A stretch of DNA of 64,000 bases from Fibrobacter sp. UWR2. Lineage in GTDB: Bacteria; Fibrobacterota; Fibrobacteria; Fibrobacterales; Fibrobacteraceae. This document shows positions 1-64,000 of this stretch, piece by piece. The stretch covers positions 744,001 through 808,000 of the forward strand of contig NZ_MWQE01000001.1 of assembly GCF_002210285.1 (NCBI RefSeq), written 5' to 3'. The position numbers were made by a program, and so were the translations under genes. Each line of letters opens with the position of its first letter. The stretch's first letter is position 1. Below the pieces are notes generated by a model. The model worked only from the letters and a program-made list of their open reading frames with translations, ran no database searches and was not told the origin of the DNA.

Positions 1-555
1 TTCGTAGTCGGCTTCCATGTCGGGCTCGTTCTGGAGGCTGATGTAGTCGGGAGTGATGCCTGCCGCGGCGTAGGCCTGGAGGCTCTTCTTCCACCAGCTG
101 GCGAACTCGCTGTAGACAAACTTGCCGTACGGGTCATTGTTCGAAGTCTTGAGCGTGTTCTGGCTTTTGACCTTCTGGCCGTTCACGCTGCCGTTCACGT
201 CTCCGCTTGGCTTGAGTGTGCCTGGAGCAGACCAGCTCGACATCTCAATCTTGAGACGGTTGCCGAGGCGTTCCTTGCCGGCTTTCACGATGGCGGCATC
301 GTCGGCGATGCTCTTGGATTCGTCCTGCTTCCAGTTCCCGAGGCGCAGCAGCGAAAGGTTTAGCCCCGTGAATGCCGTGTCATAGAAGTCCTTCTGCATC
401 GAAGAACTCATGGCGGTAATCCAGCTTTGGTAATAGGCGGCTCCTGCACCGAAGCCCACGATTTTCTGCGCGGTAGCGCTAGGGTCTACGGTAATGTTGG
501 CGGCTGAGGCTATAGAGGCGGCAGCGAGTGCCGCGGCGAAGAATTTCTTTTGCAT
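1..555 (-). CDS. Secreted glycoside hydrolase family 30 enzyme (xylanase-like), C-terminus cut off by window
   Basis: The first 185 codons are visible; the frame stays open to base 1. The ATG (553-555) has an AAAGGAT Shine-Dalgarno (SD) upstream. Residues 1-18 form a signal peptide (MQKKFFAAALAAASIASA). Mature sequence begins ITVDPSATAQKIVGFGAGAA, the typical N-terminal strand of GH30 enzymes, which clamp the barrel with a side beta domain. SLQNEPD near residue 177 carries the Glu expected to be the acid/base catalyst at the end of strand 4. The nucleophile Glu lies outside the window. GH30 members of fibre-degrading bacteria mostly cut glucuronoxylan or beta-1,6-glucan; the substrate cannot be read from this half. 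It sits 97 bases downstream of a sugar transferase on the same strand, but with its own SD. Confidence 0.82.
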   Translation of the reverse strand, partial: MQKKFFAAALAAASIASAANITVDPSATAQKIVGFGAGAAYYQSWITAMSSSMQKDFYDTAFTGLNLSLLRLGNWKQDESKSIADDAAIVKAGKERLGNRLKIEMSSWSAPGTLKPSGDVNGSVNGQKVKSQNTLKTSNNDPYGKFVYSEFASWWKKSLQAYAAAGITPDYISLQNEPDMEADYE

Positions 556-652
556 AAACACACATCCTTTAAATATGCCACAAAATTACATTTTTCATTT
601 GAAAAACGCAGTGATTGAAATCATGAAATTTAGTTGCGCATGTCGGCGAATA

Positions 653-1825
653 TTAGTAGGCGCCTTCGCCCTTGAATACGACCTTGAACGTCTTGAGGAT
701 AAGCTTCAGGTCTTCGCCGAGTTTGCCGTCGCGACGGATATAGTCGTTGTCGAGGCGCATTTGCCCTTCGAACGAAATGTTACTGCGTCCGCTGACTTGC
801 CAGATGCAGGTGAGGCCCGGCGTTACGGAAAGGCGCATGCGGTGCCAAGGTTCGTATTCTTCCACTTCGGAAGGAATCGGCGGGCGCGGACCCACGATGG
901 ACATGTCGCCCTTGATAATGTTAACTAACTGAGGCAGTTCATCGAGGCTGAACTTGCGGAGCACGCGGCCGAACGGGTAAATGCGCGGGTCGTTCTTCAT
1001 CTTGAAGGTCTTGCCGCCGGTCTCGTTCTGGGCCATCAGTTCTTTCTTGCGTTCTTCGGCATCTACATACATGCTGCGGAACTTGTACATGGTAAACAAC
1101 CTGCCGTTCTTGCCCACTCGGGTCTGTTTGAAGATGACCGGTCCCTTGTGGTCGCTAATCTTTACGGCGAGAGCGCAGAACAGGAGTAACGGGGAAAGAA
1201 CGATTAGTGCGAGGCTAGAGCAGGAAACATCAACAAGGCGCTTGATGACATGGCGGTAGCGGATCTTGTGCGGGTGTTCCCAGATGTGGTCGAGATTCAG
1301 GCGCTCGAGTGAGAAGAATCTGCCGTTCGTGCTATTGAAATCCTTGATCTTGTCTGCGAGTTCCAGGTTGTCCTTTTCCTGGTATCCGGTGTAGAAGTAG
1401 GCTTCGAAAATCGGTCTCTTGGGATTGATGCGGAGAGTCTGGATAAGACCTGCGTCGTTGAGTTTGTGCAGGATTTCCTTGCGGATGGATTCGAGAGTCG
1501 AAAGGTCTGAATTCAGGAGGATGATGCCGAGACCGCTAGCATCGGACAGGTACCCCATGACGTCGATGAACCGGAGGTGCGAGAACATCGTGAGGATACT
1601 GATGCGCCAGGTGTTCTCGACGGTCTTGCTCGGGCTGCCCCAGCCGAAGAAGTCGTACTGGTGGGCATACATCTTGATGTACAGGAAAGGCTTACGTGTC
1701 CGGTTCGCCCGCAAGAATTCCTCGTTAAGGCGTGTTCTGAAGAGCCTTGCCGGGTAGACAATGTTCTTGAGTTTCTGCTCGTCGAGAATCGAGCCGATTG
1801 CCGGATTGACGGATTCTTGTTCCAT
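653..1825 (-). CDS. Polyprenyl-phosphate sugar-1-phosphate transferase with GGDEF-like N-terminal domain
   Basis: 390 aa. The C-terminal half (about 190-390) is a bacterial sugar transferase (WcaJ/PglC type): a hydrophobic re-entrant helix after KRLVDVSCSSLALIVLSPLL, then GPVIFKQTRVGKNG, YKFRSM, the catalytic Asp-Glu pair in FSLDELPQL, and VGPRPP. Such enzymes put the first sugar phosphate on undecaprenyl phosphate at the start of polysaccharide or glycan assembly. The first ~180 residues have no membrane spans or CoA-binding fold; the pattern (FRTRLNEEFLRANRTRKPF, ISILTMFSHLR, GLGIILLNSD, IRKEILHKL) resembles a degenerate GGDEF/cyclase-type fold without the GGDEF signature. That assignment is my inference. 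Divergent from hom, 59 bases apart. Confidence 0.85.
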   Translation of the reverse strand: MEQESVNPAIGSILDEQKLKNIVYPARLFRTRLNEEFLRANRTRKPFLYIKMYAHQYDFFGWGSPSKTVENTWRISILTMFSHLRFIDVMGYLSDASGLGIILLNSDLSTLESIRKEILHKLNDAGLIQTLRINPKRPIFEAYFYTGYQEKDNLELADKIKDFNSTNGRFFSLERLNLDHIWEHPHKIRYRHVIKRLVDVSCSSLALIVLSPLLLFCALAVKISDHKGPVIFKQTRVGKNGRLFTMYKFRSMYVDAEERKKELMAQNETGGKTFKMKNDPRIYPFGRVLRKFSLDELPQLVNIIKGDMSIVGPRPPIPSEVEEYEPWHRMRLSVTPGLTCIWQVSGRSNISFEGQMRLDNDYIRRDGKLGEDLKLILKTFKVVFKGEGAY

Positions 1826-1846
1826 GACATTAAATATAGTAATTCC

Positions 1847-1854
1847 TATATTTG
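1847..1854 (+). promoter_or_regulatory. TATATTTG -7-like element before hom
   Basis: TATATTTG fits the TAnnTTTG consensus known from Bacteroidota promoters. It lies 30 bases before the hom ATG, with a GGAG SD between them. Confidence 0.5.
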
Positions 1855-1884
1855 TCTCCGAAAAATTTAAAATGGAGACGCAAT

Positions 1885-3174
1885 ATGCTGCGTATTGGAC
1901 TTATTGGTACTGGAACCGTCGGTGGCGGTGTCATTCAGATTCTTGAACAGAAGATTGCCGAGTACAAGGAAAAACTCGGTGTCGAACTCGAACTCGCCTG
2001 CATCTGCGCGAAGTCCGAAGAAGAAGTCGCCCCCTACAAGGCGAAGGGCTACAAGGTTTCGACCAACGCCGACGAGATGATTGCCGGTAACGACATCGAC
2101 GTGCTCGTGGAACTCGCTGGTGGCTACAACATGCCGCGCAAGTGGATCCTGGCCGCCCTCAATTCGGGCAAGCACGTGGTGACCGCGAACAAGGCCCTCC
2201 TCGCCAAGTACGGTCACGAGATTTTCCCGCTTGCAGCCGAAAAGGGCCTGCATGTGTTGTTCGAAGCCGCGGTTGGCGGTGGCATTCCCATTATCCGTAG
2301 CCTCCAGGAAGGCCTGCTCGGTTCTACGGTGGAACACCTGAGCTGCATCATCAACGGTACCTGCAACTACATCCTTAGCCGCATGGCTGACGAAGGCCTC
2401 GACTTCGACGTCGTGCTGAAGGACGCCCAGAAGCTCGGCTTTGCCGAAGCCGACCCGACCTTCGATATCGAAGGCATCGACTCCGCCCACAAGACGGCCC
2501 TGCTTGCAAGCCTCTGCAGCGGCAAGCGCGTGGACTTCGAGAAAATTCACGTGACGGGTATTTCCAAGATTACCGCCCAGGATATCGCGTTCGCCAAGGA
2601 ACTTGGCTGCTGCGTGAAACTCCTCGGCATTTACCACCGCGACGGCGACCGCGTGGATGCCCGCGTGCATCCGTGCTTTGTCTCTAACGAGAATCTGCTT
2701 TCTAACGTGAATGGCGTGATTAACGCCGTCTACCTCAAGTGCGACAACCTGGGCGAAACGGTCCAGACCGGCGCCGGTGCTGGCCGCCTCCCGACAGCCT
2801 CTGCCGTGGTGGCCGACCTCGTTTCTCTGGCCCGCTCTACCGACACGGGTAGCCGCAAGGCACTCCCGATGGGCTGGTTCAACGTCGACAATTCCGCGAC
2901 GCTGGTGCCCATCTCCGAAACTAGCGCCCGCTACTACCTGCGCTTTACCTCGCGCGATGCCTGCGGCGTGCTGGCGAAGATTACGAGCGTCCTCGCCGAG
3001 AACAACATCTCCATCGAGACGATTATCCAGAAGAACGTGAAGGACCCGGGCAAGGTATCCATTGTGGTTATTACCGAAAAGACGCAGGACTGCAAGGCCT
3101 CGAAGGCAGTGGATGCCATCGATGCCCTGCCCGAAATCGTCGAAAAGAGCCAGGTTATCCGTTTCTTGGCATAA
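1885..3174 (+). CDS. hom: Homoserine dehydrogenase
   Basis: 429 aa. Reduces aspartate semialdehyde to homoserine with NAD(P)H, the branch step to threonine and methionine. The N-terminus LRIGLIGTGTVGGG is the nucleotide-binding loop; the middle contains the catalytic domain (NGTCNYILSRM, GFAEADPTFDIEGIDSAHK). Residues ~345-429 form an ACT domain (RDACGVLAKITSVLAENN), which usually gives feedback inhibition by threonine. An upstream in-frame start at 1852 exists, but ATG 1885 has a GGAG SD at the right distance and starts exactly at the Rossmann strand. Single-function enzyme, not fused to aspartokinase. The next gene starts 42 bases later on the same strand, but its product is unrelated. Confidence 0.97.
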   Translation: MLRIGLIGTGTVGGGVIQILEQKIAEYKEKLGVELELACICAKSEEEVAPYKAKGYKVSTNADEMIAGNDIDVLVELAGGYNMPRKWILAALNSGKHVVTANKALLAKYGHEIFPLAAEKGLHVLFEAAVGGGIPIIRSLQEGLLGSTVEHLSCIINGTCNYILSRMADEGLDFDVVLKDAQKLGFAEADPTFDIEGIDSAHKTALLASLCSGKRVDFEKIHVTGISKITAQDIAFAKELGCCVKLLGIYHRDGDRVDARVHPCFVSNENLLSNVNGVINAVYLKCDNLGETVQTGAGAGRLPTASAVVADLVSLARSTDTGSRKALPMGWFNVDNSATLVPISETSARYYLRFTSRDACGVLAKITSVLAENNISIETIIQKNVKDPGKVSIVVITEKTQDCKASKAVDAIDALPEIVEKSQVIRFLA

Positions 3175-3216
3175 ATCCTGGTTGCCTCGATTTGAGATTT
3201 TGTAGTTTAGTTCTGT

Positions 3217-4668
3217 ATGATACGTGCTTCGACGCTAGAACGAGTGCTCTTGGTCCTTTCGGACTTTGCCGCCTTGACGATTTGTTTTGTCCTGGCGTAT
3301 TGGGTGCAGTTCCATAGTGGCTGGATTGTCGACAAGTTCGACCCGACCAAGACGTTTGACCAGTACTGGGCCATGGGCCTCGGGCTGAATATTGGCTGGC
3401 TTGCGCTGTTCTCCTTTGCTGGCCTTTACCGTTCTTGGCTCCTGATGTCGCGTACGCACCAGATTTTGCGGGTGCTCCGCGCCGTGGTCATCGGCATCGT
3501 CCTGGTTATTATCTGCCTGTTCGGTACAGAATTCATTGCAAAGTTCTCGGCTAACGAACCGCTGAACCAGGGCTACCTGTATGGCTCGCGCTTCCCGTGG
3601 ATTTTCATTTATGGTGGGCTTGCTCTTGTGCTGGTGGCCGGTTTCAGGATGTTTATTTACTTGTGCCTGCGCGGGCTCTTGCGCCTTGGCTATGGGGCGA
3701 ACAACATCCTGGTTCTCGGTGCAACTGATGCCGGCCGCAAGGTGGCCGAAGACCTCAAGAACACTCCGGCTCTCGGCCAGCGCGTTGTGGGGTTCGTAGA
3801 CGAACGTTTCCAGGTGATGGAACATGAGTTCGCCGGGTTCCCGGTGCTGGGCAAGTATGCCGACCTCCCGGCGCTTGTGAAGAAGTACCGCGTAACAGGC
3901 ATTGTCATTGCGCACGAAAGTTCTTCGCCGCAAGAGATTATGCGCGTGCTTGTATGGATTTGCGAACTGCAGTTGCACATTTATATTGTTCCGGAACTTT
4001 ACCCTGTGGTGAATGGACGGTTCAAGGCGAACCTTGTCTATGGATTTGAACTGCAGGAACTTTTTGCCTTCACGATGCCTCCCTGGCAGGTGCGGGTGAA
4101 GCGCATAATGGATTTGTTTGTTGCTGGATTTATCGGGCTTCTTTCGTTCCCGCTCTGGATTTTTGCGGCTATTGCCATCAAGTTGCAGGATGGTGGTCCG
4201 ATTTTCTATTCGCAGGAACGCATTGGCCTTTACGGCAAGCCCTTTACGGTGTATAAGTTCCGTACCATGCGCACGGATGCCGAAAAGTTCGGTGCCCAGT
4301 GGGCCACCAAGGACGACCCCCGCATTACGAAGATAGGCAAGTTCCTGCGCAAGACCCGCATCGATGAACTGCCGCAACTTTTGTGCGTGCTTCGCGGTGA
4401 CATGAGCATGGTGGGCCCGCGCCCCGAGCGTGCTGTGTTTATCAGCAAGCTCCGCGAAGAGATTCCGTTCTACATTAGCCGCCTCAAGATGAAACCCGGC
4501 CTTACGGGTTGGGCTCAGGTGCGGCACCATTACGACACCAGCACTGAAGATGTGAAAATCAAGTTGCAGTACGACATGTACTATTACGAAAACATGAGCC
4601 TGCTCCTGGATTTCCAGATTCTTGTGCGCACTATTTATGTTGTCCTGACCGGTAAAGGAGCGCAGTAG
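3217..4668 (+). CDS. Undecaprenyl-phosphate sugar phosphotransferase, full-length WbaP/WcaJ type
   Basis: 483 aa. Four or five membrane segments lie in residues ~1-160. A Rossmann-like CoA-binding domain (NNILVLGATDAGRKVAEDL) follows at ~160-265, and the C-terminal transferase domain at ~285-483 carries YKFRTMRTDAEK, the catalytic pair in RIDELPQL, MVGPRPER and PGLTGWAQV. Starts lipid-linked oligosaccharide or exopolysaccharide synthesis at the inner membrane by transferring hexose-1-phosphate to undecaprenyl phosphate. The donor sugar cannot be told from sequence. It is the second sugar transferase within 2.5 kb. No clear SD precedes the ATG. The stop is two bases before nadC, so the two are probably cotranscribed despite unrelated roles. 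Confidence 0.93.
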   Translation: MIRASTLERVLLVLSDFAALTICFVLAYWVQFHSGWIVDKFDPTKTFDQYWAMGLGLNIGWLALFSFAGLYRSWLLMSRTHQILRVLRAVVIGIVLVIICLFGTEFIAKFSANEPLNQGYLYGSRFPWIFIYGGLALVLVAGFRMFIYLCLRGLLRLGYGANNILVLGATDAGRKVAEDLKNTPALGQRVVGFVDERFQVMEHEFAGFPVLGKYADLPALVKKYRVTGIVIAHESSSPQEIMRVLVWICELQLHIYIVPELYPVVNGRFKANLVYGFELQELFAFTMPPWQVRVKRIMDLFVAGFIGLLSFPLWIFAAIAIKLQDGGPIFYSQERIGLYGKPFTVYKFRTMRTDAEKFGAQWATKDDPRITKIGKFLRKTRIDELPQLLCVLRGDMSMVGPRPERAVFISKLREEIPFYISRLKMKPGLTGWAQVRHHYDTSTEDVKIKLQYDMYYYENMSLLLDFQILVRTIYVVLTGKGAQ

Positions 4669-4670
4669 AA

Positions 4671-5534
4671 ATGTACGGTGATAACTCAACACCTAAATTC
4701 CCTGTAGAAGATGCCCTCACGATGATCCGCTTGGCGCTTGCCGAAGACGTGCGCACGGGCGACGTGACTAGCGAATGGACCATCCCTGCCGACCAGAAAC
4801 AACATGCCCGCCTGATTGCCAAGGAAGACGGCGTGCTTGCCGGCCTCCCGGTGATTGAACTTGTGTTCCAGGAACTGAAGGCGAACGTGAAGGTGACGCT
4901 CCACAAGAAAGACGGTGACGTTGTGAAGAAGGGCGACCTGATTGCCGAAATGGACGGCACGACGCACGAACTTTTGACAGGCGAACGTACGCTATTGAAC
5001 TTTATCCAGCAGCTTTCGGGTGTGGCGACGGTCGCGCATACCTTCCAGGAAGCCCTGAAGGGTGGCAAGACCAAGGTTCTCGATACCCGCAAGACGGTTC
5101 CCGGTTTCCGCACGCTGCAGAAGTACGCGGTTCGCGTGGGCGGCGGTTCCAACCACCGTATGGGTCTTTTTGACATGGTGCTCGTGAAGGACAACCACAT
5201 CGCTGCTGCGGGTGGCGTACTCCAGGCGCTCGAAGTCGTGAAGAAGAACAATACGCAGAACCTGATGGTCGAAATGGAAGTCGAAAACTTCGACCAGCTG
5301 CGCGCGCTCCTTAACAAGGGCGTGGACGTCATCATGCTCGACAACATGAGTAACGAGATGATGGCCGAGGCCTTGAAGATTATCAAGGAAAGCGGTGACA
5401 AGTGCCTGGTGGAAGGCTCCGGCAACATGACGCTCGAACGCGCGAAGGAAATTGCGACGCTCGGCCTGGACTACATCTCTGTCGGTGCGCTCACACACAG
5501 CGTGAAAGCACTCGATATTTCGATGCGAATCTAG
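4671..5534 (+). CDS. nadC: Nicotinate-nucleotide pyrophosphorylase (carboxylating), quinolinate phosphoribosyltransferase
   Basis: 287 aa, the usual length. Converts quinolinate and PRPP to nicotinate mononucleotide in de novo NAD synthesis. Family signatures: LAEDVRTGDVTSEW near the N-terminus, GERTLLNFIQQLSGVAT, and the substrate-binding stretch DTRKTVPGFRTLQKYAVRVGGG followed by NHRMGLFDMVLVKDNH. Glu and Asp ligands appear in MVEMEVENFDQL and VIMLDNMSNE. An AAGGAG SD overlaps the end of the preceding transferase gene, two bases upstream of the ATG region. nadA and nadB are not in the window. Confidence 0.97.
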   Translation: MYGDNSTPKFPVEDALTMIRLALAEDVRTGDVTSEWTIPADQKQHARLIAKEDGVLAGLPVIELVFQELKANVKVTLHKKDGDVVKKGDLIAEMDGTTHELLTGERTLLNFIQQLSGVATVAHTFQEALKGGKTKVLDTRKTVPGFRTLQKYAVRVGGGSNHRMGLFDMVLVKDNHIAAAGGVLQALEVVKKNNTQNLMVEMEVENFDQLRALLNKGVDVIMLDNMSNEMMAEALKIIKESGDKCLVEGSGNMTLERAKEIATLGLDYISVGALTHSVKALDISMRI

Positions 5535-5564
5535 TAGGCTCAAACCACAATAGGCTTGTTTTTT

Positions 5565-5572
5565 TATATTCC
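5565..5572 (+). promoter_or_regulatory. TATATTCC promoter element before the NhaC-type antiporter
   Basis: TATATT after a run of seven T, 22 bases before the ATG at 5595, with an AAGGAG SD in between. Same layout as the other leadered genes in this window. Confidence 0.4.
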
Positions 5573-5594
5573 TTGGAAACCCAAGGAGTGTTTT

Positions 5595-7115
5595 ATGGAA
5601 CAACAGGCTGCCGAAATTGTATCCTATTTTCACGGAACGTTCTGGGCCCTGGTGCCCTCGATAGTGGCTATCGTCCTTGCCCTCATTACCAAGGAGGCAT
5701 ACTCGTCCCTTTTTGTGGGCGTATTGATGGGCGGGCTCTTCATTAGTGAAGGGAACTTCCCGCATTTTCTGGATGCCGTATTCAAGGATGGCGTGGTCAA
5801 GCAGGTGTCGGACCCGTGGAATGTGGGCATTCTCTTTTTCCTTGTCATTCTTGGGACGATGGTTGCCTTGATGAACAAGTCCGGAGGGGCGGCCGCTTTC
5901 GGTGAGTGGGCTAAACAGCACATCAAGTCCAAGGTCGGCGCACAACTTGCGACAGTTATCCTGGGCATCATGATTTTCGTGGACGACTATTTTAATTGCC
6001 TCACGGTAGGCTCCGTGATGCGCCCTGTTACAGACAAGTTTAAACTTAGCCACGAAAAGCTGGCATACTTGATCGATGCTACGGCAGCTCCGATATGCAT
6101 TATCGCTCCCATCAGTTCGTGGGCGGCGGCGGTGACCGGCTTTGTCGAAGGCGAAGATGGCCTGGGGCTGTTCGTGAAATCGATTCCCTATAATTTTTAT
6201 GCCTTGCTGACTATCGTGGCCCTCTTTGCGGTAATTCTTTTGAAGGTAGATTTTGGCCCGATGAAAAAGTACGAGGCTGCGGCTGAAAAACTGGAAGCGC
6301 AGACGGAGTCTCTAAAGCGCGAAGACTCTCGCGGAACGGTCGCGGACTTGATTTTCCCGATTGTCACGTTGATTGTGTTCTCGGTGACCGGATTGATTTA
6401 TACGGGCGGATTCTTCTCGAGCGGAGAAGCGCATAAGGGATTTATTGATGCCTTCGGTGCAAGTGATGCTTCTGTTGGCCTTGTAATCGGTAGCTTTGGT
6501 GCGCTTATCGTGACGGTGATTTGGTATTTGGGCCGTCGCGTTTTGAAGTTGCGCAAGTGCCTGGAATGCCTGCCCGAAGGTTTCAAGGCGATGGTCCCGG
6601 CGATATTGATTCTTGTGCTTGCCTGGAGCCTGAAGGGCGTTACCGATACGCTTGGCGCAAAAGATTTTGTGGCAGGCCTCATTTCGGGGAGCGCCGCTGG
6701 ACTTATGAACTTGATGCCGGCGATTATCTTCCTTGTTGGTGTGGGTCTTGCTTTCTCGACGGGTACTTCGTGGGGAACGTTCGGCATCTTGATTCCGATT
6801 GTGGTAGCGGCTTTCTCGAGCGTCGATCCGAACCTGATGATTATTTCTATTTCTGCATGTATGGCGGGCGCCGTCTGTGGTGACCATATATCGCCAATTT
6901 CCGATACGACTATCATGGCGAGTGCCGGTGCGGATTGCAACCATGTGAGCCACGTGAATACGCAGTTGCCCTATGCGCTTTCTGTCGCTGGGGTGAGTTT
7001 TATATGCTATATCGTGGCAGGGTTCACGCGGAGCGCATTTCTTTCGTTTGCGATTGGCCTCACGCTGATTGTCTTTGGAGCCTTGCTCATCAAGAAGATG
7101 CAGGCGAAATCTTAA
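5595..7115 (+). CDS. NhaC-family Na+/H+ antiporter
   Basis: 506 aa, about 12 membrane segments. Typical NhaC features: two homologous halves, KEAYSSLFVGVLMGGLF, IFVDDYFNCLTVGSVMRPVTDKFKLS with the conserved acidic DDYFN motif, SWAAAVTGF, and in the second half FSTGTSWGTFGILIPI and CGDHISPISDTTIMASAGADCNHVSHV. Probably exchanges sodium for protons, or an organic solute as in some relatives. The longer in-frame start at 5556 is less likely: ATG 5595 has AAGGAG six bases upstream. The last 26 bases overlap the end of the convergent EamA gene. Confidence 0.92.
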   Translation: MEQQAAEIVSYFHGTFWALVPSIVAIVLALITKEAYSSLFVGVLMGGLFISEGNFPHFLDAVFKDGVVKQVSDPWNVGILFFLVILGTMVALMNKSGGAAAFGEWAKQHIKSKVGAQLATVILGIMIFVDDYFNCLTVGSVMRPVTDKFKLSHEKLAYLIDATAAPICIIAPISSWAAAVTGFVEGEDGLGLFVKSIPYNFYALLTIVALFAVILLKVDFGPMKKYEAAAEKLEAQTESLKREDSRGTVADLIFPIVTLIVFSVTGLIYTGGFFSSGEAHKGFIDAFGASDASVGLVIGSFGALIVTVIWYLGRRVLKLRKCLECLPEGFKAMVPAILILVLAWSLKGVTDTLGAKDFVAGLISGSAAGLMNLMPAIIFLVGVGLAFSTGTSWGTFGILIPIVVAAFSSVDPNLMIISISACMAGAVCGDHISPISDTTIMASAGADCNHVSHVNTQLPYALSVAGVSFICYIVAGFTRSAFLSFAIGLTLIVFGALLIKKMQAKS

Positions 7116-8010
7116 TTTGCGCTATCACGATGGCGACCATCATTATCGCACAGCCGCAAATCTCGCGGGCTGAAAGCTGTTCCCCCAGAATGGCCCAACC
7201 CGCAAGAACGGCGAATACTGATTCCAGGCTCATCGTGAGCGAGGCGATGGTGGGGTTGATTTTGTCCTGAGCGACAATCTGCAATGTGTAGGCGATACCG
7301 CTGGAACAAAGGGCTGCAAATGCAAGGCCTGCTATGGCATATGGATTGCCAAATGCCGCAATGACGGTGCCGAAATCCATTGCCGGGAATTTCAGGTCGA
7401 ATACAATCATCAGCGGGGCAGTCAAGACGCCGATGGTTAGGAACTGTATTGCCGAGACGCGAATGGGGTCTACGTGATTTACGAACTTGTCGATGACGAG
7501 GATGTGGAACGAAAAGGCCAGCGCACATAGGAGCGAAACGCTGTCCGAAAGTTCGATTGAAAAGCCGTCCTTGACGCAGAGCAGGTAAAGCCCTGCCGTC
7601 GTGATGGCAATGCAAATCCAGGTCTTGATGGAAGTGCGCTTGCCTAGGAATAAACTTACGACAGGCACAAGTAGTATATAGCATGCGGTAAGGAATCCGG
7701 ATTTCCCGGCGGGAGTCCCGAGGAACATCCCGAGTTGTTGCAAGTTCATTGCGGTGCAGAGGGCAAGCCCGCAAAAGAATCCCGCCTTCCAGTGTAGTAG
7801 CGCTTCTTTGCGGTTGTGAGGCCTGCGGGGGCTCTTGCCGAAAGCATCGAGAATCTTGAAGACTAAGGCAAGGAATCCTGCGGCGATAAAGCAGCGGATG
7901 CACGAGAAAGCAAATGGCCCGAATGCGTTCCCTTCGATTTGGGCGACAAAGCCCGAACCCCAGATTGCGGCTGTCAGGATGAGCAGGAATGTATAGCCTA
8001 AATTAGCCAT
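7090..8010 (-). CDS. EamA/DMT-family membrane exporter
   Basis: 306 aa from ATG 8010; ten membrane segments in two EamA repeats. The opening YTFLLILTAAIWGSGFVAQ and the later SALQ-like SAIQFLTIGVLTAPLM and SLTMSLESVFAVLAGWAILGEQLS (residues ~250-280) are characteristic of drug/metabolite transporters of the RhaT/YdcZ-like group. Substrate unknown. Alternative upstream starts are ATG 8031 and TTG 8043; none has a strong SD, and 8010 best fits the family N-terminus. The gene is convergent with the antiporter and divergent from coaX. Confidence 0.88.
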   Translation of the reverse strand: MANLGYTFLLILTAAIWGSGFVAQIEGNAFGPFAFSCIRCFIAAGFLALVFKILDAFGKSPRRPHNRKEALLHWKAGFFCGLALCTAMNLQQLGMFLGTPAGKSGFLTACYILLVPVVSLFLGKRTSIKTWICIAITTAGLYLLCVKDGFSIELSDSVSLLCALAFSFHILVIDKFVNHVDPIRVSAIQFLTIGVLTAPLMIVFDLKFPAMDFGTVIAAFGNPYAIAGLAFAALCSSGIAYTLQIVAQDKINPTIASLTMSLESVFAVLAGWAILGEQLSAREICGCAIMMVAIVIAQIKISPASS

Positions 8011-8048
8011 AGAAGCATATATAGCAATCATTCGCGTTCTCAAATTTC

Positions 8049-8056
8049 TATCTTTT
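8049..8056 (+). promoter_or_regulatory. TATCTTTT(G) promoter element before coaX
   Basis: TATCTTTTG lies 22 bases before the coaX ATG and agrees with the TAnnTTT(G) pattern of other leadered genes here. No SD is evident. Confidence 0.4.
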
Positions 8057-8078
8057 GCCGCAAAATAGTGATTCGCGC

Positions 8079-8930
8079 ATGAAGAAGAATTTGAATGGGG
8101 CTGTGAAAGCCAAGAAGAAAAGCGAACCTTTCAGTTTCGTAGTAGATGTGGGAAACTCCCACACGGTTTTAGGTATTTTTAAGGGCGACAAGGTTGTTGA
8201 CCACTGGAGACTCACGACTCGCAAGGAGACTACGAGCGACGAAGTGATGAACCGCATTGGAGGCCTTGTGCGCTTTTCCAAGATCAAGCCTGCGGCGATT
8301 ACACACGTTGGGCTTTCGACCGTGGTGCCCGCATTGGAACGCCCGTGGATCAAGGCCTTGCAGACTTTGCTGAAGCGCCCGGTGCAGGTGGTGAGTTCCA
8401 AGAACTGTCTGGACTGCCCGATTGCCTACCCGAACCCGGCCTCCTTGGGGTCTGACCGCCTTTGCAACGTAATCGCTTTGCGTGACCGCGGCTACAAGGA
8501 TGCTATAGTGGTGGACATGGGTACGGCGACGACTTTCGACGTGATGAAGGATGGCGGTTTTGCCGGCGGTATCATCATTCCGGGTATCAGCGCCAGTTTG
8601 GATGTGTTGACCGAGAAGGCGGCCCGCTTGATGCCGGTGAGCATCGAATGGCCCGACCATGTGATTGCGAATAATACCGACGATGCCATCCGTGCAGGTC
8701 TTTTGTACGGGTTCATGGCGGAACTCGAATCGCTGGTTGAAAAGATCAAGGCCGAAATGGGGCGCAAAAAGGTTCCCGTGTTTGCGACAGGTGGCTGGGG
8801 CCAGATGGTCATGGGCCACAGCAAGGTTATCGATACATATGACCCTTATTTGACCCTGAACGGCGTGCGGCTTGTGGCCCTGCGCGGTAATGGAGCTGCC
8901 GAAATCGAACGTGATTCGGATGACGAATAA
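8079..8930 (+). CDS. coaX: Type III pantothenate kinase
   Basis: 283 aa. First step of CoA synthesis, phosphorylation of pantothenate; type III enzymes belong to the ASKHA fold and are not feedback-inhibited by CoA. The phosphate-1 loop is VVDVGNSHTVLGIF (residues ~20-33), the second is VVDMGTATTFDV, and AGGIIIPGI matches the pantothenate-binding region. A basic N-terminal tail (MKKNLNGAVKAKKKSE) precedes the domain. A TTG at 8055 is in frame but unneeded; ATG 8079 is chosen. Overlaps the MATE gene start by 11 bases. The later CoA-pathway gene coaD is also in this window at about 49 kb. Confidence 0.95.
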   Translation: MKKNLNGAVKAKKKSEPFSFVVDVGNSHTVLGIFKGDKVVDHWRLTTRKETTSDEVMNRIGGLVRFSKIKPAAITHVGLSTVVPALERPWIKALQTLLKRPVQVVSSKNCLDCPIAYPNPASLGSDRLCNVIALRDRGYKDAIVVDMGTATTFDVMKDGGFAGGIIIPGISASLDVLTEKAARLMPVSIEWPDHVIANNTDDAIRAGLLYGFMAELESLVEKIKAEMGRKKVPVFATGGWGQMVMGHSKVIDTYDPYLTLNGVRLVALRGNGAAEIERDSDDE

Positions 8931-10317
8931 TTCTATTGTGCCTAGAAAAAAAGGCGGTATTCGGGATGTGCTCGTAGTTGCACTCCCGATGCTTTTATCG
9001 ATGTCTTTCGATACGTTCATGACGTTTATCGACCGACTCTTCCTTTCTAAACTTGGACCTGCCGAAATGAATGCGGCACTGGGTGCGGGTGCCGTGCAAC
9101 TTGCGCTTACGATGTTCTTTACGGGGGCTATCAGTTACACGACGGCAATGGTGGCGCAACGCCTGGGGGCGAAAAAGCGCTGGGATTGTTCGCGCGTATT
9201 TATGCAGGCGGTTTACCTCTCGCTGGTATGTGTGCCGCTTTTGTACCTGACGATTCCGGTGGGGCATTTCGCTTTCGGGCTGGAGCATTTGCCGGCAGAC
9301 CAGCTGGAATACCAGAAGACTTATTTTAACATCTTGATGTTCGGTGGCGCAATTACGCTGGTGCGCAATGCGGCGCCGTGTTTCTTTAGCGGGATTGGCG
9401 AGACGAAGGTCGTGATGCAGGCGGCGTTCGTCGGCATGATTGTGAACGTCGTCTGTAATTTTGTGCTGATTTTCGGTATGGGCCCGATACCGGCGCTTGG
9501 TGTAGCGGGTGCGGCCTACGGAACGCTTATCGGGAATGCGGTATCGACCATTATCTTGTTTGCAAAGTTCTTCGGAAATTCGTGCCACAGGCGGTTCCGC
9601 ACGCGCTACGCATTTGCCTTCAGTTGGCCGCTCTGCCGTGAACTGCTGCGGAAGGGCATTCCTTCGGGCGTTGAGATGTTCTTGAACATGTCGGCGTTCC
9701 AGTTGCTTATCCTGATGTTCCATGCGCTCGGGCCTGCGGCGGCGACGGCCTCTTCGGTGATGTTCAACTGGGACATGGTGGCGTACGTGCCATTGATGGG
9801 GCTCGAAGTCGCGTCTACTAGCCTCGTGGGGCGTTACGTGGGCGCGAAGGACGGCGCGGCCGCTAACAGGTCTACTTATTCGGGGCTCCGCCTAGGATGG
9901 GGCTATTCGTTAATTATCGGCGTGCTGTTTATCTTTTTGCCGGGAGTGCTTACGGACGTGTTCCAGCCCGATGCTGCAGGTGCTTCGGCAGAAGCGCTCG
10001 CAATTTTTGCGGAGGCCCGCCCGATGGGCATGTTCATGTTGCGCTTTGCTGCACTCTACATCTTTGTGGAGGTTCTCCTTGTAATATATGCGGGTGCGTT
10101 GCGCGGTGCGGGCGATACGTTCTGGGTAATGGTCGCAAGCGCCTTGATGAACTGGTTTGTCGCCCTTGCGCTCTATGTTTCTGCCTACGTATTCGATTTG
10201 CCTGCACACCATGCATGGATTGCGGTTGTTGCCGTTTATAGCACGGCGCCGCTTATTTTCTGGTGGCGCTGGAAAAGCGGCAAATGGCGTAAGCACGTAC
10301 TCGAAGTCGCATCGTAG
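8920..10317 (+). CDS. MATE-family multidrug/cation efflux transporter
   Basis: 465 aa with 12 predicted membrane segments in two six-helix bundles (DVLVVALPMLLSMSFDTFMTFIDRLF; later LLRKGIPSGVEMFLNMSAFQLL as the start of bundle two). The sequence GLEVASTSLVGRYVGAKDGAAANRS is typical of the second bundle of NorM/DinF-like proteins. Expected to export organic cations using a Na+ or H+ gradient. The start chosen is ATG 8920, which overlaps the end of coaX, suggesting coupled translation; ATG 8872 further upstream would add 16 residues read from inside coaX. Confidence 0.92.
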   Translation: MTNNSIVPRKKGGIRDVLVVALPMLLSMSFDTFMTFIDRLFLSKLGPAEMNAALGAGAVQLALTMFFTGAISYTTAMVAQRLGAKKRWDCSRVFMQAVYLSLVCVPLLYLTIPVGHFAFGLEHLPADQLEYQKTYFNILMFGGAITLVRNAAPCFFSGIGETKVVMQAAFVGMIVNVVCNFVLIFGMGPIPALGVAGAAYGTLIGNAVSTIILFAKFFGNSCHRRFRTRYAFAFSWPLCRELLRKGIPSGVEMFLNMSAFQLLILMFHALGPAAATASSVMFNWDMVAYVPLMGLEVASTSLVGRYVGAKDGAAANRSTYSGLRLGWGYSLIIGVLFIFLPGVLTDVFQPDAAGASAEALAIFAEARPMGMFMLRFAALYIFVEVLLVIYAGALRGAGDTFWVMVASALMNWFVALALYVSAYVFDLPAHHAWIAVVAVYSTAPLIFWWRWKSGKWRKHVLEVAS

Positions 10318-10380
10318 GGGGAATCTTTCTTTCGTAAAGATGCTTTGTGGCCTTTGAAGGTGCCGGTCGTCATTTCTTTC

Positions 10381-10386
10381 TATATT
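10381..10386 (+). promoter_or_regulatory. TATATT seven bases before fmt ATG (leaderless-type)
   Basis: TATATT is separated from ATG 10394 by seven bases, with no SD. This spacing puts the expected transcription start at or next to the A of the ATG. Confidence 0.5.
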
Positions 10387-10393
10387 GTACTAC

Positions 10394-11344
10394 ATGAAAG
10401 TAGTTTTTATGGGAACGCCGGAATTTGCGGCTTGCTTCTTGAAGCATCTTAAGGAATCTGATGGTATTGACGTGGTGGGCGTTGTCACTCAGCCCGATAG
10501 GCCCGCAGGGCGCGGGCGCGTGCTGACTCCGCCGCCGGTAAAGCAGCTTGCGCTTGAATACGGCCTCCCTGTTCTGCAGCCGCTCGATTTGAAGGCTCCG
10601 GAATTCGAGGCGGATTTGCGCGCGTTCGGCGCCGACCTTTTTGTTGTTGTCGCATATTCCATTTTGCCGAAGAACATTCTCGCGGTTACGAAATTCGGTG
10701 CAGTGAACGTGCACGGGAGCATGTTGCCCAAATACCGTGGTGCAGCTCCGGTGCAACGTGCGATTGCCGATGGCCTTCCCGAGACGGGTGTTACGGTTTT
10801 CCGCCTAGACGAGAAGATGGACCACGGCCCTATCCTTTCGCAGAAGGTCGTGAAAATTGACCATCAGGATACGACTGCAAGCCTTCTCGAGAAGATGGTT
10901 GCTCCCGGCTGCGAAGCGCTTGACGAGGCCATCGCGCAGCTTGAAGGCGGTTGCGAAAAAGACCTGACGCAGGACCATGCGCAGGCATCCGGTGCCCCCA
11001 AACTTAAGAAAGAAGAAGGCCGCATTGATTTCAACATGCCGGCAATCGTTATCCATAACCGCATCCGCGCTTTCAACCCTTGGCCGGGCGGATATGCGAC
11101 CCTTTCGGGCCGTACGGTTTACCTGCGCAAGACGGACGTTGTCGGCGTAGGCGATTGCAAGGCTGCCCAGGGTGTTGCGAACCTTGCTCCGGGCTCTATT
11201 GAATTTAAGGAAAATCGTCTGTTTGTCGGTACCGGCGAAGGCTTGCTCGAAGTTGTAGAAATCCAGGCCGAAGGCAAAAAACCGATGCCTGTCGCCGACT
11301 TTATGCGCGGACTCCAGAAGCGCGAAGGACTTGCATTTTGCTGA
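10394..11344 (+). CDS. fmt: Methionyl-tRNA formyltransferase
   Basis: 316 aa. Formylates the amino group of initiator Met-tRNA with 10-formyl-THF. The N-terminus MKVVFMGTPEFAA, the catalytic region VNVHGSMLPKYRGAAPVQRAI (Asn-His-Ser-type signature), and ETGVTVFRLDEKMDHGPIL are diagnostic. The C-terminal domain (RIRAFNPWPGGYAT onwards) binds tRNA. A TTG nine bases upstream is in frame, but ATG 10394 starts the Rossmann strand. Its stop overlaps the rsmB start by seven bases; the fmt-rsmB pair is common in bacteria and forms one translation-related unit. Confidence 0.97.
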   Translation: MKVVFMGTPEFAACFLKHLKESDGIDVVGVVTQPDRPAGRGRVLTPPPVKQLALEYGLPVLQPLDLKAPEFEADLRAFGADLFVVVAYSILPKNILAVTKFGAVNVHGSMLPKYRGAAPVQRAIADGLPETGVTVFRLDEKMDHGPILSQKVVKIDHQDTTASLLEKMVAPGCEALDEAIAQLEGGCEKDLTQDHAQASGAPKLKKEEGRIDFNMPAIVIHNRIRAFNPWPGGYATLSGRTVYLRKTDVVGVGDCKAAQGVANLAPGSIEFKENRLFVGTGEGLLEVVEIQAEGKKPMPVADFMRGLQKREGLAFC

Positions 11345-12579
11345 CGGAACGTGAAGAGGCATACCGCGTTCTTCTGCTTTGGCAGAAGGAAGGAACTTTC
11401 ATCAAGGAAAGCGGTATTCCTCCGTTTGCGATGGAAGTGGCGCTTGGCGTGTGCCGCCGCCACTTGTACCTGCAGTATTTCATCAAGTCGCTCGTGAAGA
11501 AAATGCCCTCGGTGGAAGCCTGTACCATCCTGGAAATGGGGCTCTTCCAGATGTTCTTCATGGATGTGCCGGACTATGCCGCCATCGATTCCTGCGTGGA
11601 ACTTGCGAAGTCTGCTAACCTGGGCGAAGGAACAGTGCGCCTTACGAATGCGGTGTTGCGTTCTGCACGTAGGGCCGGCATGCCTGAACTCCCGTCTCAG
11701 CGCGTGCGCCGCGTGAGTATCGAGAATTCTATTCCCGAATGGCTGGTGCGCCGCTGGTTCGACGTTTATGGTGGTGACCGAGCCGAAAGCATTGCGCGTT
11801 CTACCCTGGAACGCCCTGTGGAGTGGATTCGCGTGAACCTGCAGAAGACAAGCGCTCCCGTGCTAGCCGAAAAGAATGGCGTTACGGGCGCGAGCATCCT
11901 CTACGACCGCTTTATCGAAATTCCTCGCGACGTGGGAGTGAAGGTCTTGCTTGCCTTGCCGGAATTCTCGGCGGGGATGTTCTCGTTCCAGAATCCTTCT
12001 GCATACGATGTCGTGAAACTCCTGGATGCAAAGCCGGGAATGAAAGTGTGGGATGCCTGTGCAGCGCCCGGCGGGAAGACTGCGCTGCTTGCGGAAATGG
12101 ACCCGACGCTTGATATCCATGCGAGCGATTCGTCGGAATTCCGCCTTGAGAAAATGCAGGACTTGATAAGCCGCCTTGGGCTTACGAATGTGAAACTTTC
12201 TCACATTGACGTATTGAATGCGGCGGACACTGTTGTTGAAGAAACCTTCGATAGAATACTCCTCGACGTTCCCTGCAGCAACATGGGCGTGATTGCGCGT
12301 AGGCCCGAATCGGTTTACCGCCTGACGCCCGAATCGATTGCGGAACTTTCGAAACTGCAGTACGAAATTCTCGAACGCGCAGCCGAAAAACTCAAGCCCG
12401 AAGGTCGCTTGGTTTATGCCACGTGCAGCCCGGACCCGGCAGAAACGACGCAGGTCATTAACAGGTTTGTCAAGGCTCATCCTGAATTTGTGAAGGTCGG
12501 GGACCCGATGCTGCCCGGTAGCAGGGATGCCCGCCTGGATGGATTTTTTGCACAGGCACTGGAGCGAAAAAAATCATGA
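11338..12579 (+). CDS. rsmB: 16S rRNA m5C967 methyltransferase
   Basis: 413 aa. N-terminal NusB-like RNA-binding domain (~1-135), then the Rossmann methyltransferase. The SAM site is VWDACAAPGGKTALLAEM (~235-255). DVPCSNMGVIARRPE and ATCSPDPAE supply the two conserved cysteines of RNA m5C methyltransferases (the second in the TC motif being the general release base/nucleophile pair). Start: TTG 11338 with AAGGA eight bases upstream inside fmt; no ATG is available before the NusB domain. The last four bases overlap the next gene (ATGA). Confidence 0.95.
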   Translation: MLTEREEAYRVLLLWQKEGTFIKESGIPPFAMEVALGVCRRHLYLQYFIKSLVKKMPSVEACTILEMGLFQMFFMDVPDYAAIDSCVELAKSANLGEGTVRLTNAVLRSARRAGMPELPSQRVRRVSIENSIPEWLVRRWFDVYGGDRAESIARSTLERPVEWIRVNLQKTSAPVLAEKNGVTGASILYDRFIEIPRDVGVKVLLALPEFSAGMFSFQNPSAYDVVKLLDAKPGMKVWDACAAPGGKTALLAEMDPTLDIHASDSSEFRLEKMQDLISRLGLTNVKLSHIDVLNAADTVVEETFDRILLDVPCSNMGVIARRPESVYRLTPESIAELSKLQYEILERAAEKLKPEGRLVYATCSPDPAETTQVINRFVKAHPEFVKVGDPMLPGSRDARLDGFFAQALERKKS

Positions 12580-13172
12580 AACTGACAAGAACATTTTTTG
12601 CCGCGCTGTTGCTTGCCGCGGTAGCGTGGGCGCAAGAAGCCGCGCCGGTGGATACGCTCGTGTACGCTTTCCACAAGGGCTACATCTCCATCGAGGGCGG
12701 CGAGATGTATCCGTTTGGTGACCTTCAGGATGCCGTGGAAAACGCCTTCTATGGTGGAGTCGGTTTCCGTTACAGTTACTGGCCCGACTTTGATGGTTTC
12801 GTGCATTTCAACTACGCTTACGTGAAGGTGCGTGCCGACGGTATTCCGTTCCCGGGCGTTCACCAGTTCGTGGGCAGGTTGGGGCTGGATTGGCACTGGA
12901 AATTGTTGCGACCGCTGGCGATTGGAGCTGGCTTTACCTGTAACTGGACTCGCGCCGACTACGATGGCGATGAAAACTACTTTACCGGTCGTGGGGGAAT
13001 GCTTGTCGACAATGAGACTGAATTCGGGTGGTTTGCCCGCATCAACATGCCGTTCCTGTATTTCAAGGAATTTACTGCGGGTCTGAATGCCTTGTGGGAA
13101 CAACTTTGGACCTTGCCGGAGCGTTCTAACATGTTGACTATCGGCTTCTATATCGAAAGGAGGATCTGGTAA
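12576..13172 (+). CDS. Small outer-membrane beta-barrel-like protein, unknown role
   Basis: 198 aa. Signal peptide 1-19 (MKLTRTFFAALLLAAVAWAQ). The rest alternates aromatic and small residues in short strands (GGVGFRYSYWPDFDGFVHFNYAY, FVGRLGLDWHWKLL, AIGAGFTCNWT, EFGWFARINMPFLYF, MLTIGFYIERRIW), consistent with an eight-stranded outer-membrane barrel ending in an aromatic residue. Coupled to rsmB by ATGA and to the next gene by a one-base overlap, so it belongs to the same transcript. The function is not recognised. Confidence 0.7.
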   Translation: MKLTRTFFAALLLAAVAWAQEAAPVDTLVYAFHKGYISIEGGEMYPFGDLQDAVENAFYGGVGFRYSYWPDFDGFVHFNYAYVKVRADGIPFPGVHQFVGRLGLDWHWKLLRPLAIGAGFTCNWTRADYDGDENYFTGRGGMLVDNETEFGWFARINMPFLYFKEFTAGLNALWEQLWTLPERSNMLTIGFYIERRIW

Positions 13173-14887
13173 TGAGGAATTCTCTTTTCTGCATGGCTTT
13201 TTTGGCGATAGTTCCTTTCTGCGGAATTACTCATGCTGCAATCGATGCCGAAATGGAAGGTATGGAGGCGGTTAGTCGTGATGATGGAACTTTCCTTGTC
13301 GGTGGGCCTACTTACCAGTTTGACCGCATTCTCGGTGCGGGCGGTATTCATAGTGAAAGCGAACTCTGGACGCCACAAAAACTGAGACACCGTCTGCTAT
13401 TCAACCGCATGTCCGTCTTACCGTCGTGGAACCCCTACGAGCCATCGGTATGGGTAAAGACTGGTAACGAACTCGGTGACATGATATATCAGGATGTGAT
13501 AACCGAGAATGATAGACCTACGAATCGCACGCCGATTCTGGAAGGTGGCTTCAGGACTCCATCCTACAAGGGTTTCTGGGCAACGGCCCGTGGATTCCAA
13601 GATGACCATTATTCATCCCGCACTGCGAGTTACCGCAAGAAGATGGTCTCGGACGAGTTTTCCCTTTTTGGTGAAAATTATCCGATGTTCAGTTCGGGTT
13701 ATGCGGGCCTCGGCTATACGAATGACTTTATAAACGCATCGCTACTTGTGGGCGAGGAATACCTCTGGGAATACACGGAATCTTCCCGCTGGATTCCTGT
13801 GTTCATGAAGCCGCGAATAGAAGCGCGTGCCGACTTCTTGAATTTTGAAATTACCGCAGCATTTGAAGATGCGGAATACCAGAATGCGAAGAGAAAGGAA
13901 TCCGGCGAACGCAAGGAAGTGAATGGCTCTGTGCTTTACAAGTGCGGGGAGGCCTGCCAGAAGGGCGTGTTCCAGATTTCTGCGGGGCTAGCTTTCCGTG
14001 TTGTCGATGACGAGGGTACGGTTTATACCGGGCTCAACGACGACCATGTGTTCTGGCCGTTTATGCAGTTGCGGGTTGCTCCGCTGCGCTGGCTCAAGGC
14101 CGACGTCATGTTCGGCATGAATGACGTGGACTGGCTCGTGCAGGATAGCATCGAAATGTCGCTTCCGGTGGAGGTGAAGAATCTCGGTGTGACGCTTGGC
14201 GTTAAGAATATTTCGGGTACGCGCCTGAATCCGCTCGCCGATGACAAGGAATTCTTCGACATGGGTGATGTGGAGAGTGTGATTGAACTCTCGCCAGGCG
14301 GTGCGATGACTCTGCTTGAAGGGTATCTCGCCTTTGCCGATACAATCGCATCTGTGTCGCTTGGTGGCAGGGCTTCATTCTGGGCGGAACGCGGAGCGGA
14401 GACGTTTGATGTGGACGGCTATGTGGAAGATGGCGGGTACGAGTTCCGCTATGGCGATGTCTCTCGAATCAATTCGTGGATAAAGGGCATAACGGGTGAA
14501 CTCTGGCTCGATGCCTGGCTTGGTGAAATGTTCAAGTTCCGCGCCCTGGCCGGTTTCGAGAGAATTGACGGCGACGATAGGCGATTCGAGGTGACGCCAT
14601 CGGAGTTCTTCGTCGCATTTACGGGAGACTGGCTTATCCGCAAGTCCTTCCGCGTATCGCATTCTCTGCGCTACAGGAGCGATGCCCAGTGGAACCTGCG
14701 CAGCAGTGATCCACTTATCGTGAAGGGTGACTGGTACTGGGATGCCACTTTTGAGCAGATGTTCCCCAAGTATGGTCTTTCTCTTGCCGGGTCATTAATT
14801 CACGTGTTGGCAGACGAAGTCGTTCAGGTTCCCGGGGCGGATTACGATAGGATTCGCTTTGTCTGCACGGTGCGGAAAAAATTCTAG
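13172..14887 (+). CDS. Secreted protein with predicted outer-membrane barrel, unknown role
   Basis: 571 aa. SD GGAGG in the tail of the upstream gene; signal peptide ~1-22 (MRNSLFCMAFLAIVPFCGITHA). The sequence is rich in Trp, Tyr and alternating hydrophobics (GFWATARGFQDDHY, FMQLRVAPLRWLKADVMFGMND, LLEGYLAFADTIASVSLGGRASFW, GELWLDAWLGEMFKFRALAGFERI, FRVSHSLRYRSD) and ends VCTVRKKF, a terminal Phe as in many outer-membrane barrels. Large enough for a 16- to 18-stranded porin-like barrel. I cannot name a family. It directly follows the small barrel-like gene and could be its partner. Confidence 0.65.
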   Translation: MRNSLFCMAFLAIVPFCGITHAAIDAEMEGMEAVSRDDGTFLVGGPTYQFDRILGAGGIHSESELWTPQKLRHRLLFNRMSVLPSWNPYEPSVWVKTGNELGDMIYQDVITENDRPTNRTPILEGGFRTPSYKGFWATARGFQDDHYSSRTASYRKKMVSDEFSLFGENYPMFSSGYAGLGYTNDFINASLLVGEEYLWEYTESSRWIPVFMKPRIEARADFLNFEITAAFEDAEYQNAKRKESGERKEVNGSVLYKCGEACQKGVFQISAGLAFRVVDDEGTVYTGLNDDHVFWPFMQLRVAPLRWLKADVMFGMNDVDWLVQDSIEMSLPVEVKNLGVTLGVKNISGTRLNPLADDKEFFDMGDVESVIELSPGGAMTLLEGYLAFADTIASVSLGGRASFWAERGAETFDVDGYVEDGGYEFRYGDVSRINSWIKGITGELWLDAWLGEMFKFRALAGFERIDGDDRRFEVTPSEFFVAFTGDWLIRKSFRVSHSLRYRSDAQWNLRSSDPLIVKGDWYWDATFEQMFPKYGLSLAGSLIHVLADEVVQVPGADYDRIRFVCTVRKKF

Positions 14888-14927
14888 TTTGTAAGTAAAA
14901 ATTATCCTTTAAACGCCCAAATTGGCC

Positions 14928-14956
14928 TTGACAGAAAAAAAAGTTTGCTATATTAT
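14928..14956 (+). promoter_or_regulatory. Consensus sigma70-type promoter TTGACA-N17-TATTAT
   Basis: TTGACA at 14928-14933 and TATTAT at 14951-14956 with 17 bases between. It is the best E. coli-like promoter seen in the window, and it drives towards the small ORF at 15016. The inverted repeat at 14959-14980 lies over the expected start point. Confidence 0.6.
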
Positions 14957-14958
14957 CC

Positions 14959-14986
14959 CCTGTTCCTGAAAAGGAACAGGTTTTTT
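14959..14986 (+). terminator. Perfect 8-bp hairpin plus T6: terminator or operator dyad
   Basis: CCTGTTCC (14959-14966), loop TGAAAA, GGAACAGG (14973-14980), then TTTTTT. Reads as an intrinsic terminator for the fmt-rsmB-barrel unit. Because it overlaps the start region of the promoter just upstream, it may instead (or also) be a repressor site. Confidence 0.6.
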
Positions 14987-15015
14987 GGACCGTTGGTGAA
15001 TAAAGGAGTTTTTAC

Positions 15016-15102
15016 GTGAATCATCTGATTCCTCGAATGCTGATGCATCTGGCCTGCTGTTGTGCCATTGTAATTTTGGTTTGTTCTTTTTTTTCGACCT
15101 AA
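15016..15102 (+). CDS. Possible 28-aa hydrophobic small protein
   Basis: GTG start at 15016 with AAAGGAG seven bases upstream; reads M-N-H-L-I-P-R then a hydrophobic, Cys-rich stretch (MLMHLACCCAIVILVCSFF) and stops at TAA 15100-15102. It would form one short membrane helix. A consensus promoter lies 60 bases upstream. The last four bases overlap the 3' end of mutY on the other strand. Could be a small membrane protein, a leader peptide, or a type I toxin-like peptide; there is no homology evidence. Confidence 0.45.
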   Translation: MNHLIPRMLMHLACCCAIVILVCSFFST

Positions 15103-16148
15103 TCTAGTGCCAGTTTCAATGCCTTGAGGCTGAAACTGTTGGCGAAAACATCTCTTGCGACATACTTGGAAACCCATGTAAAGCGGCTCTTTGTCGCTTT
15201 GTATTTGAGTTTGATGTGCAGGACTCTGCATTCGATTTTATGGACGGTAATCCCATGCCGGAAAACTCCACAATCTTTTACGGAGGCGACTCTGTCGCTG
15301 TCGATATAGCGTTCGGCCTGCAGGGGAATGCCGGCGGTCGCATTTTTTTGCGTCTCGAAATGGGGTAGGGCGAGTTGTCCGCTGAGGAATGCCTGGCCAG
15401 CGGAGACGGCAAGGATCTTGCCGTCGGCGCTTTCGATAACAAGCGCCGTGCCGTGCCACTCCTTTTGTATGCGTTTCTTTTTGGGAGGGAATTCTTCTGC
15501 ACGCCCTTCGCGATATGCGCGGCATCCGCTGGCCAGCGGGCAGGCCTTGCATTCAGGAACCTTTGACTTGCAGATGGTGCGCCCGAGTTCCATCAGGGCC
15601 TCGTTGTGCATGTAGGCTTTCGGGCTATCCGCAACCATGCGGGCATATTCCCAGTAAGTTTCCGCAGCTTTACCGACGGGTAAAAAGTCGAGGGCGTAGA
15701 ACCTCGAAAAGATGCGTACCAGGTTCCCGTCCAGAATCGCTTCTCTCTTGTGTAATGCGAGGCTGAGGATTGCTCCTGCGGTATATGCGCCTATTCCCGG
15801 TAACGATTCGAGTTCCTTGCGGGTTTGCGGGAATTTCCCTCCGGCCTTGGCGACAATTCTCCCCGTCTTCAATATGTTCCGTGCACGGCTGTAGTAGCCA
15901 AGCCCCTGCCAGTATCGGAATACTTCTTCTTCGCTTGCCTTTGCTAGCGTCTCTATGTCAGGAAAACGTTCCATCCAGCGGACAAAATAATCCTTTACGG
16001 TCGAGACCTGTGTCTGCTGGAGCATTGTCTCGCTGATCCACACTGCATACGGGTCACGCTTCGCGTCGATGTCCGTTGGCCTCCATGGGAGGTTCGCTGC
16101 GTTCTCCTTGAACCAGTCGCGTAGATGCTTCAGGATTTTTTCGTCCAT
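15099..16148 (-). CDS. mutY: A/G-specific adenine DNA glycosylase
   Basis: 349 aa. Removes adenine mispaired with 8-oxoguanine. Helix-hairpin-helix LPGIGAYTAGAILSLAL and the catalytic Asp in ILDGNLVRIFSRF sit in the glycosylase domain. The 4Fe-4S ligands CKSKVPECKACPLASGC match C-X6-C-X2-C-X5-C. ETMLQQTQV is the usual MutY motif near residue 40. The C-terminal NUDIX-like domain (~225-349), which recognises 8-oxoG, is shorter and more divergent than in E. coli. No SD is evident upstream of the ATG. The GT4 gene upstream ends only 24 bases away. Confidence 0.96.
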   Translation of the reverse strand: MDEKILKHLRDWFKENAANLPWRPTDIDAKRDPYAVWISETMLQQTQVSTVKDYFVRWMERFPDIETLAKASEEEVFRYWQGLGYYSRARNILKTGRIVAKAGGKFPQTRKELESLPGIGAYTAGAILSLALHKREAILDGNLVRIFSRFYALDFLPVGKAAETYWEYARMVADSPKAYMHNEALMELGRTICKSKVPECKACPLASGCRAYREGRAEEFPPKKKRIQKEWHGTALVIESADGKILAVSAGQAFLSGQLALPHFETQKNATAGIPLQAERYIDSDRVASVKDCGVFRHGITVHKIECRVLHIKLKYKATKSRFTWVSKYVARDVFANSFSLKALKLALD

Positions 16149-16172
16149 ATTGATGTTGGGAAAGAACGATTG

Positions 16173-17627
16173 TTAAAACCTGTAGTATTTTCGCTTTAAC
16201 TTACGGAAGAAATCGAACTGAGCCTTGGTGGAGGATTCCATCGTGTATTTGAGGGAGCGCTCGTGGGCGGTCTCTCGCATTTCCTGATAGGTTTCCGGTT
16301 CTTCGAGATATATGCGGCGGCATTCTTCGAGTGCTTCGAGCCAGGCGGTTTCGTCAATGGGGAGAATGCGGCCTGCGGCATTGTCCATCACGATGTCATG
16401 CGGACCGCCGTAATTGCTCACCAGGGCGGGCGTGCCTGTCGCCATCGCTTCGACTACGACATTCCCGAAGGTGTCGGTGACGCTTGGGAACAGGAAGAAG
16501 TCCGAATCGGCGTAAAGGCTCGCGAGCGCTTCGCCGCCCTGCTCACCTGCGAAGTGCACGCTGTTATCGCCTTCGTAGAATTTCTTGATTTCTTCGAGGT
16601 ACCAGCCGTACCCTACGTACATGAGTTCCACGTCGTCGTGCAATGCGGCGAACTTCTTCCACACGCCGTTCAGGAACTCCAGGTTCTTTTCTTTCGAGAT
16701 ACGGCCGATAAACGAGAAACGAACCTTGCGTGCAGACCCTGTCTGTATGGCGCTGGACGGAGATCCGTTAAATTTTTCCCACATGCCCTTGCCACGTAGG
16801 TCAGGGGAGAACTTCTCGAGCGGGAGGCCGCGCGGCAGTATCTGTACTTGACTTGCAGGGACTTTTAGTTGCGAGGTGAGAATTTCTGCGTAATCCTTGC
16901 AGGGACTTACGACGGGCTTGGTCATACCGTAGAAAATCTTCATGAGCCAAAGCACGAAGTAGTACATCCACTTTGCCTTCACGAGCGTGCGTGTATAGGT
17001 GGGCACGTCGGTACGGTAGTGGCTAAAGACCTTGATGCCTGCGACCTTCGCGCAGAAACATACGAGCCAGGCTCCGGGGCTTGGTGTCTCAAGTTCGATT
17101 AGGTCGACTGGGTAGCGCTTGAGCAACCGGAGTACGGGGCCAACACGTGGGATGGCGAGTTCGCTGTTCGCGTATCCAAGTTGTTCCATGCTGAAAAGGC
17201 GCGGAAGCAGAATGCAATAGCTGCTCTCGACGACACCGCAGGGGCGCGTGTTGAAGGCGCTTCCTGCAAGGAAAGCCTTCATGTTGTGGGAGCGCATGTA
17301 GGGAATCACGTTCCTCAGGTTGTTGGCAATCCCGTTTGTCTCGTCCAGGTTGTCGGAATAGAATAGGATGCGGACATCGTCGGCGGGACGTTTGCTGCGT
17401 TCCTGCTTTAAGTAACTGCGCAGTTTTAGAAGCGTGGGAATGTTCACGAGAAGCGCCCCGAATACGATTGGCGGAATCATGCCGGTTCGTAGGTTTCCGG
17501 GAGGCTGGTGCTTGAAACTGAACATCTTCCTAAAGGTGCTCGTGACGGTGCGTCCGAAAATGTGGGGGCGCGTATCGAGGGTGTCCGTAGCCTTGAGTTT
17601 CGAAGAAGTCCGCTTTTTGTTATCCAT
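16173..17627 (-). CDS. GT4-family glycosyltransferase, copy 1 of a tandem pair
   Basis: 484 aa, GT-B fold. After a 95-residue N-terminal extension with a hydrophobic stretch (MIPPIVFGALLVNIPTLLKL) the donor/acceptor domains begin at RILFYSDNLDETNGIANNLR. The C-terminal domain has FSFIGRISKEKNLEFL and the E-x7-E motif in DTFGNVVVEAMATGTPALVS. This pattern is closest to the subgroup that glycosylates lipids (MgtA/SqdX-like alpha-mannosyl or sulfoquinovosyl transferases); target unknown. Sits between mutY and a close paralogue, all on the minus strand. Confidence 0.88.
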   Translation of the reverse strand: MDNKKRTSSKLKATDTLDTRPHIFGRTVTSTFRKMFSFKHQPPGNLRTGMIPPIVFGALLVNIPTLLKLRSYLKQERSKRPADDVRILFYSDNLDETNGIANNLRNVIPYMRSHNMKAFLAGSAFNTRPCGVVESSYCILLPRLFSMEQLGYANSELAIPRVGPVLRLLKRYPVDLIELETPSPGAWLVCFCAKVAGIKVFSHYRTDVPTYTRTLVKAKWMYYFVLWLMKIFYGMTKPVVSPCKDYAEILTSQLKVPASQVQILPRGLPLEKFSPDLRGKGMWEKFNGSPSSAIQTGSARKVRFSFIGRISKEKNLEFLNGVWKKFAALHDDVELMYVGYGWYLEEIKKFYEGDNSVHFAGEQGGEALASLYADSDFFLFPSVTDTFGNVVVEAMATGTPALVSNYGGPHDIVMDNAAGRILPIDETAWLEALEECRRIYLEEPETYQEMRETAHERSLKYTMESSTKAQFDFFRKLKRKYYRF

Positions 17628-17661
17628 GATGGCGAAATTTACGAAGTTTTCGTGTACTTTG

Positions 17662-19083
17662 TCAAATGCCGTAGGCTTCTTTCTTGAGTTTTCGGAAGTA
17701 TTCGAATTGCGCTTTTGATGCGTTTTCCAGGGTGTAGGTGCGGCTCTTCTCGTAAACGCGCTCGCTCATGGCGCTGTAATCCTTGGGGTGGTTCTTCTTG
17801 AGCTCGTAGCACTTCTCAAGAGTATTGACCCAGGCGTCTTCGTCCATGGGGCAAATGAATCCGTGTGCCTCGTCGGAGACGATGCTCTTGGGTCCGCCAA
17901 AATCGCTGACAACGGCAGGGGTGCCGCTCGCCATGGCTTCGACGACCACGTTGCCGAAGGTGTCCGTCGTGCTCGGGAAAACGAAAAAGTCCGCATCGGC
18001 ATAGAGGCCCGCGAGAGTCTCGCCGCCCTGCTCACCGGAGAAGAGAACTTCGGGATGGTCTCGGTAGATTTCCTTGAGCTCATCGAGGTACCAACCGTAT
18101 CCGACGAACAAAAGCTGTACGTCGTTATGCCTTGCGGCAAACTTCATCCATACGTTGTTCAGGAAAGGAATGTTCTTTTCTTTGGAAATGCGCCCGCAGA
18201 ACATGAACTTTACGGTCTTTTTTTTACCGAATTTTTCCCAGGTGCCCTTGTTCGCATTCGATGGATCGAACTGATCGAGCGGAATCCCACGCGGAAGCAT
18301 TACAATCTGGTTGCGCGGGACTAGGAGCTGCTTGTTCAAAATCTCGACATAGTCGTGACAGGGGCTGATGACGGGTCTTGCCATCTTGTAAAAGATTCTC
18401 ATGAGCCACAGCACGTACACATGCATCCACTTGGCCTTCACGAGTGTCTTGGTGTAGGTGGGTACGTCGGTGCGGTAGTGGCTGAGAACCTTTACTCCGG
18501 CAACGAAAGCACAGAGCCGTACGAGCCAGGCGCCTGGGCTTGGGGTCTCGAGTTCGATAATGTCGACAGGGTATCGCTTTAGCAGGCGCAGTACCGGCCC
18601 GATGCGCATGATGTCGAGTTCGCTATTCGCATACCCGAGTAGTTCCATGCTAAAAAAACGCGGCAAGAGAAAGCAGTACCCGTTCTCGACGACACCGCAG
18701 GGGCGCGTGTTGAAGGCTATACCGGCAAGTCCGGCTTCCATGCCGTGTGAGCGCATGTAGGGAATGATATGGCGTAGGTTATTCGCAATGCCGTTTGTCT
18801 CGTCGAGCAGGTCGCTGTAGAATAGCACCCGTACCTTGTCGGGGTCGCGTTCCTTTCGCTCCTTGTTCATGGCGAAGCGGAGCTTTATGAGTCCTGGAAT
18901 GTTTAAAAGCCAGATGCCGAAAATGATAGGCGGAATCCAGCAGGTACGGATATTTCCGGGAGGCTTGTGCTTCATGGCCCAGTACTTGCGGAACGTACTG
19001 GTGACATGCCTGCCATAGATGGGTGTACGTTTGTCAAGAATGTCGGTCAGTCTAACCCTTGTTGAACTTGACGCAGTCGTCAT
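17662..19083 (-). CDS. GT4-family glycosyltransferase, copy 2 of a tandem pair
   Basis: 473 aa, clearly paralogous to the gene downstream along the whole length, including the N-terminal extension (RTPIYGRHVTSTFRKYW, PPGNIRTCWIPPIIFG) and VRVLFYSDLLDETNGIANNL. Catalytic-side motifs: FMFCGRISKEKNIPFL and DTFGNVVVEAMASGTPAVVS. The ATG at 19081-19083 lies inside hisA, a 32-base overlap. The start is supported because it gives the same N-terminal length as copy 1. Likely a membrane-associated sugar transfer to a lipid or envelope glycan, since the N-terminal segment is hydrophobic. Confidence 0.88.
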   Translation of the reverse strand: MTTASSSTRVRLTDILDKRTPIYGRHVTSTFRKYWAMKHKPPGNIRTCWIPPIIFGIWLLNIPGLIKLRFAMNKERKERDPDKVRVLFYSDLLDETNGIANNLRHIIPYMRSHGMEAGLAGIAFNTRPCGVVENGYCFLLPRFFSMELLGYANSELDIMRIGPVLRLLKRYPVDIIELETPSPGAWLVRLCAFVAGVKVLSHYRTDVPTYTKTLVKAKWMHVYVLWLMRIFYKMARPVISPCHDYVEILNKQLLVPRNQIVMLPRGIPLDQFDPSNANKGTWEKFGKKKTVKFMFCGRISKEKNIPFLNNVWMKFAARHNDVQLLFVGYGWYLDELKEIYRDHPEVLFSGEQGGETLAGLYADADFFVFPSTTDTFGNVVVEAMASGTPAVVSDFGGPKSIVSDEAHGFICPMDEDAWVNTLEKCYELKKNHPKDYSAMSERVYEKSRTYTLENASKAQFEYFRKLKKEAYGI

Positions 19084-19828
19084 ACTTCACTCCTTTCCCA
19101 CCGAAAAGGTCAAGTGCCGATCCGATGGTGAGGTCAACTTTTCCGCCCGAAATATCTTTGACGTGTTTTAGGTCTTCTAGTGTTTTTGCACCGCCTGCGT
19201 AGGTGGCGGGAATAGGGCTGTGGGCGGCAAGGAACCGTATTAGGTCATCGTCCATTCCTTGCTGCTTGCCTTCGACATCGGCTGCGTGTACCAGGAACTC
19301 GTCGCAGTAGCGGGCAAGTTTGGTAAGCGTCTCTTCTGTAATCTCGACGTCGATAAGCGTCTGCCAGCGGTTTATCGCGATATTCCAGTGGGGTACTTCG
19401 CCTGGTGCGGAGGTGCGCTTGCAGCTGAGGTCCAGAACCAGGTGTTCCTTGCCGACAACTTCTACAAGGCGTTCCAGGCGGCTGATGTCGAATTTACCTT
19501 CGGGGAAAATCCAACTCGTGACAATCACGTGGCTTGCGCCGGCGTCGATGTATTCCTTCGCATTGTCCGCGGTGATTCCTCCACCCACTTGGAGCCCGCC
19601 TGGGTATGCCGAAAGTGCGGCCTTTGCCGCATCGACATTTCCCTTGCCGAGCATTATTACGTGCCCGCCCTTGATGTTGTCTTTCTTGTAGAGTTCTGCG
19701 AACCACGCAGGGGAACGATCCGTCTCGAAGTTGGTCTTGAGGCCCACACCGCTATCGTTTAGGGAACTTCCGACAATCTGCTTGACTTTGCCGTCGTGCA
19801 AGTCTATACAAGGGCGAAACTTGGTCAT
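19052..19828 (-). CDS. hisA: ProFAR isomerase, eukaryotic-type HisA
   Basis: 258 aa (beta-alpha)8 barrel. Isomerises ProFAR to PRFAR in histidine synthesis. The sequence FRPCIDLHDGKVKQIVGSSL, GGLQVGGGITADNAKEYIDAGASHVIVTSWIF, LVLDLSCKR and PATYAGGAKTLEDL follow the fungal/plant HIS6 pattern rather than E. coli HisA. Asp9 and the Asp of LDLSC are the expected acid/base pair. Begins with a one-base overlap (TGATG) to the upstream lipocalin-like gene and overlaps the GT4 gene downstream by 32 bases. No other his gene is in the window. Confidence 0.93.
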   Translation of the reverse strand: MTKFRPCIDLHDGKVKQIVGSSLNDSGVGLKTNFETDRSPAWFAELYKKDNIKGGHVIMLGKGNVDAAKAALSAYPGGLQVGGGITADNAKEYIDAGASHVIVTSWIFPEGKFDISRLERLVEVVGKEHLVLDLSCKRTSAPGEVPHWNIAINRWQTLIDVEITEETLTKLARYCDEFLVHAADVEGKQQGMDDDLIRFLAAHSPIPATYAGGAKTLEDLKHVKDISGGKVDLTIGSALDLFGGKGVKYDDCVKFNKG

Positions 19829-20871
19829 CAGTCCTTAACTCCCGTAACGGTCCAGTCGAGTTTTTTGCCGTGACTTGCATCGCTACGCCCGCGGTAGAAC
19901 ATGACCTCTCCGCCGGCGGCAATCTTCATGGCTTTCTTTGCGAACCATCCGTCAATCTTGTCCAAAAGCGATGCCTTCTGGTAGGTTTTGCCTACGGGGA
20001 ACGAGAGTGCGGGGGAACCGTCCTTCCATTCAATGGAGAGTTCCTTTTTCGGGAATTTCTTGCCGCTGTATTTTTCGCCGTCTTCCTTGATGCTTGCTGG
20101 GAGTACAACCTTGGAGCCTTCGCCTCCGTTGTAAAGCACGTACCCGAGCAATCCGCCTTTAGGCGTAATGGAAATCCTGCCGGCATAGAGGGGCGAGCGG
20201 GCGTTCGTGCTAAAGTTGAGCGAACGGAGGGCGATTTCGGTCGGCTGTACCGTTTGCCATGTCTGGTCCATGTAGGCGTAGCCCTTCACGGAGATGGTGT
20301 CTTCATTGTAGCCGATGCGGCCAGAGACGCGCCCGTAGGGAATGTGGATATACTGCGCGAATTTTTCGCTGCCGACTTTCCACACGCCGTCACCTAGGAC
20401 CTTGCCCTGCTCGGCGCTTTCGAACGTAAGGTCAAGGAAGAATTTGCCTTCCTTGTCGGCGGTAAACAGCACACGGTGGCCCTTGCCGGGCTTGTTTTCC
20501 ATCATGTATTCGCCCTTGATGTCGATGGTCGACTTTTCCTTGAGGGCCTTGAGGCGTTCTGGTGGATACTGGCGGCCTACGGTATGGGTCTTGCCCTTGA
20601 AATTCCAGAGTGTCATGTCGCAGCCGATTTTTCGGCCGGAACCGGGAACATTAAGCGTGGAATAGTTGATAAAAGCGCGTGTGCCGTTGTCGAATACGAA
20701 CTGGTAACTCCAGTTTTCGTTGAAATCCTTGGCATTCGAACTGTGTGGCATAAAATCGCTTGCGGTGAGGTTGCGTGCAGAGCCTGCAGGGGCTGTAACA
20801 TCGCTTGCCCAGGCACTTGCGACGAGACTCACGGCGATTGCCATAATAATCATGTTTACGTTGTTTCGCAT
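19828..20871 (-). CDS. Secreted lipocalin-like protein (CrtC/AttH/Svf1-like), tentative
   Basis: 347 aa. Signal peptide ~1-22 (MIIMAIAVSLVASAWASD). Two lipocalin-like halves are suggested: ENWSYQFVFDNGTRAFINYS, later SVKGYAYMDQTWQTVQPTEIALRSLNFS. The GYAYMDQTW segment resembles the G-x-G-Y-x-D-H-x-W signature of the hydroxyneurosporene synthase/AttH/Svf1 superfamily. Role and ligand unknown; the other assignment would be an unnamed periplasmic beta-rich protein. First gene of the lipocalin-hisA-GT4-GT4-mutY run. TATTTT lies seven bases before the ATG with no SD, similar to the leaderless genes in this window. Confidence 0.6.
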   Translation of the reverse strand: MRNNVNMIIMAIAVSLVASAWASDVTAPAGSARNLTASDFMPHSSNAKDFNENWSYQFVFDNGTRAFINYSTLNVPGSGRKIGCDMTLWNFKGKTHTVGRQYPPERLKALKEKSTIDIKGEYMMENKPGKGHRVLFTADKEGKFFLDLTFESAEQGKVLGDGVWKVGSEKFAQYIHIPYGRVSGRIGYNEDTISVKGYAYMDQTWQTVQPTEIALRSLNFSTNARSPLYAGRISITPKGGLLGYVLYNGGEGSKVVLPASIKEDGEKYSGKKFPKKELSIEWKDGSPALSFPVGKTYQKASLLDKIDGWFAKKAMKIAAGGEVMFYRGRSDASHGKKLDWTVTGVKD

Positions 20872-20896
20872 TACTATAAAAATAGAAATTTAGGTG

Positions 20897-20925
20897 AAAA
20901 AAGACGCCCTTTTATCGGGGCGTCT
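20897..20925 (-). terminator. Minus-strand intrinsic terminator of the aroE-aroKB-epimerase unit
   Basis: On the minus strand AGACGCCC, an 8-base loop, GGGCGTCT, then a run of T (plus-strand A at 20897-20902). Perfect 8-bp stem, 29 bases after the epimerase stop. Confidence 0.8.
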
Positions 20926-20953
20926 GTCGTTATGTCGGAATCTTTGAGCGTGT

Positions 20954-21937
20954 TTACAGTGGCAGGTCCTTGCCCATGCCGTTCTTGAGTTCGGTGCGGC
21001 GGCGTACCACCATCTCGTTGAATAGGTCGGTGAGGCTGTCTTCGATGCTAATCATGGGCTTCCAGCCGAGAGCATTGATCTTGGTTGGGTCGCCAACAAG
21101 CAGGGGAATGTCGTTGATGCGCTCGTATGCAGGGTCGAACCTGAAATCTACGCTGACACCGGCGATATCTACGAGCATATCTACGAGTTCGCGGAATGTA
21201 TAGGCCTTCCCGCTGCAAATATTATACACCTGGCCCGATTCCGATGTCTTGAGAATCTGTATCATCGCCCGGGCCACGTCGCGCACGTCAACCACGTCAC
21301 GGCTGATGTCGAGGCTTCCAGAATAGATGACGGGTTCGGTGTGATAATACTTGATTTTCACCAGCTGGTAGGTGATAGAAGGGATGGCGAAACGCCTGCT
21401 GTGGTGTGGACCCGTAAAATGGAACGGTCTCACGGCCACGATGTGCATGTCGTTGGCATTGCGGAACTGGTTCCCGAGAATTTCCATGCATGCCTTCGAT
21501 GTCGCGTAGGGCGTGAGCGGGTTCGGAAGGTCGGTTTCCTTGTGTAGGTAGGTGAGGTGCTGCTCCGTGCGACCGTAGATTTCGCTCGAACTCAGGAGCA
21601 TCACTTTAGCCCTTGGCGCCACCTGGCGGACAGCTTCGAGGAGGGTCTGTGTGCCGAGCAGGTTGATATTCAGCGTTTCGTATGGCTTCTTGTAGCTGAG
21701 CCCCACCGAGGACTGGCTTGCAAGATGGAATACGTGCGTGGGTTGCACCTTCTGCATCATTTCAAGGACTTCCTTGAAGTTCAGCATGTCGCCGGTGAGG
21801 TACTGTACTCCCTCAACCTTTTGCCAGGGCTGCGGTTGCTCGTCGCTAAAACTGTACAGGTCCTTTTCTGTACCCATGAGGTTTGATAGAATGTGGAAAC
21901 CAAGTCCACCTGTTCCACCTGTGACCAGTATACTCAT
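20954..21937 (-). CDS. NAD-dependent epimerase/reductase, GDP-6-deoxy-mannose reductase-like
   Basis: 327 aa, extended SDR. VTGGTGGLGFHIL is the NAD(P) loop; the active site is Ser in LLSSSEIYG and Tyr/Lys in YATSK. VRPFHFTGPHHSRRF and the later RDVVDVRDVARAM match GDP-4-keto-6-deoxymannose reductases (Rmd) and GDP-mannose 4,6-dehydratase relatives. Would make a deoxy-sugar nucleotide for surface glycans. The stop of aroK/aroB is right next to its start (gap zero to one base), so expression is coupled with shikimate genes though the pathways differ. Confidence 0.85.
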   Translation of the reverse strand: MSILVTGGTGGLGFHILSNLMGTEKDLYSFSDEQPQPWQKVEGVQYLTGDMLNFKEVLEMMQKVQPTHVFHLASQSSVGLSYKKPYETLNINLLGTQTLLEAVRQVAPRAKVMLLSSSEIYGRTEQHLTYLHKETDLPNPLTPYATSKACMEILGNQFRNANDMHIVAVRPFHFTGPHHSRRFAIPSITYQLVKIKYYHTEPVIYSGSLDISRDVVDVRDVARAMIQILKTSESGQVYNICSGKAYTFRELVDMLVDIAGVSVDFRFDPAYERINDIPLLVGDPTKINALGWKPMISIEDSLTDLFNEMVVRRRTELKNGMGKDLPL

Positions 21938-23560
21938 CTAGACCTCTTTTCCTCGGATAGCATCCCAGGATTTGTTGATGATTTCCTTGTCCACGTTGAC
22001 AATCTTCTGTACCTTCCCGATTTTTTCGGGGAGAATGTAGACGCGCGTACCCTTTTCGGCCTTCTTATCGACGCCCATGGCGTTCCAGGCCTTTTCGGTA
22101 TCGATATCGAATGTTTTCGGGAAGCCGAGCGCATCGAGAAGCGCGTTCTGGCGCTTTTCGGCGGCTTCGTCGAGCATACCGAGCGCTACGGCAACACGTG
22201 CGGCGACGCGCATGCCCAGGGACACGGCGATGCCGTGGCTGAACACGTTGTAGTTCGTGACTTTTTCGATGGCATGGCCGAAGGTGTGCCCGTAGTTGAG
22301 AATTGCGCGGAGTCCGGATTCCTTTTCGTCGATGCCTACGACTTCCGCCTTGATTTGGCAACTGCGGAAAATCATGTGCTTGAGCGCTTCGGAATCGCGT
22401 TTCTTTATTTTGTCTGTATTCTGTTCCAGATAACTGAAAAATTCTTCGTCGTAAATGACTCCGTACTTCACGATTTCGGCAAGGCCTGCGAGGTATTCCG
22501 TGTCGTTCAATGACGAAAGGACGGAGAGGTCGCAAACGACGGCCTTCGGCTGGTAGAATGCGCCGATCATGTTCTTGCCTTCGGGGTGGTTCACCGCCAC
22601 CTTGCCACCGACCGAACTATCGACCATGGAAAGGAGCGTCGTCGGGAACTGGATGAATGGGATGCCGCGTTGGTAGGTGGCCGCTCCGAAACCGGCCATG
22701 TCGCCTACAACGCCGCCGCTGAACTGCAGCAGGCAACTCTTGCGTGTGTAGCCGCGGTGCAGCATGAAGCTGAAAAGCTGGTTCAGGTTATGGAGAGTCT
22801 TGTTGCGCTCGCCTGCCTGGAACTTGAAAATCGGACAGCGCCCCGCCTGGCCGCGGAGCATGTTCAGCATGTTCCCCTGCGCCTTCGCGATGGTCGTATC
22901 GGTGCAGACCAAGAAGTCGTGCGTGGGCGAAAGGCGCAGACCCTCGAGCAGCGCCGAGGACTCGGGCACGATGTTCTCGCCGATAAAGATGGGGTAGCGT
23001 CCGCCGCTGCTCGGGCATACGTCCAGCGCGTGGCTGTTCCAGAACCGCAGCATGCGGAGGATATGTTCGATGACATGCGCTTCGGAGGCTTCGTTCGTGC
23101 TTTCGACGCTGAAGTCGGCGTGCGCGTAGTTCTTCTCGCGATCCTTGAGCATTGCCTTGATTTTCTCGAGGCGTTCTTCGTCGGAGAGGTTTGCCAGCAG
23201 GGGGCGCGTGTTCTTGCGCCCGATGCGTTCAGAGAGAATCTCGGGTTTGGCCCACAGGCGGATAAGTGTGCCGGATTCGCGTATGACCTTGAGGTTTTCT
23301 TCGCGGTTCAGTGCGCCGCCTCCGAGCGAGACGACCTGCGGATTTTCGTTGTGTGCGATTTCGGCAATGACTTCGGATTCCATCTCGCGGAATTTCGCTT
23401 CGCCGTCAGTCTCGAAAATTTCACTGATGCTCTTGCCTGCGCGTTCGACAATCACTGCGTCGGTATCGACAAACGGGCGGCCCAGGCGTTCTGCCATGGC
23501 CCTGCCGGTGCGGCTCTTGCCGCTTGCCATAAAGCCGGTGAAAAAGATATGCTGTCTCAT
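21938..23560 (-). CDS. aroKB: Fused shikimate kinase - 3-dehydroquinate synthase
   Basis: 540 aa from ATG 23560. Residues ~1-165 are shikimate kinase: Walker A GFMASGKS, the shikimate-binding DTDAVI, FREMESEV and the lid arginine in RKNTRPLLA. Residues ~175-540 are 3-dehydroquinate synthase: SGGVVGDMAGFGAATYQRGI, PTTLLSMVDSSVGGKVAVNHPEGKNMIGAFYQP, and metal ligands in LNYGHTFGHAIE. The frame is open 71 codons further upstream but that part lies inside aroE; ATG 23560 starts exactly at the kinase. The same order of fusion is known in a few bacteria such as Thermotoga. It is one base from aroE. Confidence 0.95.
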   Translation of the reverse strand: MRQHIFFTGFMASGKSRTGRAMAERLGRPFVDTDAVIVERAGKSISEIFETDGEAKFREMESEVIAEIAHNENPQVVSLGGGALNREENLKVIRESGTLIRLWAKPEILSERIGRKNTRPLLANLSDEERLEKIKAMLKDREKNYAHADFSVESTNEASEAHVIEHILRMLRFWNSHALDVCPSSGGRYPIFIGENIVPESSALLEGLRLSPTHDFLVCTDTTIAKAQGNMLNMLRGQAGRCPIFKFQAGERNKTLHNLNQLFSFMLHRGYTRKSCLLQFSGGVVGDMAGFGAATYQRGIPFIQFPTTLLSMVDSSVGGKVAVNHPEGKNMIGAFYQPKAVVCDLSVLSSLNDTEYLAGLAEIVKYGVIYDEEFFSYLEQNTDKIKKRDSEALKHMIFRSCQIKAEVVGIDEKESGLRAILNYGHTFGHAIEKVTNYNVFSHGIAVSLGMRVAARVAVALGMLDEAAEKRQNALLDALGFPKTFDIDTEKAWNAMGVDKKAEKGTRVYILPEKIGKVQKIVNVDKEIINKSWDAIRGKEV

Positions 23561-23561
23561 T

Positions 23562-24479
23562 TTAGCCTTGCATCCCTTTGCGCATGATTGACGCGAGTTC
23601 TGAATTCTGTTTGTCCGCCGTTTCGGCAGGGAACCACTTGCGAAAACTTTCGATGCCCTGGTGTACGAGCATCCCTTCGCCGGTAACGGCCTTGCAGCCC
23701 TGGGCTGCGGCCATCTGCAAAAGCTTGGTCTGTACGGGCGTGTACACGATGTCGCATACCGCTTGCCCGGCATGGAGGCTTTCCTTGGGGAGCGGGCTCT
23801 CGTCTACGTTCGGAGTCATGCCGACCGATGTGGCATTGATGATAATGTCCTGTTCGGGTGATATCTTTGAAAAATCGTCGAATGTAACCGCTTTTACGGC
23901 AGAACCTTTGCCTGCCTTCGCGAACAGTTCGTTCAGGCTGTCTGCGAGCGCTTGTCCCTTTTCGATGTTCCGGCATACGATGGTGAGCGAGTTCCCCTGC
24001 TCGACGAGCGTGTAGGCGATTGCCTTTGCCGCGCCGCCGTTCCCGAGGAGGGCTACCTTCTTGTTGCTGGCGACAACGCCGTTCTCCTCGAGGTTGCGGA
24101 TGCAGCCGTAAGGGTCGGTAGTCGTGCCGCAGAGTGTGCCTCCGACGATTCCGTCTTTCCAGTAGAGGGTGTTCACGCTGCCCGTGAACCGGCTGATCTC
24201 GCTCAGTTCGTCGATGAGTTTCGGGGTGCCGTCCTTGCCGGTGAATTCCGTCTTGTACGGGATGGTCACGTTTGCTCCGCGGAAACCCATGGAACGGAAC
24301 CCGCGGATGGCGTCTGCGAAATTTTCCGGTTCGGGAGCATAGGGAAGGTAGCGTGCGTTTATGTGGAGCGCATCAAAAAGCGCATTGTGCATCGCGGGCG
24401 ACTTGCTGTGCGCCACGGGATGCCCGAAAATACAGAGCGTTTCTGTCTGGCCGTCTATACCGGCGGATATCTTAGTCAA
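23562..24479 (-). CDS. aroE: Shikimate dehydrogenase
   Basis: 305 aa. NADPH-dependent reduction of 3-dehydroshikimate. FGHPVAHSKSPAMHNALF is the shikimate-binding N-terminus, NVTIPYKTEF carries the catalytic Lys, VALLGNGGAAKAIAYTL the NADPH loop, and INATSVGM is family-typical; LVHQGIESFRKW is near the C-terminus. Start: TTG 24479 with AGAGG about five bases upstream; no ATG is available before the domain. First gene of the aroE-aroKB-epimerase transcript. With the fusion it covers three consecutive functions of the shikimate pathway except AroD/Q. Confidence 0.95.
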   Translation of the reverse strand: MTKISAGIDGQTETLCIFGHPVAHSKSPAMHNALFDALHINARYLPYAPEPENFADAIRGFRSMGFRGANVTIPYKTEFTGKDGTPKLIDELSEISRFTGSVNTLYWKDGIVGGTLCGTTTDPYGCIRNLEENGVVASNKKVALLGNGGAAKAIAYTLVEQGNSLTIVCRNIEKGQALADSLNELFAKAGKGSAVKAVTFDDFSKISPEQDIIINATSVGMTPNVDESPLPKESLHAGQAVCDIVYTPVQTKLLQMAAAQGCKAVTGEGMLVHQGIESFRKWFPAETADKQNSELASIMRKGMQG

Positions 24480-24589
24480 TGTAACCTCTTTTGTCCGCCC
24501 ACCTGGGGCTGAACTATTAAATCTTATGTCTAAAGATATATATTGTTTAGGCAGGAAAAGTTCAGTCGGCCCTGTAAATAAGATTTAAC

Positions 24590-24598
24590 GGGGGGGGG
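24590..24598 (+). repeat. Run of nine G
   Basis: G9 between the divergent aroE and beta-helix genes, about 90 bases before ATG 24687. Such tracts are prone to slippage; here it is outside coding sequence. The rest of the gap is AT-rich with no recognisable gene. Confidence 0.9.
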
Positions 24599-24686
24599 TA
24601 GGGATTGATCTCTTGTTGCCATGGGCTGTATTTCTTGTTACCTTTCGCGAAAGAGGTGGTTTGGAGTCTTTTTAAAAGGAATGGAT

Positions 24687-25991
24687 ATGAAAAAACTCTC
24701 TCTTTGCTCAACGGCACTTGCCGTGGCCCTCTTTTTTGCTGGCCAGGCATTTGCTAAAGACTGGTATGTAAGCCCGAGCGGCAAGAACAAGAACGAAGGA
24801 ACATCCCCGTCTGCACCTCTTAAGAACATCTGGAAGGCAATCGAACTCGCTGCTGCGGGTGATGTCATTCATGTGGCTGCAGGTAACTACAACGGACAGA
24901 TGAAGCAGGGCTGGATCAAGCTCGATAAGCCTGTTTCGCTCATTGGTGGCTACTCCGACGATTTCGAGACACGCGATGTCATCAAGAACAAGACGATGTT
25001 CCAGCCCACCAACGAGATGAACTCCACCAAGGGCCAGGGCATTTTGCATATCAACTACAAGGGCGCAGATGCGAAGGTCGTGATTGACGGTTTTATCTTC
25101 GACCAGGGCGAAGCGAACAGCTACCACGCGGTGAACGGCAAGCCCGAAGGTGTCGCTACCGGCATGTGGCTTGAACCTCCCGCAAAGGGCAATACCACTA
25201 ACCCCTCGCTGAACGTGTACAGCCTCTATGGCGAAAATTCCGAAGGCGACCTCACCATCCAGAACTGCGTGTTCGTGAACGCCGGTAACATTGCCTTGCA
25301 GGTGAACCATTTCGCGGGTAAAGTGAAGGTCTTGAATAATGTATTCATCGCCAACCGTATCATTGGCGCGAATGTACTTGCCAAGCAGAACAAGCTGGGT
25401 GCGGTTGACTATGAATTTGCGTACAATACGGTGATGTTCACCTGGACCCGAACCAAGCTTTTCGAGGACATGGGCTATGGAGTGCGTTCCAACACGAACT
25501 GCTTTAGCCGCATCCACAACAACCTGCTTGCGCTCAACATGATGGCGGGCTTTGACAACACGAAGGGTGACCCGAAGACAAAGAAGGTTTGGCTCGACAA
25601 GAACGCGTTTATCTTGAACAAGAAGGGCGACGTGACTGTTACGGTGAGCCCGAGCATTCTTTGGCTGAACGTTGCCGATGACCAGTTTGAGGACTTGGAA
25701 GATGCCCCGAGCATCGAGAGCCTGAACGGCAACATCTCCATCAGCGACCCGAGCATTTTCAAGGGCAAGATTAACCAGGCTTATCTGGAAGGATTCCTGA
25801 ATGCGACCTACACCGAGCAGACCTCGTACAACGAGAACTCCCCAGCGAACCTGTTCCGTGCCGCCATGGGCCTGAACAAGCAGGGCTCCATCTCTTCCAA
25901 GGTATCGATGTTCATGAACAAGTACCCGATGGAAGAATCTCTGCTCCTCTTCGGTCTCATGGAAGGCTATGGCGCCCAGATGCCGAAATAG
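24687..25991 (+). CDS. Secreted right-handed parallel beta-helix protein
   Basis: 434 aa. ATG 24687 has AAAAGGA at the right distance; upstream ATGs at 24621 and 24681 are in frame but lack an SD. Signal peptide ~1-21 (MKKLSLCSTALAVALFFAGQAFA). The mature N-terminus DWYVSPSGKNKNEGTSPSAPLKNIWKAIELAAAGDVIHVAAGNYN is a DUF1565-like start of beta-helix proteins; middle turns NCVFVNAGNIALQVNHF, NNVFIANRIIGANV and HNNLLALNMMAGFDN repeat the coil pattern. Possibly polysaccharide-binding or cleaving; no catalytic residues are identified. Confidence 0.75.
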   Translation: MKKLSLCSTALAVALFFAGQAFAKDWYVSPSGKNKNEGTSPSAPLKNIWKAIELAAAGDVIHVAAGNYNGQMKQGWIKLDKPVSLIGGYSDDFETRDVIKNKTMFQPTNEMNSTKGQGILHINYKGADAKVVIDGFIFDQGEANSYHAVNGKPEGVATGMWLEPPAKGNTTNPSLNVYSLYGENSEGDLTIQNCVFVNAGNIALQVNHFAGKVKVLNNVFIANRIIGANVLAKQNKLGAVDYEFAYNTVMFTWTRTKLFEDMGYGVRSNTNCFSRIHNNLLALNMMAGFDNTKGDPKTKKVWLDKNAFILNKKGDVTVTVSPSILWLNVADDQFEDLEDAPSIESLNGNISISDPSIFKGKINQAYLEGFLNATYTEQTSYNENSPANLFRAAMGLNKQGSISSKVSMFMNKYPMEESLLLFGLMEGYGAQMPK

Positions 25992-26018
25992 TCTGCATCT
26001 ATAACAAAGTTTTTTCAG

Positions 26019-26045
26019 GGCATTCCCGTTTGCGGAATGCCTTTT
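26019..26045 (+). terminator. Terminator hairpin immediately before the cysK promoter
   Basis: GGCATTCC, 7-base loop, GGAATGCC, TTTT: perfect 8-bp stem, 28 bases after the stop of the beta-helix gene. The T run runs into CTATATT, the cysK promoter element. Confidence 0.8.
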
Positions 26046-26046
26046 C

Positions 26047-26052
26047 TATATT
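26047..26052 (+). promoter_or_regulatory. TATATT six bases before cysK ATG (leaderless-type)
   Basis: TATATT-N6-ATG, no SD. The terminator and this element leave no room for a 5' untranslated region. Confidence 0.55.
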
Positions 26053-26058
26053 CATTAC

Positions 26059-26976
26059 ATGCTTTACAATAACATTCTCGAAACCATCGGCAACACGCCG
26101 ATCGTACGCATCAACAAACTGAACAAGGGCGAGGCCGAAGTCTACGTAAAAATTGAAAGTTTTAATCCGCTCGGCAGCGCGAAGGACCGCGTGGCGTTCA
26201 ACATGATCGAACGCGCCGAAAAGGAAGGCAAACTCAAGCCGGGCGCCCTCATCATCGAGCCTACCAGCGGCAATACGGGTGTCGGGCTTGCCTACGTGGG
26301 CGCCGTGAAGGGCTACAAGGTGGTGCTCACGATGCCTGATTCTATGAGCATGGAACGCAGGCTGCTCTTGAAGGCGCTTGGGGCCGAGGTCGTATTGACC
26401 GAAGGCGCGAAGGGCATGGCAGGCTGCATCGAGAAGGCAAACGAGATTGCGGCGCAGAACCCTGGGAGTTTTATCCCGCAGCAGTTCGAGAATCCGGCAA
26501 ACCCGGAAGCGCACTACCTCACGACCGGCCCTGAAATCTGGAACGATACCGAAGGCAAGGTAGACGTGTTTATCGCGACGGCAGGTACCGGCGGGACCGT
26601 GAGTGGGACGGCGAAGTTCCTCAAAGAAAAGAATCCGGACATCTACGTTATCGCCATCGAACCCGATGACTCCCCGATGATATCGAAGGGTGTCGCGGGC
26701 CCGCACAAGATACAGGGAATCGGTGCGAACTTTGTCCCGAAAATCTACGACCCGAAGGTCGTTGACGAAGTGTACCTGACCAGCACCGAGAAGGCGGGGA
26801 AGGCCGCCCGCGATGCCGCCGCGCAGGAAGGCATCTTTGTCGGGATATCTTCGGGAGCCGCGCTCGAATGCGCCCTCACCGTGGCCAAGCGCCCCGAATT
26901 CAAGGGCAAGCGCATCGTGGCGCTCCTCCCGGACACCGGCGAGCGCTACCTGAGCACCTGGCTCTGGAACGAGTAG
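26059..26976 (+). CDS. cysK: Cysteine synthase A (O-acetylserine sulfhydrylase)
   Basis: 305 aa, PLP fold type II. Makes cysteine from O-acetylserine and sulfide. ETIGNTPIVRINKL opens the family; the PLP lysine is in GSAKDRVAFNMIE, the substrate loop in EPTSGNTGVGLAYV, the phosphate-binding loop in TAGTGGTVSGTAKFL, and GISSGAALECAL is near the C-terminus. Complete and of normal length. The short sequence before the ATG has no SD. Confidence 0.96.
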   Translation: MLYNNILETIGNTPIVRINKLNKGEAEVYVKIESFNPLGSAKDRVAFNMIERAEKEGKLKPGALIIEPTSGNTGVGLAYVGAVKGYKVVLTMPDSMSMERRLLLKALGAEVVLTEGAKGMAGCIEKANEIAAQNPGSFIPQQFENPANPEAHYLTTGPEIWNDTEGKVDVFIATAGTGGTVSGTAKFLKEKNPDIYVIAIEPDDSPMISKGVAGPHKIQGIGANFVPKIYDPKVVDEVYLTSTEKAGKAARDAAAQEGIFVGISSGAALECALTVAKRPEFKGKRIVALLPDTGERYLSTWLWNE

Positions 26977-26988
26977 GCTTGATTTTTC

Positions 26989-26996
26989 TATCTTTA
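26989..26996 (+). promoter_or_regulatory. TATCTTTA promoter element before glnS
   Basis: Located 28 bases before ATG 27025, followed by an AAAGGAT SD. The element begins 13 bases after the cysK stop, so glnS likely has its own promoter. Confidence 0.4.
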
Positions 26997-27024
26997 CCGC
27001 GTAAAATTTTAAAAGGATACCACA

Positions 27025-28710
27025 ATGGAAATCCCCGAATCCTCGAATTTTGTACAGGACATTATCGTTAACGACCTCAAGACGGGCAAGCGCACCAACG
27101 TGCATACCCGCTTCCCGCCCGAGCCGAATGGCTACATCCACATCGGACACGCGAAATCCATCTGCCTGAACTTCGGTACCGCGAACAAGTACAAGGACTT
27201 TGGTGGCATCACGAACCTCCGCTTCGACGATACGAACCCGACCAAAGAAGACGTGGAATATGTGGATTCCATCCGCGAAGACGTGAAGTGGCTCGGTTTT
27301 GAATGGAAGGGCGGCGAATACTTCGCAAGCGACTACTACGACCAGATTTACGCTTTTGCCGAAAAGCTCATCGAGATGGGCAAGGCCTACGTGGAAGACC
27401 TGACCCGCGACGAGATGCAGGAATACCGCGGCAACGATGCCGGCAAGCCGAGCCGTCCGAGCCCCTACCGCGACCGCAGTGTGGAAGAGAACATGAAACT
27501 CTTCCGCGAGATGCGCGACGGCAAGTATGCCGACGGCGAGAAGTGCCTCCGCGCCAAGGTCGACCTCTCTAGCCCGAACATGAACATGCGTGACCCGGTC
27601 ATCTACCGCATCAAGCACTGCACGCACCACCGCACCGGCGACAAGTGGTGCATCTACCCGATGTACGATTTCGCGCACCCGCTCAGCGACTGGATTGAGG
27701 GTATTACTCACTCCATCTGTACGCTGGAATTCGAAGCGCACCGCCCGCTGTACGACTGGTTCCTGATTGAACTCGGTCTCGACAACCGTCCGCAGCAGAT
27801 TGAATTTGCCCGCCTGAACCTGACCTACACCATGATGAGCAAGCGCAAACTCCTGGAACTGGTGGAGACGAAGGCCGTGATGGGCTGGAACGACCCGCGT
27901 ATGCCCACAGTCTGCGGTTACCGTCGCCGTGGCTTTACCCCGAGTTCCATCCGCGAGTTCTGCGACCGCATCGGCGTGTCGAAGGCCGACTCCATGGTCG
28001 ACGTGAACCTGCTCTACTTCTGCATCCGCGAAGAGCTGAACAAGACGGCGAACCGCGTGATGGCCGTGATCGACCCGGTGAAGCTCGTGATTGACAACTG
28101 GGAAGACGGCAAGGTCGAGATGATCAAGGTTGAAAACAACCCGAACGACGAAACCGCCGGTACCCGCGAAGTCCCCTTTGGCAAGGAACTCTACATCGAG
28201 GCCGACGACTTCATGGAAGAACCGCCGAAGAAGTACTTCCGCCTGAAGCCGGATGGAGAAGTCCGCCTGAAGGGCGCCTACTTCGTGACCTGCAAGAGCG
28301 TCGAAAAGGACGCGAACGGCAAGGTGACGGTGATTCACTGCGAATACGACCCGCAGAGCAAGGGTGGCGAGACTCCTGACGGCCGCAAGGTCAAGGGCAC
28401 CATCCACTGGGTTTCTGCGGCACATGCCGTGGACGCTGAAGTGCGCCTCATCAACAACCTGTTTACGCTCGAAGATCCGGCTGCGGTTCCCGAAGGCGAA
28501 GACTGGCACGACTACCTGAACCCGGATTCCATGGTCATCAAACAGGCCAAGGTGGAACCGAGCCTCGCCGACGCCAAGCTCGAAGACCGTTTCCAGTTCA
28601 TGCGCCAGGGCTACTTCTGCCTCGACAGCGAAGATTCCAAGCCGGGCCACCTTGTGTTTAACAGAACGGTGGACTTGAAGGATAGCTTCGCCAAGCAAGT
28701 CGCGAAGTAA
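27025..28710 (+). CDS. glnS: Glutaminyl-tRNA synthetase
   Basis: 561 aa, class I. Catalytic HIGH motif in [22 protein letters not shown], the KMSKS-type loop in [13 protein letters not shown], and anticodon-binding beta barrels in the C-terminal third ([28 protein letters not shown]). ATG 27025 with SD AAAGGAT. The presence of GlnRS means Gln-tRNA is charged directly; gatC at 45 kb therefore probably serves Asn-tRNA. GlnRS was spread by horizontal transfer from eukaryotes into some bacterial groups. Codon use is strongly GC at position 3, which also creates a very long spurious minus-strand reading frame over this gene and cysK. Confidence 0.97.
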
Positions 28711-28811
28711 TTCGCCGATAAACTTCGCCATACTGCGTCTCTCGCCCTCTCACGTACGCTTAGTACGCTACGAGGGCTCGTTTCTTGTCTTGCTCGTTTC
28801 TAGGCGAATTA
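28708..28811. repeat. 104-base dyad element attached to the glnS stop
   Basis: Flanked by TAATTCGCC (28708-28716) and GGCGAATTA (28803-28811), a 9-bp inverted pair, the left copy including the glnS stop. Inside are GCCCTC/GAGGGC (28744/28772) and CGTAC/GTACG (28753/28763), an inner branched palindrome. Looks like a folded non-coding repeat (REP/MITE-like) or a large terminator. The rest of the gap up to 28930 contains a second small dyad around 28870. Confidence 0.5.
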
Positions 28812-28860
28812 CGGTCGATTGATTGATGCGAAAGCATTGCGATACTGCGTCATGAACGAT

Positions 28861-28900
28861 GTCATTCTGGAGCATCCGAAGGATGCGATAGAATCCGCAC
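28861..28900. repeat. REP-like GTCATTCTGGAGC dyad
   Basis: GTCATTCTGGAG then CATCC-gaa-GGATG hairpin and GATAGAATCC. Resembles the widespread GTCATnCTGAGC-type intergenic repeats; compare 60407-60449 and 55018-55037. Confidence 0.4.
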
Positions 28901-28928
28901 GGTTCTGAACAGCGACTTTAAACAAACT

Positions 28929-28953
28929 AAAGGGTGGCCTTGCGCCGCCTTTT
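28929..28953 (+). terminator. GGTGGC-CTTGC-GCCGCC hairpin, copy A
   Basis: Stem GGTGGC/GCCGCC with TTTT afterwards; five bases further begins the promoter element of the FISUMP gene. Core sequence identical to the hairpin at 30453. Confidence 0.65.
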
Positions 28954-28957
28954 AATA

Positions 28958-28965
28958 TATCTTTG
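28958..28965 (+). promoter_or_regulatory. TATCTTTG -7-like element before the FISUMP lipoprotein
   Basis: Exact TAnnTTTG; 26 bases before the ATG, with an AGGAGGT SD following. Confidence 0.5.
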
Positions 28966-28991
28966 GAAAAGATTGAATAGGAGGTTTCTCA

Positions 28992-30419
28992 ATGAACAGG
29001 CAAATGAATTTCAAGAAATGTGTGACGGGTGCTTTTGTTGCGCTGGCGTTGGTTGCGTGTTCCGATGACGGCTCGTCGTCGCTCGATTACCCGGAACCGG
29101 AATCTAGCAGCTCCGTGGAAAGTTCTTCCGAAGAAGCTTCTAGCAGTTCTATCGAGGAGTCGAGCAGTTCGGTAGAAGAATCCAGTAGTTCGCAGGAACC
29201 CGAGAGTTCGAGCAGCGTGCAGGTGTTTATCGACGAACGCGACGGGCAGGCTTACCGGTACGTGGTCATCGGGGAACAGACCTGGATGGCGCAGAACCTG
29301 AACTATACGGATACTGCCACGAAATATTCATATAATTATACCCCGGACATTGCCGACATCGATGTATGGCGCTACTATTGGGACCGCGATGCGAAAGTCT
29401 CGTGCCCCGCGGGTTGGCATCTTCCGAGATTTATGGATTTCAGCAAGCTGGTGACGACTGTTGGCGGGCCGGATTCTGCGGGCAAGTTGCTGCGCTCAAC
29501 CGATGCCTGGTACGACAGGCAGGGAGAGACGGACATTTATGGTTTTGCCGCGACTCCCACGGGAATGAGATGTAGCGGAGGGTCCAATACGAAAGCCATA
29601 TACATGTCGGCAGACTATGCCCAGTACGGTAGCCTGTATTCCTTTAACTTGGAAGCAGAAAAACCGGTGGAATGGAAGGACAATAGCGGTGGCTGCTACA
29701 TGGCCGTAAGGTGCGTGAAGGATGACGATTTCTATAAGGTGATTCCTGATTCTGCGGATGTCGCGCAGCAGGAACCCTGCAAGACGCAAGAAGAGGACAA
29801 CTGCGAATACGGGACACTCAAGGATAGCCGCGACAACCGTGAATACAAGACTGTCGTGATAGGTGATCAGACATGGATGGCGGAAAACCTGAGGATTGAT
29901 TATCCGGAAGGGACAGGATGCATCAAGGATGACAAGGACACCTGTGCCAAGTACGGATATGGATATACCTGGGCTGCTGCCATGGACTACCTGGGCGAGT
30001 ATTCCGATGACGCAGTCGGCTGCGGCAATGATTCCTATTGCACGAGGGAGAGGGATGTTCGCGGAATTTGCCCGGAAGGCTGGCATTTGCCGGATTTGGC
30101 TGAATTCCAGACAATGCTTTACGCAGTCAATGAACGACGTTCTGGGAATAGCAACTTGAAGGCGTCTAACTTGTGGCGGAATGATTTTGGAACCGTCGAA
30201 AGTGCTTTCCGCGATAAATACGGATTTTCGCTGATGCCAGGCGGAATGGTCCTGCCTCCTGTATTCAAAAATCAGGCAACAGGCGGCACCACATGTCTTT
30301 GGGCTTCTTACGATGTTTCTCCGCGTTTTGCCTATTATTTGTATGTTGGCAGTGATTATGCGAGCATGAGTAAGAACGAGAAACTCTTCGGTTGTTACGT
30401 TCGCTGCATAAAGGACTGA
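28992..30419 (+). CDS. Lipoprotein with two FISUMP domains
   Basis: 475 aa. Lipobox LVALVAC-S gives a lipid-anchored Cys near residue 23 (ALALVACSD). Residues ~37-76 are a Ser/Glu linker. Two FISUMP domains follow: ~78-245 (IDERDGQAYRYVVIGEQTWMAQNLNY ... CPAGWHLPRFMDF ... GCYMAVRCVKDD) and ~272-475 (KDSRDNREYKTVVIGDQTWMAENL ... GICPEGWHLPDLAEFQ ... FGCYVRCIKD). The family is strongly expanded in Fibrobacter; the role is unknown, possibly surface binding. Strong SD AGGAGGT. Bounded on both sides by the same terminator hairpin. Confidence 0.93.
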   Translation: MNRQMNFKKCVTGAFVALALVACSDDGSSSLDYPEPESSSSVESSSEEASSSSIEESSSSVEESSSSQEPESSSSVQVFIDERDGQAYRYVVIGEQTWMAQNLNYTDTATKYSYNYTPDIADIDVWRYYWDRDAKVSCPAGWHLPRFMDFSKLVTTVGGPDSAGKLLRSTDAWYDRQGETDIYGFAATPTGMRCSGGSNTKAIYMSADYAQYGSLYSFNLEAEKPVEWKDNSGGCYMAVRCVKDDDFYKVIPDSADVAQQEPCKTQEEDNCEYGTLKDSRDNREYKTVVIGDQTWMAENLRIDYPEGTGCIKDDKDTCAKYGYGYTWAAAMDYLGEYSDDAVGCGNDSYCTRERDVRGICPEGWHLPDLAEFQTMLYAVNERRSGNSNLKASNLWRNDFGTVESAFRDKYGFSLMPGGMVLPPVFKNQATGGTTCLWASYDVSPRFAYYLYVGSDYASMSKNEKLFGCYVRCIKD

Positions 30420-30452
30420 TTGCCGGTCTGCTATCGAGAGAATGTGGAGAAT

Positions 30453-30480
30453 AAGGTGGCCTTGCGCCGCCTTTTTTTTT
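30453..30480 (+). terminator. AAGGTGGC-CTTGC-GCCGCCTT hairpin, copy B, with T9 tail
   Basis: 8-bp stem (one G-T pair) and nine T. Terminates the FISUMP lipoprotein gene. Confidence 0.85.
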
Positions 30481-30504
30481 GTTTGGTTCTGCTCAAGGGG
30501 AAAA

Positions 30505-30621
30505 TGAGAACATTTTATAAAAAGTGAGAACATTTGCTGTTGAGAAAATGGTAAAATTTTATTTAAAATAATAGATTTTGTTGGAATGATGTTATATTTG
30601 TTACTAAAATTTGAGAACATT
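30505..30621. repeat. Three TGAGAACATT repeats around the fibro-slime promoter
   Basis: TGAGAACATTT at 30505-30515 and 30525-30535 (20 bases apart, two helical turns) and TGAGAACATT at 30612-30621, just after the TATATTTG element; a weaker TGAGAAAAT begins at 30541. The stretch is far more AT-rich than its neighbours. Probable binding sites of a transcription regulator. Confidence 0.55.
30593..30600 (+). promoter_or_regulatory. TATATTTG -7-like element before the fibro-slime gene
   Basis: Exact TAnnTTTG; lies between the second and third TGAGAACATT repeats. Confidence 0.55.
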
Positions 30622-30646
30622 ATAAATGATCTCAGGGATGGATGTT

Positions 30647-33600
30647 ATGGTGAATTGGGTTGAAAGGGCCAGAATGCTGGCTGTGGCTGCCGTCTTGGCG
30701 CTCGGAACGGCTCAAGCCGAAAAGACGGTCGTTTTCTTTACGCCGTGGTCGAACACAAACGCGGTGCTGTTCGTGGGGGGCGATTCCGTAGCCACGATGA
30801 CGCCTCTCGACAATTACTGCGGCTGGTTCAAGGCTACAGTGGATGCGCCCGGCGAGGGCTTCGGGGTCTACTTCAAGCAGACTGTCGGCCTCAACTACGT
30901 GGGTGCCGAGGGCATGGTCGCCGAGGAACCTACGGAATCAAGCGAGATATTGCTGGATTCCGTTGCCGCCCTCTCCGATACGGTTTGGGTGCAGGGGTAC
31001 AAGGCCGATGTTCCCGCGCTGTTTTCCGGTTACCCCGGCGTGCTTGGCGACTGCCCGCTCAAGAAGATTCCCGTGACCGTCTACGACTGGCTGCACGGTA
31101 CCGATGGCGATGGCGACGGAAGCAGAAAAAACGGTGACCCCGCAAACGGCGTCAGCGCGGACTTCGGTTCGGGCGGGTGCTCCGGCAAGGACAAGGCTGT
31201 TACGGGTATGGTCGAATACAGGCTCGGTGCGAACGGGGTCCCCGTGCGTGCGGACCCCTTCCCGGAAAAGTGCAAGATTACGGAGCATCTCGACAGCTGG
31301 TTCCTGCCCGAGGTTGTCGCCAAGGACAGTGCGGGCAACGAATACACGAACATGACCTGCCGCGACCTGTATGTATCTATGGACGACGAGGGTTTCTGGC
31401 TTGCGGAAGTTTCGAAGGACCAGATATCGAAAGGCAACGAAGCCAATTCGGACGGTATGTTCCTGCTGGACGATTTCGAGTTTCTCGACGATGCGGAGAA
31501 GGTGCCGAACCCTTACTACGACCAGCTGAAGGGAACGAAGATAGGCAAGCATAACTTCGGGTATGCCGCAAAGATACAGGCGACGTTCGAGTATGTCCCT
31601 GGCCAGTACTTCGACTTTTACGGCGACGACGATGTTTGGGTGTTTATCGACAATCGCCTTGCGGTGGATATCGGCGGGCAGCATGGCCAGGTGGCGGGTG
31701 CTGTAGATCTCGATACCATCGGGCAGAATACCGGCGACATGCTTGTTCCGGGAAAGACATACGACTTCCATATCTTTTACGTGGAGCGCCATACCGGTTC
31801 GTCTAATTTCCGCATGCGCACTTCTATTGACTTGCAGGTCGAGGCGTCGCTGTTCCTGACTTCGGACAGGCGCGGCTCCGGAATGAGTTACGAGGTATGG
31901 CAAATCAACAAGAAGAGCAAGCTTTCCTGCAATTTCGACGCGAATTCTGCCGAGCGCGATACGACCGGTGGCGCGTCGACCTTCAAGCTTACCGGCGGTA
32001 ACCTCGCGGGGCCCGAGATACTCGGGGTCGGTACCCATTACGAGGGAATCAAGATTACGAGCGATTCCACGTTCTCGATAGATTCTGCAGCGATTGTTTC
32101 GAACTACGCGCTTGCTCCCGGGCACTACTTCCTGGAGGTTACCCTGAAGGCTGACCCGAGCCAGGTGACGAAGGTGGAAATTACCGTGCCGTCCTATTCC
32201 GTGCCGAGCGTCGCGTTCGCGAAGGAAGACTGGACTGTCCTCGGTACGCAGGTCTCTGGCGATACAGCGCAGATTGGCTCCTGGGCGTATGCGACTTACC
32301 AGGTGAATATCACGTTCTTCGAGGAATGGGCCGTCGTCAACAATTACAACCGCAAGATAAACCTATCGTTCTCGAATGCGGCGATAGATATCCTGGATGC
32401 GCCGGGCGGAAAGAAAATCAGCGCGGTGAACCTGGACGAGGATGGGCGTGCGACGTTCTACGTGCATGCGAATGCTCCCGTATCTGGAGCCGTGCTCACG
32501 GCGAAGGGCGCCGCGGCGGGCGTTTCGGTATGGACCGATCTGAAGTTTGCCGAACCTCCCGCACCGCGTGTGGAGAAGGCTATTGCGATGGACCGGAACG
32601 GGGACGGGCGTGCCGACAGCCTGTACGTTCACTTTGAGCGCGCAGTCAATGGCAAGAGCCGTCTGGATTCTATCCAGCTGACTTTCGGAGAAACGTTCGT
32701 GGCGACATCGAACTTCAAGATTGTGAACGAGACCGACATCGTACTTACTGCCGAAGACCTTGGCGCGGAATGTACCGGGAAGGTTTGCGGTTTTGGTAGT
32801 AGGCAGTTTACCGGAGATGCGTCGGGAATCTATTCTGGAAGCCTGAACAACTGGTTTACCTACGAAAATGAGGGCGAGGTCAGCAACTTCTTTATCGAGA
32901 ACGAGCAGGTTACCGACGGTGTCGGACCCATCGTGCTTTCTGCTTCGAAAAAGTTAAGCAAGGACGGGAGCAGGCTTATAGACATTACCTTCAGCGAGGC
33001 GATTTCTGAAGAGTCCCGGCACCTGTTTACTGAAATCTTTGAATACACCTGCATGCGCTCGGGAATAAACGAGAAGCCCGAAAGGCCTCTGCAGCAGGGC
33101 GGAACGGGAGCGCACATGACGCTCATCTATACCTCGGGCGGGAACGGGGCTGTGCTGCCGACGGATGGTGACCTGATCAGGTTTGCACCCAAGGGCGGTG
33201 CGCAGGACCTTGCCGGGAATGTACCGCACAGGAACAATCCGTGGGTTGCCATTACGGGCGATCAGGAACTCGGTGTAGAGAACCCGGGCGTAGTCTCGCT
33301 GGGAGAAGACCCCTATGGCGTTATCGGGAACGACACGGTTACGCAGGTGAAGCTTATTACGGACATAAGCCAGAGCGCCCAGCAGATAGCGGATTCGCTC
33401 GGCGTGCAGGGCTCGCTTGTCGATTTCGATATCGCGAAGATTATGGTAGAGCAGACGAAGGATGCCGTCGAGAAGTTCGATGCCTTCGTGAAGTCTCGCG
33501 TCGGGAGCGAAACTGATTACGACACGACAATTGTCGGCATCAGCGAGCAGGAAGCCTTGACGCAGTTGTTCAACGACATTCGCGTGAACCTGGTGGATAC

Positions 33601-34252
33601 CTCGTACGGTTTTAGCGAGCAGGCCATCAACGGGATTTTGGACGGTTCCATTACCGAGGACAACTACAGGTCCATTGTAGGCGAGGGCGACCTGGAACTC
33701 TTCGCGAAAATGGCGGAGGCGAATATCGAGGCGAGCCGCGATACGGTAATCACCATAGGGAACGTCCAGACCGTGACGCAGGCCGACCTCTTCGAAGCCA
33801 TCCGTAGCGGCAGGCTGGATGCGGAACTTGCAGAAGCAGGCGTTGCGCGTGAACTTATCGATGCCGTAAAGGCGGGCGAGGTAACCGAATTCAATCTCGA
33901 AGAGTACCGTAGCGGCGAAAGGACGATTGTATCTGACGATGCCGTGGAACTGCACTACCGCACGTTCTATTACAGTCAGTTCGGCGAGTACGTGGGCGGA
34001 ACGTCCAATACGATAAGGTGCTCCGACAAGGGCGTGTACGGCGAAGAGGGCTGCCTCAAGAACAAGGGAAATATCTTCCTTGCATGGAACATGCGTTCTA
34101 ATAGCGGCCGCTTGGTCGGGACTGGCGTCTACATCTCGCGCCTAGAAATAAAAATTGTCGTGAACGGTAAAAATACACTTCACCAAGTTCGCGACAATTT
34201 CTGGGGCGTGCGTCGCGGTAAAAACTTTAGCGGCTTAGCATCTTCCCGTTGA
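30647..34252 (+). CDS. Fibro-slime domain surface protein
   Basis: 1201 aa from ATG 30647 (AGGGATGG upstream); ATGs at 30626 and 30638 are also in frame. Signal peptide VERARMLAVAAVLALGTAQA. The fibro-slime domain spans ~145-396: VYDWLHGTDGDGDGSR, then the PA14-like core FDFYGDDDVWVFIDNRLAVD, GGQHG, and YDFHIFYVERHTGSSNFRMR. Later parts are beta-rich modules (residues ~500-900) with a calcium-type DRNGDGRADSLYVHF at ~650, then a helical region (~915-1090) with pseudo-repeats, and a C-terminal FlgD-like sandwich (GNIFLAWNMRSNSGRLVGTGVYISRL). In F. succinogenes such proteins are linked to fibre adhesion. Its last 26 bases overlap the convergent CotH gene. Confidence 0.9.
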   Translation: MVNWVERARMLAVAAVLALGTAQAEKTVVFFTPWSNTNAVLFVGGDSVATMTPLDNYCGWFKATVDAPGEGFGVYFKQTVGLNYVGAEGMVAEEPTESSEILLDSVAALSDTVWVQGYKADVPALFSGYPGVLGDCPLKKIPVTVYDWLHGTDGDGDGSRKNGDPANGVSADFGSGGCSGKDKAVTGMVEYRLGANGVPVRADPFPEKCKITEHLDSWFLPEVVAKDSAGNEYTNMTCRDLYVSMDDEGFWLAEVSKDQISKGNEANSDGMFLLDDFEFLDDAEKVPNPYYDQLKGTKIGKHNFGYAAKIQATFEYVPGQYFDFYGDDDVWVFIDNRLAVDIGGQHGQVAGAVDLDTIGQNTGDMLVPGKTYDFHIFYVERHTGSSNFRMRTSIDLQVEASLFLTSDRRGSGMSYEVWQINKKSKLSCNFDANSAERDTTGGASTFKLTGGNLAGPEILGVGTHYEGIKITSDSTFSIDSAAIVSNYALAPGHYFLEVTLKADPSQVTKVEITVPSYSVPSVAFAKEDWTVLGTQVSGDTAQIGSWAYATYQVNITFFEEWAVVNNYNRKINLSFSNAAIDILDAPGGKKISAVNLDEDGRATFYVHANAPVSGAVLTAKGAAAGVSVWTDLKFAEPPAPRVEKAIAMDRNGDGRADSLYVHFERAVNGKSRLDSIQLTFGETFVATSNFKIVNETDIVLTAEDLGAECTGKVCGFGSRQFTGDASGIYSGSLNNWFTYENEGEVSNFFIENEQVTDGVGPIVLSASKKLSKDGSRLIDITFSEAISEESRHLFTEIFEYTCMRSGINEKPERPLQQGGTGAHMTLIYTSGGNGAVLPTDGDLIRFAPKGGAQDLAGNVPHRNNPWVAITGDQELGVENPGVVSLGEDPYGVIGNDTVTQVKLITDISQSAQQIADSLGVQGSLVDFDIAKIMVEQTKDAVEKFDAFVKSRVGSETDYDTTIVGISEQEALTQLFNDIRVNLVDTSYGFSEQAINGILDGSITEDNYRSIVGEGDLELFAKMAEANIEASRDTVITIGNVQTVTQADLFEAIRSGRLDAELAEAGVARELIDAVKAGEVTEFNLEEYRSGERTIVSDDAVELHYRTFYYSQFGEYVGGTSNTIRCSDKGVYGEEGCLKNKGNIFLAWNMRSNSGRLVGTGVYISRLEIKIVVNGKNTLHQVRDNFWGVRRGKNFSGLASSR

Positions 34253-35999
34253 GCGTTGCAATCCAGTGCTGGTTCAGTGCCGCACGCGGAATCTGGAATG
34301 ATTGTGTGCCGGCGGGTATCTGTTTCTGGAAGAGCGTCTTGCCGTTGAGGGCGACTAGCCTGAACAAGCCTCCATCAACACTTTGCACGGTGATCTTGTT
34401 GCCTGCGACCGTGTAGGAATTGAGGCGGGTAACGCTCAGGTGGGGCTGGAATCCGATTGGGGGAGGATTGTCATCGTCATCCTCGTCGTAGTAGCCCCAA
34501 TCGTCGATGATGAGCGCTTCGGTTGCGATGGGGGTAGACGGCTCGCTGAAACTCAGTTGCTGGTCAATCCATGCGAATCTCTGCTTCACGTACTTGCGAA
34601 GGTGCTCGATTTCGGCGTCCCACGTAGGTTCGTTGTAGTAGTTCATCTTCATGCCCATGCAGCCCATGTTCCAACCGCCCTGGTTCCAGCCGTTGTTCCC
34701 GCCGTTATTGTTTCCGGATTCCATCGGATCGGCGTCGCAGGTGCCGCTAGACTGCCCCAGGTTCGGCCAGCGCTGAAAATTGCGGTCGGCAGCATTCTTG
34801 AGGACTGTCTTGAGGGAGTCTATGAAGTGGTCGATGTTCTTGGTGTGCCAAACGCCACTGCGCAGTTCCGCCCAGCGGGCCTTGTACTTCTGCTGGAAAC
34901 TGTTGTCTTTCCAGATGTTCTGTATCCACTTGGCGACAAACCATTCGTTCATGCCGAACGCGAAGCCGCCATCGTTTGCGCTCTGGGGAATACGCCAGCC
35001 TTCCGCCTTTTCGCCGCCCACGCGCTGGTAGGCTCCGAAGGCGAGGTTGAAGTCCCACGGGGCACCGAGCTGCAACTTGCCGCCCTTGCTGTCCTTGTCC
35101 TTGAACATGTAGAAACTGCAGATGTAGGCGTCGGTATTGTTGGTGATGTCTTCGTGCATTATGTAGTCGACCGCGGCATCGATATCGAGAATGTCCAGGC
35201 ATCCGCTGCTGTTGATGTCGCCGTTGTCGCACTTCTGCTCGATGGAGTTGAAGAAGTTCTGGATATACTGCTGCTGCTCCCTGGTGGTGTTTTCCTTTTT
35301 CGGAGAACGCATCACGACGGGGGAGCCGTCTTTGCTCTTGAAGCCTTCCTTGTCGAGGCCCTGCGTGGAGTTGTTTTCCACCTTGTCGATGCTGAGCACG
35401 TAACCGCCAGTCACGTCGTCGCCGCTGATATCTTCTTCCTTGAGCTTCGCAATATGCACGCGTGCCTTGGCTCGCTTGATTTTTTCGAGCAGCAGGTACA
35501 CGCCCTTGTACTGCCCGTTCAGGTAGAGTTCAAAGAACTTGAAGCGCGAACTGTAGCGGCCTGTGCGCTGGTAGAACCAGTAGGCGAGCGCGTTTCGGAT
35601 GAGTGTCTTGTCTACATAAGGACCATGGAACACCCAGTCGGCGTTCTTCGGCATGCCGAGTACCTTGAGGCTCGTATCGTGGCAGGCCGTGTCGGCGACG
35701 TTCGTGCAGGCGCGCGCTTTGAGTTCGATGCCGTAACCCTTCTTCGGGAAGTCGGCGGAGGTCTGCCCGCGAATTTTGATGCCGATATTCATCAGCTCGC
35801 CTTTTGCACTGTCGGCAACGTTGTTCGTGCCCTTGTCCAAAATGCGCATGGTGCCGGGAATCTTGTCGGCTCCCTTCTCGAGCGCCTTGCCGTTTTGCGT
35901 GTTCACGATGATGAGCGGCAGGTCGTATGTCTGCGCGAACGCAAATGTCGCTAGATAGAATACTAGCGAGAAAATAATCTTTTTGGGCTGGAAAAACAT
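34227..35999 (-). CDS. CotH-kinase family secreted protein, copy 1
   Basis: 590 aa from ATG 35999 with SD GGAG; an open frame 39 codons longer exists but lacks an SD and would bury the signal peptide (MFFQPKKIIFSLVFYLATFAFA). CotH core: IGIKIRGQTSADFPKKGYGIEL, FHGPYVDKTLIRNALAYWFY, GVYLLLEKIKRAKARVHI, ADYIMHEDITNNTDAY-like region, and the Mg-binding GAPWDFNLAFGAY. The CotH family are atypical secreted protein kinases (Bacillus spore coat). The last ~65 residues form a separate domain (LFRLVALNGKTLFQKQI ... HWIATLNGKMLSR) shared with copy 2. Substrate unknown; surface proteins nearby are candidates. Confidence 0.88.
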   Translation of the reverse strand: MFFQPKKIIFSLVFYLATFAFAQTYDLPLIIVNTQNGKALEKGADKIPGTMRILDKGTNNVADSAKGELMNIGIKIRGQTSADFPKKGYGIELKARACTNVADTACHDTSLKVLGMPKNADWVFHGPYVDKTLIRNALAYWFYQRTGRYSSRFKFFELYLNGQYKGVYLLLEKIKRAKARVHIAKLKEEDISGDDVTGGYVLSIDKVENNSTQGLDKEGFKSKDGSPVVMRSPKKENTTREQQQYIQNFFNSIEQKCDNGDINSSGCLDILDIDAAVDYIMHEDITNNTDAYICSFYMFKDKDSKGGKLQLGAPWDFNLAFGAYQRVGGEKAEGWRIPQSANDGGFAFGMNEWFVAKWIQNIWKDNSFQQKYKARWAELRSGVWHTKNIDHFIDSLKTVLKNAADRNFQRWPNLGQSSGTCDADPMESGNNNGGNNGWNQGGWNMGCMGMKMNYYNEPTWDAEIEHLRKYVKQRFAWIDQQLSFSEPSTPIATEALIIDDWGYYDEDDDDNPPPIGFQPHLSVTRLNSYTVAGNKITVQSVDGGLFRLVALNGKTLFQKQIPAGTQSFQIPRAALNQHWIATLNGKMLSR

Positions 36000-36227
36000 A
36001 TTTACTCCTATAACCAAAGCCGTAGTAAAAATAAGTGAAAAAGACACAAAAATGATGCTATTTGTACTATAAGTGTTGTTGGCCTTTACATCTTGTTTTT
36101 TGCGAAAAATGGCCAAAAAAGCCTGTTTTGGAGGGCTGATGGCAGATAGGCTCTTGGGAAGTTGTATTTTTTTTTCTAGGGCAGGTACTTTGTGTTCCGT
36201 TTTTTTTGCGCAAAAACTTCTATTTAC

Positions 36228-36255
36228 AAAAAAGACAGCCTTTAGGCTGCCTTTT
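36228..36255 (-). terminator. Minus-strand terminator of CotH copy 2
   Basis: On the minus strand AAAGGCAGCC-TAAA-GGCTGTCTTT with one mismatch, then T run; 21 bases after the stop. The rest of the gap (36000-36227) is AT-rich and shows only the probable promoter of copy 1. Confidence 0.75.
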
Positions 36256-36275
36256 CGATTTTGTCGGGGACGCTC

Positions 36276-38117
36276 TTAACGGTTCATCATCTTGCCGTTC
36301 AGGGTGGCTATCCAGTGCTTGTTCTGGGCTTTCCTGGGCACCTTCAGGGTCGTGACGCCCTTCTTGATTTTGGTCTTGAAGAGCGTGACTCCGTTCAGGT
36401 CGACTAGCGCGAAGGTTCCGCCCAAGTCGGTCTGGATTTCAAGTCGGTCTCCCTTCACGGTAAAGTAGTTCGTTGGGGAAAGCCTGCTGAAATCATCGAG
36501 GCCCGCTATAGGAGGCCACTGTACCGGGGGCTGATCCGGATTCTGTGTCTGTATCGTGTCCTTGCCCTTGTTCTTCTCGGCTTCTTCCTTTTCCCAGTCG
36601 GGAATATGGATTATGGGCTCGGTCACGATGGGTTGTGCCGGTTCCGTAAAGCCGAGTTTTTGGTCCATCCAGGACAACCTACTTTTAATTTTCTTGCGCA
36701 GGTATTCGTATTCACCGTCCCAGGTGTTGGCATTGTTGCCGCCCATGCCCATGCCGCCGCTGCTGCTGTTGGTGCAGAATTTCATCGGCTCCGGATCTGC
36801 ATCGCCTTGGCCGCTGGATTTACCCAGGTTGGGCCAGCGCTTGAAGTTCCTGTCCGCTGCCTTTGCGAGGTATGTCTTCATGGAGTCAAGGTAGGTATCT
36901 ATCGTTTTGGTGTGCCATACACCGCTGCGGAGTTCTGCCCAGCGCTTTTTCAGTTCGCTTTGGTAATTGGCGTCTTTCCACATTCCAGAAAGCCAAATCG
37001 GGGCCTTCATGTTCATGGTAGCATCGCCGCCACCGCCCCAGCCGCCCCAGCCGCCGCCCCACATGCCGCCGCCGCTTTTGCCTTCGATTTGCCAGCTATT
37101 GCCATTGCCGCCCATCATGCTGCTATTGCCCATGGCCAGGTTGAAGTCCCAAGGAGGTCCAAGGGTTACCTTGCCTTCCTTGAATTCCTTTCCGTCCTTG
37201 CCGCCCTTGTCCTTGGGCTTGTGCAAGAAGAAACTGCACCAGTAGGAGTCCCCGTTGTCGGTGAGCTCCTGGTGTAAAACATAGTCTACCGCCGAACCGA
37301 CATCCACGTATTTATCATACCCATTGCCGTTTTTACCGTTCGTGAACAGGCCTTCTAGGTCATCGAGGTACTTCTTGAGATATTGTTCCTGCTGGGGCTG
37401 GATGTTCGCCTTCTTGGGGTAGTGCAGAATGACGTTCAAACCGTCAGCTGTCCTGAATCCTTCGGCTTCGATGCCGCCAGTCTTTTTGTCGCCAGCTCCG
37501 CCCGTGTTGGTGCCCGTCTTGTCGTATGCCCAGATGTAGCCACCGGTAAGGCTGTCGCCGGCGATATCGGTTTCCTTGAGCTTGCTTACGTCCACGCGGT
37601 ACTTACCGCGCTTGATTTTTTCGATAAGCACGTACACGCCGCGGTATACGCCGTTGATGTAGAGGTCAAAGTGCTTGGTGCGGGGGCTGTAACGGCCTGC
37701 CTGCCTGAAGAGCCAGTGGGCGAGCGCGTTACGCATCATGCTCTTGTCCACGTATGGGCCATGGAAAACCCAGTCTTCGGCTGGCGGGAGCCCGAGCAGG
37801 CTCACATCGGTGCCTTCGCCCTTGTCGTCACGGACTTCAACGCCGTAGCCGGGCTTGGGGAACAAGGCGGAAGACTGTCCGCGGACCTTGATGCCGATTT
37901 CGTAGTGTGTGCCCTTGGCGCTGTCGGCCACATTGTTTGTGGCTCCGTCTAGCACGCTCATGGTGGCGGGAATCTTTTCGATGTTATCCTTGCTAAGGCA
38001 TTTGCCCTTGGTGTCAACGAAAATAATGGGTAAATCGTAGGTCTGTGCTAAAGCATTCGCAGAAAAAGCGAACACCAACCCAATCACATACAACAATTTC
38101 TTCGTCGAGCGCGACAT
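36276..38117 (-). CDS. CotH-kinase family secreted protein, copy 2
   Basis: 613 aa from ATG 38117 with SD GGAGGT five bases upstream. Signal peptide ~1-24 (LLYVIGLVFAFSANALAQ). Same core as copy 1: IGIKVRGQSSALFPKPGYGVEV, FHGPYVDKSMMRNALAHWLF, GVYVLIEKIKRGKYRVDV and GPPWDFNLAMG. Directly after this metal-binding motif a low-complexity insert rich in Gly, Trp and Met (GGGMWGGGWGGWGGGGD, residues ~345-375) interrupts the alignment to copy 1. C-terminal domain LGGTFALVDLNGVTLFKTKI ... KHWIATLNGKMMNR. Tandem with copy 1 but separated by 276 bases, a terminator and probably a separate promoter. Confidence 0.88.
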   Translation of the reverse strand: MSRSTKKLLYVIGLVFAFSANALAQTYDLPIIFVDTKGKCLSKDNIEKIPATMSVLDGATNNVADSAKGTHYEIGIKVRGQSSALFPKPGYGVEVRDDKGEGTDVSLLGLPPAEDWVFHGPYVDKSMMRNALAHWLFRQAGRYSPRTKHFDLYINGVYRGVYVLIEKIKRGKYRVDVSKLKETDIAGDSLTGGYIWAYDKTGTNTGGAGDKKTGGIEAEGFRTADGLNVILHYPKKANIQPQQEQYLKKYLDDLEGLFTNGKNGNGYDKYVDVGSAVDYVLHQELTDNGDSYWCSFFLHKPKDKGGKDGKEFKEGKVTLGPPWDFNLAMGNSSMMGGNGNSWQIEGKSGGGMWGGGWGGWGGGGDATMNMKAPIWLSGMWKDANYQSELKKRWAELRSGVWHTKTIDTYLDSMKTYLAKAADRNFKRWPNLGKSSGQGDADPEPMKFCTNSSSGGMGMGGNNANTWDGEYEYLRKKIKSRLSWMDQKLGFTEPAQPIVTEPIIHIPDWEKEEAEKNKGKDTIQTQNPDQPPVQWPPIAGLDDFSRLSPTNYFTVKGDRLEIQTDLGGTFALVDLNGVTLFKTKIKKGVTTLKVPRKAQNKHWIATLNGKMMNR

Positions 38118-38303
38118 GTTACCTCCTGTATCCAATACCTTAGATAAATCTATATGTTATGGTAAAAAACGATATGTTAATTGTCGTTTACGCGTTGTTT
38201 TCGCTTACAACTCAAAAAAGCAAGAAAAATGCGTTATTTTGCAACCAAAAGAAAATTTGAGGCATCAAAAGGTTGTAATTTGTGAAAGTGAAGGAGGTTC
38301 GAA

Positions 38304-39488
38304 ATGAACACGAATGAAACAAAACGTTCCAGAATTTGGTTGGTTGCCGTTTTTGCAGTGCTGTTCTGCCTGCCAAATGCGGCCTTCGCACAAGGTAACT
38401 TTACCGCTTCGGAACTGGATACCTTGGTGGCGAATATCGCGCTTTACCCCGACCCGCTTCTGGTGCAGGTGCTTGCCGCATCGACTCACGGAGACGATAT
38501 TCATCCGGCTGCCGTGTGGGCCGAAGCGCACAAGAACATGACGGGGAAGGATCTTTCTGTGGCGCTTGAACGCGCCAAGCTCCCATACGACCCGAGCGTG
38601 CAGGCGTTAATCCCGTTCCCGCAGGTGCTATCGATGATGGATCGCTACCCCGCATGGACGGAACAGCTTGGCGATGCGGTCTTTATGCAGAAAGAAGACG
38701 TGATGGCCTCTGTCCAGCGCTTGCGCCGTACGGCTTCGAAATTCGGTCACCTGAGGAGCGATGACCGGGTGAAGGTTACGAATGGGGACAATATAACGAT
38801 TACTCCGGTGCGTACGGAATACGTCTACGTGCCTGTCTACAATCCGTATTACGTCTACTACCGCTATTATGATGGCTATGCGCACATTACCTATGCGCCG
38901 GGCATCTGGATTGGCGGCTGGTTTGGTTTCTGGGGATGGGGTGCCTGCTGGTTTGACTGGAACAGGCGCTATATCTATGTGCGTGATACTCGCTGGTACC
39001 CGCCGCGCAGGCATATCCCGCGTCGTCACCACTATGCGCCGCCTCCGCGTCCTCATCACGATCGCCCGGGTCACTATGCGCCGCCTCCGCGCAGGAATTT
39101 CCATGACAGTCCGAGACTCGGGAATCCTCCTCCTCCTCCTCCGCCCCGTGCGAAGAATCCTCCTCCGCCCCCGAGGAAGGATGTAGAAAGGAAGGATGCG
39201 CGCTTGCCGGATAGAGGCTTTGATGACCGCCGTGAAAGACGTTCTGCTGCCCCGACCGTATGGGAAGAACCGAACTCCCGCAAGGCGACGTATTCCTCGA
39301 GCCGCAGCGAACCGCAACCTGCTCCGAGATCGCAGTCGGTTTCCAGATCTCAGTTTGAAGAAGATGGTGCGCAGATTTATTCCGGCCGTTCTAGCAAGAA
39401 CACCAGTTCCCGCGACGATCGTGATTCTAGGTCCGATAGGGGCTCATCGCACGGAGGGTTTAACAGCAGGGTTATTCAGCGTCGCTAG
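38304..39488 (+). CDS. DUF3300-domain secreted protein with His/Pro/Arg-rich tail
   Basis: 394 aa; SD AAGGAGG before the ATG. Signal peptide ~1-29. The DUF3300 core is ELDTLVANIALYPDPLLVQVLAASTHGDDI, then VWAEAHKNMTGKDLSVALERAKLPYDPSVQALIPFPQVLSMM, and TEYVYVPVYNPYYVYY. A Trp/Gly-rich stretch (GIWIGGWFGFWGWGACWFDW) is followed by a long disordered tail with HYAPPPR repeats and poly-Pro (GNPPPPPPPRAK), then Ser/Arg. Function of the domain is unknown; members are exported proteins of Proteobacteria and others. Its last 45 bases overlap the TPM gene on the other strand. Confidence 0.88.
   Translation: MNTNETKRSRIWLVAVFAVLFCLPNAAFAQGNFTASELDTLVANIALYPDPLLVQVLAASTHGDDIHPAAVWAEAHKNMTGKDLSVALERAKLPYDPSVQALIPFPQVLSMMDRYPAWTEQLGDAVFMQKEDVMASVQRLRRTASKFGHLRSDDRVKVTNGDNITITPVRTEYVYVPVYNPYYVYYRYYDGYAHITYAPGIWIGGWFGFWGWGACWFDWNRRYIYVRDTRWYPPRRHIPRRHHYAPPPRPHHDRPGHYAPPPRRNFHDSPRLGNPPPPPPPRAKNPPPPPRKDVERKDARLPDRGFDDRRERRSAAPTVWEEPNSRKATYSSSRSEPQPAPRSQSVSRSQFEEDGAQIYSGRSSKNTSSRDDRDSRSDRGSSHGGFNSRVIQRR
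39030..39091 (+). repeat. Direct repeat coding for HYAPPPR
   Basis: Twenty identical bases (cactatgcgccgcctccgcg) at 39030 and 39072, a period of 42 bases or 14 codons, inside the DUF3300 gene. Confidence 0.8.
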
Positions 39489-40694
39489 GATTCCCGAGAG
39501 GGTCTTAGTAAGGCCCGCAATATCTTGTGCCGGATAGCGTTTTAGGACTACCCCGTGATTTTCGGGGTAGTTCTTTGTTTCTAGGTAGTAGACTCCATAT
39601 AGGAGCGGAAGAATGTCGTTCAGGGCCTTTGCGAACGGAACCTTGCTATCCGAATGCAGTTGTTCGAGCGCCTTGTCGATTTCGTGCCTGCACTGGGCGG
39701 CGAGCTTGTCGGGGTGCGGCTCGAATCCGGCGAGGGGCTTGATTCCGCAAAGGGGAACGTTCCTGTTGGCGATATGCAGGTATTCAAGCGGTGTGGTGTC
39801 GAGCGTCTGCACGATTTCTGCCGGGCTGTAGAAGTGGGCGAACTGCAGGTTTTCGCGTGCCGCCCGCTTTTCGTATGCGCCTAGTTTGGCAATTTCTTCG
39901 GGGGAGTTGTCCTTCAGGATAAAGTTTACGGTCCAGGGCGAGGCGAGCGCGTCGAAGCCTTCCATGAGGCACTTGCCGGAGAGGAAAGCCGAAACGAGAT
40001 TGTCTCCGAACGTGTCCCTGAAGATTCCGGGCCACGGGGACTTTTCGATTTCGCTTACGCTAAGCAACTTCTTCATGTTGTCAAAGAACCCGAACCGACG
40101 GCCCCTGCTCCCGACGGCGATGAGCAGGCCGAATACGGCTACGATGAAAATCCACCCGCGGATGGACATCGGTTCTTCTTTCGGTAAGTCCTGCTCGTCG
40201 ATATTTACGGTGCTGCCCGTTTCGTCGGCGATGGCGAAAACTACCCTTGCGGTGAAAGAGAGCAGGCCGTCTCCGTAGCGTTCCCTGCGGAAGTCGGGTA
40301 GGAGTGTCTCTTGCTCAAACTTCTTGATGGTTGCGTCGGGGAGGATTCCGCTTGCGGTTCCCTTGGTCACGACAAATTTCCGCCGCTGCTTCTGGGCGAC
40401 AAAGATCAGGATTTCTCCGCCTTGGCCGATATCCGCCATCCATTTTTCGGCAATATCCGAGGCGTACTGGCGGGCGTCCCTGTCGCCGATGTCGTCTAGC
40501 AGGATTGCATCTACGGATATGCCGGTTTCCTTGGCGAATTCTTCGGAAAGGGTGTTGAAAAAGGGAACCTGCTGCGCCGGGACTAGCCGGTTTTCGTCGT
40601 AGATATGGCTTTTCTCGGGGCGCAGGGGTATCCCGAACGCGATAGAGGCGATAATGAGCGTTGCAGCTAGTGTTGTTCTTACGTGTAAAAGCAC
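39444..40694 (-). CDS. TPM-domain membrane protein
   Basis: 416 aa. GTG start directly after the TAG of the upstream lipoprotein gene (no gap), so translation is probably coupled. N-terminal signal/anchor (LLHVRTTLAATLIIASIAFGI), then a TPM (Psb32/phosphatase-like) domain ~30-165: VPAQQVPFFNTLSEEFAKETGISVDAILLDDI, GEILIFVAQKQRRKFVVTKG, FRRERYGDGLLSFTARVV. One membrane helix at ~175-195 (GWIFIVAVFGLLIAVGS) and a cytoplasmic C-terminal domain of ~220 residues that I do not recognise. A 9-bp perfect hairpin (39547-39571) lies in the coding sequence. Confidence 0.75.
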   Translation of the reverse strand: MLLHVRTTLAATLIIASIAFGIPLRPEKSHIYDENRLVPAQQVPFFNTLSEEFAKETGISVDAILLDDIGDRDARQYASDIAEKWMADIGQGGEILIFVAQKQRRKFVVTKGTASGILPDATIKKFEQETLLPDFRRERYGDGLLSFTARVVFAIADETGSTVNIDEQDLPKEEPMSIRGWIFIVAVFGLLIAVGSRGRRFGFFDNMKKLLSVSEIEKSPWPGIFRDTFGDNLVSAFLSGKCLMEGFDALASPWTVNFILKDNSPEEIAKLGAYEKRAARENLQFAHFYSPAEIVQTLDTTPLEYLHIANRNVPLCGIKPLAGFEPHPDKLAAQCRHEIDKALEQLHSDSKVPFAKALNDILPLLYGVYYLETKNYPENHGVVLKRYPAQDIAGLTKTLSGILATLNNPAVKPSVR

Positions 40695-41603
40695 CTATTC
40701 GAGGTCCATCAAGATCAGTTTTCGTGTGATGCTTATCTTCTTCGCTTGGGTCTTGTCCTTGAGCGAGTCGCGGATAAGGCTGTAGATTTCCTGCGAATCA
40801 GGGAATTTCCCTGCATCGGCGTAGACTGTGGCGTCGATGGTCTTTGACGTCATCACGTTCATGTTTACGCGCAGGAAATTCTTCTTGAGTAGCGAAACGA
40901 TATCGTCATGGAGGTCTTCGATTTCATCTTCGTCAAAAGCCCCCTTGATATTTATAATTAGTTTGTACTGGGTGCCCTGCTCGCGATCCTTTTCCCAGTA
41001 TGCCTGGATTTTTTTCTCGAGTCTTGGCATGGCGCGCTTTGCTGCTCTGTGGAGACAATCTGATATGGTGGCCTGGTCGTTTCCGCCACAGTCGTCGTCC
41101 ATTGTGGATTCGCTGCCGAGGAGCCTTGCTGTAGACGATTCATAGGCGTTCAGGTCAACTGCGATGGTGCCGGACTTCACCGTGCCCGAGAACTTTATAT
41201 ACACATCGGCGCCTAGGGCTAGGCTTGCGAGGTAGGAAAGGTCTTCGTCCGTCTCGGCGATATCGTTCTGCATTTGTACGACATTGTCAAGCTCTGCCGC
41301 TCCTTCGAGCGATGTTACGTTGTACTTTTTGCGGGTGAGGTACTCGTTTATGGCTTCCATCATGGCCTTCGCCATGGGATTGTTCTGTACCACCTGCAGT
41401 TCCGAAATGCCCTTGCCGTTCTGGGCGGGTGTTACGAGGATGTTCGGAAGCGTACTGTTGTCGATGGGGGGCTGAGCCGGGGCTGTTTCCTGTTCGGGAA
41501 CGGGTGCCGGGACTGCGGTTTCGGGAACGGCTTCGTCTTGCTGTGTTCCGGCGCATGCAATCAAAAATGCAGATGCAAACGCTAGGCTGGAGTAAAATCT
41601 CAT
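40695..41603 (-). CDS. Lipoprotein of unknown function
   Basis: 302 aa. Lipobox FLIAC-AGTQ gives a lipidated Cys at ~17, followed by a Pro/Glu-rich linker (~20-50). The folded part starts NILVTPAQNGKGISELQVVQNNPMAKAMMEAINEYLTRKKYNV, a form seen in proteins that oligomerise or measure assembly at the outer membrane (a CsgG- or DUF6175-like layout is possible but not certain). ALGADVYIKFSGTV and DLNAYESSTARLLGSES recall CsgG-type beta-alpha units. Followed without gap by the TPM gene, suggesting the two act together. Confidence 0.7.
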   Translation of the reverse strand: MRFYSSLAFASAFLIACAGTQQDEAVPETAVPAPVPEQETAPAQPPIDNSTLPNILVTPAQNGKGISELQVVQNNPMAKAMMEAINEYLTRKKYNVTSLEGAAELDNVVQMQNDIAETDEDLSYLASLALGADVYIKFSGTVKSGTIAVDLNAYESSTARLLGSESTMDDDCGGNDQATISDCLHRAAKRAMPRLEKKIQAYWEKDREQGTQYKLIINIKGAFDEDEIEDLHDDIVSLLKKNFLRVNMNVMTSKTIDATVYADAGKFPDSQEIYSLIRDSLKDKTQAKKISITRKLILMDLE

Positions 41604-41786
41604 GGTTGAAGCCCCTATAAATTATTTTTTTCTGTTTTGTTTGTGCATTTTTGGAATTTGATAGTCCAAAATATAATATCTAGAAAATTTTTTATAAAAA
41701 AGTAGTCTTTTTTTGTTTTGCATATATACATTTATTTCGGGATTACCTCATGAATACTTTTTTGGAAATGTGTTTGGAGTAGGACC

Positions 41787-42425
41787 ATGAGTGAAAAGTG
41801 GATTTGGCTACCGGACTGGGCGTCCGATCTGTCCCTATGGGAAGACGATCTGACGGATGCGGATGCATCTGCCAAGCATACCTTTGTACCTTACGAAGCC
41901 ATGGCCGCCCACCTTGATGATGTTTATGCTGTTGATGGCCTCTCGAAGGCAAATACTGTTGTCGGTTGGGGTTTGGGCGCCTTTTTGTTGATGTTGGGGG
42001 CGGCGAAACGCCCGAAAGGCCAGAAGTGGATTTTGCTTTCGCCGTTTGCGGATTTTTGTGATGAGAGTGGACCGTGGAATTCCGAGAACCTCCTGTTCAA
42101 GGCGCGCGAGATGCATTCTTCGATTGATGTCGGCCTGAACGCCTTCAAGGAGCAGTTCGACGACGAGTTCAGTGACTGGCCAGACGAATGGCTTGCCGCG
42201 GCGAAAAAGATGGATGCGACCTTGCTTGCAAACGGACTCAAGTTCCTTGCTGCGAACCGGATTGAGGGTGCAATCGACAACAGCGAGGATATTCAGGTGC
42301 TTTTCGGGCGCATGGACCAGGATGTTACGCCTGCCATGACGCTTAGGCTTAAGGAGTTCCTGCCGAAGGCGACCTTTAAGGAACGCCCTAAATCGGGTCA
42401 TTGGCCCCCGATGATGCTGTTCTAA
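41787..42425 (+). CDS. Degenerate alpha/beta hydrolase (BioH-like), nucleophile replaced by Gly
   Basis: 212 aa. Begins WIWLPDWASDLSLWEDDL, the oxyanion-strand start of BioH-type hydrolases. The nucleophile elbow reads VVGWGLGAFLL: residue 62 in the Ser position of GWSLG is Gly (GGT). The acid position (LFGRMDQDVTP, Asp177 or 179) and the His (KSGHWPP, His205) remain. In intact relatives this protein is a carboxylesterase of biotin synthesis. Here it should be catalytically dead, perhaps a pseudoenzyme. Stands alone; GGAGTAGGACC upstream of the ATG serves as a weak SD. Confidence 0.7.
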   Translation: MSEKWIWLPDWASDLSLWEDDLTDADASAKHTFVPYEAMAAHLDDVYAVDGLSKANTVVGWGLGAFLLMLGAAKRPKGQKWILLSPFADFCDESGPWNSENLLFKAREMHSSIDVGLNAFKEQFDDEFSDWPDEWLAAAKKMDATLLANGLKFLAANRIEGAIDNSEDIQVLFGRMDQDVTPAMTLRLKEFLPKATFKERPKSGHWPPMMLF

Positions 42426-42475
42426 AATTTACTGCATTTTTGTTCCCGTCGGGCGATGCCTTGGCGGGATTGTTT

Positions 42476-42483
42476 TATATTTG
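42476..42483 (+). promoter_or_regulatory. TATATTTG -7-like element before the UvrD-type helicase
   Basis: Exact TAnnTTTG, 44 bases before ATG 42528. Confidence 0.5.
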
Positions 42484-42527
42484 CCGCGATAGGTCGATTA
42501 GGATTTATGCGCGATTAGGAGCTTTTG

Positions 42528-45011
42528 ATGGCAAGTGTGGTTGATGCGAGTGTGTTGGATAGGGAACTCAATCCGGAGCAGGCGGCTGCCGCCAAGAAGA
42601 TTGATGGCCCGATGTTGATATTGGCTGGTGCCGGTTCGGGAAAGACCCGTGCCATCACCTATAAGATTGCGCACCTCGTATCACAATATCAGGTAGAGCC
42701 AAAGAATATCCTTGCTGTAACATTCACGAATAAGGCGGCCCGTGAAATGACCGCGCGTATCCAGAAGTTGCTTGATTGCAACATGCATTTCCCGTGGATG
42801 GGTACGTTCCATTCGGTATGCCTGCGCTTGCTCAAAAAGAGCCTTGTTCTGGAATCTGTTACGCGGGCCATGGGCGGTTCTTGGTACGATGCGAACTTTT
42901 CGATATACGATGATGATGATCAAAAGCGCTTGCTGAAACAGATTCTCAAGGAAGAACTCGGCGATGACTGCGATGCGGCCGAAATCAAGCGTGTGCACGG
43001 AGCGATTTCTCGCTACAAGAATACGGTCCTTTACGAGCACGGGTCTGCGGTTTTGCAGACGCCGGAAGTGGCAATGGGGCGTGCGGAATTTGCCGACGAT
43101 GAACGCCGTGCCCGTTACTATGCGGAATACCAGAAGCGCCTTCGTGAGTCAAATGCCATGGATTTCGACGATCTCTTGTTCAATACCGTACTCCTGTTGC
43201 AGAAGGTCCCGTCCATTACGAACCAACTGAAACAGTTGTTCACGTACGTGGTGGTCGACGAATACCAGGATACGAACGACGTGCAGTACGAACTGCTGAA
43301 ACTCCTGATTAACGAAGACAAGAACGTGACCGTGGTGGGCGATGACGACCAGAGTATCTACGGTTGGCGCGGTGCTAACATCAAGATTATCCGTAACTTC
43401 CACAGGGATTTTGCTCCGGTCACTATTGTGAAACTGGAACGCAACTACCGTTCGACAAGCAATATCGTGAAGGGCGCAGGCTCCGTGATTGCGCATAACG
43501 TGCGCCCGCTCGAAATGGAAAAGAAGGTGTTCTCGAAAGAAGAGGCCGGTGACCCGATACGCGTGCGCCACATGGAAGATGACCGTACCGAAGCGCAGCA
43601 GATTGCTGAATTTGTCCTTGCAGCGGGCGCCGACAACTATTCGAAGACGGCGATTTTCTACCGCACCAATGCGCAGTCCCGCGTGCTGGAAAAGGCTTTG
43701 AACGATTTGAGAATTCCTTCGGTTATTTTTGGCGGAACTCGATTCTGGGACCGTAAGGAAATCAAGGACATCCTTGCCTATTTGCGCCTGCTTGCCAACG
43801 AGAAGGACGATGCGGCCCACCTACGCGTTATAAACACTCCTTCGCGTGCCATTGGCAAGACTACGGTAGAAACGGTGCTTGCGCGTGTCCGGAACGGCGA
43901 GGGTACCTTCTGGCAGATGCTTGTGGCTGAAGCTAACGGTACGGGGCGAACGGCTCCGAAACTCAAGGGCTTTACCGACCTTGTCCAGAGCTGGAAGGAC
44001 TTGATTGCGGCAGGCGAGACCCCGCTCCCGATTCTTGCAGAGCGGATTATAGCCGATACGGGGTACAAGGAATTCTTGCGTAAGGAAGATGAACTTACTG
44101 CCGATGAGCGCATCGCGAACATCGACGAAATGGTGAACGCGATTCGCGAGTTTGACGAAGAACATCCGGATGCGACACTCGATTCGTTTATTCAAGATAT
44201 ATCGCTCCTGACGGATGCCGACAAGAAGGTGGACGATTCCAAGGGCGCGGTGACGCTCATGACAATCCACATGGCGAAGGGCCTGGAATTTAATACGGTG
44301 CATATCGCCGGTTGCGACGAGGGCATTTTCCCGCTGATCCGCGAATCTTCCATGCTTACGCCTTCCGAATCGCGTGAACAGCTGGAAGAGGAACGCCGCT
44401 TGTTCTATGTGGGCTGTACTCGTGCCGAGAAGAAACTTTATCTGTACCATACGGAACGCCGGTTCTTCCAGGGGACAATCCGTCCGTTTGCGCCTTCGCG
44501 CTTCTTGAAGGAACTGGACCCTTCCGTGGTGGAATTTACCCCGTGTATCGGTGGTGGCGGCCTTGGCGGTTTCCCGTCGGGAAATTCGTTCCCGCGCTAT
44601 AACAAGGCGCCGGACTTTGTCCGTAAGGCGAATGCATCTGCTGGCCGTAGCTTTTCGGGCGGTTCCTCGTTCGGCTCGTCTTCGGGAGGATTCTCGCACG
44701 GAACATATTCCAAACCGTCCATCCCGGCATCTATCCGCAAGAACGACCAGCGGATTGTTTACAGGAACCCGATCAAGGTAGCCCCTCCTGTGAAACCTGC
44801 CGTGCCGAGCGGCCCGCGAGTCGTCTACGACGAGTATAGCGAGAACCCTTACCATCCGGGTGCTCGGGTTCGTCACTCCAAGTACGGTATCGGGACCATT
44901 GTCAAGTGCTATGGTACCGGGGACAATGCCCGCGTGGACGTGCGGTTTGGCAATGACAATACGGTGAGGACGATTATCCTCAAGTATGCCGCCCTGCAGA
45001 TTGTGGGATAG
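42528..45011 (+). CDS. UvrD/PcrA-type DNA helicase
   Basis: 827 aa from ATG 42528 (TAGGAG six bases upstream); the TTG three bases earlier is not needed. Superfamily 1 motifs: Q motif LNPEQAAAAK, Walker A AGAGSGKT, Ia TFTNKAAREM, II VVDEYQDTNDVQY, III GDDDQSIYGWRGANI, IV FYRTNAQSR, V MTIHMAKGLEFNTV, VI RRLFYVGCTRAEKKLY. Unwinds DNA 3' to 5' in repair and replication restart. After ~670 a Gly/Ser-rich linker leads to the C-terminal Tudor-like segment VRHSKYGIGTIVKCYGTGDNA typical of PcrA, which contacts RNA polymerase. Monocistronic. Confidence 0.95.
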   Translation: MASVVDASVLDRELNPEQAAAAKKIDGPMLILAGAGSGKTRAITYKIAHLVSQYQVEPKNILAVTFTNKAAREMTARIQKLLDCNMHFPWMGTFHSVCLRLLKKSLVLESVTRAMGGSWYDANFSIYDDDDQKRLLKQILKEELGDDCDAAEIKRVHGAISRYKNTVLYEHGSAVLQTPEVAMGRAEFADDERRARYYAEYQKRLRESNAMDFDDLLFNTVLLLQKVPSITNQLKQLFTYVVVDEYQDTNDVQYELLKLLINEDKNVTVVGDDDQSIYGWRGANIKIIRNFHRDFAPVTIVKLERNYRSTSNIVKGAGSVIAHNVRPLEMEKKVFSKEEAGDPIRVRHMEDDRTEAQQIAEFVLAAGADNYSKTAIFYRTNAQSRVLEKALNDLRIPSVIFGGTRFWDRKEIKDILAYLRLLANEKDDAAHLRVINTPSRAIGKTTVETVLARVRNGEGTFWQMLVAEANGTGRTAPKLKGFTDLVQSWKDLIAAGETPLPILAERIIADTGYKEFLRKEDELTADERIANIDEMVNAIREFDEEHPDATLDSFIQDISLLTDADKKVDDSKGAVTLMTIHMAKGLEFNTVHIAGCDEGIFPLIRESSMLTPSESREQLEEERRLFYVGCTRAEKKLYLYHTERRFFQGTIRPFAPSRFLKELDPSVVEFTPCIGGGGLGGFPSGNSFPRYNKAPDFVRKANASAGRSFSGGSSFGSSSGGFSHGTYSKPSIPASIRKNDQRIVYRNPIKVAPPVKPAVPSGPRVVYDEYSENPYHPGARVRHSKYGIGTIVKCYGTGDNARVDVRFGNDNTVRTIILKYAALQIVG

Positions 45012-45068
45012 TGGTTGTCCCTGCGAAAAAAATTTGTTATTTTATAACCCGCAAATAACGAGGTTTTT

Positions 45069-45356
45069 ATGCTCGAACGTGAAGAAGTATTGAAATTGGC
45101 GAAGCTCTCGAGGCTCGAAGTTGCGGAAAGCGACATCGATTCCGTGAAGGGGCATCTCGACAAGATGCTTGACCACATGGAAGCGCTCAAGGCGCTCGAC
45201 CTGTCCAATGTCGAACCGATGACCGGTGTCGAGAATGGTGCGACTATCCTTCGCGAAGACGTGCCGGTTCAGGGATTCTCGCTGGACCAGGCTTTCGCGA
45301 ATGCGCCTGCAGTGGAAAACGACCACTTCGCCATCCCGAAGGTCATTGGCGGCTAA
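45069..45356 (+). CDS. gatC: Aspartyl/glutamyl-tRNA amidotransferase subunit C
   Basis: 95 aa, normal length. LEREEVLKLAKLSRLEVAESDID, then KMLDHMEALKALDLSNVEPMTGV, ILREDVPV and a C-terminus FAIPKVIGG are typical of GatC, which holds GatA and GatB together. gatA and gatB are not next to it. With glnS in the same genome the complex probably transamidates Asp-tRNA(Asn). SD ACGAGG. A TTTTATAA-type element lies 15-25 bases further upstream. Confidence 0.93.
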   Translation: MLEREEVLKLAKLSRLEVAESDIDSVKGHLDKMLDHMEALKALDLSNVEPMTGVENGATILREDVPVQGFSLDQAFANAPAVENDHFAIPKVIGG

Positions 45357-45383
45357 CTCGCAAAAACAAAAGCCAGAAACGGC

Positions 45384-45389
45384 CATATT
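45384..45389 (+). promoter_or_regulatory. CATATT six bases before kdsB ATG (leaderless-type)
   Basis: CATATT-N6-ATG, no SD; same spacing as cysK and coaD, with C in place of the first T. Confidence 0.4.
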
Positions 45390-45395
45390 ATTTTT

Positions 45396-46100
45396 ATGAC
45401 TGCAGTACACTGCATAGTACCCGCACGTATGGGGTCTTCCCGGTTTCCTGGGAAGCCCCTTTTTAAGTTATGCGGTAAAGAAATGATTGTCCGGACCCTC
45501 GAGAGGGCTCGGCTTGCGGAATGTTTTGACCGCATTGTGTGTGCGACCGACAGCGACCAGATTGCCGAGGTCGTTTCGAGGGCGGGATTCGAGTTTCTGC
45601 TCACTGGGCCTGCGAATACGGGATCTGACCGTGTGGCCGAGGCGGCTCGTGCCCTGGACCTTGACCTGGTGGTGAACCTACAGGGCGACGAGCCCTTGGT
45701 GGAGCCCGATGTACTTGTCGATGTTGCTCGCAAACTTGCTGCCCACCCGGATTGCTGGGTGAGTGTCGCATGCCCGCTTGCTCCTTCTGATGCCGAACTT
45801 GCGACCGTGGTGAAGGTCCGAGTCGAAAACGGCTTTGCCGTGGACTTTACCCGCCACGTGGAGCCAAGCGATGCTCCGCGCTGGTTCCAGCACCAGGGAA
45901 TTTATGCGTATTCCCGAGTGGCGCGGGATGAATTTTCTGCTTTGCCGCAGAGTGCGGTGGAGAAGGAACGTTCGCTGGAACAGATGCGCATCATGGGGCG
46001 GCGCCCGATACGCATGGTCATGAGCCGCTATCCGTCGGTGTCGGTGGATGTCCCTTCCGATGCTGCTGCGGTGGAGGCACTCATCAAATCGTTGCATTAA
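45396..46100 (+). CDS. kdsB: CMP-KDO synthetase (3-deoxy-manno-octulosonate cytidylyltransferase)
   Basis: 234 aa. Activates KDO with CTP for lipopolysaccharide inner-core synthesis. IVPARMGSSRFPGKPL is the CTP-binding signature, VVNLQGDEPLVEPDVL the metal-binding loop, WFQHQGIYAYSR and the late RMVMSRYPSVSVDVPSD complete the family pattern. Shows that the host makes KDO-containing LPS, consistent with a diderm cell. No SD before the ATG. The HhH gene starts 20 bases after the stop. Confidence 0.95.
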   Translation: MTAVHCIVPARMGSSRFPGKPLFKLCGKEMIVRTLERARLAECFDRIVCATDSDQIAEVVSRAGFEFLLTGPANTGSDRVAEAARALDLDLVVNLQGDEPLVEPDVLVDVARKLAAHPDCWVSVACPLAPSDAELATVVKVRVENGFAVDFTRHVEPSDAPRWFQHQGIYAYSRVARDEFSALPQSAVEKERSLEQMRIMGRRPIRMVMSRYPSVSVDVPSDAAAVEALIKSLH

Positions 46101-46119
46101 AAAACAGGCGAGGGGAAAT

Positions 46120-46584
46120 ATGAACTCTGCTGAAAGAAAAATTCTTCATGTGGCGCTGGCCCTCTTTGTGGTCGGGCTTGCGGTGAGGTTCCTGCCGTGG
46201 GGGCTTCCGTCGGTCGATTTTGTGGATATCGGGGACCGCCCGAGGAAGGCTGAGACGCCCCTTGTGCAGTCCAAAGTGGAATATTCGGCAAAGGGCTCCG
46301 CGACATCCCTGGAAACCGATGGTATTGTAACTAAAAATTTACAAACAAGCAAGGAGAAAAAGCCCCGGAAAAAGAAGGCTATCGTCCGCTTTCCCTTGCA
46401 TATCAACACAGCGACGGCGGACGAACTGTGCGCCCTTAAGGGCGTCGGACCCAAGCTTGCCGAGAAAATTATCGCTTTCCGCGAGGAGCATGGCCCCTTT
46501 TCGGGGGGTGCGAGCCTGCAAAAAGTGCCTGGAATAGGTAAGAAAAAACTGGAGGGCATACTGCAAAGCGTAATTTTTGATTAG
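46120..46584 (+). CDS. ComEA-like helix-hairpin-helix protein
   Basis: 154 aa from ATG 46120 (AGGGG SD). One N-terminal membrane helix (ILHVALALFVVGLAVRFL), then a charged linker (EKKPRKKKAIVRF) and the ComEA-type double HhH LHINTATADELCALKGVGPKLAEKIIAFREEHGPFSGGASLQKVPGIGKKKLEGIL. ComEA binds incoming DNA in the periplasm during natural uptake. The neighbouring pilM/pilN-like genes fit with this, but nothing proves competence. A longer frame back to 46048 would overlap kdsB. Confidence 0.85.
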   Translation: MNSAERKILHVALALFVVGLAVRFLPWGLPSVDFVDIGDRPRKAETPLVQSKVEYSAKGSATSLETDGIVTKNLQTSKEKKPRKKKAIVRFPLHINTATADELCALKGVGPKLAEKIIAFREEHGPFSGGASLQKVPGIGKKKLEGILQSVIFD

Positions 46585-46621
46585 TTTTATACTATCAAAA
46601 TCTTCATAAGTCGTTGAGTAT

Positions 46622-47542
46622 ATGAGTGATACGAAATTGTACCTAGGTATTGAGGTGGGCGATGTCTCCCTGAAACTCGCCTTGTTGGACGGTGCTGAAA
46701 AGCGCGTTCTCAAGACTGCTGTTCTCCAGACGGAAACCAGCCCCATCGATGACATCTACACGTTCGAGACGGTCCTCCAGGGCTGGATGGACGAGTGCCA
46801 GCTTGAAGAGATCGAGGCTATCTCCGTGACGGTCCCCGCCTTCAGGTCCATTGTCCGCCAGGTGTTCGTACCGGCAGAGGCTGTCGCCAATATTGACGAG
46901 TACGTCCAGTGGTACCTCGGGCTCATTACCAATGGCGATAAGGATTCCTATATCGTTGACTATAAGGTCTTAAGCGGTGATGCCTCTATCGGGCAGACCG
47001 TTCTGCTTATCGCGGTCCGGCGTGAATGGGTCGATGCCCTGCGCAAGGGTTTCCGCAGCAAGAGCCTCGTGCCGAAGGGCATGGAAGTCGATGTGCTTTC
47101 GCTGATGAACCTCATGGATGTGGCGGAAGGTATCAAGAAGAATGTGGAATGCGTCATCAAGGCCGACTATTTTGGCGTGACGATGCTCTGGCTCAGCAAG
47201 GATAGCCTGCATGCGCTCCGTTGCGTGTCGACGCTTTCCTTGGTGAATGCCTCCATGGAAGAGGCTGCATCTATCCTTGCAGACGGTGTCTGCGAACAGA
47301 TGAAACTTGCAAAGGAACAGAATTCCGTACCCGATGTCAAGCAGGTGCATATCTGCGGTGAAATGGCTATGGAACCGCTGTTTGTGCAGAAGTTGCGTGA
47401 AAAACTCGCCGACAGCTGCCAGGTTGTATTGATGGATTCTTTCTCCAATCTCAGGCTCCCGGTCGACGAGGCCGATTCCGCTGCCGTACTTAATTGTGCC
47501 GGAGCCATAGGAACCGCGCTTGGCGTGATGGAGGGTGTATGA
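46622..47542 (+). CDS. PilM-like actin-fold protein
   Basis: 306 aa. LYLGIEVGDVSLKLALLDG matches the phosphate-1 loop of actin-fold/PilM proteins; AISVTVPAFRSIVRQVFVPAE and VEDVQ-like EYVQWYLGLI, VDYKVL are PilM-like; the C-terminal VLNCAGAIGTALGVMEG is the adenosine loop. PilM links the ATPases of type IV pili or type II secretion to the inner-membrane PilN/PilO. It overlaps the next gene by four bases (ATGA), as in pilMN operons. The sequence is divergent, so the exact machine (pilus, pseudopilus) remains open. Confidence 0.72.
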   Translation: MSDTKLYLGIEVGDVSLKLALLDGAEKRVLKTAVLQTETSPIDDIYTFETVLQGWMDECQLEEIEAISVTVPAFRSIVRQVFVPAEAVANIDEYVQWYLGLITNGDKDSYIVDYKVLSGDASIGQTVLLIAVRREWVDALRKGFRSKSLVPKGMEVDVLSLMNLMDVAEGIKKNVECVIKADYFGVTMLWLSKDSLHALRCVSTLSLVNASMEEAASILADGVCEQMKLAKEQNSVPDVKQVHICGEMAMEPLFVQKLREKLADSCQVVLMDSFSNLRLPVDEADSAAVLNCAGAIGTALGVMEGV

Positions 47543-48552
47543 TTCGATTGAATTTGATGGAGGCCGCAGAACGCGTTTCTGTTCTCGATGTCGTTACGCC
47601 GGTGCGCGTGACCGACGTCTCTGCGCAGGTCAAGACCTCCAAGAAGAAGACTCTGCTTGTTGCTGTGGCTGTACTGTTCGTATTCGGCGTGTTCAGCTGC
47701 TTCATAAGCGTATTCGGTGTACCGCAGCCCCTTCAGGGTATTCTGCCCGGCCCGTACCTGGCTCTCATCGGTGCCGAAGATCCGAGCCGCAGTGCCCTTA
47801 CCCTGAGCAACGGACAGCAGACCTCTGCCGGTGGTTCGCTCGAGGCGCAGGCCGCAGCTGCCGAAGAAGCGCTCAAGCGTCGTAACGCATTGTCTGTAAA
47901 CCAGGTGGTGGGCGAGGTCAAGCCGCAGGTGCTGTTCAACAACAAGCGCGACGACTACAACTCGTTCCTCCCGATGGAAAAGATTTCGTTCCAGCGTGCG
48001 GCGATCAACCAGTTCTTTACTTTCCTCACGACGGCGACCCCGGACGATGTCGGGTTCTCCGACTGCGTGTTCCAGTCCCCGAATTACTTCTATGTGCGAG
48101 GCGTGTCGGTGAAGCCGACTTCCCAGCGTAGTTTCCTGGAACGTGTCAAGTCCGTGAGTTCTGATTTCCGCACGCCGCCTCTGCCCGAGAATGCTCCTGC
48201 GACAGACATTACCGCCTTTGGCCTGTTCAACGTGAACAACGTGAATAAGGCCGCCGTTACGACCTTCGTGAACGTGAAGGATGTTGCCGAAGAAATCAAG
48301 GCGTTCAAGAGTATCGCTGCTGCGAATAAGGTAACGATTGGTGGATTCGACAAGCCGAGCGTCGAGGAATTCGGCGTGTACAAGCGCTTTACCTACCAGG
48401 TATCGACCACGGCGGATTTCCCGGAACTGCAGTCCATGATGGCTGCCCTGGATGCTTCTCCCGTGCGTATCGGTGTCACGAAGGCAGAACTCAAGCTTGT
48501 GAAGAGGACCTTGAGCACCGCCATGACCTTGGTGATGTTCGTCGCTCCGTAA
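47539..48552 (+). CDS. PilN/PilO-like membrane protein
   Basis: 337 aa from ATG 47539 (GAGG SD inside pilM). Starts IRLNLMEAAERVS, comparable with the PilN start INLLP that contacts PilM. Membrane helix ~42-62 (TLLVAVAVLFVFGVFSCFISVF), a Ala/Glu-rich coiled-coil (~95-125: LEAQAAAAEEALKRRN) and a ferredoxin-like PilO-like periplasmic domain (YKRFTYQVSTTADFPELQSMMAALDASPVRIGVTKAEL). Probably combines PilN and PilO roles. No pilP, pilQ or ATPase gene follows; rsmD begins after one base. Confidence 0.68.
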   Translation: MIRLNLMEAAERVSVLDVVTPVRVTDVSAQVKTSKKKTLLVAVAVLFVFGVFSCFISVFGVPQPLQGILPGPYLALIGAEDPSRSALTLSNGQQTSAGGSLEAQAAAAEEALKRRNALSVNQVVGEVKPQVLFNNKRDDYNSFLPMEKISFQRAAINQFFTFLTTATPDDVGFSDCVFQSPNYFYVRGVSVKPTSQRSFLERVKSVSSDFRTPPLPENAPATDITAFGLFNVNNVNKAAVTTFVNVKDVAEEIKAFKSIAAANKVTIGGFDKPSVEEFGVYKRFTYQVSTTADFPELQSMMAALDASPVRIGVTKAELKLVKRTLSTAMTLVMFVAP

Positions 48553-48553
48553 T

Positions 48554-49102
48554 ATGCCAATCCGCATTACTGGTGGCTTGCTTCGGGGGCGTAATGTCCC
48601 TTCTCCTGATACATCTAGGACAAGGCCTACGGGCTCCCGTACGCGCGAGGCCCTCTTCAATATTCTGCAGGGCGTAGAAGGGTTCCGTATGCTCGACCTG
48701 TTTGCGGGTACGGGCATCATGGGAATCGAGGCCATAAGCCGTGGTGCGGCAAGCGTAGTCGCTGTCGAGATGGCTCATGGCCAGGCTCGCCTCGTTTTGC
48801 AGGCGTACAAGGCGCTTTCGTTAGAAAAACAACTTACTTTGTTAGAAAAGAACGCCTTGAATATTGAAAAGGGATTACTTTGTTCTGAATGCGGTTTTGA
48901 TTTGATTTATGCGGACCCGCCATTCAAGGACATGGAATACCCGGACTTGCGCAAGTACTGGGAATGGCTGAATCCGGGCGGCGTTGCCGTGTTCGAAGCC
49001 CCTAGCCGGAATTTGCCTGCATGGGTGAAAGAAGCCTCCGAAGCAGGCCTGGTGCAGGTTCGCCGCTATGGCGAATCTTCGCTGGTGATTTACAGGGGTT
49101 AA
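48554..49102 (+). CDS. rsmD: 16S rRNA guanine-N2 methyltransferase (G966)
   Basis: 182 aa. RITGGLLRGRNVPSPDTSRTRPTGSRTREALFNIL is the family N-terminus; SAM site LDLFAGTGIMGIEAISRGA; catalytic DLIYADPPF. Methylates 16S rRNA at G966 in the 30S subunit. Begins one base after the PilN-like stop, and is followed by coaD, an arrangement (rsmD-coaD) common in bacteria. Confidence 0.95.
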   Translation: MPIRITGGLLRGRNVPSPDTSRTRPTGSRTREALFNILQGVEGFRMLDLFAGTGIMGIEAISRGAASVVAVEMAHGQARLVLQAYKALSLEKQLTLLEKNALNIEKGLLCSECGFDLIYADPPFKDMEYPDLRKYWEWLNPGGVAVFEAPSRNLPAWVKEASEAGLVQVRRYGESSLVIYRG

Positions 49103-49114
49103 CTGTAAAATTTC

Positions 49115-49120
49115 TATATT
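49115..49120 (+). promoter_or_regulatory. TATATT six bases before coaD ATG (leaderless-type)
   Basis: TATATT-TACGGC-ATG, no SD. Gives coaD a promoter separate from rsmD. Confidence 0.55.
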
Positions 49121-49126
49121 TACGGC

Positions 49127-49630
49127 ATGCAGAGAATTGCTGTATTTGCAGGGTCCTTTGATCCGTTAACCGTAGGCCACCTGGACATTGTGCGCCGCGC
49201 ATCTGCGTTATTCGACGAGGTGTGGGTGCTGTTGGCGGTAAACGCCTCCAAGCGTTATATGTTCAGCGATGAGGCTCGCCTGGAAATGGTGCGCAAGTCG
49301 GTGGCTCAGTTTTCGAACGTGAAGGCGGATCGCTTTGACGGCCTTACGGTCGATTTTGCGAAGCGTGTCGGCGCGAAGTACCTAGTGCGCGGAATCCGTA
49401 ACGCTGCCGATGTGGACTACGAGCAGACGGTCGCCTGGAACAACAAGATGCTTTGCCCGGAATGCGAGACGGTTTTCCTGTCTAGTGCACTGGAACACCT
49501 GATGGTATCTAGCACTGTAGTGCGCGAACTTTTGAAGGCGGGCGTGACCGCTACTGGGGAAGGTAGAGAGTTACTTGCGAAGTATGTCCCCGAACAAATC
49601 TTGCCGATATTATTGAAGGAAAATTCATGA
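49127..49630 (+). CDS. coaD: Phosphopantetheine adenylyltransferase
   Basis: 167 aa. Transfers AMP from ATP to 4'-phosphopantetheine in CoA synthesis. IAVFAGSFDPLTVGHLDIV holds the nucleotidyltransferase (T/H)xGH-type motif, DGLTVDFAKRVGAKYLVRGIRNAADVDYE is family-typical and LMVSSTVVRELLKAG is the ISSTxVR signature. Ends overlapping the rhomboid gene (ATGA), so coaD, the rhomboid gene and the PfkB kinase form one transcript. Confidence 0.97.
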   Translation: MQRIAVFAGSFDPLTVGHLDIVRRASALFDEVWVLLAVNASKRYMFSDEARLEMVRKSVAQFSNVKADRFDGLTVDFAKRVGAKYLVRGIRNAADVDYEQTVAWNNKMLCPECETVFLSSALEHLMVSSTVVRELLKAGVTATGEGRELLAKYVPEQILPILLKENS

Positions 49631-50544
49631 GACCTTTTCAGTTCTTGCCTAGAGTGCTCCGCGTGCTGCTGATTATCAATGCGGTGATTTTTGGAGTCGC
49701 CTTTGTTGGTGGCACCTTGCTTGGCCTGCACTTGAACCTGCCGGGCCTTGGAGACGGAAACGTACGCGACTACATCGCCTACTTGGGCGCCTTCTGGCCG
49801 TTTGCGCCGGAACAGGCGTGGAGGTTTGTAACCTACATGTTCGTGCATGTGGACTTTTGGCACTTTGTATTCAATATGCTGATGCTCTGGATGTTCGGTA
49901 GCGAGGTTGCCGACATGATGGGAAGCCGCCATTTTACGGCAATGTACATGTTCTGCGGGATTTTTGCGGCGGTGTTCAGCCTGGTGATGTACCTGATGGG
50001 GCTTACTAGCGCCCCGATTATAGGAGCCTCAGGCGCATTGATGGGCATATTTGTTGCCTATTACAAGTTCTTCCCGAACCGCATGCTGCTGATGTTCTTC
50101 TTTTTCCCGATGCGGATAAAGTATGCGATGTGGTTCATGGTGGCGATTGACGTGCTGATGGCCCATTCCAGCGATGGAATTGCGCATTTTGCCCACTTGG
50201 GCGGAGTCGTGGGCGGCTTTATCTATATGTGGATTTATGAACGTGGCTTTGGCCGTACCCTCGGGGGCATTGCTGACAAGGTAGAAAGTAGCATGCGCCG
50301 TGCACGTCGCCCGAAGTTCCGCGTGCATGAAGGCGGGGCACGGAGCGAAGGCGATGCCGGGGTAGAAAAGCAGCGTGAAGATGAACCGCTGGAAGGCGAA
50401 GTGTTCTATGTGGACGAACAGAAACGCATGGATGAAATCTTGAAGAAGGTGAATCGCGAAGGGATAAATTCCCTTACCGATTCGGAACGTCAGTTTCTGC
50501 TGCGTGCAGGCGAAAGGCTTCGCCGCCGTAGGGGAGGAATGTAA
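49627..50544 (+). CDS. Rhomboid-family intramembrane serine protease
   Basis: 305 aa with six or seven membrane helices. Catalytic dyad Ser135 in GASGALMG and His190 in HFAHLGGVVGG; the conserved first motif is HVDFWHFVFNMLMLWMFG. The cytoplasmic tail (~215-305) is charged (RRARRPKFRVHEG, EKQREDEPLEGE) and contains EGINSLTDSERQFLLRAGERL, a short helical motif found behind many bacterial rhomboids. Cleaves transmembrane substrates; targets unknown. Overlaps coaD by four bases and the next gene by one. Confidence 0.92.
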   Translation: MRPFQFLPRVLRVLLIINAVIFGVAFVGGTLLGLHLNLPGLGDGNVRDYIAYLGAFWPFAPEQAWRFVTYMFVHVDFWHFVFNMLMLWMFGSEVADMMGSRHFTAMYMFCGIFAAVFSLVMYLMGLTSAPIIGASGALMGIFVAYYKFFPNRMLLMFFFFPMRIKYAMWFMVAIDVLMAHSSDGIAHFAHLGGVVGGFIYMWIYERGFGRTLGGIADKVESSMRRARRPKFRVHEGGARSEGDAGVEKQREDEPLEGEVFYVDEQKRMDEILKKVNREGINSLTDSERQFLLRAGERLRRRRGGM

Positions 50545-51506
50545 TGAAGAAAGTTTTAGGTATGGGCGCTGCCCTCGTAGATATTCTCGCGAATGTGGAT
50601 GACGCATGGATTGAATCGCAGGGCGTGCAGAAGGGCGGCATGAACATGGTGGACTGGCCGCAGATGGAAAAGTTCCTTGCGGCGCTCAAGAACCCGCTGC
50701 GCGTGCCGGGTGGCTCTACCTGCAATACGATGGTCGGTCTTTCCCGTTTGGGAGGCAAGGCTGCCTTCATTTCTAAAATCGGTGATGATGAACTAGGCCG
50801 CATTTTCCGTGCGCACCTTGAAAAGAATGGCGTGGAATCCAAACTCGGAGTGAGCGATGCCGCGACGGGTTGCGTGTTCTCTGCAGTGACGCCTGATGCC
50901 CAGCGCTCCATGTGGACGTACCTCGGGGCATCCGACTTCCTTGCTAGCGATGACTTTGTGCCTGCGCTCTATGACGGCGTGGGCTTGCTCTATGCCGAAG
51001 GCTACCGTGCTTTCAATGCGGACTGTTTCAAGAAGTCGTTCACGCTTGCCCGCAGTTTGGGTGTGGAAACCGCGCTCGACTTCAGCAGTTTCGGTGTGGT
51101 GGAAGCCTGCCGCAAGTTGTTCGACGAACTCTTTGCCGAAGGTATGATAGACATCATTATCGCAAACGAAGATGAAGCATTCGCCTACGCGGGCGTGAAG
51201 GAAGAAGCCGCACTCGACGTACTCGCCAAGAAGGCTAAGGTCGCCGTGGTGAAGATTGGCAAGCGTGGCGCCCTCATCGCCAAGGACGGCAAGGTTGTGC
51301 ATGTACAGGCGGGCCCTGCGAAGGCCATCGACACGACGGGTGCCGGCGACCTGTGGGCGTCGGGATTCCTGTACGGCTATATGAACGGCTGGGACATGGA
51401 ACGCAGCGGCAACCTCGGAAGCGTCGTGAGTAACGAAGTGGTGCAGGTAATGGGCGCCCAGATCCCCGAAGACGGCTGGAAGCGCATTCTCGCGGCCCGC
51501 GGGTAG
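50544..51506 (+). CDS. PfkB-family carbohydrate/nucleoside kinase (adenosine-kinase-like)
   Basis: 320 aa, ribokinase fold. Substrate-side MGAALVDILANVDD, GGSTCNTMVGLSRLGGKAAFISKIGDDELG; the anion hole and catalytic Asp are in DTTGAGDLWASGFLYGY near residues 262-278. The pattern (N-terminal ALVDILA, GGMNMVD) is close to adenosine kinase-like PfkB members in bacteria. Actual substrate (adenosine, ribose or fructose) is not determinable. One-base overlap TAATG with the rhomboid gene. No partner sugar genes nearby. Confidence 0.9.
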   Translation: MKKVLGMGAALVDILANVDDAWIESQGVQKGGMNMVDWPQMEKFLAALKNPLRVPGGSTCNTMVGLSRLGGKAAFISKIGDDELGRIFRAHLEKNGVESKLGVSDAATGCVFSAVTPDAQRSMWTYLGASDFLASDDFVPALYDGVGLLYAEGYRAFNADCFKKSFTLARSLGVETALDFSSFGVVEACRKLFDELFAEGMIDIIIANEDEAFAYAGVKEEAALDVLAKKAKVAVVKIGKRGALIAKDGKVVHVQAGPAKAIDTTGAGDLWASGFLYGYMNGWDMERSGNLGSVVSNEVVQVMGAQIPEDGWKRILAARG

Positions 51507-51538
51507 TTTGCCCGCTAACGCTTCGGGCGAAAACGATG

Positions 51539-51546
51539 TATATTTA
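51539..51546 (+). promoter_or_regulatory. TATATTTA promoter element before the Ser-rich protein
   Basis: 18 bases before ATG 51565, with a GGGAGG SD between. Confidence 0.4.
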
Positions 51547-51564
51547 GAGAAAAAGGGAGGTCCT

Positions 51565-52881
51565 ATGAAATTATCCTCTATGTGGAAGAAGCTGATTGTG
51601 CTCTCGGCCTTCGCTATGGCTTCTAATGCCCTTGCCCAGGATACGTCCTCGGTCTTTATCCGCAACATTTGCGATTCGCTGAGTTCCGTGGTTGAATTCG
51701 TGCCGGCTTACATCGAGGAAACTAACTGGTACGGCAATCCACAGACATGGACGAAGGATTCCTCGAATTTCACGCGTCATGAGTCGTACAGGACAGTGAA
51801 AGCTTCTTCTAATAATTTTAAAGACTCCATTCCACTTTCTATTCAGGCGAATTGTCTTGAGTCGCAGCTTACGACGTATAGATTTGCTACGTGGAACAAT
51901 AGTAAGGAATGGGTAGAATTGGAGAATGATGACTTTGCGACAGTCGTCTACGATATCCATAACTTGAAGATGGAAGGGCATGATTCCTCGAATACCAATA
52001 ATATCTTGGCCTATATTCCGGGAGCGATTCCCGATAAACTCTCCTTCCCGGCAAGTCACTTGCTGTTTTCGAAACCCTATGAGTTTGCATTTGAGTGGTG
52101 GTTTGCCAGCATCTCCTTTACGCATTTGTATAGGAATGCCACTGATGATTCGCTTACACTCCGGATGCGTACAAAATATGGAACTTCCGTTGGCAATGAT
52201 TCCTTGAAAACTGTAAACAATGCTATTGGTGCTCTGAATGTTCCCGATACGGTGAAGTCTGCCCGTATTCAGGTGCTCAAGGTCGTGCTTATCGATTCCC
52301 GCAAGCCGCTCCAGCCCGAATCTTCTTCGAGCGTTGTGGTCAGTTCTTCGTCCGAGAGTTCCTCGTCGAGCGGTGTGCCTGCATCTTCTTCGAGTGAAAA
52401 GTCCTCGTCTAGCGTGACTCCGGAATCCTCTTCGAGCGTGAAGAGCAGTTCTTCTAGTAAGATAGAAAGCAGCAGTTCCGAACCGGAGTCGTCTTCTGCG
52501 GAAAGTTCTTCCTCTGCAAAGAGTTCTTCGTCGCAACCGAAGAGCAGCTCTTCTGTGAAGTCGTCTTCGAGCAAGGTCCCGGAATCCTCTTCGAGTGATA
52601 AGGTGAGTTCCTCCTCCGAAAAGAAGAGCAGCTCCTCTTCTAAGCCGGCATCGAGTTCCAGCGAAGGTAAGAGTTCTTCTTCCAAGAACAACAAGAGCAG
52701 TTCTTCGGAAAAGAGCGACCGAATCGTTGCCCTTGAAAGCCAGGATGTCTCCAGGTACGTAGTGCAGGTCCGCCGTCTTGATGGTACGGTCGTCAAGAAT
52801 GCCCAGAGGGTTGGCCCTGGTGTATACTACGTGAAGTATTCCGACGGCATCTGGCAGAAGAAAGCTGTACTCCAGAAGTAG
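51565..52881 (+). CDS. Secreted protein with long Ser-rich linker and C-terminal sorting-type domain
   Basis: 438 aa from ATG 51565 (SD GGGAGG); a 19-codon longer frame exists. Signal peptide ~1-24 (LIVLSAFAMASNALAQ). Residues ~25-250 are a beta-rich unknown domain (SVFIRNICDSLSSVVEFVPAYIEETNWYG ... KSARIQVLKVVLIDS). Residues ~251-382 are Ser with Glu, Lys and Pro (SSSSEKSSSSV-like units), a linker known from Fibrobacter surface enzymes. The last ~55 residues (ALESQDVSRYVVQVRRLDGTVVKNAQRVGPGVYYVKYSDG) resemble C-terminal domains of T9SS-type cargo. Function unknown. Confidence 0.8.
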   Translation: MKLSSMWKKLIVLSAFAMASNALAQDTSSVFIRNICDSLSSVVEFVPAYIEETNWYGNPQTWTKDSSNFTRHESYRTVKASSNNFKDSIPLSIQANCLESQLTTYRFATWNNSKEWVELENDDFATVVYDIHNLKMEGHDSSNTNNILAYIPGAIPDKLSFPASHLLFSKPYEFAFEWWFASISFTHLYRNATDDSLTLRMRTKYGTSVGNDSLKTVNNAIGALNVPDTVKSARIQVLKVVLIDSRKPLQPESSSSVVVSSSSESSSSSGVPASSSSEKSSSSVTPESSSSVKSSSSSKIESSSSEPESSSAESSSSAKSSSSQPKSSSSVKSSSSKVPESSSSDKVSSSSEKKSSSSSKPASSSSEGKSSSSKNNKSSSSEKSDRIVALESQDVSRYVVQVRRLDGTVVKNAQRVGPGVYYVKYSDGIWQKKAVLQK

Positions 52882-52890
52882 CGTTTTTGC

Positions 52891-52896
52891 TATATT
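52891..52896 (+). promoter_or_regulatory. TATATT six bases before ATG 52903 (leaderless-type)
   Basis: TATATT-GAAAGC-ATG. The -10-like element starts ten bases after the stop of the upstream gene. Confidence 0.55.
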
Positions 52897-52902
52897 GAAA
52901 GC

Positions 52903-53343
52903 ATGAAGAATTTGCTTGCCCTTGTGCTTTGTCTTGCCGCGATCCTGTTCGCGGCAGAACCTGTTACGGCGCCTCAAACGCCTGCAAAAACTGAGGTAGA
53001 GGCGTCTGTTGAACAGGTTCCTGTGGATGTGATGCAAGAAGAACTTGCAATGCGCGATAGCGTGATGCAGGTCCGCGATAGCCTTTGTACAGTCGAAAAG
53101 GATTCGCTCCGCAAGGCGATTGTTGTCGAAGAAGCCAAGTGCGCGAATTGGGAACAGAGCTACCAGACGATGAAGCAGAACAACGAGGTTTGTGCCCAGG
53201 CATTGGGTGTTGCTCTCGACGTGAACGAAAAGGGCAAGGAAAAGGTTGACGATGAAAAGAGGAAAGCCGCGACCATGACTGGAACGTCATTCCTTGGCGG
53301 TCTTGGGGTAGGACTGTTGGTGATGTGGTTAATCATGAGGTAA
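52903..53343 (+). CDS. Small secreted coiled-coil protein with C-terminal membrane helix
   Basis: 146 aa. Signal peptide ~1-18 (MKNLLALVLCLAAILFAAE). Residues ~45-120 are a heptad-type coiled coil rich in Glu, Lys and Gln (EEAKCANWEQSYQTMKQNN), with four cysteines. The C-terminus GTSFLGGLGVGLLVMWLIMR is a membrane helix with a Gly zipper. Layout resembles phage Rz/spanin or envelope tether proteins, but no family is recognised. Confidence 0.7.
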   Translation: MKNLLALVLCLAAILFAAEPVTAPQTPAKTEVEASVEQVPVDVMQEELAMRDSVMQVRDSLCTVEKDSLRKAIVVEEAKCANWEQSYQTMKQNNEVCAQALGVALDVNEKGKEKVDDEKRKAATMTGTSFLGGLGVGLLVMWLIMR

Positions 53344-53359
53344 TTTATAGGGATTAGTT

Positions 53360-54952
53360 ATGACGAAGTTCCCCGTAGTTGTTTATAGCCTGCTTTTGTC
53401 TGCGGGCTTTTGTTTTGCGAAGCTGAATGCCCAGTCGGCTGGCCCGTTCCAGCTGGGCAAGGTCTTGACACCGCTTTCGACACTGTCGATGAAGACTGCA
53501 GAAATTTCGGAATTTATGCCTGGCAAGAACAAATTGTTTGTTGTTGGCGATGCGAAGGTTGTCGAGGTGGTGGACCTTTCCAATCCGGGAATGCCGAAAA
53601 AGATTGCTGAAAAGGAAATACCCGGTAATGCGTCCAGCGTCACGGTCCATGGTGACTTGGTGGCGGTTTCGATGCTTGAAGACGAGGAATGGAAAGATGG
53701 CCAGGTGCAGGTCATGCGCTATACGGACAGCCTGGAAGTCGTAGGGCTTTACAGGGTGTGCAGCCAGCCCGACATGATCAAGTTTACGCCTGATGGCAAG
53801 AACCTGCTGGTGGCCTGCGAAGGTTCGCCGAGTGCGGATTTTTCGGAAGATCCGGAAGGCGGAATTGCCGTACTGACGGTTGCCAAGGCGGATGACGCGG
53901 AACTCTGGAAAGGAGCGGAATTGACGGTGGTTCGTTTCGATAAGCTCGATACGAATTCACTCAAGAAGGCCGGTGTGCGCGCTCCCGGTGTGCAGGGCTT
54001 CGTGAAGTCGCTGGAACCCGAGTACATTACGGTGTCGGAGGATTCCCGATGGGCTTGGGTCTCGCTGCAAGAGAACAACGCCATCGCAAAGCTGGACGTG
54101 AAGGCGAAGAAGATAACGAAGGTGTTCCCGCTGGGTTACGTTGACTATTCTGGCGGTGCGACAATCGATGCGGTCAGCAATGGCCTGATTGAAATGAAGA
54201 AGTACCCGCTTCGCGGGCTCCGCCAGCCCGATGGCATTGCATCTTTTGCGATTGGCGACAAGTACTACGTGCTTACGGCCAACGAAGGCGCTCCGGTCAA
54301 CGATTATAAGGCCTGGACCGACGTGACGAGCCCGATGATGCTTGCCGAACAAGGGAGGCTATATCGCCCGGTGTTTACGGATTCGCTCCTGAACGAACTG
54401 AAGGACTTGACGGTGAGCGGGCTGGAGCGCAACTGCGACGGTGAACGCACCAAGAGCCCTGCGTGCAAGCACATGTATATCTTCGGTACGCGTTCCATGA
54501 GTATTTTCGATGGTGAGACAGGAAGGCTGGTCTGGGATACCTATGATATGTTCGAGCGCATCCTGGCGAAAATTGCTCCGGAATATTTCAACTGGAATGC
54601 CAAGAAGGGCAAGGTCAAGATGGACAAGCGTAGCGGTGACAAGGGTTGCGAACCGGAAAACGTGACGGTGGGCGAGGTCGGTTACAAGCGCTATGCCTTT
54701 GTCGGCCTGGAACGCACTAGCGGGATTATGGTCGTCGATGTGACGGAAGCCGAAACGCCCAGATATCTCAAGGCTCCAAAGCCAGAAGAATACAAGGGCC
54801 CCAAGGTGGTCGACTACTACTTGGACCCGCTGGACCGCGGTCCGGAAGGCATTCTCTTTATTCCGGCGGACAAGAGCCCGCTTGCGAACCAGGCTCTGCT
54901 TATCGTCGGTTACGAATACAGCAAGACGCTTACGATTTATATGGTGAAATAA
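53360..54952 (+). CDS. Choice-of-anchor I family secreted beta-propeller protein
   Basis: 530 aa. Signal peptide ~1-20. WD/YVTN-type blades: FVVGDAKVVEVVDLSNPGMPKKI, DMIKFTPDGKNLLVACEGSPS, YITVSEDSRWAWVSLQENNAIAKLDV; ALTANEG-type VLTANEGAPVNDYKAW; GCEPENVTVGEVGYKRYAFVGLERTSGIMVVDV, and GPEGILFIPADKSPLANQALLIVGYEYSKTLTIY. These are the hallmarks of the choice-of-anchor I family, often annotated as alkaline phosphatase-like. Lipid- or sorting-anchor normally at the C-terminus is missing; the gene ends right after the last blade. AGGG SD 17 bases after the previous stop. Confidence 0.85.
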   Translation: MTKFPVVVYSLLLSAGFCFAKLNAQSAGPFQLGKVLTPLSTLSMKTAEISEFMPGKNKLFVVGDAKVVEVVDLSNPGMPKKIAEKEIPGNASSVTVHGDLVAVSMLEDEEWKDGQVQVMRYTDSLEVVGLYRVCSQPDMIKFTPDGKNLLVACEGSPSADFSEDPEGGIAVLTVAKADDAELWKGAELTVVRFDKLDTNSLKKAGVRAPGVQGFVKSLEPEYITVSEDSRWAWVSLQENNAIAKLDVKAKKITKVFPLGYVDYSGGATIDAVSNGLIEMKKYPLRGLRQPDGIASFAIGDKYYVLTANEGAPVNDYKAWTDVTSPMMLAEQGRLYRPVFTDSLLNELKDLTVSGLERNCDGERTKSPACKHMYIFGTRSMSIFDGETGRLVWDTYDMFERILAKIAPEYFNWNAKKGKVKMDKRSGDKGCEPENVTVGEVGYKRYAFVGLERTSGIMVVDVTEAETPRYLKAPKPEEYKGPKVVDYYLDPLDRGPEGILFIPADKSPLANQALLIVGYEYSKTLTIYMVK

Positions 54953-54977
54953 CCAGACTGTCGCGCTGAACAAGAAG

Positions 54978-55005
54978 AAAAAACGCCGGGCTTTCGCTCG
55001 GCGTT
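54978..55005 (-). terminator. Minus-strand terminator of the phenylacetate-CoA ligase/ACT unit
   Basis: 10-bp stem AACGCCGAGC-GAAA-GCCCGGCGTT followed by T6 on the minus strand. The convergent beta-propeller gene ends 25 bases away and may use it as well. Confidence 0.8.
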
Positions 55006-55017
55006 AGAAATTTCTGA

Positions 55018-55037
55018 ATCCCCGCCTTCGCGGGGAT
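55018..55037. repeat. ATCCCCGC-CTTC-GCGGGGAT hairpin
   Basis: Perfect 8-bp stem with a tetraloop, followed by GACGATTC; common REP-like form GAATCCCCGCCTTCGCGGGG. Located between the terminator and the ACT gene stop. Confidence 0.6.
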
Positions 55038-55050
55038 GACGATTCGGTGG

Positions 55051-55476
55051 TTATCCCAGCAGTTCTTCCTTGCTGATAGCCTTGAAGTGCGTGGCTTCGA
55101 GGGCCTCGATAGCCTTTTCCGTATCCTGGAAGCGCAAGATCATGATGTTGCTGCCGTTCAGGGTGGAGGGGTAGGCGTACATGTAGTCAATCTGCTGGCT
55201 GCCCACTGCGGTGGAGAGCAGTTCGGCGAGGCCACCGATGGCGGCGTTCACGGGGCAGGCGACCACGTCGGTGATGGTGGCGCTGAGGCCCGCCTTGGCG
55301 AGCACGTCCACGGCCTTTTCCGGGTCACTGACGATAAGGCGGATAAGCCCGAATTCGCCCGAGTCGGCGAGCGTGAGCGAAAGGAGGTTCACGCCGGCGT
55401 CGGCAAGGGACTTGCACACCGCCTGGAGACGGCCAGGGCGGTTGGAAACGAATACGGATACTTGCGGAATCTTCAT
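55051..55476 (-). CDS. Tandem-ACT-domain protein linked to phenylacetate-CoA ligase
   Basis: 141 aa, two ACT domains: QVSVFVSNRPGRLQAVCKSLADAGVNLLSLTLADSG (residues ~5-70) and MYAYPSTLNGSNIMILRFQDTEKAIEALEA (~95-135). Small ACT proteins beside paaK-type ligases are common in anaerobes and are probably allosteric sensors of an amino acid. SD GGAGG before ATG 55476. It starts 11 bases after the stop of the ligase gene, on the same transcript. Confidence 0.85.
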   Translation of the reverse strand: MKIPQVSVFVSNRPGRLQAVCKSLADAGVNLLSLTLADSGEFGLIRLIVSDPEKAVDVLAKAGLSATITDVVACPVNAAIGGLAELLSTAVGSQQIDYMYAYPSTLNGSNIMILRFQDTEKAIEALEATHFKAISKEELLG

Positions 55477-55487
55477 GTTGTACCTCC

Positions 55488-56825
55488 TTACATTTTCTTG
55501 CGGTTGTCGACAACTCTCTTGGCCTTGCCTTCGCTACGCGGCAGCGAATCGGGTTCGCACAGCGTGACGATGACGGAAATGCCGAGAATCTGTTCGATGG
55601 AGTGCTTGAACTTCTTGTTCAGCTGTTCCATGGCGCTCATGGAGTCGCTCACCATGTCGCGGGAAACTTCCACCTTGACCTCGAGCGTGTCCATGTTGTT
55701 CTTGGTATCGAGCACGATCTGGTAGTGCGGCAGAGCCTTCTCCGCACGGAGGAGGGCCGTCTCGATCTGGCTCGGGAACACATTCACGCCGCGCATGATA
55801 ATCATGTCGTCGCTACGGCGGCCAATGCGGCGGATGCGGCGGATGGTACGGCCGCACTTGCACTTGGTCTTCTCGATGGCGGTGATGTCGCGGGTACGGT
55901 AGCGGATGATGGGCATGGCCTTCTTGCTGAGCGTAGAAAGCACGAGTTCGCCCTCTTCGCCGTCCGGCAGCGGTTCAAGCGTTTCGGGGTCGACGATTTC
56001 GGGGTAGAAGTGGTCTTCGAAGATGTGGATGCCGTCGCGGCACTCGCATTCGCAGCCCACGCCCGGGCCCACGATTTCGGAAAGGCCGTAAATGTCATAC
56101 GCCTTGATGCCGGTCTTTTCTTCGATGTAATCGCGCATGCCGTCGCTCCACGGTTCTGCACCGAAGATGCCGCGCTTTACCTTAAGGTCACGGATGTCGA
56201 CGCCCATCTTTTCGGCAACGTCGATAATACGTACAAAGTAACTCGGGGTTCCGCCCACTGCGGTAACGCCGAAGTCCTTCATGAGCATCACCTGGCGTTC
56301 GGTATTGCCGCCGCTGATGGGGATGACGGTTGCGCCGAGGGCTTCAAAGCCGCCGTGGATGCCGAGACCGCCAGTGAACAGGCCGTAGCCGTAGAAGTTC
56401 TGCACAATGTCGGTGCTCCTGAACCCGCAGGCGAGGAGGCCGCGTTTGACGACCTGGGCCCAAACGTCCATGTCTTCCTTGGTGTAGCCGACCACGATGG
56501 GCTTGCCGGTGGTGCCCGAACTTGCGTGCAGGCGCACGACTTCGCTCAGGTCGACGGCGAACAGGCCGTACGGGTAGGTGTCGCGCAGGTCCTTCTTCAT
56601 GGTGAAGGGGAGCTTGGCGACGTCCTTGAGACTCTTGATGTCTTCGGGCTTGAGGCCCTTCTCGTCCATGCGTTCACGGAAGAGCGGAACTTTCTCGTAG
56701 GCGAGCTTTACGGTGGCGCGCATACGCTGCAGCTGCAGGTCACGCAATTTTTCTTCGGGCATAAAGTCGAGCGCCATTTCGGGCAGGACTCTGTTTTCTT
56801 CGTCATTCCAGGCGGTTGAACGCAT
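55488..56825 (-). CDS. paaK: Phenylacetate-CoA ligase-type AMP-forming enzyme
   Basis: 445 aa, ANL superfamily. Motif LHASSGTTGKPIVVGYT (P-loop), later YGLSEIVGPGVGCECE, DGEEGELVLSTLSKKAMPIIRYRTRDI and the hinge/Lys region IIMRGVNVFPSQIETALL. Makes aryl-acetyl-CoA from the free acid and ATP. In anaerobes without the Paa ring-opening genes it may serve re-use of phenylacetate or indoleacetate for amino acid synthesis through oxidoreductases. SD GAGG before ATG 56825. Divergent from bamA over 150 bases. Confidence 0.9.
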   Translation of the reverse strand: MRSTAWNDEENRVLPEMALDFMPEEKLRDLQLQRMRATVKLAYEKVPLFRERMDEKGLKPEDIKSLKDVAKLPFTMKKDLRDTYPYGLFAVDLSEVVRLHASSGTTGKPIVVGYTKEDMDVWAQVVKRGLLACGFRSTDIVQNFYGYGLFTGGLGIHGGFEALGATVIPISGGNTERQVMLMKDFGVTAVGGTPSYFVRIIDVAEKMGVDIRDLKVKRGIFGAEPWSDGMRDYIEEKTGIKAYDIYGLSEIVGPGVGCECECRDGIHIFEDHFYPEIVDPETLEPLPDGEEGELVLSTLSKKAMPIIRYRTRDITAIEKTKCKCGRTIRRIRRIGRRSDDMIIMRGVNVFPSQIETALLRAEKALPHYQIVLDTKNNMDTLEVKVEVSRDMVSDSMSAMEQLNKKFKHSIEQILGISVIVTLCEPDSLPRSEGKAKRVVDNRKKM

Positions 56826-56951
56826 ATAATCCTCAATAAAGAGTGGTTAAAATTTAACGAGAAGAATTTAGTCTTTTTACGCGCTAGAAAAAAGAAAAAA
56901 ATTCTAAAAGTTTTCGTCGTTACCGCATTTTTCTCCTTCGAACCTGCTTTT

Positions 56952-56968
56952 TTTACAATCGTTGTAAA
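56952..56968. promoter_or_regulatory. TTTACAA-TCG-TTGTAAA dyad between paaK and bamA
   Basis: Perfect 7-bp inverted repeat with a 3-base centre, typical of a dimeric regulator site. It is 127 bases from the paaK start codon and just before the annotated bamA ATG at 56980. Confidence 0.4.
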
Positions 56969-57028
56969 GTTACGTTGCTATGCGCGTTTTTTCGGCTATC
57001 TTGGTTGGGCGGAAGATTCCAATTTTTG

Positions 57029-57036
57029 TATTTTTG
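57029..57036 (+). promoter_or_regulatory. TATTTTTG -7-like element inside the annotated bamA 5' end
   Basis: Exact TAnnTTTG located 49 bases after ATG 56980 and 42 bases before CTG 57079. If used, the real bamA start is downstream of it. Confidence 0.45.
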
Positions 57037-57078
57037 TGCGGTATTTTAAGTTTTTTTGCTTTTATAGGAAGGTTTACT

Positions 57079-59859
57079 CTGCGTTCTCGAATTGTAATTC
57101 TGATTCTCGCCTTTGCCGGTTTGATGCACGCCCAGTTGCTGGATATGTCCCAGATGCCTACGGACTATATGGCCGAAAACACGGTCCGTAAGGTCAAGGT
57201 CGAAGGAAACGTGAACATGGACCAACGTTCGGTCCTTAGCCGCATTGGTATTCGTGATGGCCAAACCTATTCTCCGTCCGCTCTTTCTGACAAGGTTCAG
57301 GATGCGGTCTCGGCACTCTACAAGTCGGGCCTGTTCGATGATGTGTCTGCCTGGGTCGACTACGTGGACAATAGCACCGAGTTGGACCTCATTTTCAAGG
57401 TTAAGGAACTCCCTGCTCTCGATACCGCCATCTTGGATGGATGTGACGAAGTCTCCGAGGACGACCTGCGCCTCAAGTTGCGCATGCTTCCGGGCCAGGT
57501 GTACAGCAAGAGCCAGTTGGAACGCGACCGCCAGGCCTTGATTGACCACTACCGCTCTGAGGGATTCCTGCTGGCCGAGGTCGGCTACCGTGAGACGCCC
57601 GTGGACGAAAACAAGAACCAGGTGACCTTCATTATTCGCGAGGGCGAGAAGGTCAAGGTGCGTGCGATTGATATCAAGGGTAACGACAACGTGCCCGCGA
57701 TAGACATTACCGACCATATGCTCACGAAGGTGGACCAGTGGTACGGTGGTGGCGAGTTCAAGCAGAACGTTTTCGATGCCGACCGCGACACCGTGCTCAA
57801 CGCTATCCGCCATTTCGGCTTCCTGGATGCGGAACTGACCGACTACCGTGCAGAATACCTACCCGATTCCAGTTGCCTGTTCTACCTGGGCCGCATGGTG
57901 CCGGTAGGGGAAAGGCTGCAGCCGCTTTACGACCAGTTGAACCGCGCGATGGGCGATCCGGCGACAGCCATGTACAAGATGGCGGGTAAGCCCACGATGC
58001 AGGTCTCGCACTTCTTCCGCCAGACGAGGGAGGCTTCCAGTCATGGGTATGTCTCCCGTCCTCTCCCGCAGGTCAAGGAAGAAGAAGACGCCCTCAAGCT
58101 CCTGAACGACATTATCCGCTACGAGGATTCCCGCAAGGAATGGCTCAAGATTGTGGATGGCCGCAAGTTCAACAACCCGAAAATCGATTCGCTCAAGAAG
58201 ATCAAGAAGCCCTCGGAATACGAGGAAAAGTTGCTTGTGCGCTACATGATCGAAGACATGTTCCCGCTCCTGAACAAGTACGACAACATCAAGACGTCGA
58301 GCGCCATCTGCATCCATATCGGTATGAACGAGGGCCGCCGTTACTACATGGGTAACGTGCACTTCTCCGGCAACGAGGTGCTGAACGACAAGGTGCTGGG
58401 TTACGCGTTCCGCTTGGATAGCGGTTCCGTGTTCGACCAGTACCTGTACGAGGCTTCCCGCAAGGCACTGATTGATGTCTACCGCGAAGATGGCTACCTG
58501 TTTGCGCAGTTCGACGAGGAACGCACGTTCGAGAACGACTCCGTGGTGAACCTCACGTACCGTATGCGCGAAGGCTTGCCTGCAAGTATCCATAAGGTCT
58601 ATATTCACGGCAACACGAAGACCAACGAGAAGGTTATCCGCCGCGAGGTGCGCCTGTATCCGGGCGATACCTACCGCCAGTCTGCCTTGGAACGTAGCTT
58701 CCGCGAAATTATGCAGCTCAACTACTTCGACATGGTCATACCCGATATCAAGGTCTATGGCGAGCAGGAAGTGGACCTCGACTTCACTGTGCAGGAGAAG
58801 GAAGCCGGTACCGGCCAGTTCAGCCTGGGTGTGTCGTATAGCGAAAGTGATGGTCTCGTGGGTACGGCCAGCGTGTCTATCCCGAACTGCTGTATGGGTG
58901 ATGGCCAGGCGGCGAGCTTGAGCGTGGAATACGGTGCCGACAAGAAGAGCGCATCTCTCAGCTTCCAGGAACCCTGGCTCATGGACAAGCCGATTACTCT
59001 CGGTGCAAGCCTCAGCTACTCCTGGTGGAATATGGAAGACTACAACGACCCGGACATCACCCGTTACGGCGGAAGTGTGTACCTGGGTAAGCGACTCAAG
59101 TGGCCCGACGACTACTTCTATGGACAGATCGGTTACAGCTGGCTCATGAACAAGCAGGGCCCGAATATCGACGACAGCTACGTGGTCTACACCGGTATCG
59201 AATCTGCTATTAACCTCCGCCTCGTGCGCGACGACAAGAACCTGCCGCAGTTCCCGACCGAAGGCTCGCGCTACGTGCTTGACGTGCAGATTGCCGACGA
59301 CCTCCTGTTCAGTGACTTTAGCTTTGTCAAGACGGAGCTTACCATCAAGTGGTGGTTCCCGCTGTTCCGCGACCGCCTGGCGATTGCCCTTACCAACGAG
59401 TATGGCGTTATCTTCGGTGACCAACTGCAATACCGCACGCTCTACACGATGGGCGGCGTGATGGGTTACGAAGGCAACATGCGCGGCTATAGTTCGGGAT
59501 CTATCGGCTACCGCCGCCTGGGCCGCAGCTACCAGTACATCGGTGCGGAACTCCAGTTGGGTATCGTTCCGCAGACATTCTACCTGTTGCCGTTCTTCTT
59601 CGATGCGGGTAACGTGTTCGGTGAACGCTATGACCCCAAGACGAAGGTTGCAAAGCCGAGCAGGAACCCGCTCAGCGAATGGGATCCCTCGAGCCTCAAG
59701 AAGGATGTCGGTTTCGGTTTCCGCGTAGTGGTGCCGATGCTCGGTATTATCGGATTCGACTTTGCATGGCCTCTGGATGTGGGCGAAACCTACACTGGTC
59801 TGCAGCGCAGCAAGGTGGGCGACATGGAATTCAACTTTGTCATTGGTCAGGGATTCTAA
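57079..59859 (+). CDS. bamA: Outer-membrane protein assembly factor BamA
   Basis: 926 aa if started at CTG 57079, which has AGGAAGG six bases before it and begins directly with the signal peptide RSRIVILILAFAGLMHAQ; 959 aa from ATG 56980. Residue numbers below count from ATG 56980. Five POTRA domains: ~69-140, 141-216, 227-452 (split), 455-535, 536-608. POTRA3 is broken by an extra ~135-residue segment (303-438). The barrel (~610-959) contains the lid motif NMRGYSSGSIG and ends NFVIGQGF with a terminal Phe. Inserts barrels into the outer membrane; skp follows. Confidence 0.93.
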   Translation: MRSRIVILILAFAGLMHAQLLDMSQMPTDYMAENTVRKVKVEGNVNMDQRSVLSRIGIRDGQTYSPSALSDKVQDAVSALYKSGLFDDVSAWVDYVDNSTELDLIFKVKELPALDTAILDGCDEVSEDDLRLKLRMLPGQVYSKSQLERDRQALIDHYRSEGFLLAEVGYRETPVDENKNQVTFIIREGEKVKVRAIDIKGNDNVPAIDITDHMLTKVDQWYGGGEFKQNVFDADRDTVLNAIRHFGFLDAELTDYRAEYLPDSSCLFYLGRMVPVGERLQPLYDQLNRAMGDPATAMYKMAGKPTMQVSHFFRQTREASSHGYVSRPLPQVKEEEDALKLLNDIIRYEDSRKEWLKIVDGRKFNNPKIDSLKKIKKPSEYEEKLLVRYMIEDMFPLLNKYDNIKTSSAICIHIGMNEGRRYYMGNVHFSGNEVLNDKVLGYAFRLDSGSVFDQYLYEASRKALIDVYREDGYLFAQFDEERTFENDSVVNLTYRMREGLPASIHKVYIHGNTKTNEKVIRREVRLYPGDTYRQSALERSFREIMQLNYFDMVIPDIKVYGEQEVDLDFTVQEKEAGTGQFSLGVSYSESDGLVGTASVSIPNCCMGDGQAASLSVEYGADKKSASLSFQEPWLMDKPITLGASLSYSWWNMEDYNDPDITRYGGSVYLGKRLKWPDDYFYGQIGYSWLMNKQGPNIDDSYVVYTGIESAINLRLVRDDKNLPQFPTEGSRYVLDVQIADDLLFSDFSFVKTELTIKWWFPLFRDRLAIALTNEYGVIFGDQLQYRTLYTMGGVMGYEGNMRGYSSGSIGYRRLGRSYQYIGAELQLGIVPQTFYLLPFFFDAGNVFGERYDPKTKVAKPSRNPLSEWDPSSLKKDVGFGFRVVVPMLGIIGFDFAWPLDVGETYTGLQRSKVGDMEFNFVIGQGF

Positions 59860-59875
59860 GGAATCGGGAGGCTCT

Positions 59876-60391
59876 ATGATTCGTAAGTTTCTAATCGCTT
59901 TGATGATGGTGTTCGCATGTGCGAGCTTTGCCGAAGATGGCTTGCGTATCGCGCATGTGGATTCCAAGCTCATCTTTGACGGCTACAAGGGCACCAAGAA
60001 GGCGCAGGAAGAATACGACCGCCAGGTGGCCAAGTGGGAGCAGCAGGCGAACCTGTTGCAGAAGGAACTTTCTGCAATCAAGGAAAAACTCGATAAGCAG
60101 ATGCTGATGCTCAGCGACGAGAAAAAGCGCGAACTCGAGGCCGAATACAACAAGAAGGATATGGAACTCAAGTCCTTTATCGATCGCGTGTATGGCCGCA
60201 AGGGCGAGCTCATCACGCAGAACGAGAAGGTGAGCGCTCCGATTATCCAGCTTATCCGCAAGGCAGTTAATGAAATTGCCCTGCAGGAAGGCTACGACAT
60301 GGTCGTGGACCGCGCGACAGGCTCCGTGCTCTTCTGGAAGAAAGAGAACGACCTGACCAACAAGGTTCTTGATTATCTGAACAATCGTTAA
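59876..60391 (+). CDS. skp: OmpH/Skp-family periplasmic chaperone
   Basis: 171 aa from ATG 59876 with SD GGGAGG. Signal peptide ~1-19 (LIALMMVFACASFA). DGLRIAHVDSKLIFDGYKGTKKAQEEYDRQV is the OmpH start; the long coiled-coil tentacle (~45-110) and the trimer cap ALQEGYDMVVDRATGSVLFWKKENDLTNKVLDYL are family-typical. Holds unfolded barrel proteins before BamA. Starts 16 bases after bamA, same transcript. A 115-codon longer upstream frame inside bamA is a shadow. Confidence 0.93.
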   Translation: MIRKFLIALMMVFACASFAEDGLRIAHVDSKLIFDGYKGTKKAQEEYDRQVAKWEQQANLLQKELSAIKEKLDKQMLMLSDEKKRELEAEYNKKDMELKSFIDRVYGRKGELITQNEKVSAPIIQLIRKAVNEIALQEGYDMVVDRATGSVLFWKKENDLTNKVLDYLNNR

Positions 60392-60406
60392 TGATATGAA
60401 TGTGTC

Positions 60407-60449
60407 ATCCTGAGCCCTTCGACTGGCTCAGGGTAAACTCCGTCGAAGG
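60407..60449. repeat. REP-like TGTCATCCTGAGC dyad between skp and ettA
   Basis: CCTGAGC/GCTCAGG (60409-60415 and 60426-60432) and the alternative CCTTCGAC/GTCGAAGG (60416 and 60442) cannot form at the same time. Same family as the other GTCAT repeats in this window. Confidence 0.55.
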
Positions 60450-60480
60450 AACTAAACATTTATAACCCCCTGGAGCCCTT

Positions 60481-62175
60481 ATGGCCGAACAGAATAAAGC
60501 AGAAAAATTTGTTTTCTACATGTACAAGATGACCAAGTCGTACCCGCCTAACAAGGAGGTGCTGAAGGACATTTCCTTGAGCTTCTACTACGGCGCAAAG
60601 ATTGGCATCATCGGCCAGAACGGTGCCGGTAAGTCGACGCTGCTGCGCATTATGGCGGGCATCGACAAGGAATTCCAGGGCGAAGCCTGGATTGAACCGG
60701 GCCGCACCGCAGGCTACCTGCCGCAGGAACCGCAACTTGACCCGAACCTCACCGTCAAGGAAAACGTGATGCAGGCTGTGGCCAAGAAGCAGGCCGTGCT
60801 CGACCGCTTCAACGAGATTTCCATGAAGTTCGCCGAACCCATGGAAGACGACGAGATGAACAAGCTCCTCGACGAACAGGCAAAGCTCCAGGACATCATC
60901 GACGCGCAGGACTTGTGGAGCCTTGACCGCAATATCGAAATTGCAATGGATGCTCTCCGTTGCCCGCCGGGCGACTGGCCGGTGACGAACCTCTCCGGCG
61001 GTGAAAAGCGCCGTGTGGCCCTCTGCCGCCTGCTCCTTGAAGAACCGGATTTGCTCTTGCTCGACGAGCCGACGAACCACCTGGATGCCGAAACGGTAGC
61101 CTGGCTCGAACGCCACCTCCGCGAATACAAAGGCTCCGTGATTTTGGTGACGCACGACCGTTACTTCCTCGACAACGTGACGAACTGGATTTTGGAAATT
61201 GACCGCGGCCGCGGCATTCCTTGGGAAGGCAATTACGCCCAGTGGCTTGACCAGAAACTCGAACGCCTCCGCGGCGAAGAGAAGGGCGAATCCGACAGGC
61301 AGAAGCGTTTGGCCCGCGAACAGGAATGGGTCAAGCAGAGCCCGAAGGCGCGTCAGGCCAAGAGCAAGGCCCGTCTCAAGGCTTACGAGGAATTGCTCGC
61401 CGAAGATTCCCGCGAGCAGATCAAGGTGGCGCAGATCCACATTGCGAACGGCAAGCGCTTGGGCGATATCGTTATCCAGGCGGAACACTTGCAGAAGGCC
61501 TTTGGCGAAAAGGTGCTGTTCGACGATTTGAACTTCAGCTTGCCGCGCTCCGGCATCGTAGGCATTATTGGCCCGAACGGTGCAGGTAAGACAACGTTGT
61601 TCAAGATGATTATGGGCCAGGAAAAGCCCGATGGCGGTACGCTCAAGATTGGCGAAACTGTCGAAATCATCAGCATGGAACAGGGCCGCGATAGCCTCGA
61701 CGACTCCAAGACCGTGTGGGAAGAAATCACCGGCGGCAACGACGAGATTATGGTGGGTGACCGCAAGATGAACGGCCGCGCCTACTGCGGACTCTTCAAC
61801 TTCACGGGTGCCGCCCAGCAGAAAAAGCTCACGACGCTTTCGGGCGGTGAACGCAACCGCGTGCTCATGGCGAAGAACCTGCAGAAGCCGGGCAACCTCT
61901 TGTTCCTTGACGAACCGACGAACGACTTGGACATCGAAACGTTGCAGGCCCTGGAACAGGCAATCCTCAAGTTCGCAGGCTGTGCCGTGATTATCTCGCA
62001 TGACCGCTGGTTCCTGGACCGCATCGCCACGCACATCCTCGCTTACGAAGGCGATTCGAAGGTGGTGTGGTTCGAAGGCAACTGGAGCGAGTACGAAGCC
62101 GACCGCCGCAAGCGCTTGGGCGAAGATGCCGACAATCCGAAGCCCATCAAGTACAAGACTCTCACGAGACAATAA
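60481..62175 (+). CDS. ettA: ABC-F translational throttle protein EttA
   Basis: 564 aa, two ABC domains. First: Walker A GQNGAGKST, signature NLSGGEKRRVALC, Walker B LLLDEPTNHLD; arm region AEDDEM.. between. Second: GPNGAGKTT, TLSGGERNRVLMAK, LFLDEPTNDLD. The P-site tRNA interaction motif/linker (SDRQKRLAREQEWVKQSPKARQAKSKARL) is the classic EttA form. Binds the ribosomal E site and gates elongation by energy state. SD GGAG. The terminator follows at 62189. Confidence 0.95.
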   Translation: MAEQNKAEKFVFYMYKMTKSYPPNKEVLKDISLSFYYGAKIGIIGQNGAGKSTLLRIMAGIDKEFQGEAWIEPGRTAGYLPQEPQLDPNLTVKENVMQAVAKKQAVLDRFNEISMKFAEPMEDDEMNKLLDEQAKLQDIIDAQDLWSLDRNIEIAMDALRCPPGDWPVTNLSGGEKRRVALCRLLLEEPDLLLLDEPTNHLDAETVAWLERHLREYKGSVILVTHDRYFLDNVTNWILEIDRGRGIPWEGNYAQWLDQKLERLRGEEKGESDRQKRLAREQEWVKQSPKARQAKSKARLKAYEELLAEDSREQIKVAQIHIANGKRLGDIVIQAEHLQKAFGEKVLFDDLNFSLPRSGIVGIIGPNGAGKTTLFKMIMGQEKPDGGTLKIGETVEIISMEQGRDSLDDSKTVWEEITGGNDEIMVGDRKMNGRAYCGLFNFTGAAQQKKLTTLSGGERNRVLMAKNLQKPGNLLFLDEPTNDLDIETLQALEQAILKFAGCAVIISHDRWFLDRIATHILAYEGDSKVVWFEGNWSEYEADRRKRLGEDADNPKPIKYKTLTRQ

Positions 62176-62188
62176 TTTTCAGAGTGTC

Positions 62189-62221
62189 ACCCCGGCCACA
62201 GTGCCGGGGTCGCCTTTTTTG
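62189..62221 (+). terminator. Terminator of ettA
   Basis: ACCCCGGC-CACAGT-GCCGGGGT, then CGCC and T7. Perfect 8-bp stem. The converging FISUMP gene ends 15 bases further. Confidence 0.9.
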
Positions 62222-62235
62222 TGTATGTGCCGAAA

Positions 62236-62835
62236 CTAGTCCTTGATGCAACGGATGGAAAAGAGAAAGTTCTTGTCGCTTTCTCCTTCTCCCATTCCAT
62301 TGAAGTCATGGCCTATGGCCACGCTTTGGGCAACATCGCTGTTGATTTCGGAAGAAGTCCAGAACACCGCCCATTGGCCGCGTCCGTCTGATGGGAGAGC
62401 GGAGAAACCGTAGGTATCCTCGCCATCCCCCCTAAAACGCCAGCCACTTGTTGACTTGAGTGCCTTGCCTGCCTCCAGCTCGCCCCCAGCCGTCTCAACC
62501 AGCTTGTCCCATTCCCATTTTGCCGGCAGATGCCAGCCGGTTGGGCATGCCTTCATGGCTTCGTTCCAGGCATATGTGCGTCCGTACTTGTCACAGTTTC
62601 TTTTCTTGTCATCCAGGCAACAGTTACAGATCGCTGTTCCCCCATGGCAGAGTTTCTCTGTTATTTCGTAATTCAGGTTCTCGGCCATCCATACCTGGTT
62701 CCCAATCCTTGCTATTCCGTAAACTTTGCCATCGCGAGTGTCCGTCATGGTTTCGCTGAATTTTTTCTTGCCCAGTTCGTTTTTTGCAACAAAAGCGACA
62801 GCCGCAATAATAAGGATAATGAGAATTTTTTTCAT
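62236..62835 (-). CDS. Small single-FISUMP-domain exported protein
   Basis: 199 aa from ATG 62835 (AGGAAG SD); a longer frame to 62901 has no SD. The N-terminus KKILIILIIAAVAFVAKNEL is a signal anchor, and the rest is one FISUMP domain (TRDGKVYGIARIGNQVWMAENLNYEI ... ACPTGWHLPAKWEWDKLV ... FSIRCIKD). Six cysteines (CHGGTAICNCCLDDKKRNC plus others) may form disulfides. Shorter than the lipoprotein at 29 kb and without the Ser linker. Role unknown. Confidence 0.9.
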   Translation of the reverse strand: MKKILIILIIAAVAFVAKNELGKKKFSETMTDTRDGKVYGIARIGNQVWMAENLNYEITEKLCHGGTAICNCCLDDKKRNCDKYGRTYAWNEAMKACPTGWHLPAKWEWDKLVETAGGELEAGKALKSTSGWRFRGDGEDTYGFSALPSDGRGQWAVFWTSSEINSDVAQSVAIGHDFNGMGEGESDKNFLFSIRCIKD

Positions 62836-62945
62836 GGCTTTACTTCCTGGATTTGCTTTTCTCTTAATATATGCTTTTTTAGGGAAAAAATATCGTAACA
62901 CGAATGTTAGGGCCTATATTAAGTTATCTTTTCCCTGCTACACCC

Positions 62946-63590
62946 ATGATCCACGTTTTTAGACATGAAATTCGCCTGATTTTCCGGGAACCGCGTTTCT
63001 GGATTCCGTTCATCATCCCGCCGGTGATTCTCGCGGCGAGCCAGGCGATTGCGGTGTCGCGTTACGGCGGGCAGATTATGCAGGGCATGGAAGGCTACAT
63101 GATGCTCCTGCTCGGTTGCCTGATGGCGCCGATGGGTGCGCCCCTTGCGGCTGACAGTTTTGCGGGCGAGCGCGAGCGCAACTCGCTTGAACTTTTGCAA
63201 CTTTCCCCGATTGCGCCGACGAGCCTCTTCTGGGGCAAGCTTCTGGCGATTCTCCCGTTCCCGGTGCTGTTCGCTATTCTGGCGCAGGTTGCCTACTGGT
63301 TTGCGCATCCCGAGATTCCATCGACGGCGGCAATCGCCTCGATTCTCGGGGCGGTCTCCGCGGTGCTTCTCACGACGTCGTTCTCGCTGGTACTTTCCCT
63401 GCGCATGAAGACGGTGCGTGCGGCGACGCAGTTCTCGCTGTTCTTTATCGTGCCGCTCCTTTTGTTGGTGCAGCTCAGTTACGAGGCTTTCTTGCAGGGC
63501 GTTGCCGTTCCGGCGGCGGTCCTGGTGGTATCTGTTGCGGTGTGCGCCTTTACGTCGTTTGTCTGCATGCGCAAGTTTGCGAGCATGTAA
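62946..63590 (+). CDS. ABC-2/CcmB-type membrane permease
   Basis: 214 aa from ATG 62946; an alternative ATG at 62904 (with TATCGT seven bases before) adds 14 residues. Six membrane segments, e.g. FWIPFIIPPVILAASQAIAV, YMMLLLGCLMAPMGAPLAADSF, and the ABC-2 motif FAGERERNSLELLQLSPIAPTSLFWGKLLAILPFPVLFAIL. Likely the membrane half of an ABC exporter (lipid, heme or antibiotic); no ATPase gene is adjacent within the window. TATATTAAG at ~62915 could be its promoter. Confidence 0.8.
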   Translation: MIHVFRHEIRLIFREPRFWIPFIIPPVILAASQAIAVSRYGGQIMQGMEGYMMLLLGCLMAPMGAPLAADSFAGERERNSLELLQLSPIAPTSLFWGKLLAILPFPVLFAILAQVAYWFAHPEIPSTAAIASILGAVSAVLLTTSFSLVLSLRMKTVRAATQFSLFFIVPLLLLVQLSYEAFLQGVAVPAAVLVVSVAVCAFTSFVCMRKFASM

Positions 63591-63602
63591 GATAGGTCTC
63601 TC

Positions 63603-64000
63603 ATGCACTACCTTATCGTTCCCGGTTACGGTAATTCTGGCCCCGATCATTGGCAGACTTATTGGGAAAAGAGCCTGCCCGATGCAAGCCGTGTCCAGCA
63701 GCGTAGCTGGGAGGGCCCCAAGAAGGCGGAGTGGGTCGATACGCTCGACAAGGCGGTGTCTTCGCTCAAGTCCGATACGATTATTGTCTCGCATAGCCTG
63801 GGGGTTGCGACGACGGTCATTTGGCTGCAGAAGGTGGCGGCCGAAAAACGCCTGCCCGGCTGTGTCAAGGGCGTGTTTCTTGTTGCGCCTGCGGATGTCG
63901 AAACGATTGACATTGTCGAGGACTTTGCGCCGATGCCTCTGGAGAAGCTGCCGGTGCCTTCGTGTGTTGTCGCAAGCGAGAACGACGAGTACGTGACTAT
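63603..64000 (+). CDS. RBBP9/YdeN-family serine hydrolase, C-terminus cut off by window
   Basis: 132 complete codons visible. HYLIVPGYGNSGPDHWQTYWEKSL is the family start, and IIVSHSLGVATTVIWL carries the nucleophile Ser of the G/S-H-S-x-G elbow. FLVAPADVETIDI and VPSCVVASENDEYVT lead to the acid Asp, which is visible (ENDEYV); the catalytic His would be beyond base 64000. A small alpha/beta hydrolase with esterase or amidase activity of unknown substrate. Starts 12 bases after the permease stop. Confidence 0.85.
   Translation, partial: MHYLIVPGYGNSGPDHWQTYWEKSLPDASRVQQRSWEGPKKAEWVDTLDKAVSSLKSDTIIVSHSLGVATTVIWLQKVAAEKRLPGCVKGVFLVAPADVETIDIVEDFAPMPLEKLPVPSCVVASENDEYVT

Follow-up and report, generated by a model that had tools for sequence, protein, structure and literature searches.

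The bamA gene lies on the forward strand of the window, i.e., the whole stretch of 64,000 nucleotides that was analysed, in a frame whose stop codon ends at position 59859. A CTG codon (57079-57081) is in frame with it, and the coding sequence that begins there (57079-59859) has 926 codons plus the stop. The protein read from this CTG is BamA, which is essential and assembles the outer membrane, with POTRA repeats and an Omp85 barrel above curated cut-offs (TIGR03303, 386 bits versus a cut-off of 297; PF07244, POTRA, and PF01103, Omp85, were both matched). The CTG is preceded by the Shine-Dalgarno (SD) sequence AGGAAGG (57066-57072) and a 6-nt spacer, TTTACT; an earlier note had placed AGGAAGG six bases before an in-frame CTG, and both the coordinates and the frame were correct. 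The segment 57079-57132 would encode a signal peptide, read from the sequence as (M)RSRIVILILAFAGLMHA, with the likely cleavage before QLLDMSQ. It is typical of its kind and, as read by eye, its n-region, h-region and AQ junction are common to the relatives and the outgroups, which agrees with the earlier claim that a CTG start gives a clean signal peptide.

Upstream of the CTG, the standard codons in the same frame are one ATG (56980-56982) and two TTG (57001 and 57034). The earlier note had treated this ATG as the only one; it is indeed the sole upstream ATG, but the two TTG codons are also present, likewise without a SD. The frame of ATG 56980 is open as far as the bamA stop, and an upstream start is what a gene finder limited to ATG, GTG and TTG would choose, which makes this ATG a possible default-annotation pick. 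Translation from ATG 56980, or from TTG 57001 or 57034, would lengthen the N-terminus by a stretch that contains a second hydrophobic segment; the residues read upstream of the CTG would include MRVFSAILVGR..., IPIFVFLCGILSFFAFIGR.

When pairing with the anti-SD was computed, CTG 57079 had a duplex energy of -7.1 kcal/mol, whereas the upstream codons had -0.5 (ATG 56980, which had correctly been described as devoid of a SD), -1.7 (TTG 57001) and +0.9 kcal/mol (TTG 57034). The usual bacterial anti-SD, ACCUCCUUU, was assumed in these calculations; the 3′ end of the 16S rRNA was absent from the 2.39 Mb of the genome that was read. Random sites gave a median of -2.2 and a 5th percentile of -6.4 kcal/mol, and ATG codons near coding starts a median of -4.55 kcal/mol. 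As a SD, AGGAAGG is good though not perfect, and CTG 57079 is an in-frame codon at SD distance without a better standard start. In dnaA, an upstream CUG with a SD was a candidate start that was shown to be unused in vivo (PMC8443254); hence, a SD and a CUG alone are not proof of a start. The dnaA gene, however, has a standard AUG downstream, and bamA is set apart from it by deep conservation and by having no alternative start.

Genomes of the genus, together with public contigs, supplied the bamA genes, which gave 71 distinct 5′ regions from Fibrobacter and its sister genera (locus L077, on a contig shared with L127, was re-anchored by one codon owing to a codon insertion). The codon at the start position is CTG in 68 of these regions and TTG in the other 3, and ATG was found in 0 of 71. 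By genus, the homologous position carries CTG in g2, g3, g5 and g6, TTG in g4, and ATG in g7 and g8, which are more distant members of the same family. Conservation extends to the SD block: most relatives carry TAGGTAGG, the consensus is TATAGGTAGGTTTATT, and positions -13 to -6 hold 1.4-1.8 bits over the 71 sequences. Among the 42 columns with leucine in at least 95% of the sequences, the start column included, the start column showed the least variation in codon (a single codon in 96% of the sequences versus a median of 53%). On the BamA tree its codon changed only once, whereas the 41 other conserved leucine columns changed 8-30 times, with a median of 19. The exchange between ATG, CTG and TTG and the single change on the tree are the pattern of a start codon, and on these comparative grounds the codon at 57079 is kept as a start and not as a leucine. 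We consider it very probable that bamA of the gut bacterium Fibrobacter begins at CTG 57079, as the earlier note had proposed, the position of the start and the identity of its codon being established by comparison. The check suggested at that time, whether bamA genes of Fibrobacter conserve the SD and the CTG or instead the ATG, clearly favours CTG.

The same sequences bear on the upstream codons. An in-frame upstream ATG was present in only 6 of the 71 loci, at differing positions, and in 27 of them no in-frame ATG, GTG or TTG lies between the preceding stop and the start codon. In loci L032 and L033, which are the two nearest among the relatives with aligned sequence (BamA 93-94% identical), a stop interrupts the upstream frame. 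A conserved N-terminal extension, equivalent to the 33 residues read from ATG 56980, was sought in the 71 sequences and was not found. Some relatives have TTG codons near the leader that would be usable in principle, nearly all of them without a SD.

The element TATTTTTG (57029-57036) is a predicted promoter element of the -10 type, with the Bacteroidetes-like form TAnnTTTG. An element at 57029 had been noticed before, and it fits this motif: TAT[TC]TTTG (TATTTTTG or TATCTTTG) was found upstream of bamA in 71 of 71 loci. In this genome TAnnTTTG is ~3.5-fold enriched upstream of genes (283 occurrences versus 81 expected), and its counts peak between -40 and -31 and again between -20 and -11. 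A sharp peak at -13/-12, as leaderless genes would give, sets the offset between motif and transcript start, and by applying this genome-wide offset the bamA transcript is predicted to start at ~57041-57042, with a 5′ leader of ~37 nt (57041-57078). ATG 56980 would thus lie outside the transcript, ~60 nt upstream of its predicted start. Furthermore, the distance from the motif to the start codon varies between 38 and 59 nt among the relatives, in all three phases, so that this stretch is not coding. With the SD energies, the scattered upstream ATG codons and a leader whose length is out of phase among relatives all standing against it, translation from ATG 56980 or from either upstream TTG is extremely improbable, and we judge this ATG to be unused.

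The CTG could also be conserved for another reason, as an RNA element or through its overlap with the SD block, with translation starting downstream, e.g., at TTG 57121 or ATG 57124. The SD block adjoining the CTG is conserved as a unit, which would suit such an explanation, but a stable RNA fold was sought around the bamA start and none was found (z +1.15), and a downstream start would strip this bamA of its signal peptide. In addition, the downstream start codons vary in position among the relatives, from codon 1 to codon 22, whereas the ATG of the outgroups is exactly at the position of the CTG, and the closer genera swap CTG only with TTG. A downstream start is very improbable, and CTG 57079 remains the preferred start.

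Non-canonical starts were also sought across the genome, of which 2.39 Mb out of 3.28 Mb were covered. A genome-wide use of CTG starts was rejected: SD-preceded CTG near coding starts stood at 1.19x in 0.8 Mb, where it was no commoner than other codons, and at 1.69x (4/120) in 2.39 Mb, where several ordinary codons were higher. In skp, an in-operon control, the projected start was mostly ATG (62) or TTG (19), and the remainder were misprojected ends. A strict search for genes without a standard start returned mainly antisense artefacts, together with prfB and rpsI. The main frame of prfB (G000 C4, stop at 122655, outside the window) has no standard start, which fits the usual programmed frameshift of this gene. 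The rpsI gene (ribosomal protein S9; G000 C1:251380-251797, L166, outside the window) lies behind rplM, and its frame, which has no ATG, GTG or TTG start, has an apparent ATC start after the SD GGAGG. This codon is ATC in 23 of 30 Fibrobacter loci and ATG, at the same position, in the other 7. As judged from sequence comparison, rpsI appears to be the one other convincing near-cognate start found, so that two essential genes would carry such starts.

In the mechanism that we propose, bamA would be transcribed from the promoter with the TATTTTTG element to give an mRNA with the short leader described above, AGGAAGG would position the 30S subunit, and the initiator fMet-tRNA would begin at CTG 57079. 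The resulting precursor would be MRSRIVILILAFAGLMHA followed, after the cleavage point, by QLLDMSQ, presumably with fMet as its first residue. The start would contain a built-in brake, in which a weak start codon, discriminated against by IF3, is offset by the conserved SD, and this brake would keep BamA synthesis low or make its rate adjustable. We give about an even chance to the CTG start acting as a brake on BamA synthesis. Alternatively, the CTG start would be real but without a regulatory role: it would have arisen once, the SD would have compensated for it, and nothing would select for ATG. This alternative, which competes with the brake only and not with the CTG start, has somewhat under an even chance. 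A trend for weaker start codons to be offset by stronger SD sequences is known (PMC5622118), and rpsI conforms to it: its SD is stronger in the ATC form (-9.5 in nearly all of these loci) than in the ATG form (-6.6). On the other hand, ATG is only one base change away from CTG, yet the sole exchange among the 71 sequences is with TTG, which is also weak, and the lack of any reversion to ATG favours a selected role, as the brake would be.

IF3 control of conserved non-canonical start codons has a precedent in the GTC start of Streptomyces sigR (PMC5472188). The bamA start codon is also non-canonical and conserved across its genus, as is common to IF3-controlled start codons, but sigR differs in codon (GTC versus CTG), phylum and gene; furthermore, sigR balances a sigma/anti-sigma pair, and repression by IF3 was shown for sigR, whereas for bamA control by IF3 is a proposal. 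The infC gene, with its AUU/AUC start and autoregulation by IF3 (PMC5472188), resembles bamA in that an essential gene has a near-cognate start codon; infC, however, is controlled by the very protein that it encodes, and a direct loop of this kind is absent from bamA. In the genome analysed here, infC (IF3; G000 C1:476808-477425, outside the window) has an apparent TTG start behind AAGGAG. Regarding the codon itself, work with E. coli ribosomes showed poor pairing at the first position in CUG complexes (PMC11497404), where the fMet-tRNA pairs with CUG at the second and third positions, as it would with the bamA CTG. The mRNAs in that work were model ones and the initiator tRNA was a mutant, whereas in the initiator tRNA of Fibrobacter the GGG/CCC anticodon stem is retained. 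A relaxed initiation machinery was rejected as the cause of the CTG start, since this stem is kept and IF3 matches known IF3s along its length. A further proposal, which we regard as unlikely, groups bamA (CTG) with rpsI (ATC) as a few essential genes of Fibrobacter with deliberately weak start codons. Through these codons, their synthesis would depend on the level of IF3 or on initiation fidelity, so that the assembly of the outer membrane and the making of ribosomes would follow the condition of the translation machinery.

Known bacterial genes with conserved non-canonical starts are few, and bamA stands out among them by the gene, the codon and the depth of conservation; a literature search found no conserved non-canonical start for bamA. 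Because switches from AUG to CUG are so rare (2 of 61,358 ancestral AUG starts in one survey; PMC5622118), the retention of CTG by an essential gene throughout the genus and its sister genera offers strong evidence from nature that weak starts can persist. Annotation restricted to ATG, GTG and TTG would misplace the start of Fibrobacter BamA, so that the annotated protein would either carry an N-terminal extension that is not real or lack its signal peptide.

In the 2.39 Mb of this genome (G000), TAnnTTTG and TATATT elements peak sharply 12-13 nt upstream of start codons, most of which have no SD, which suggests that many Fibrobacter transcripts are leaderless and that the promoter is Bacteroidetes-like. 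The bamA genes of g7 and g8 (G128, G113, G138 and G141; loci L140, L138, L137 and L136) have a promoter-like element ~15 nt before the ATG, an arrangement that is leaderless-like. Judging from these arrangements, initiation at ATG that was leaderless, or nearly so, seems to have given way in this lineage to a leader with a SD and a CTG start.
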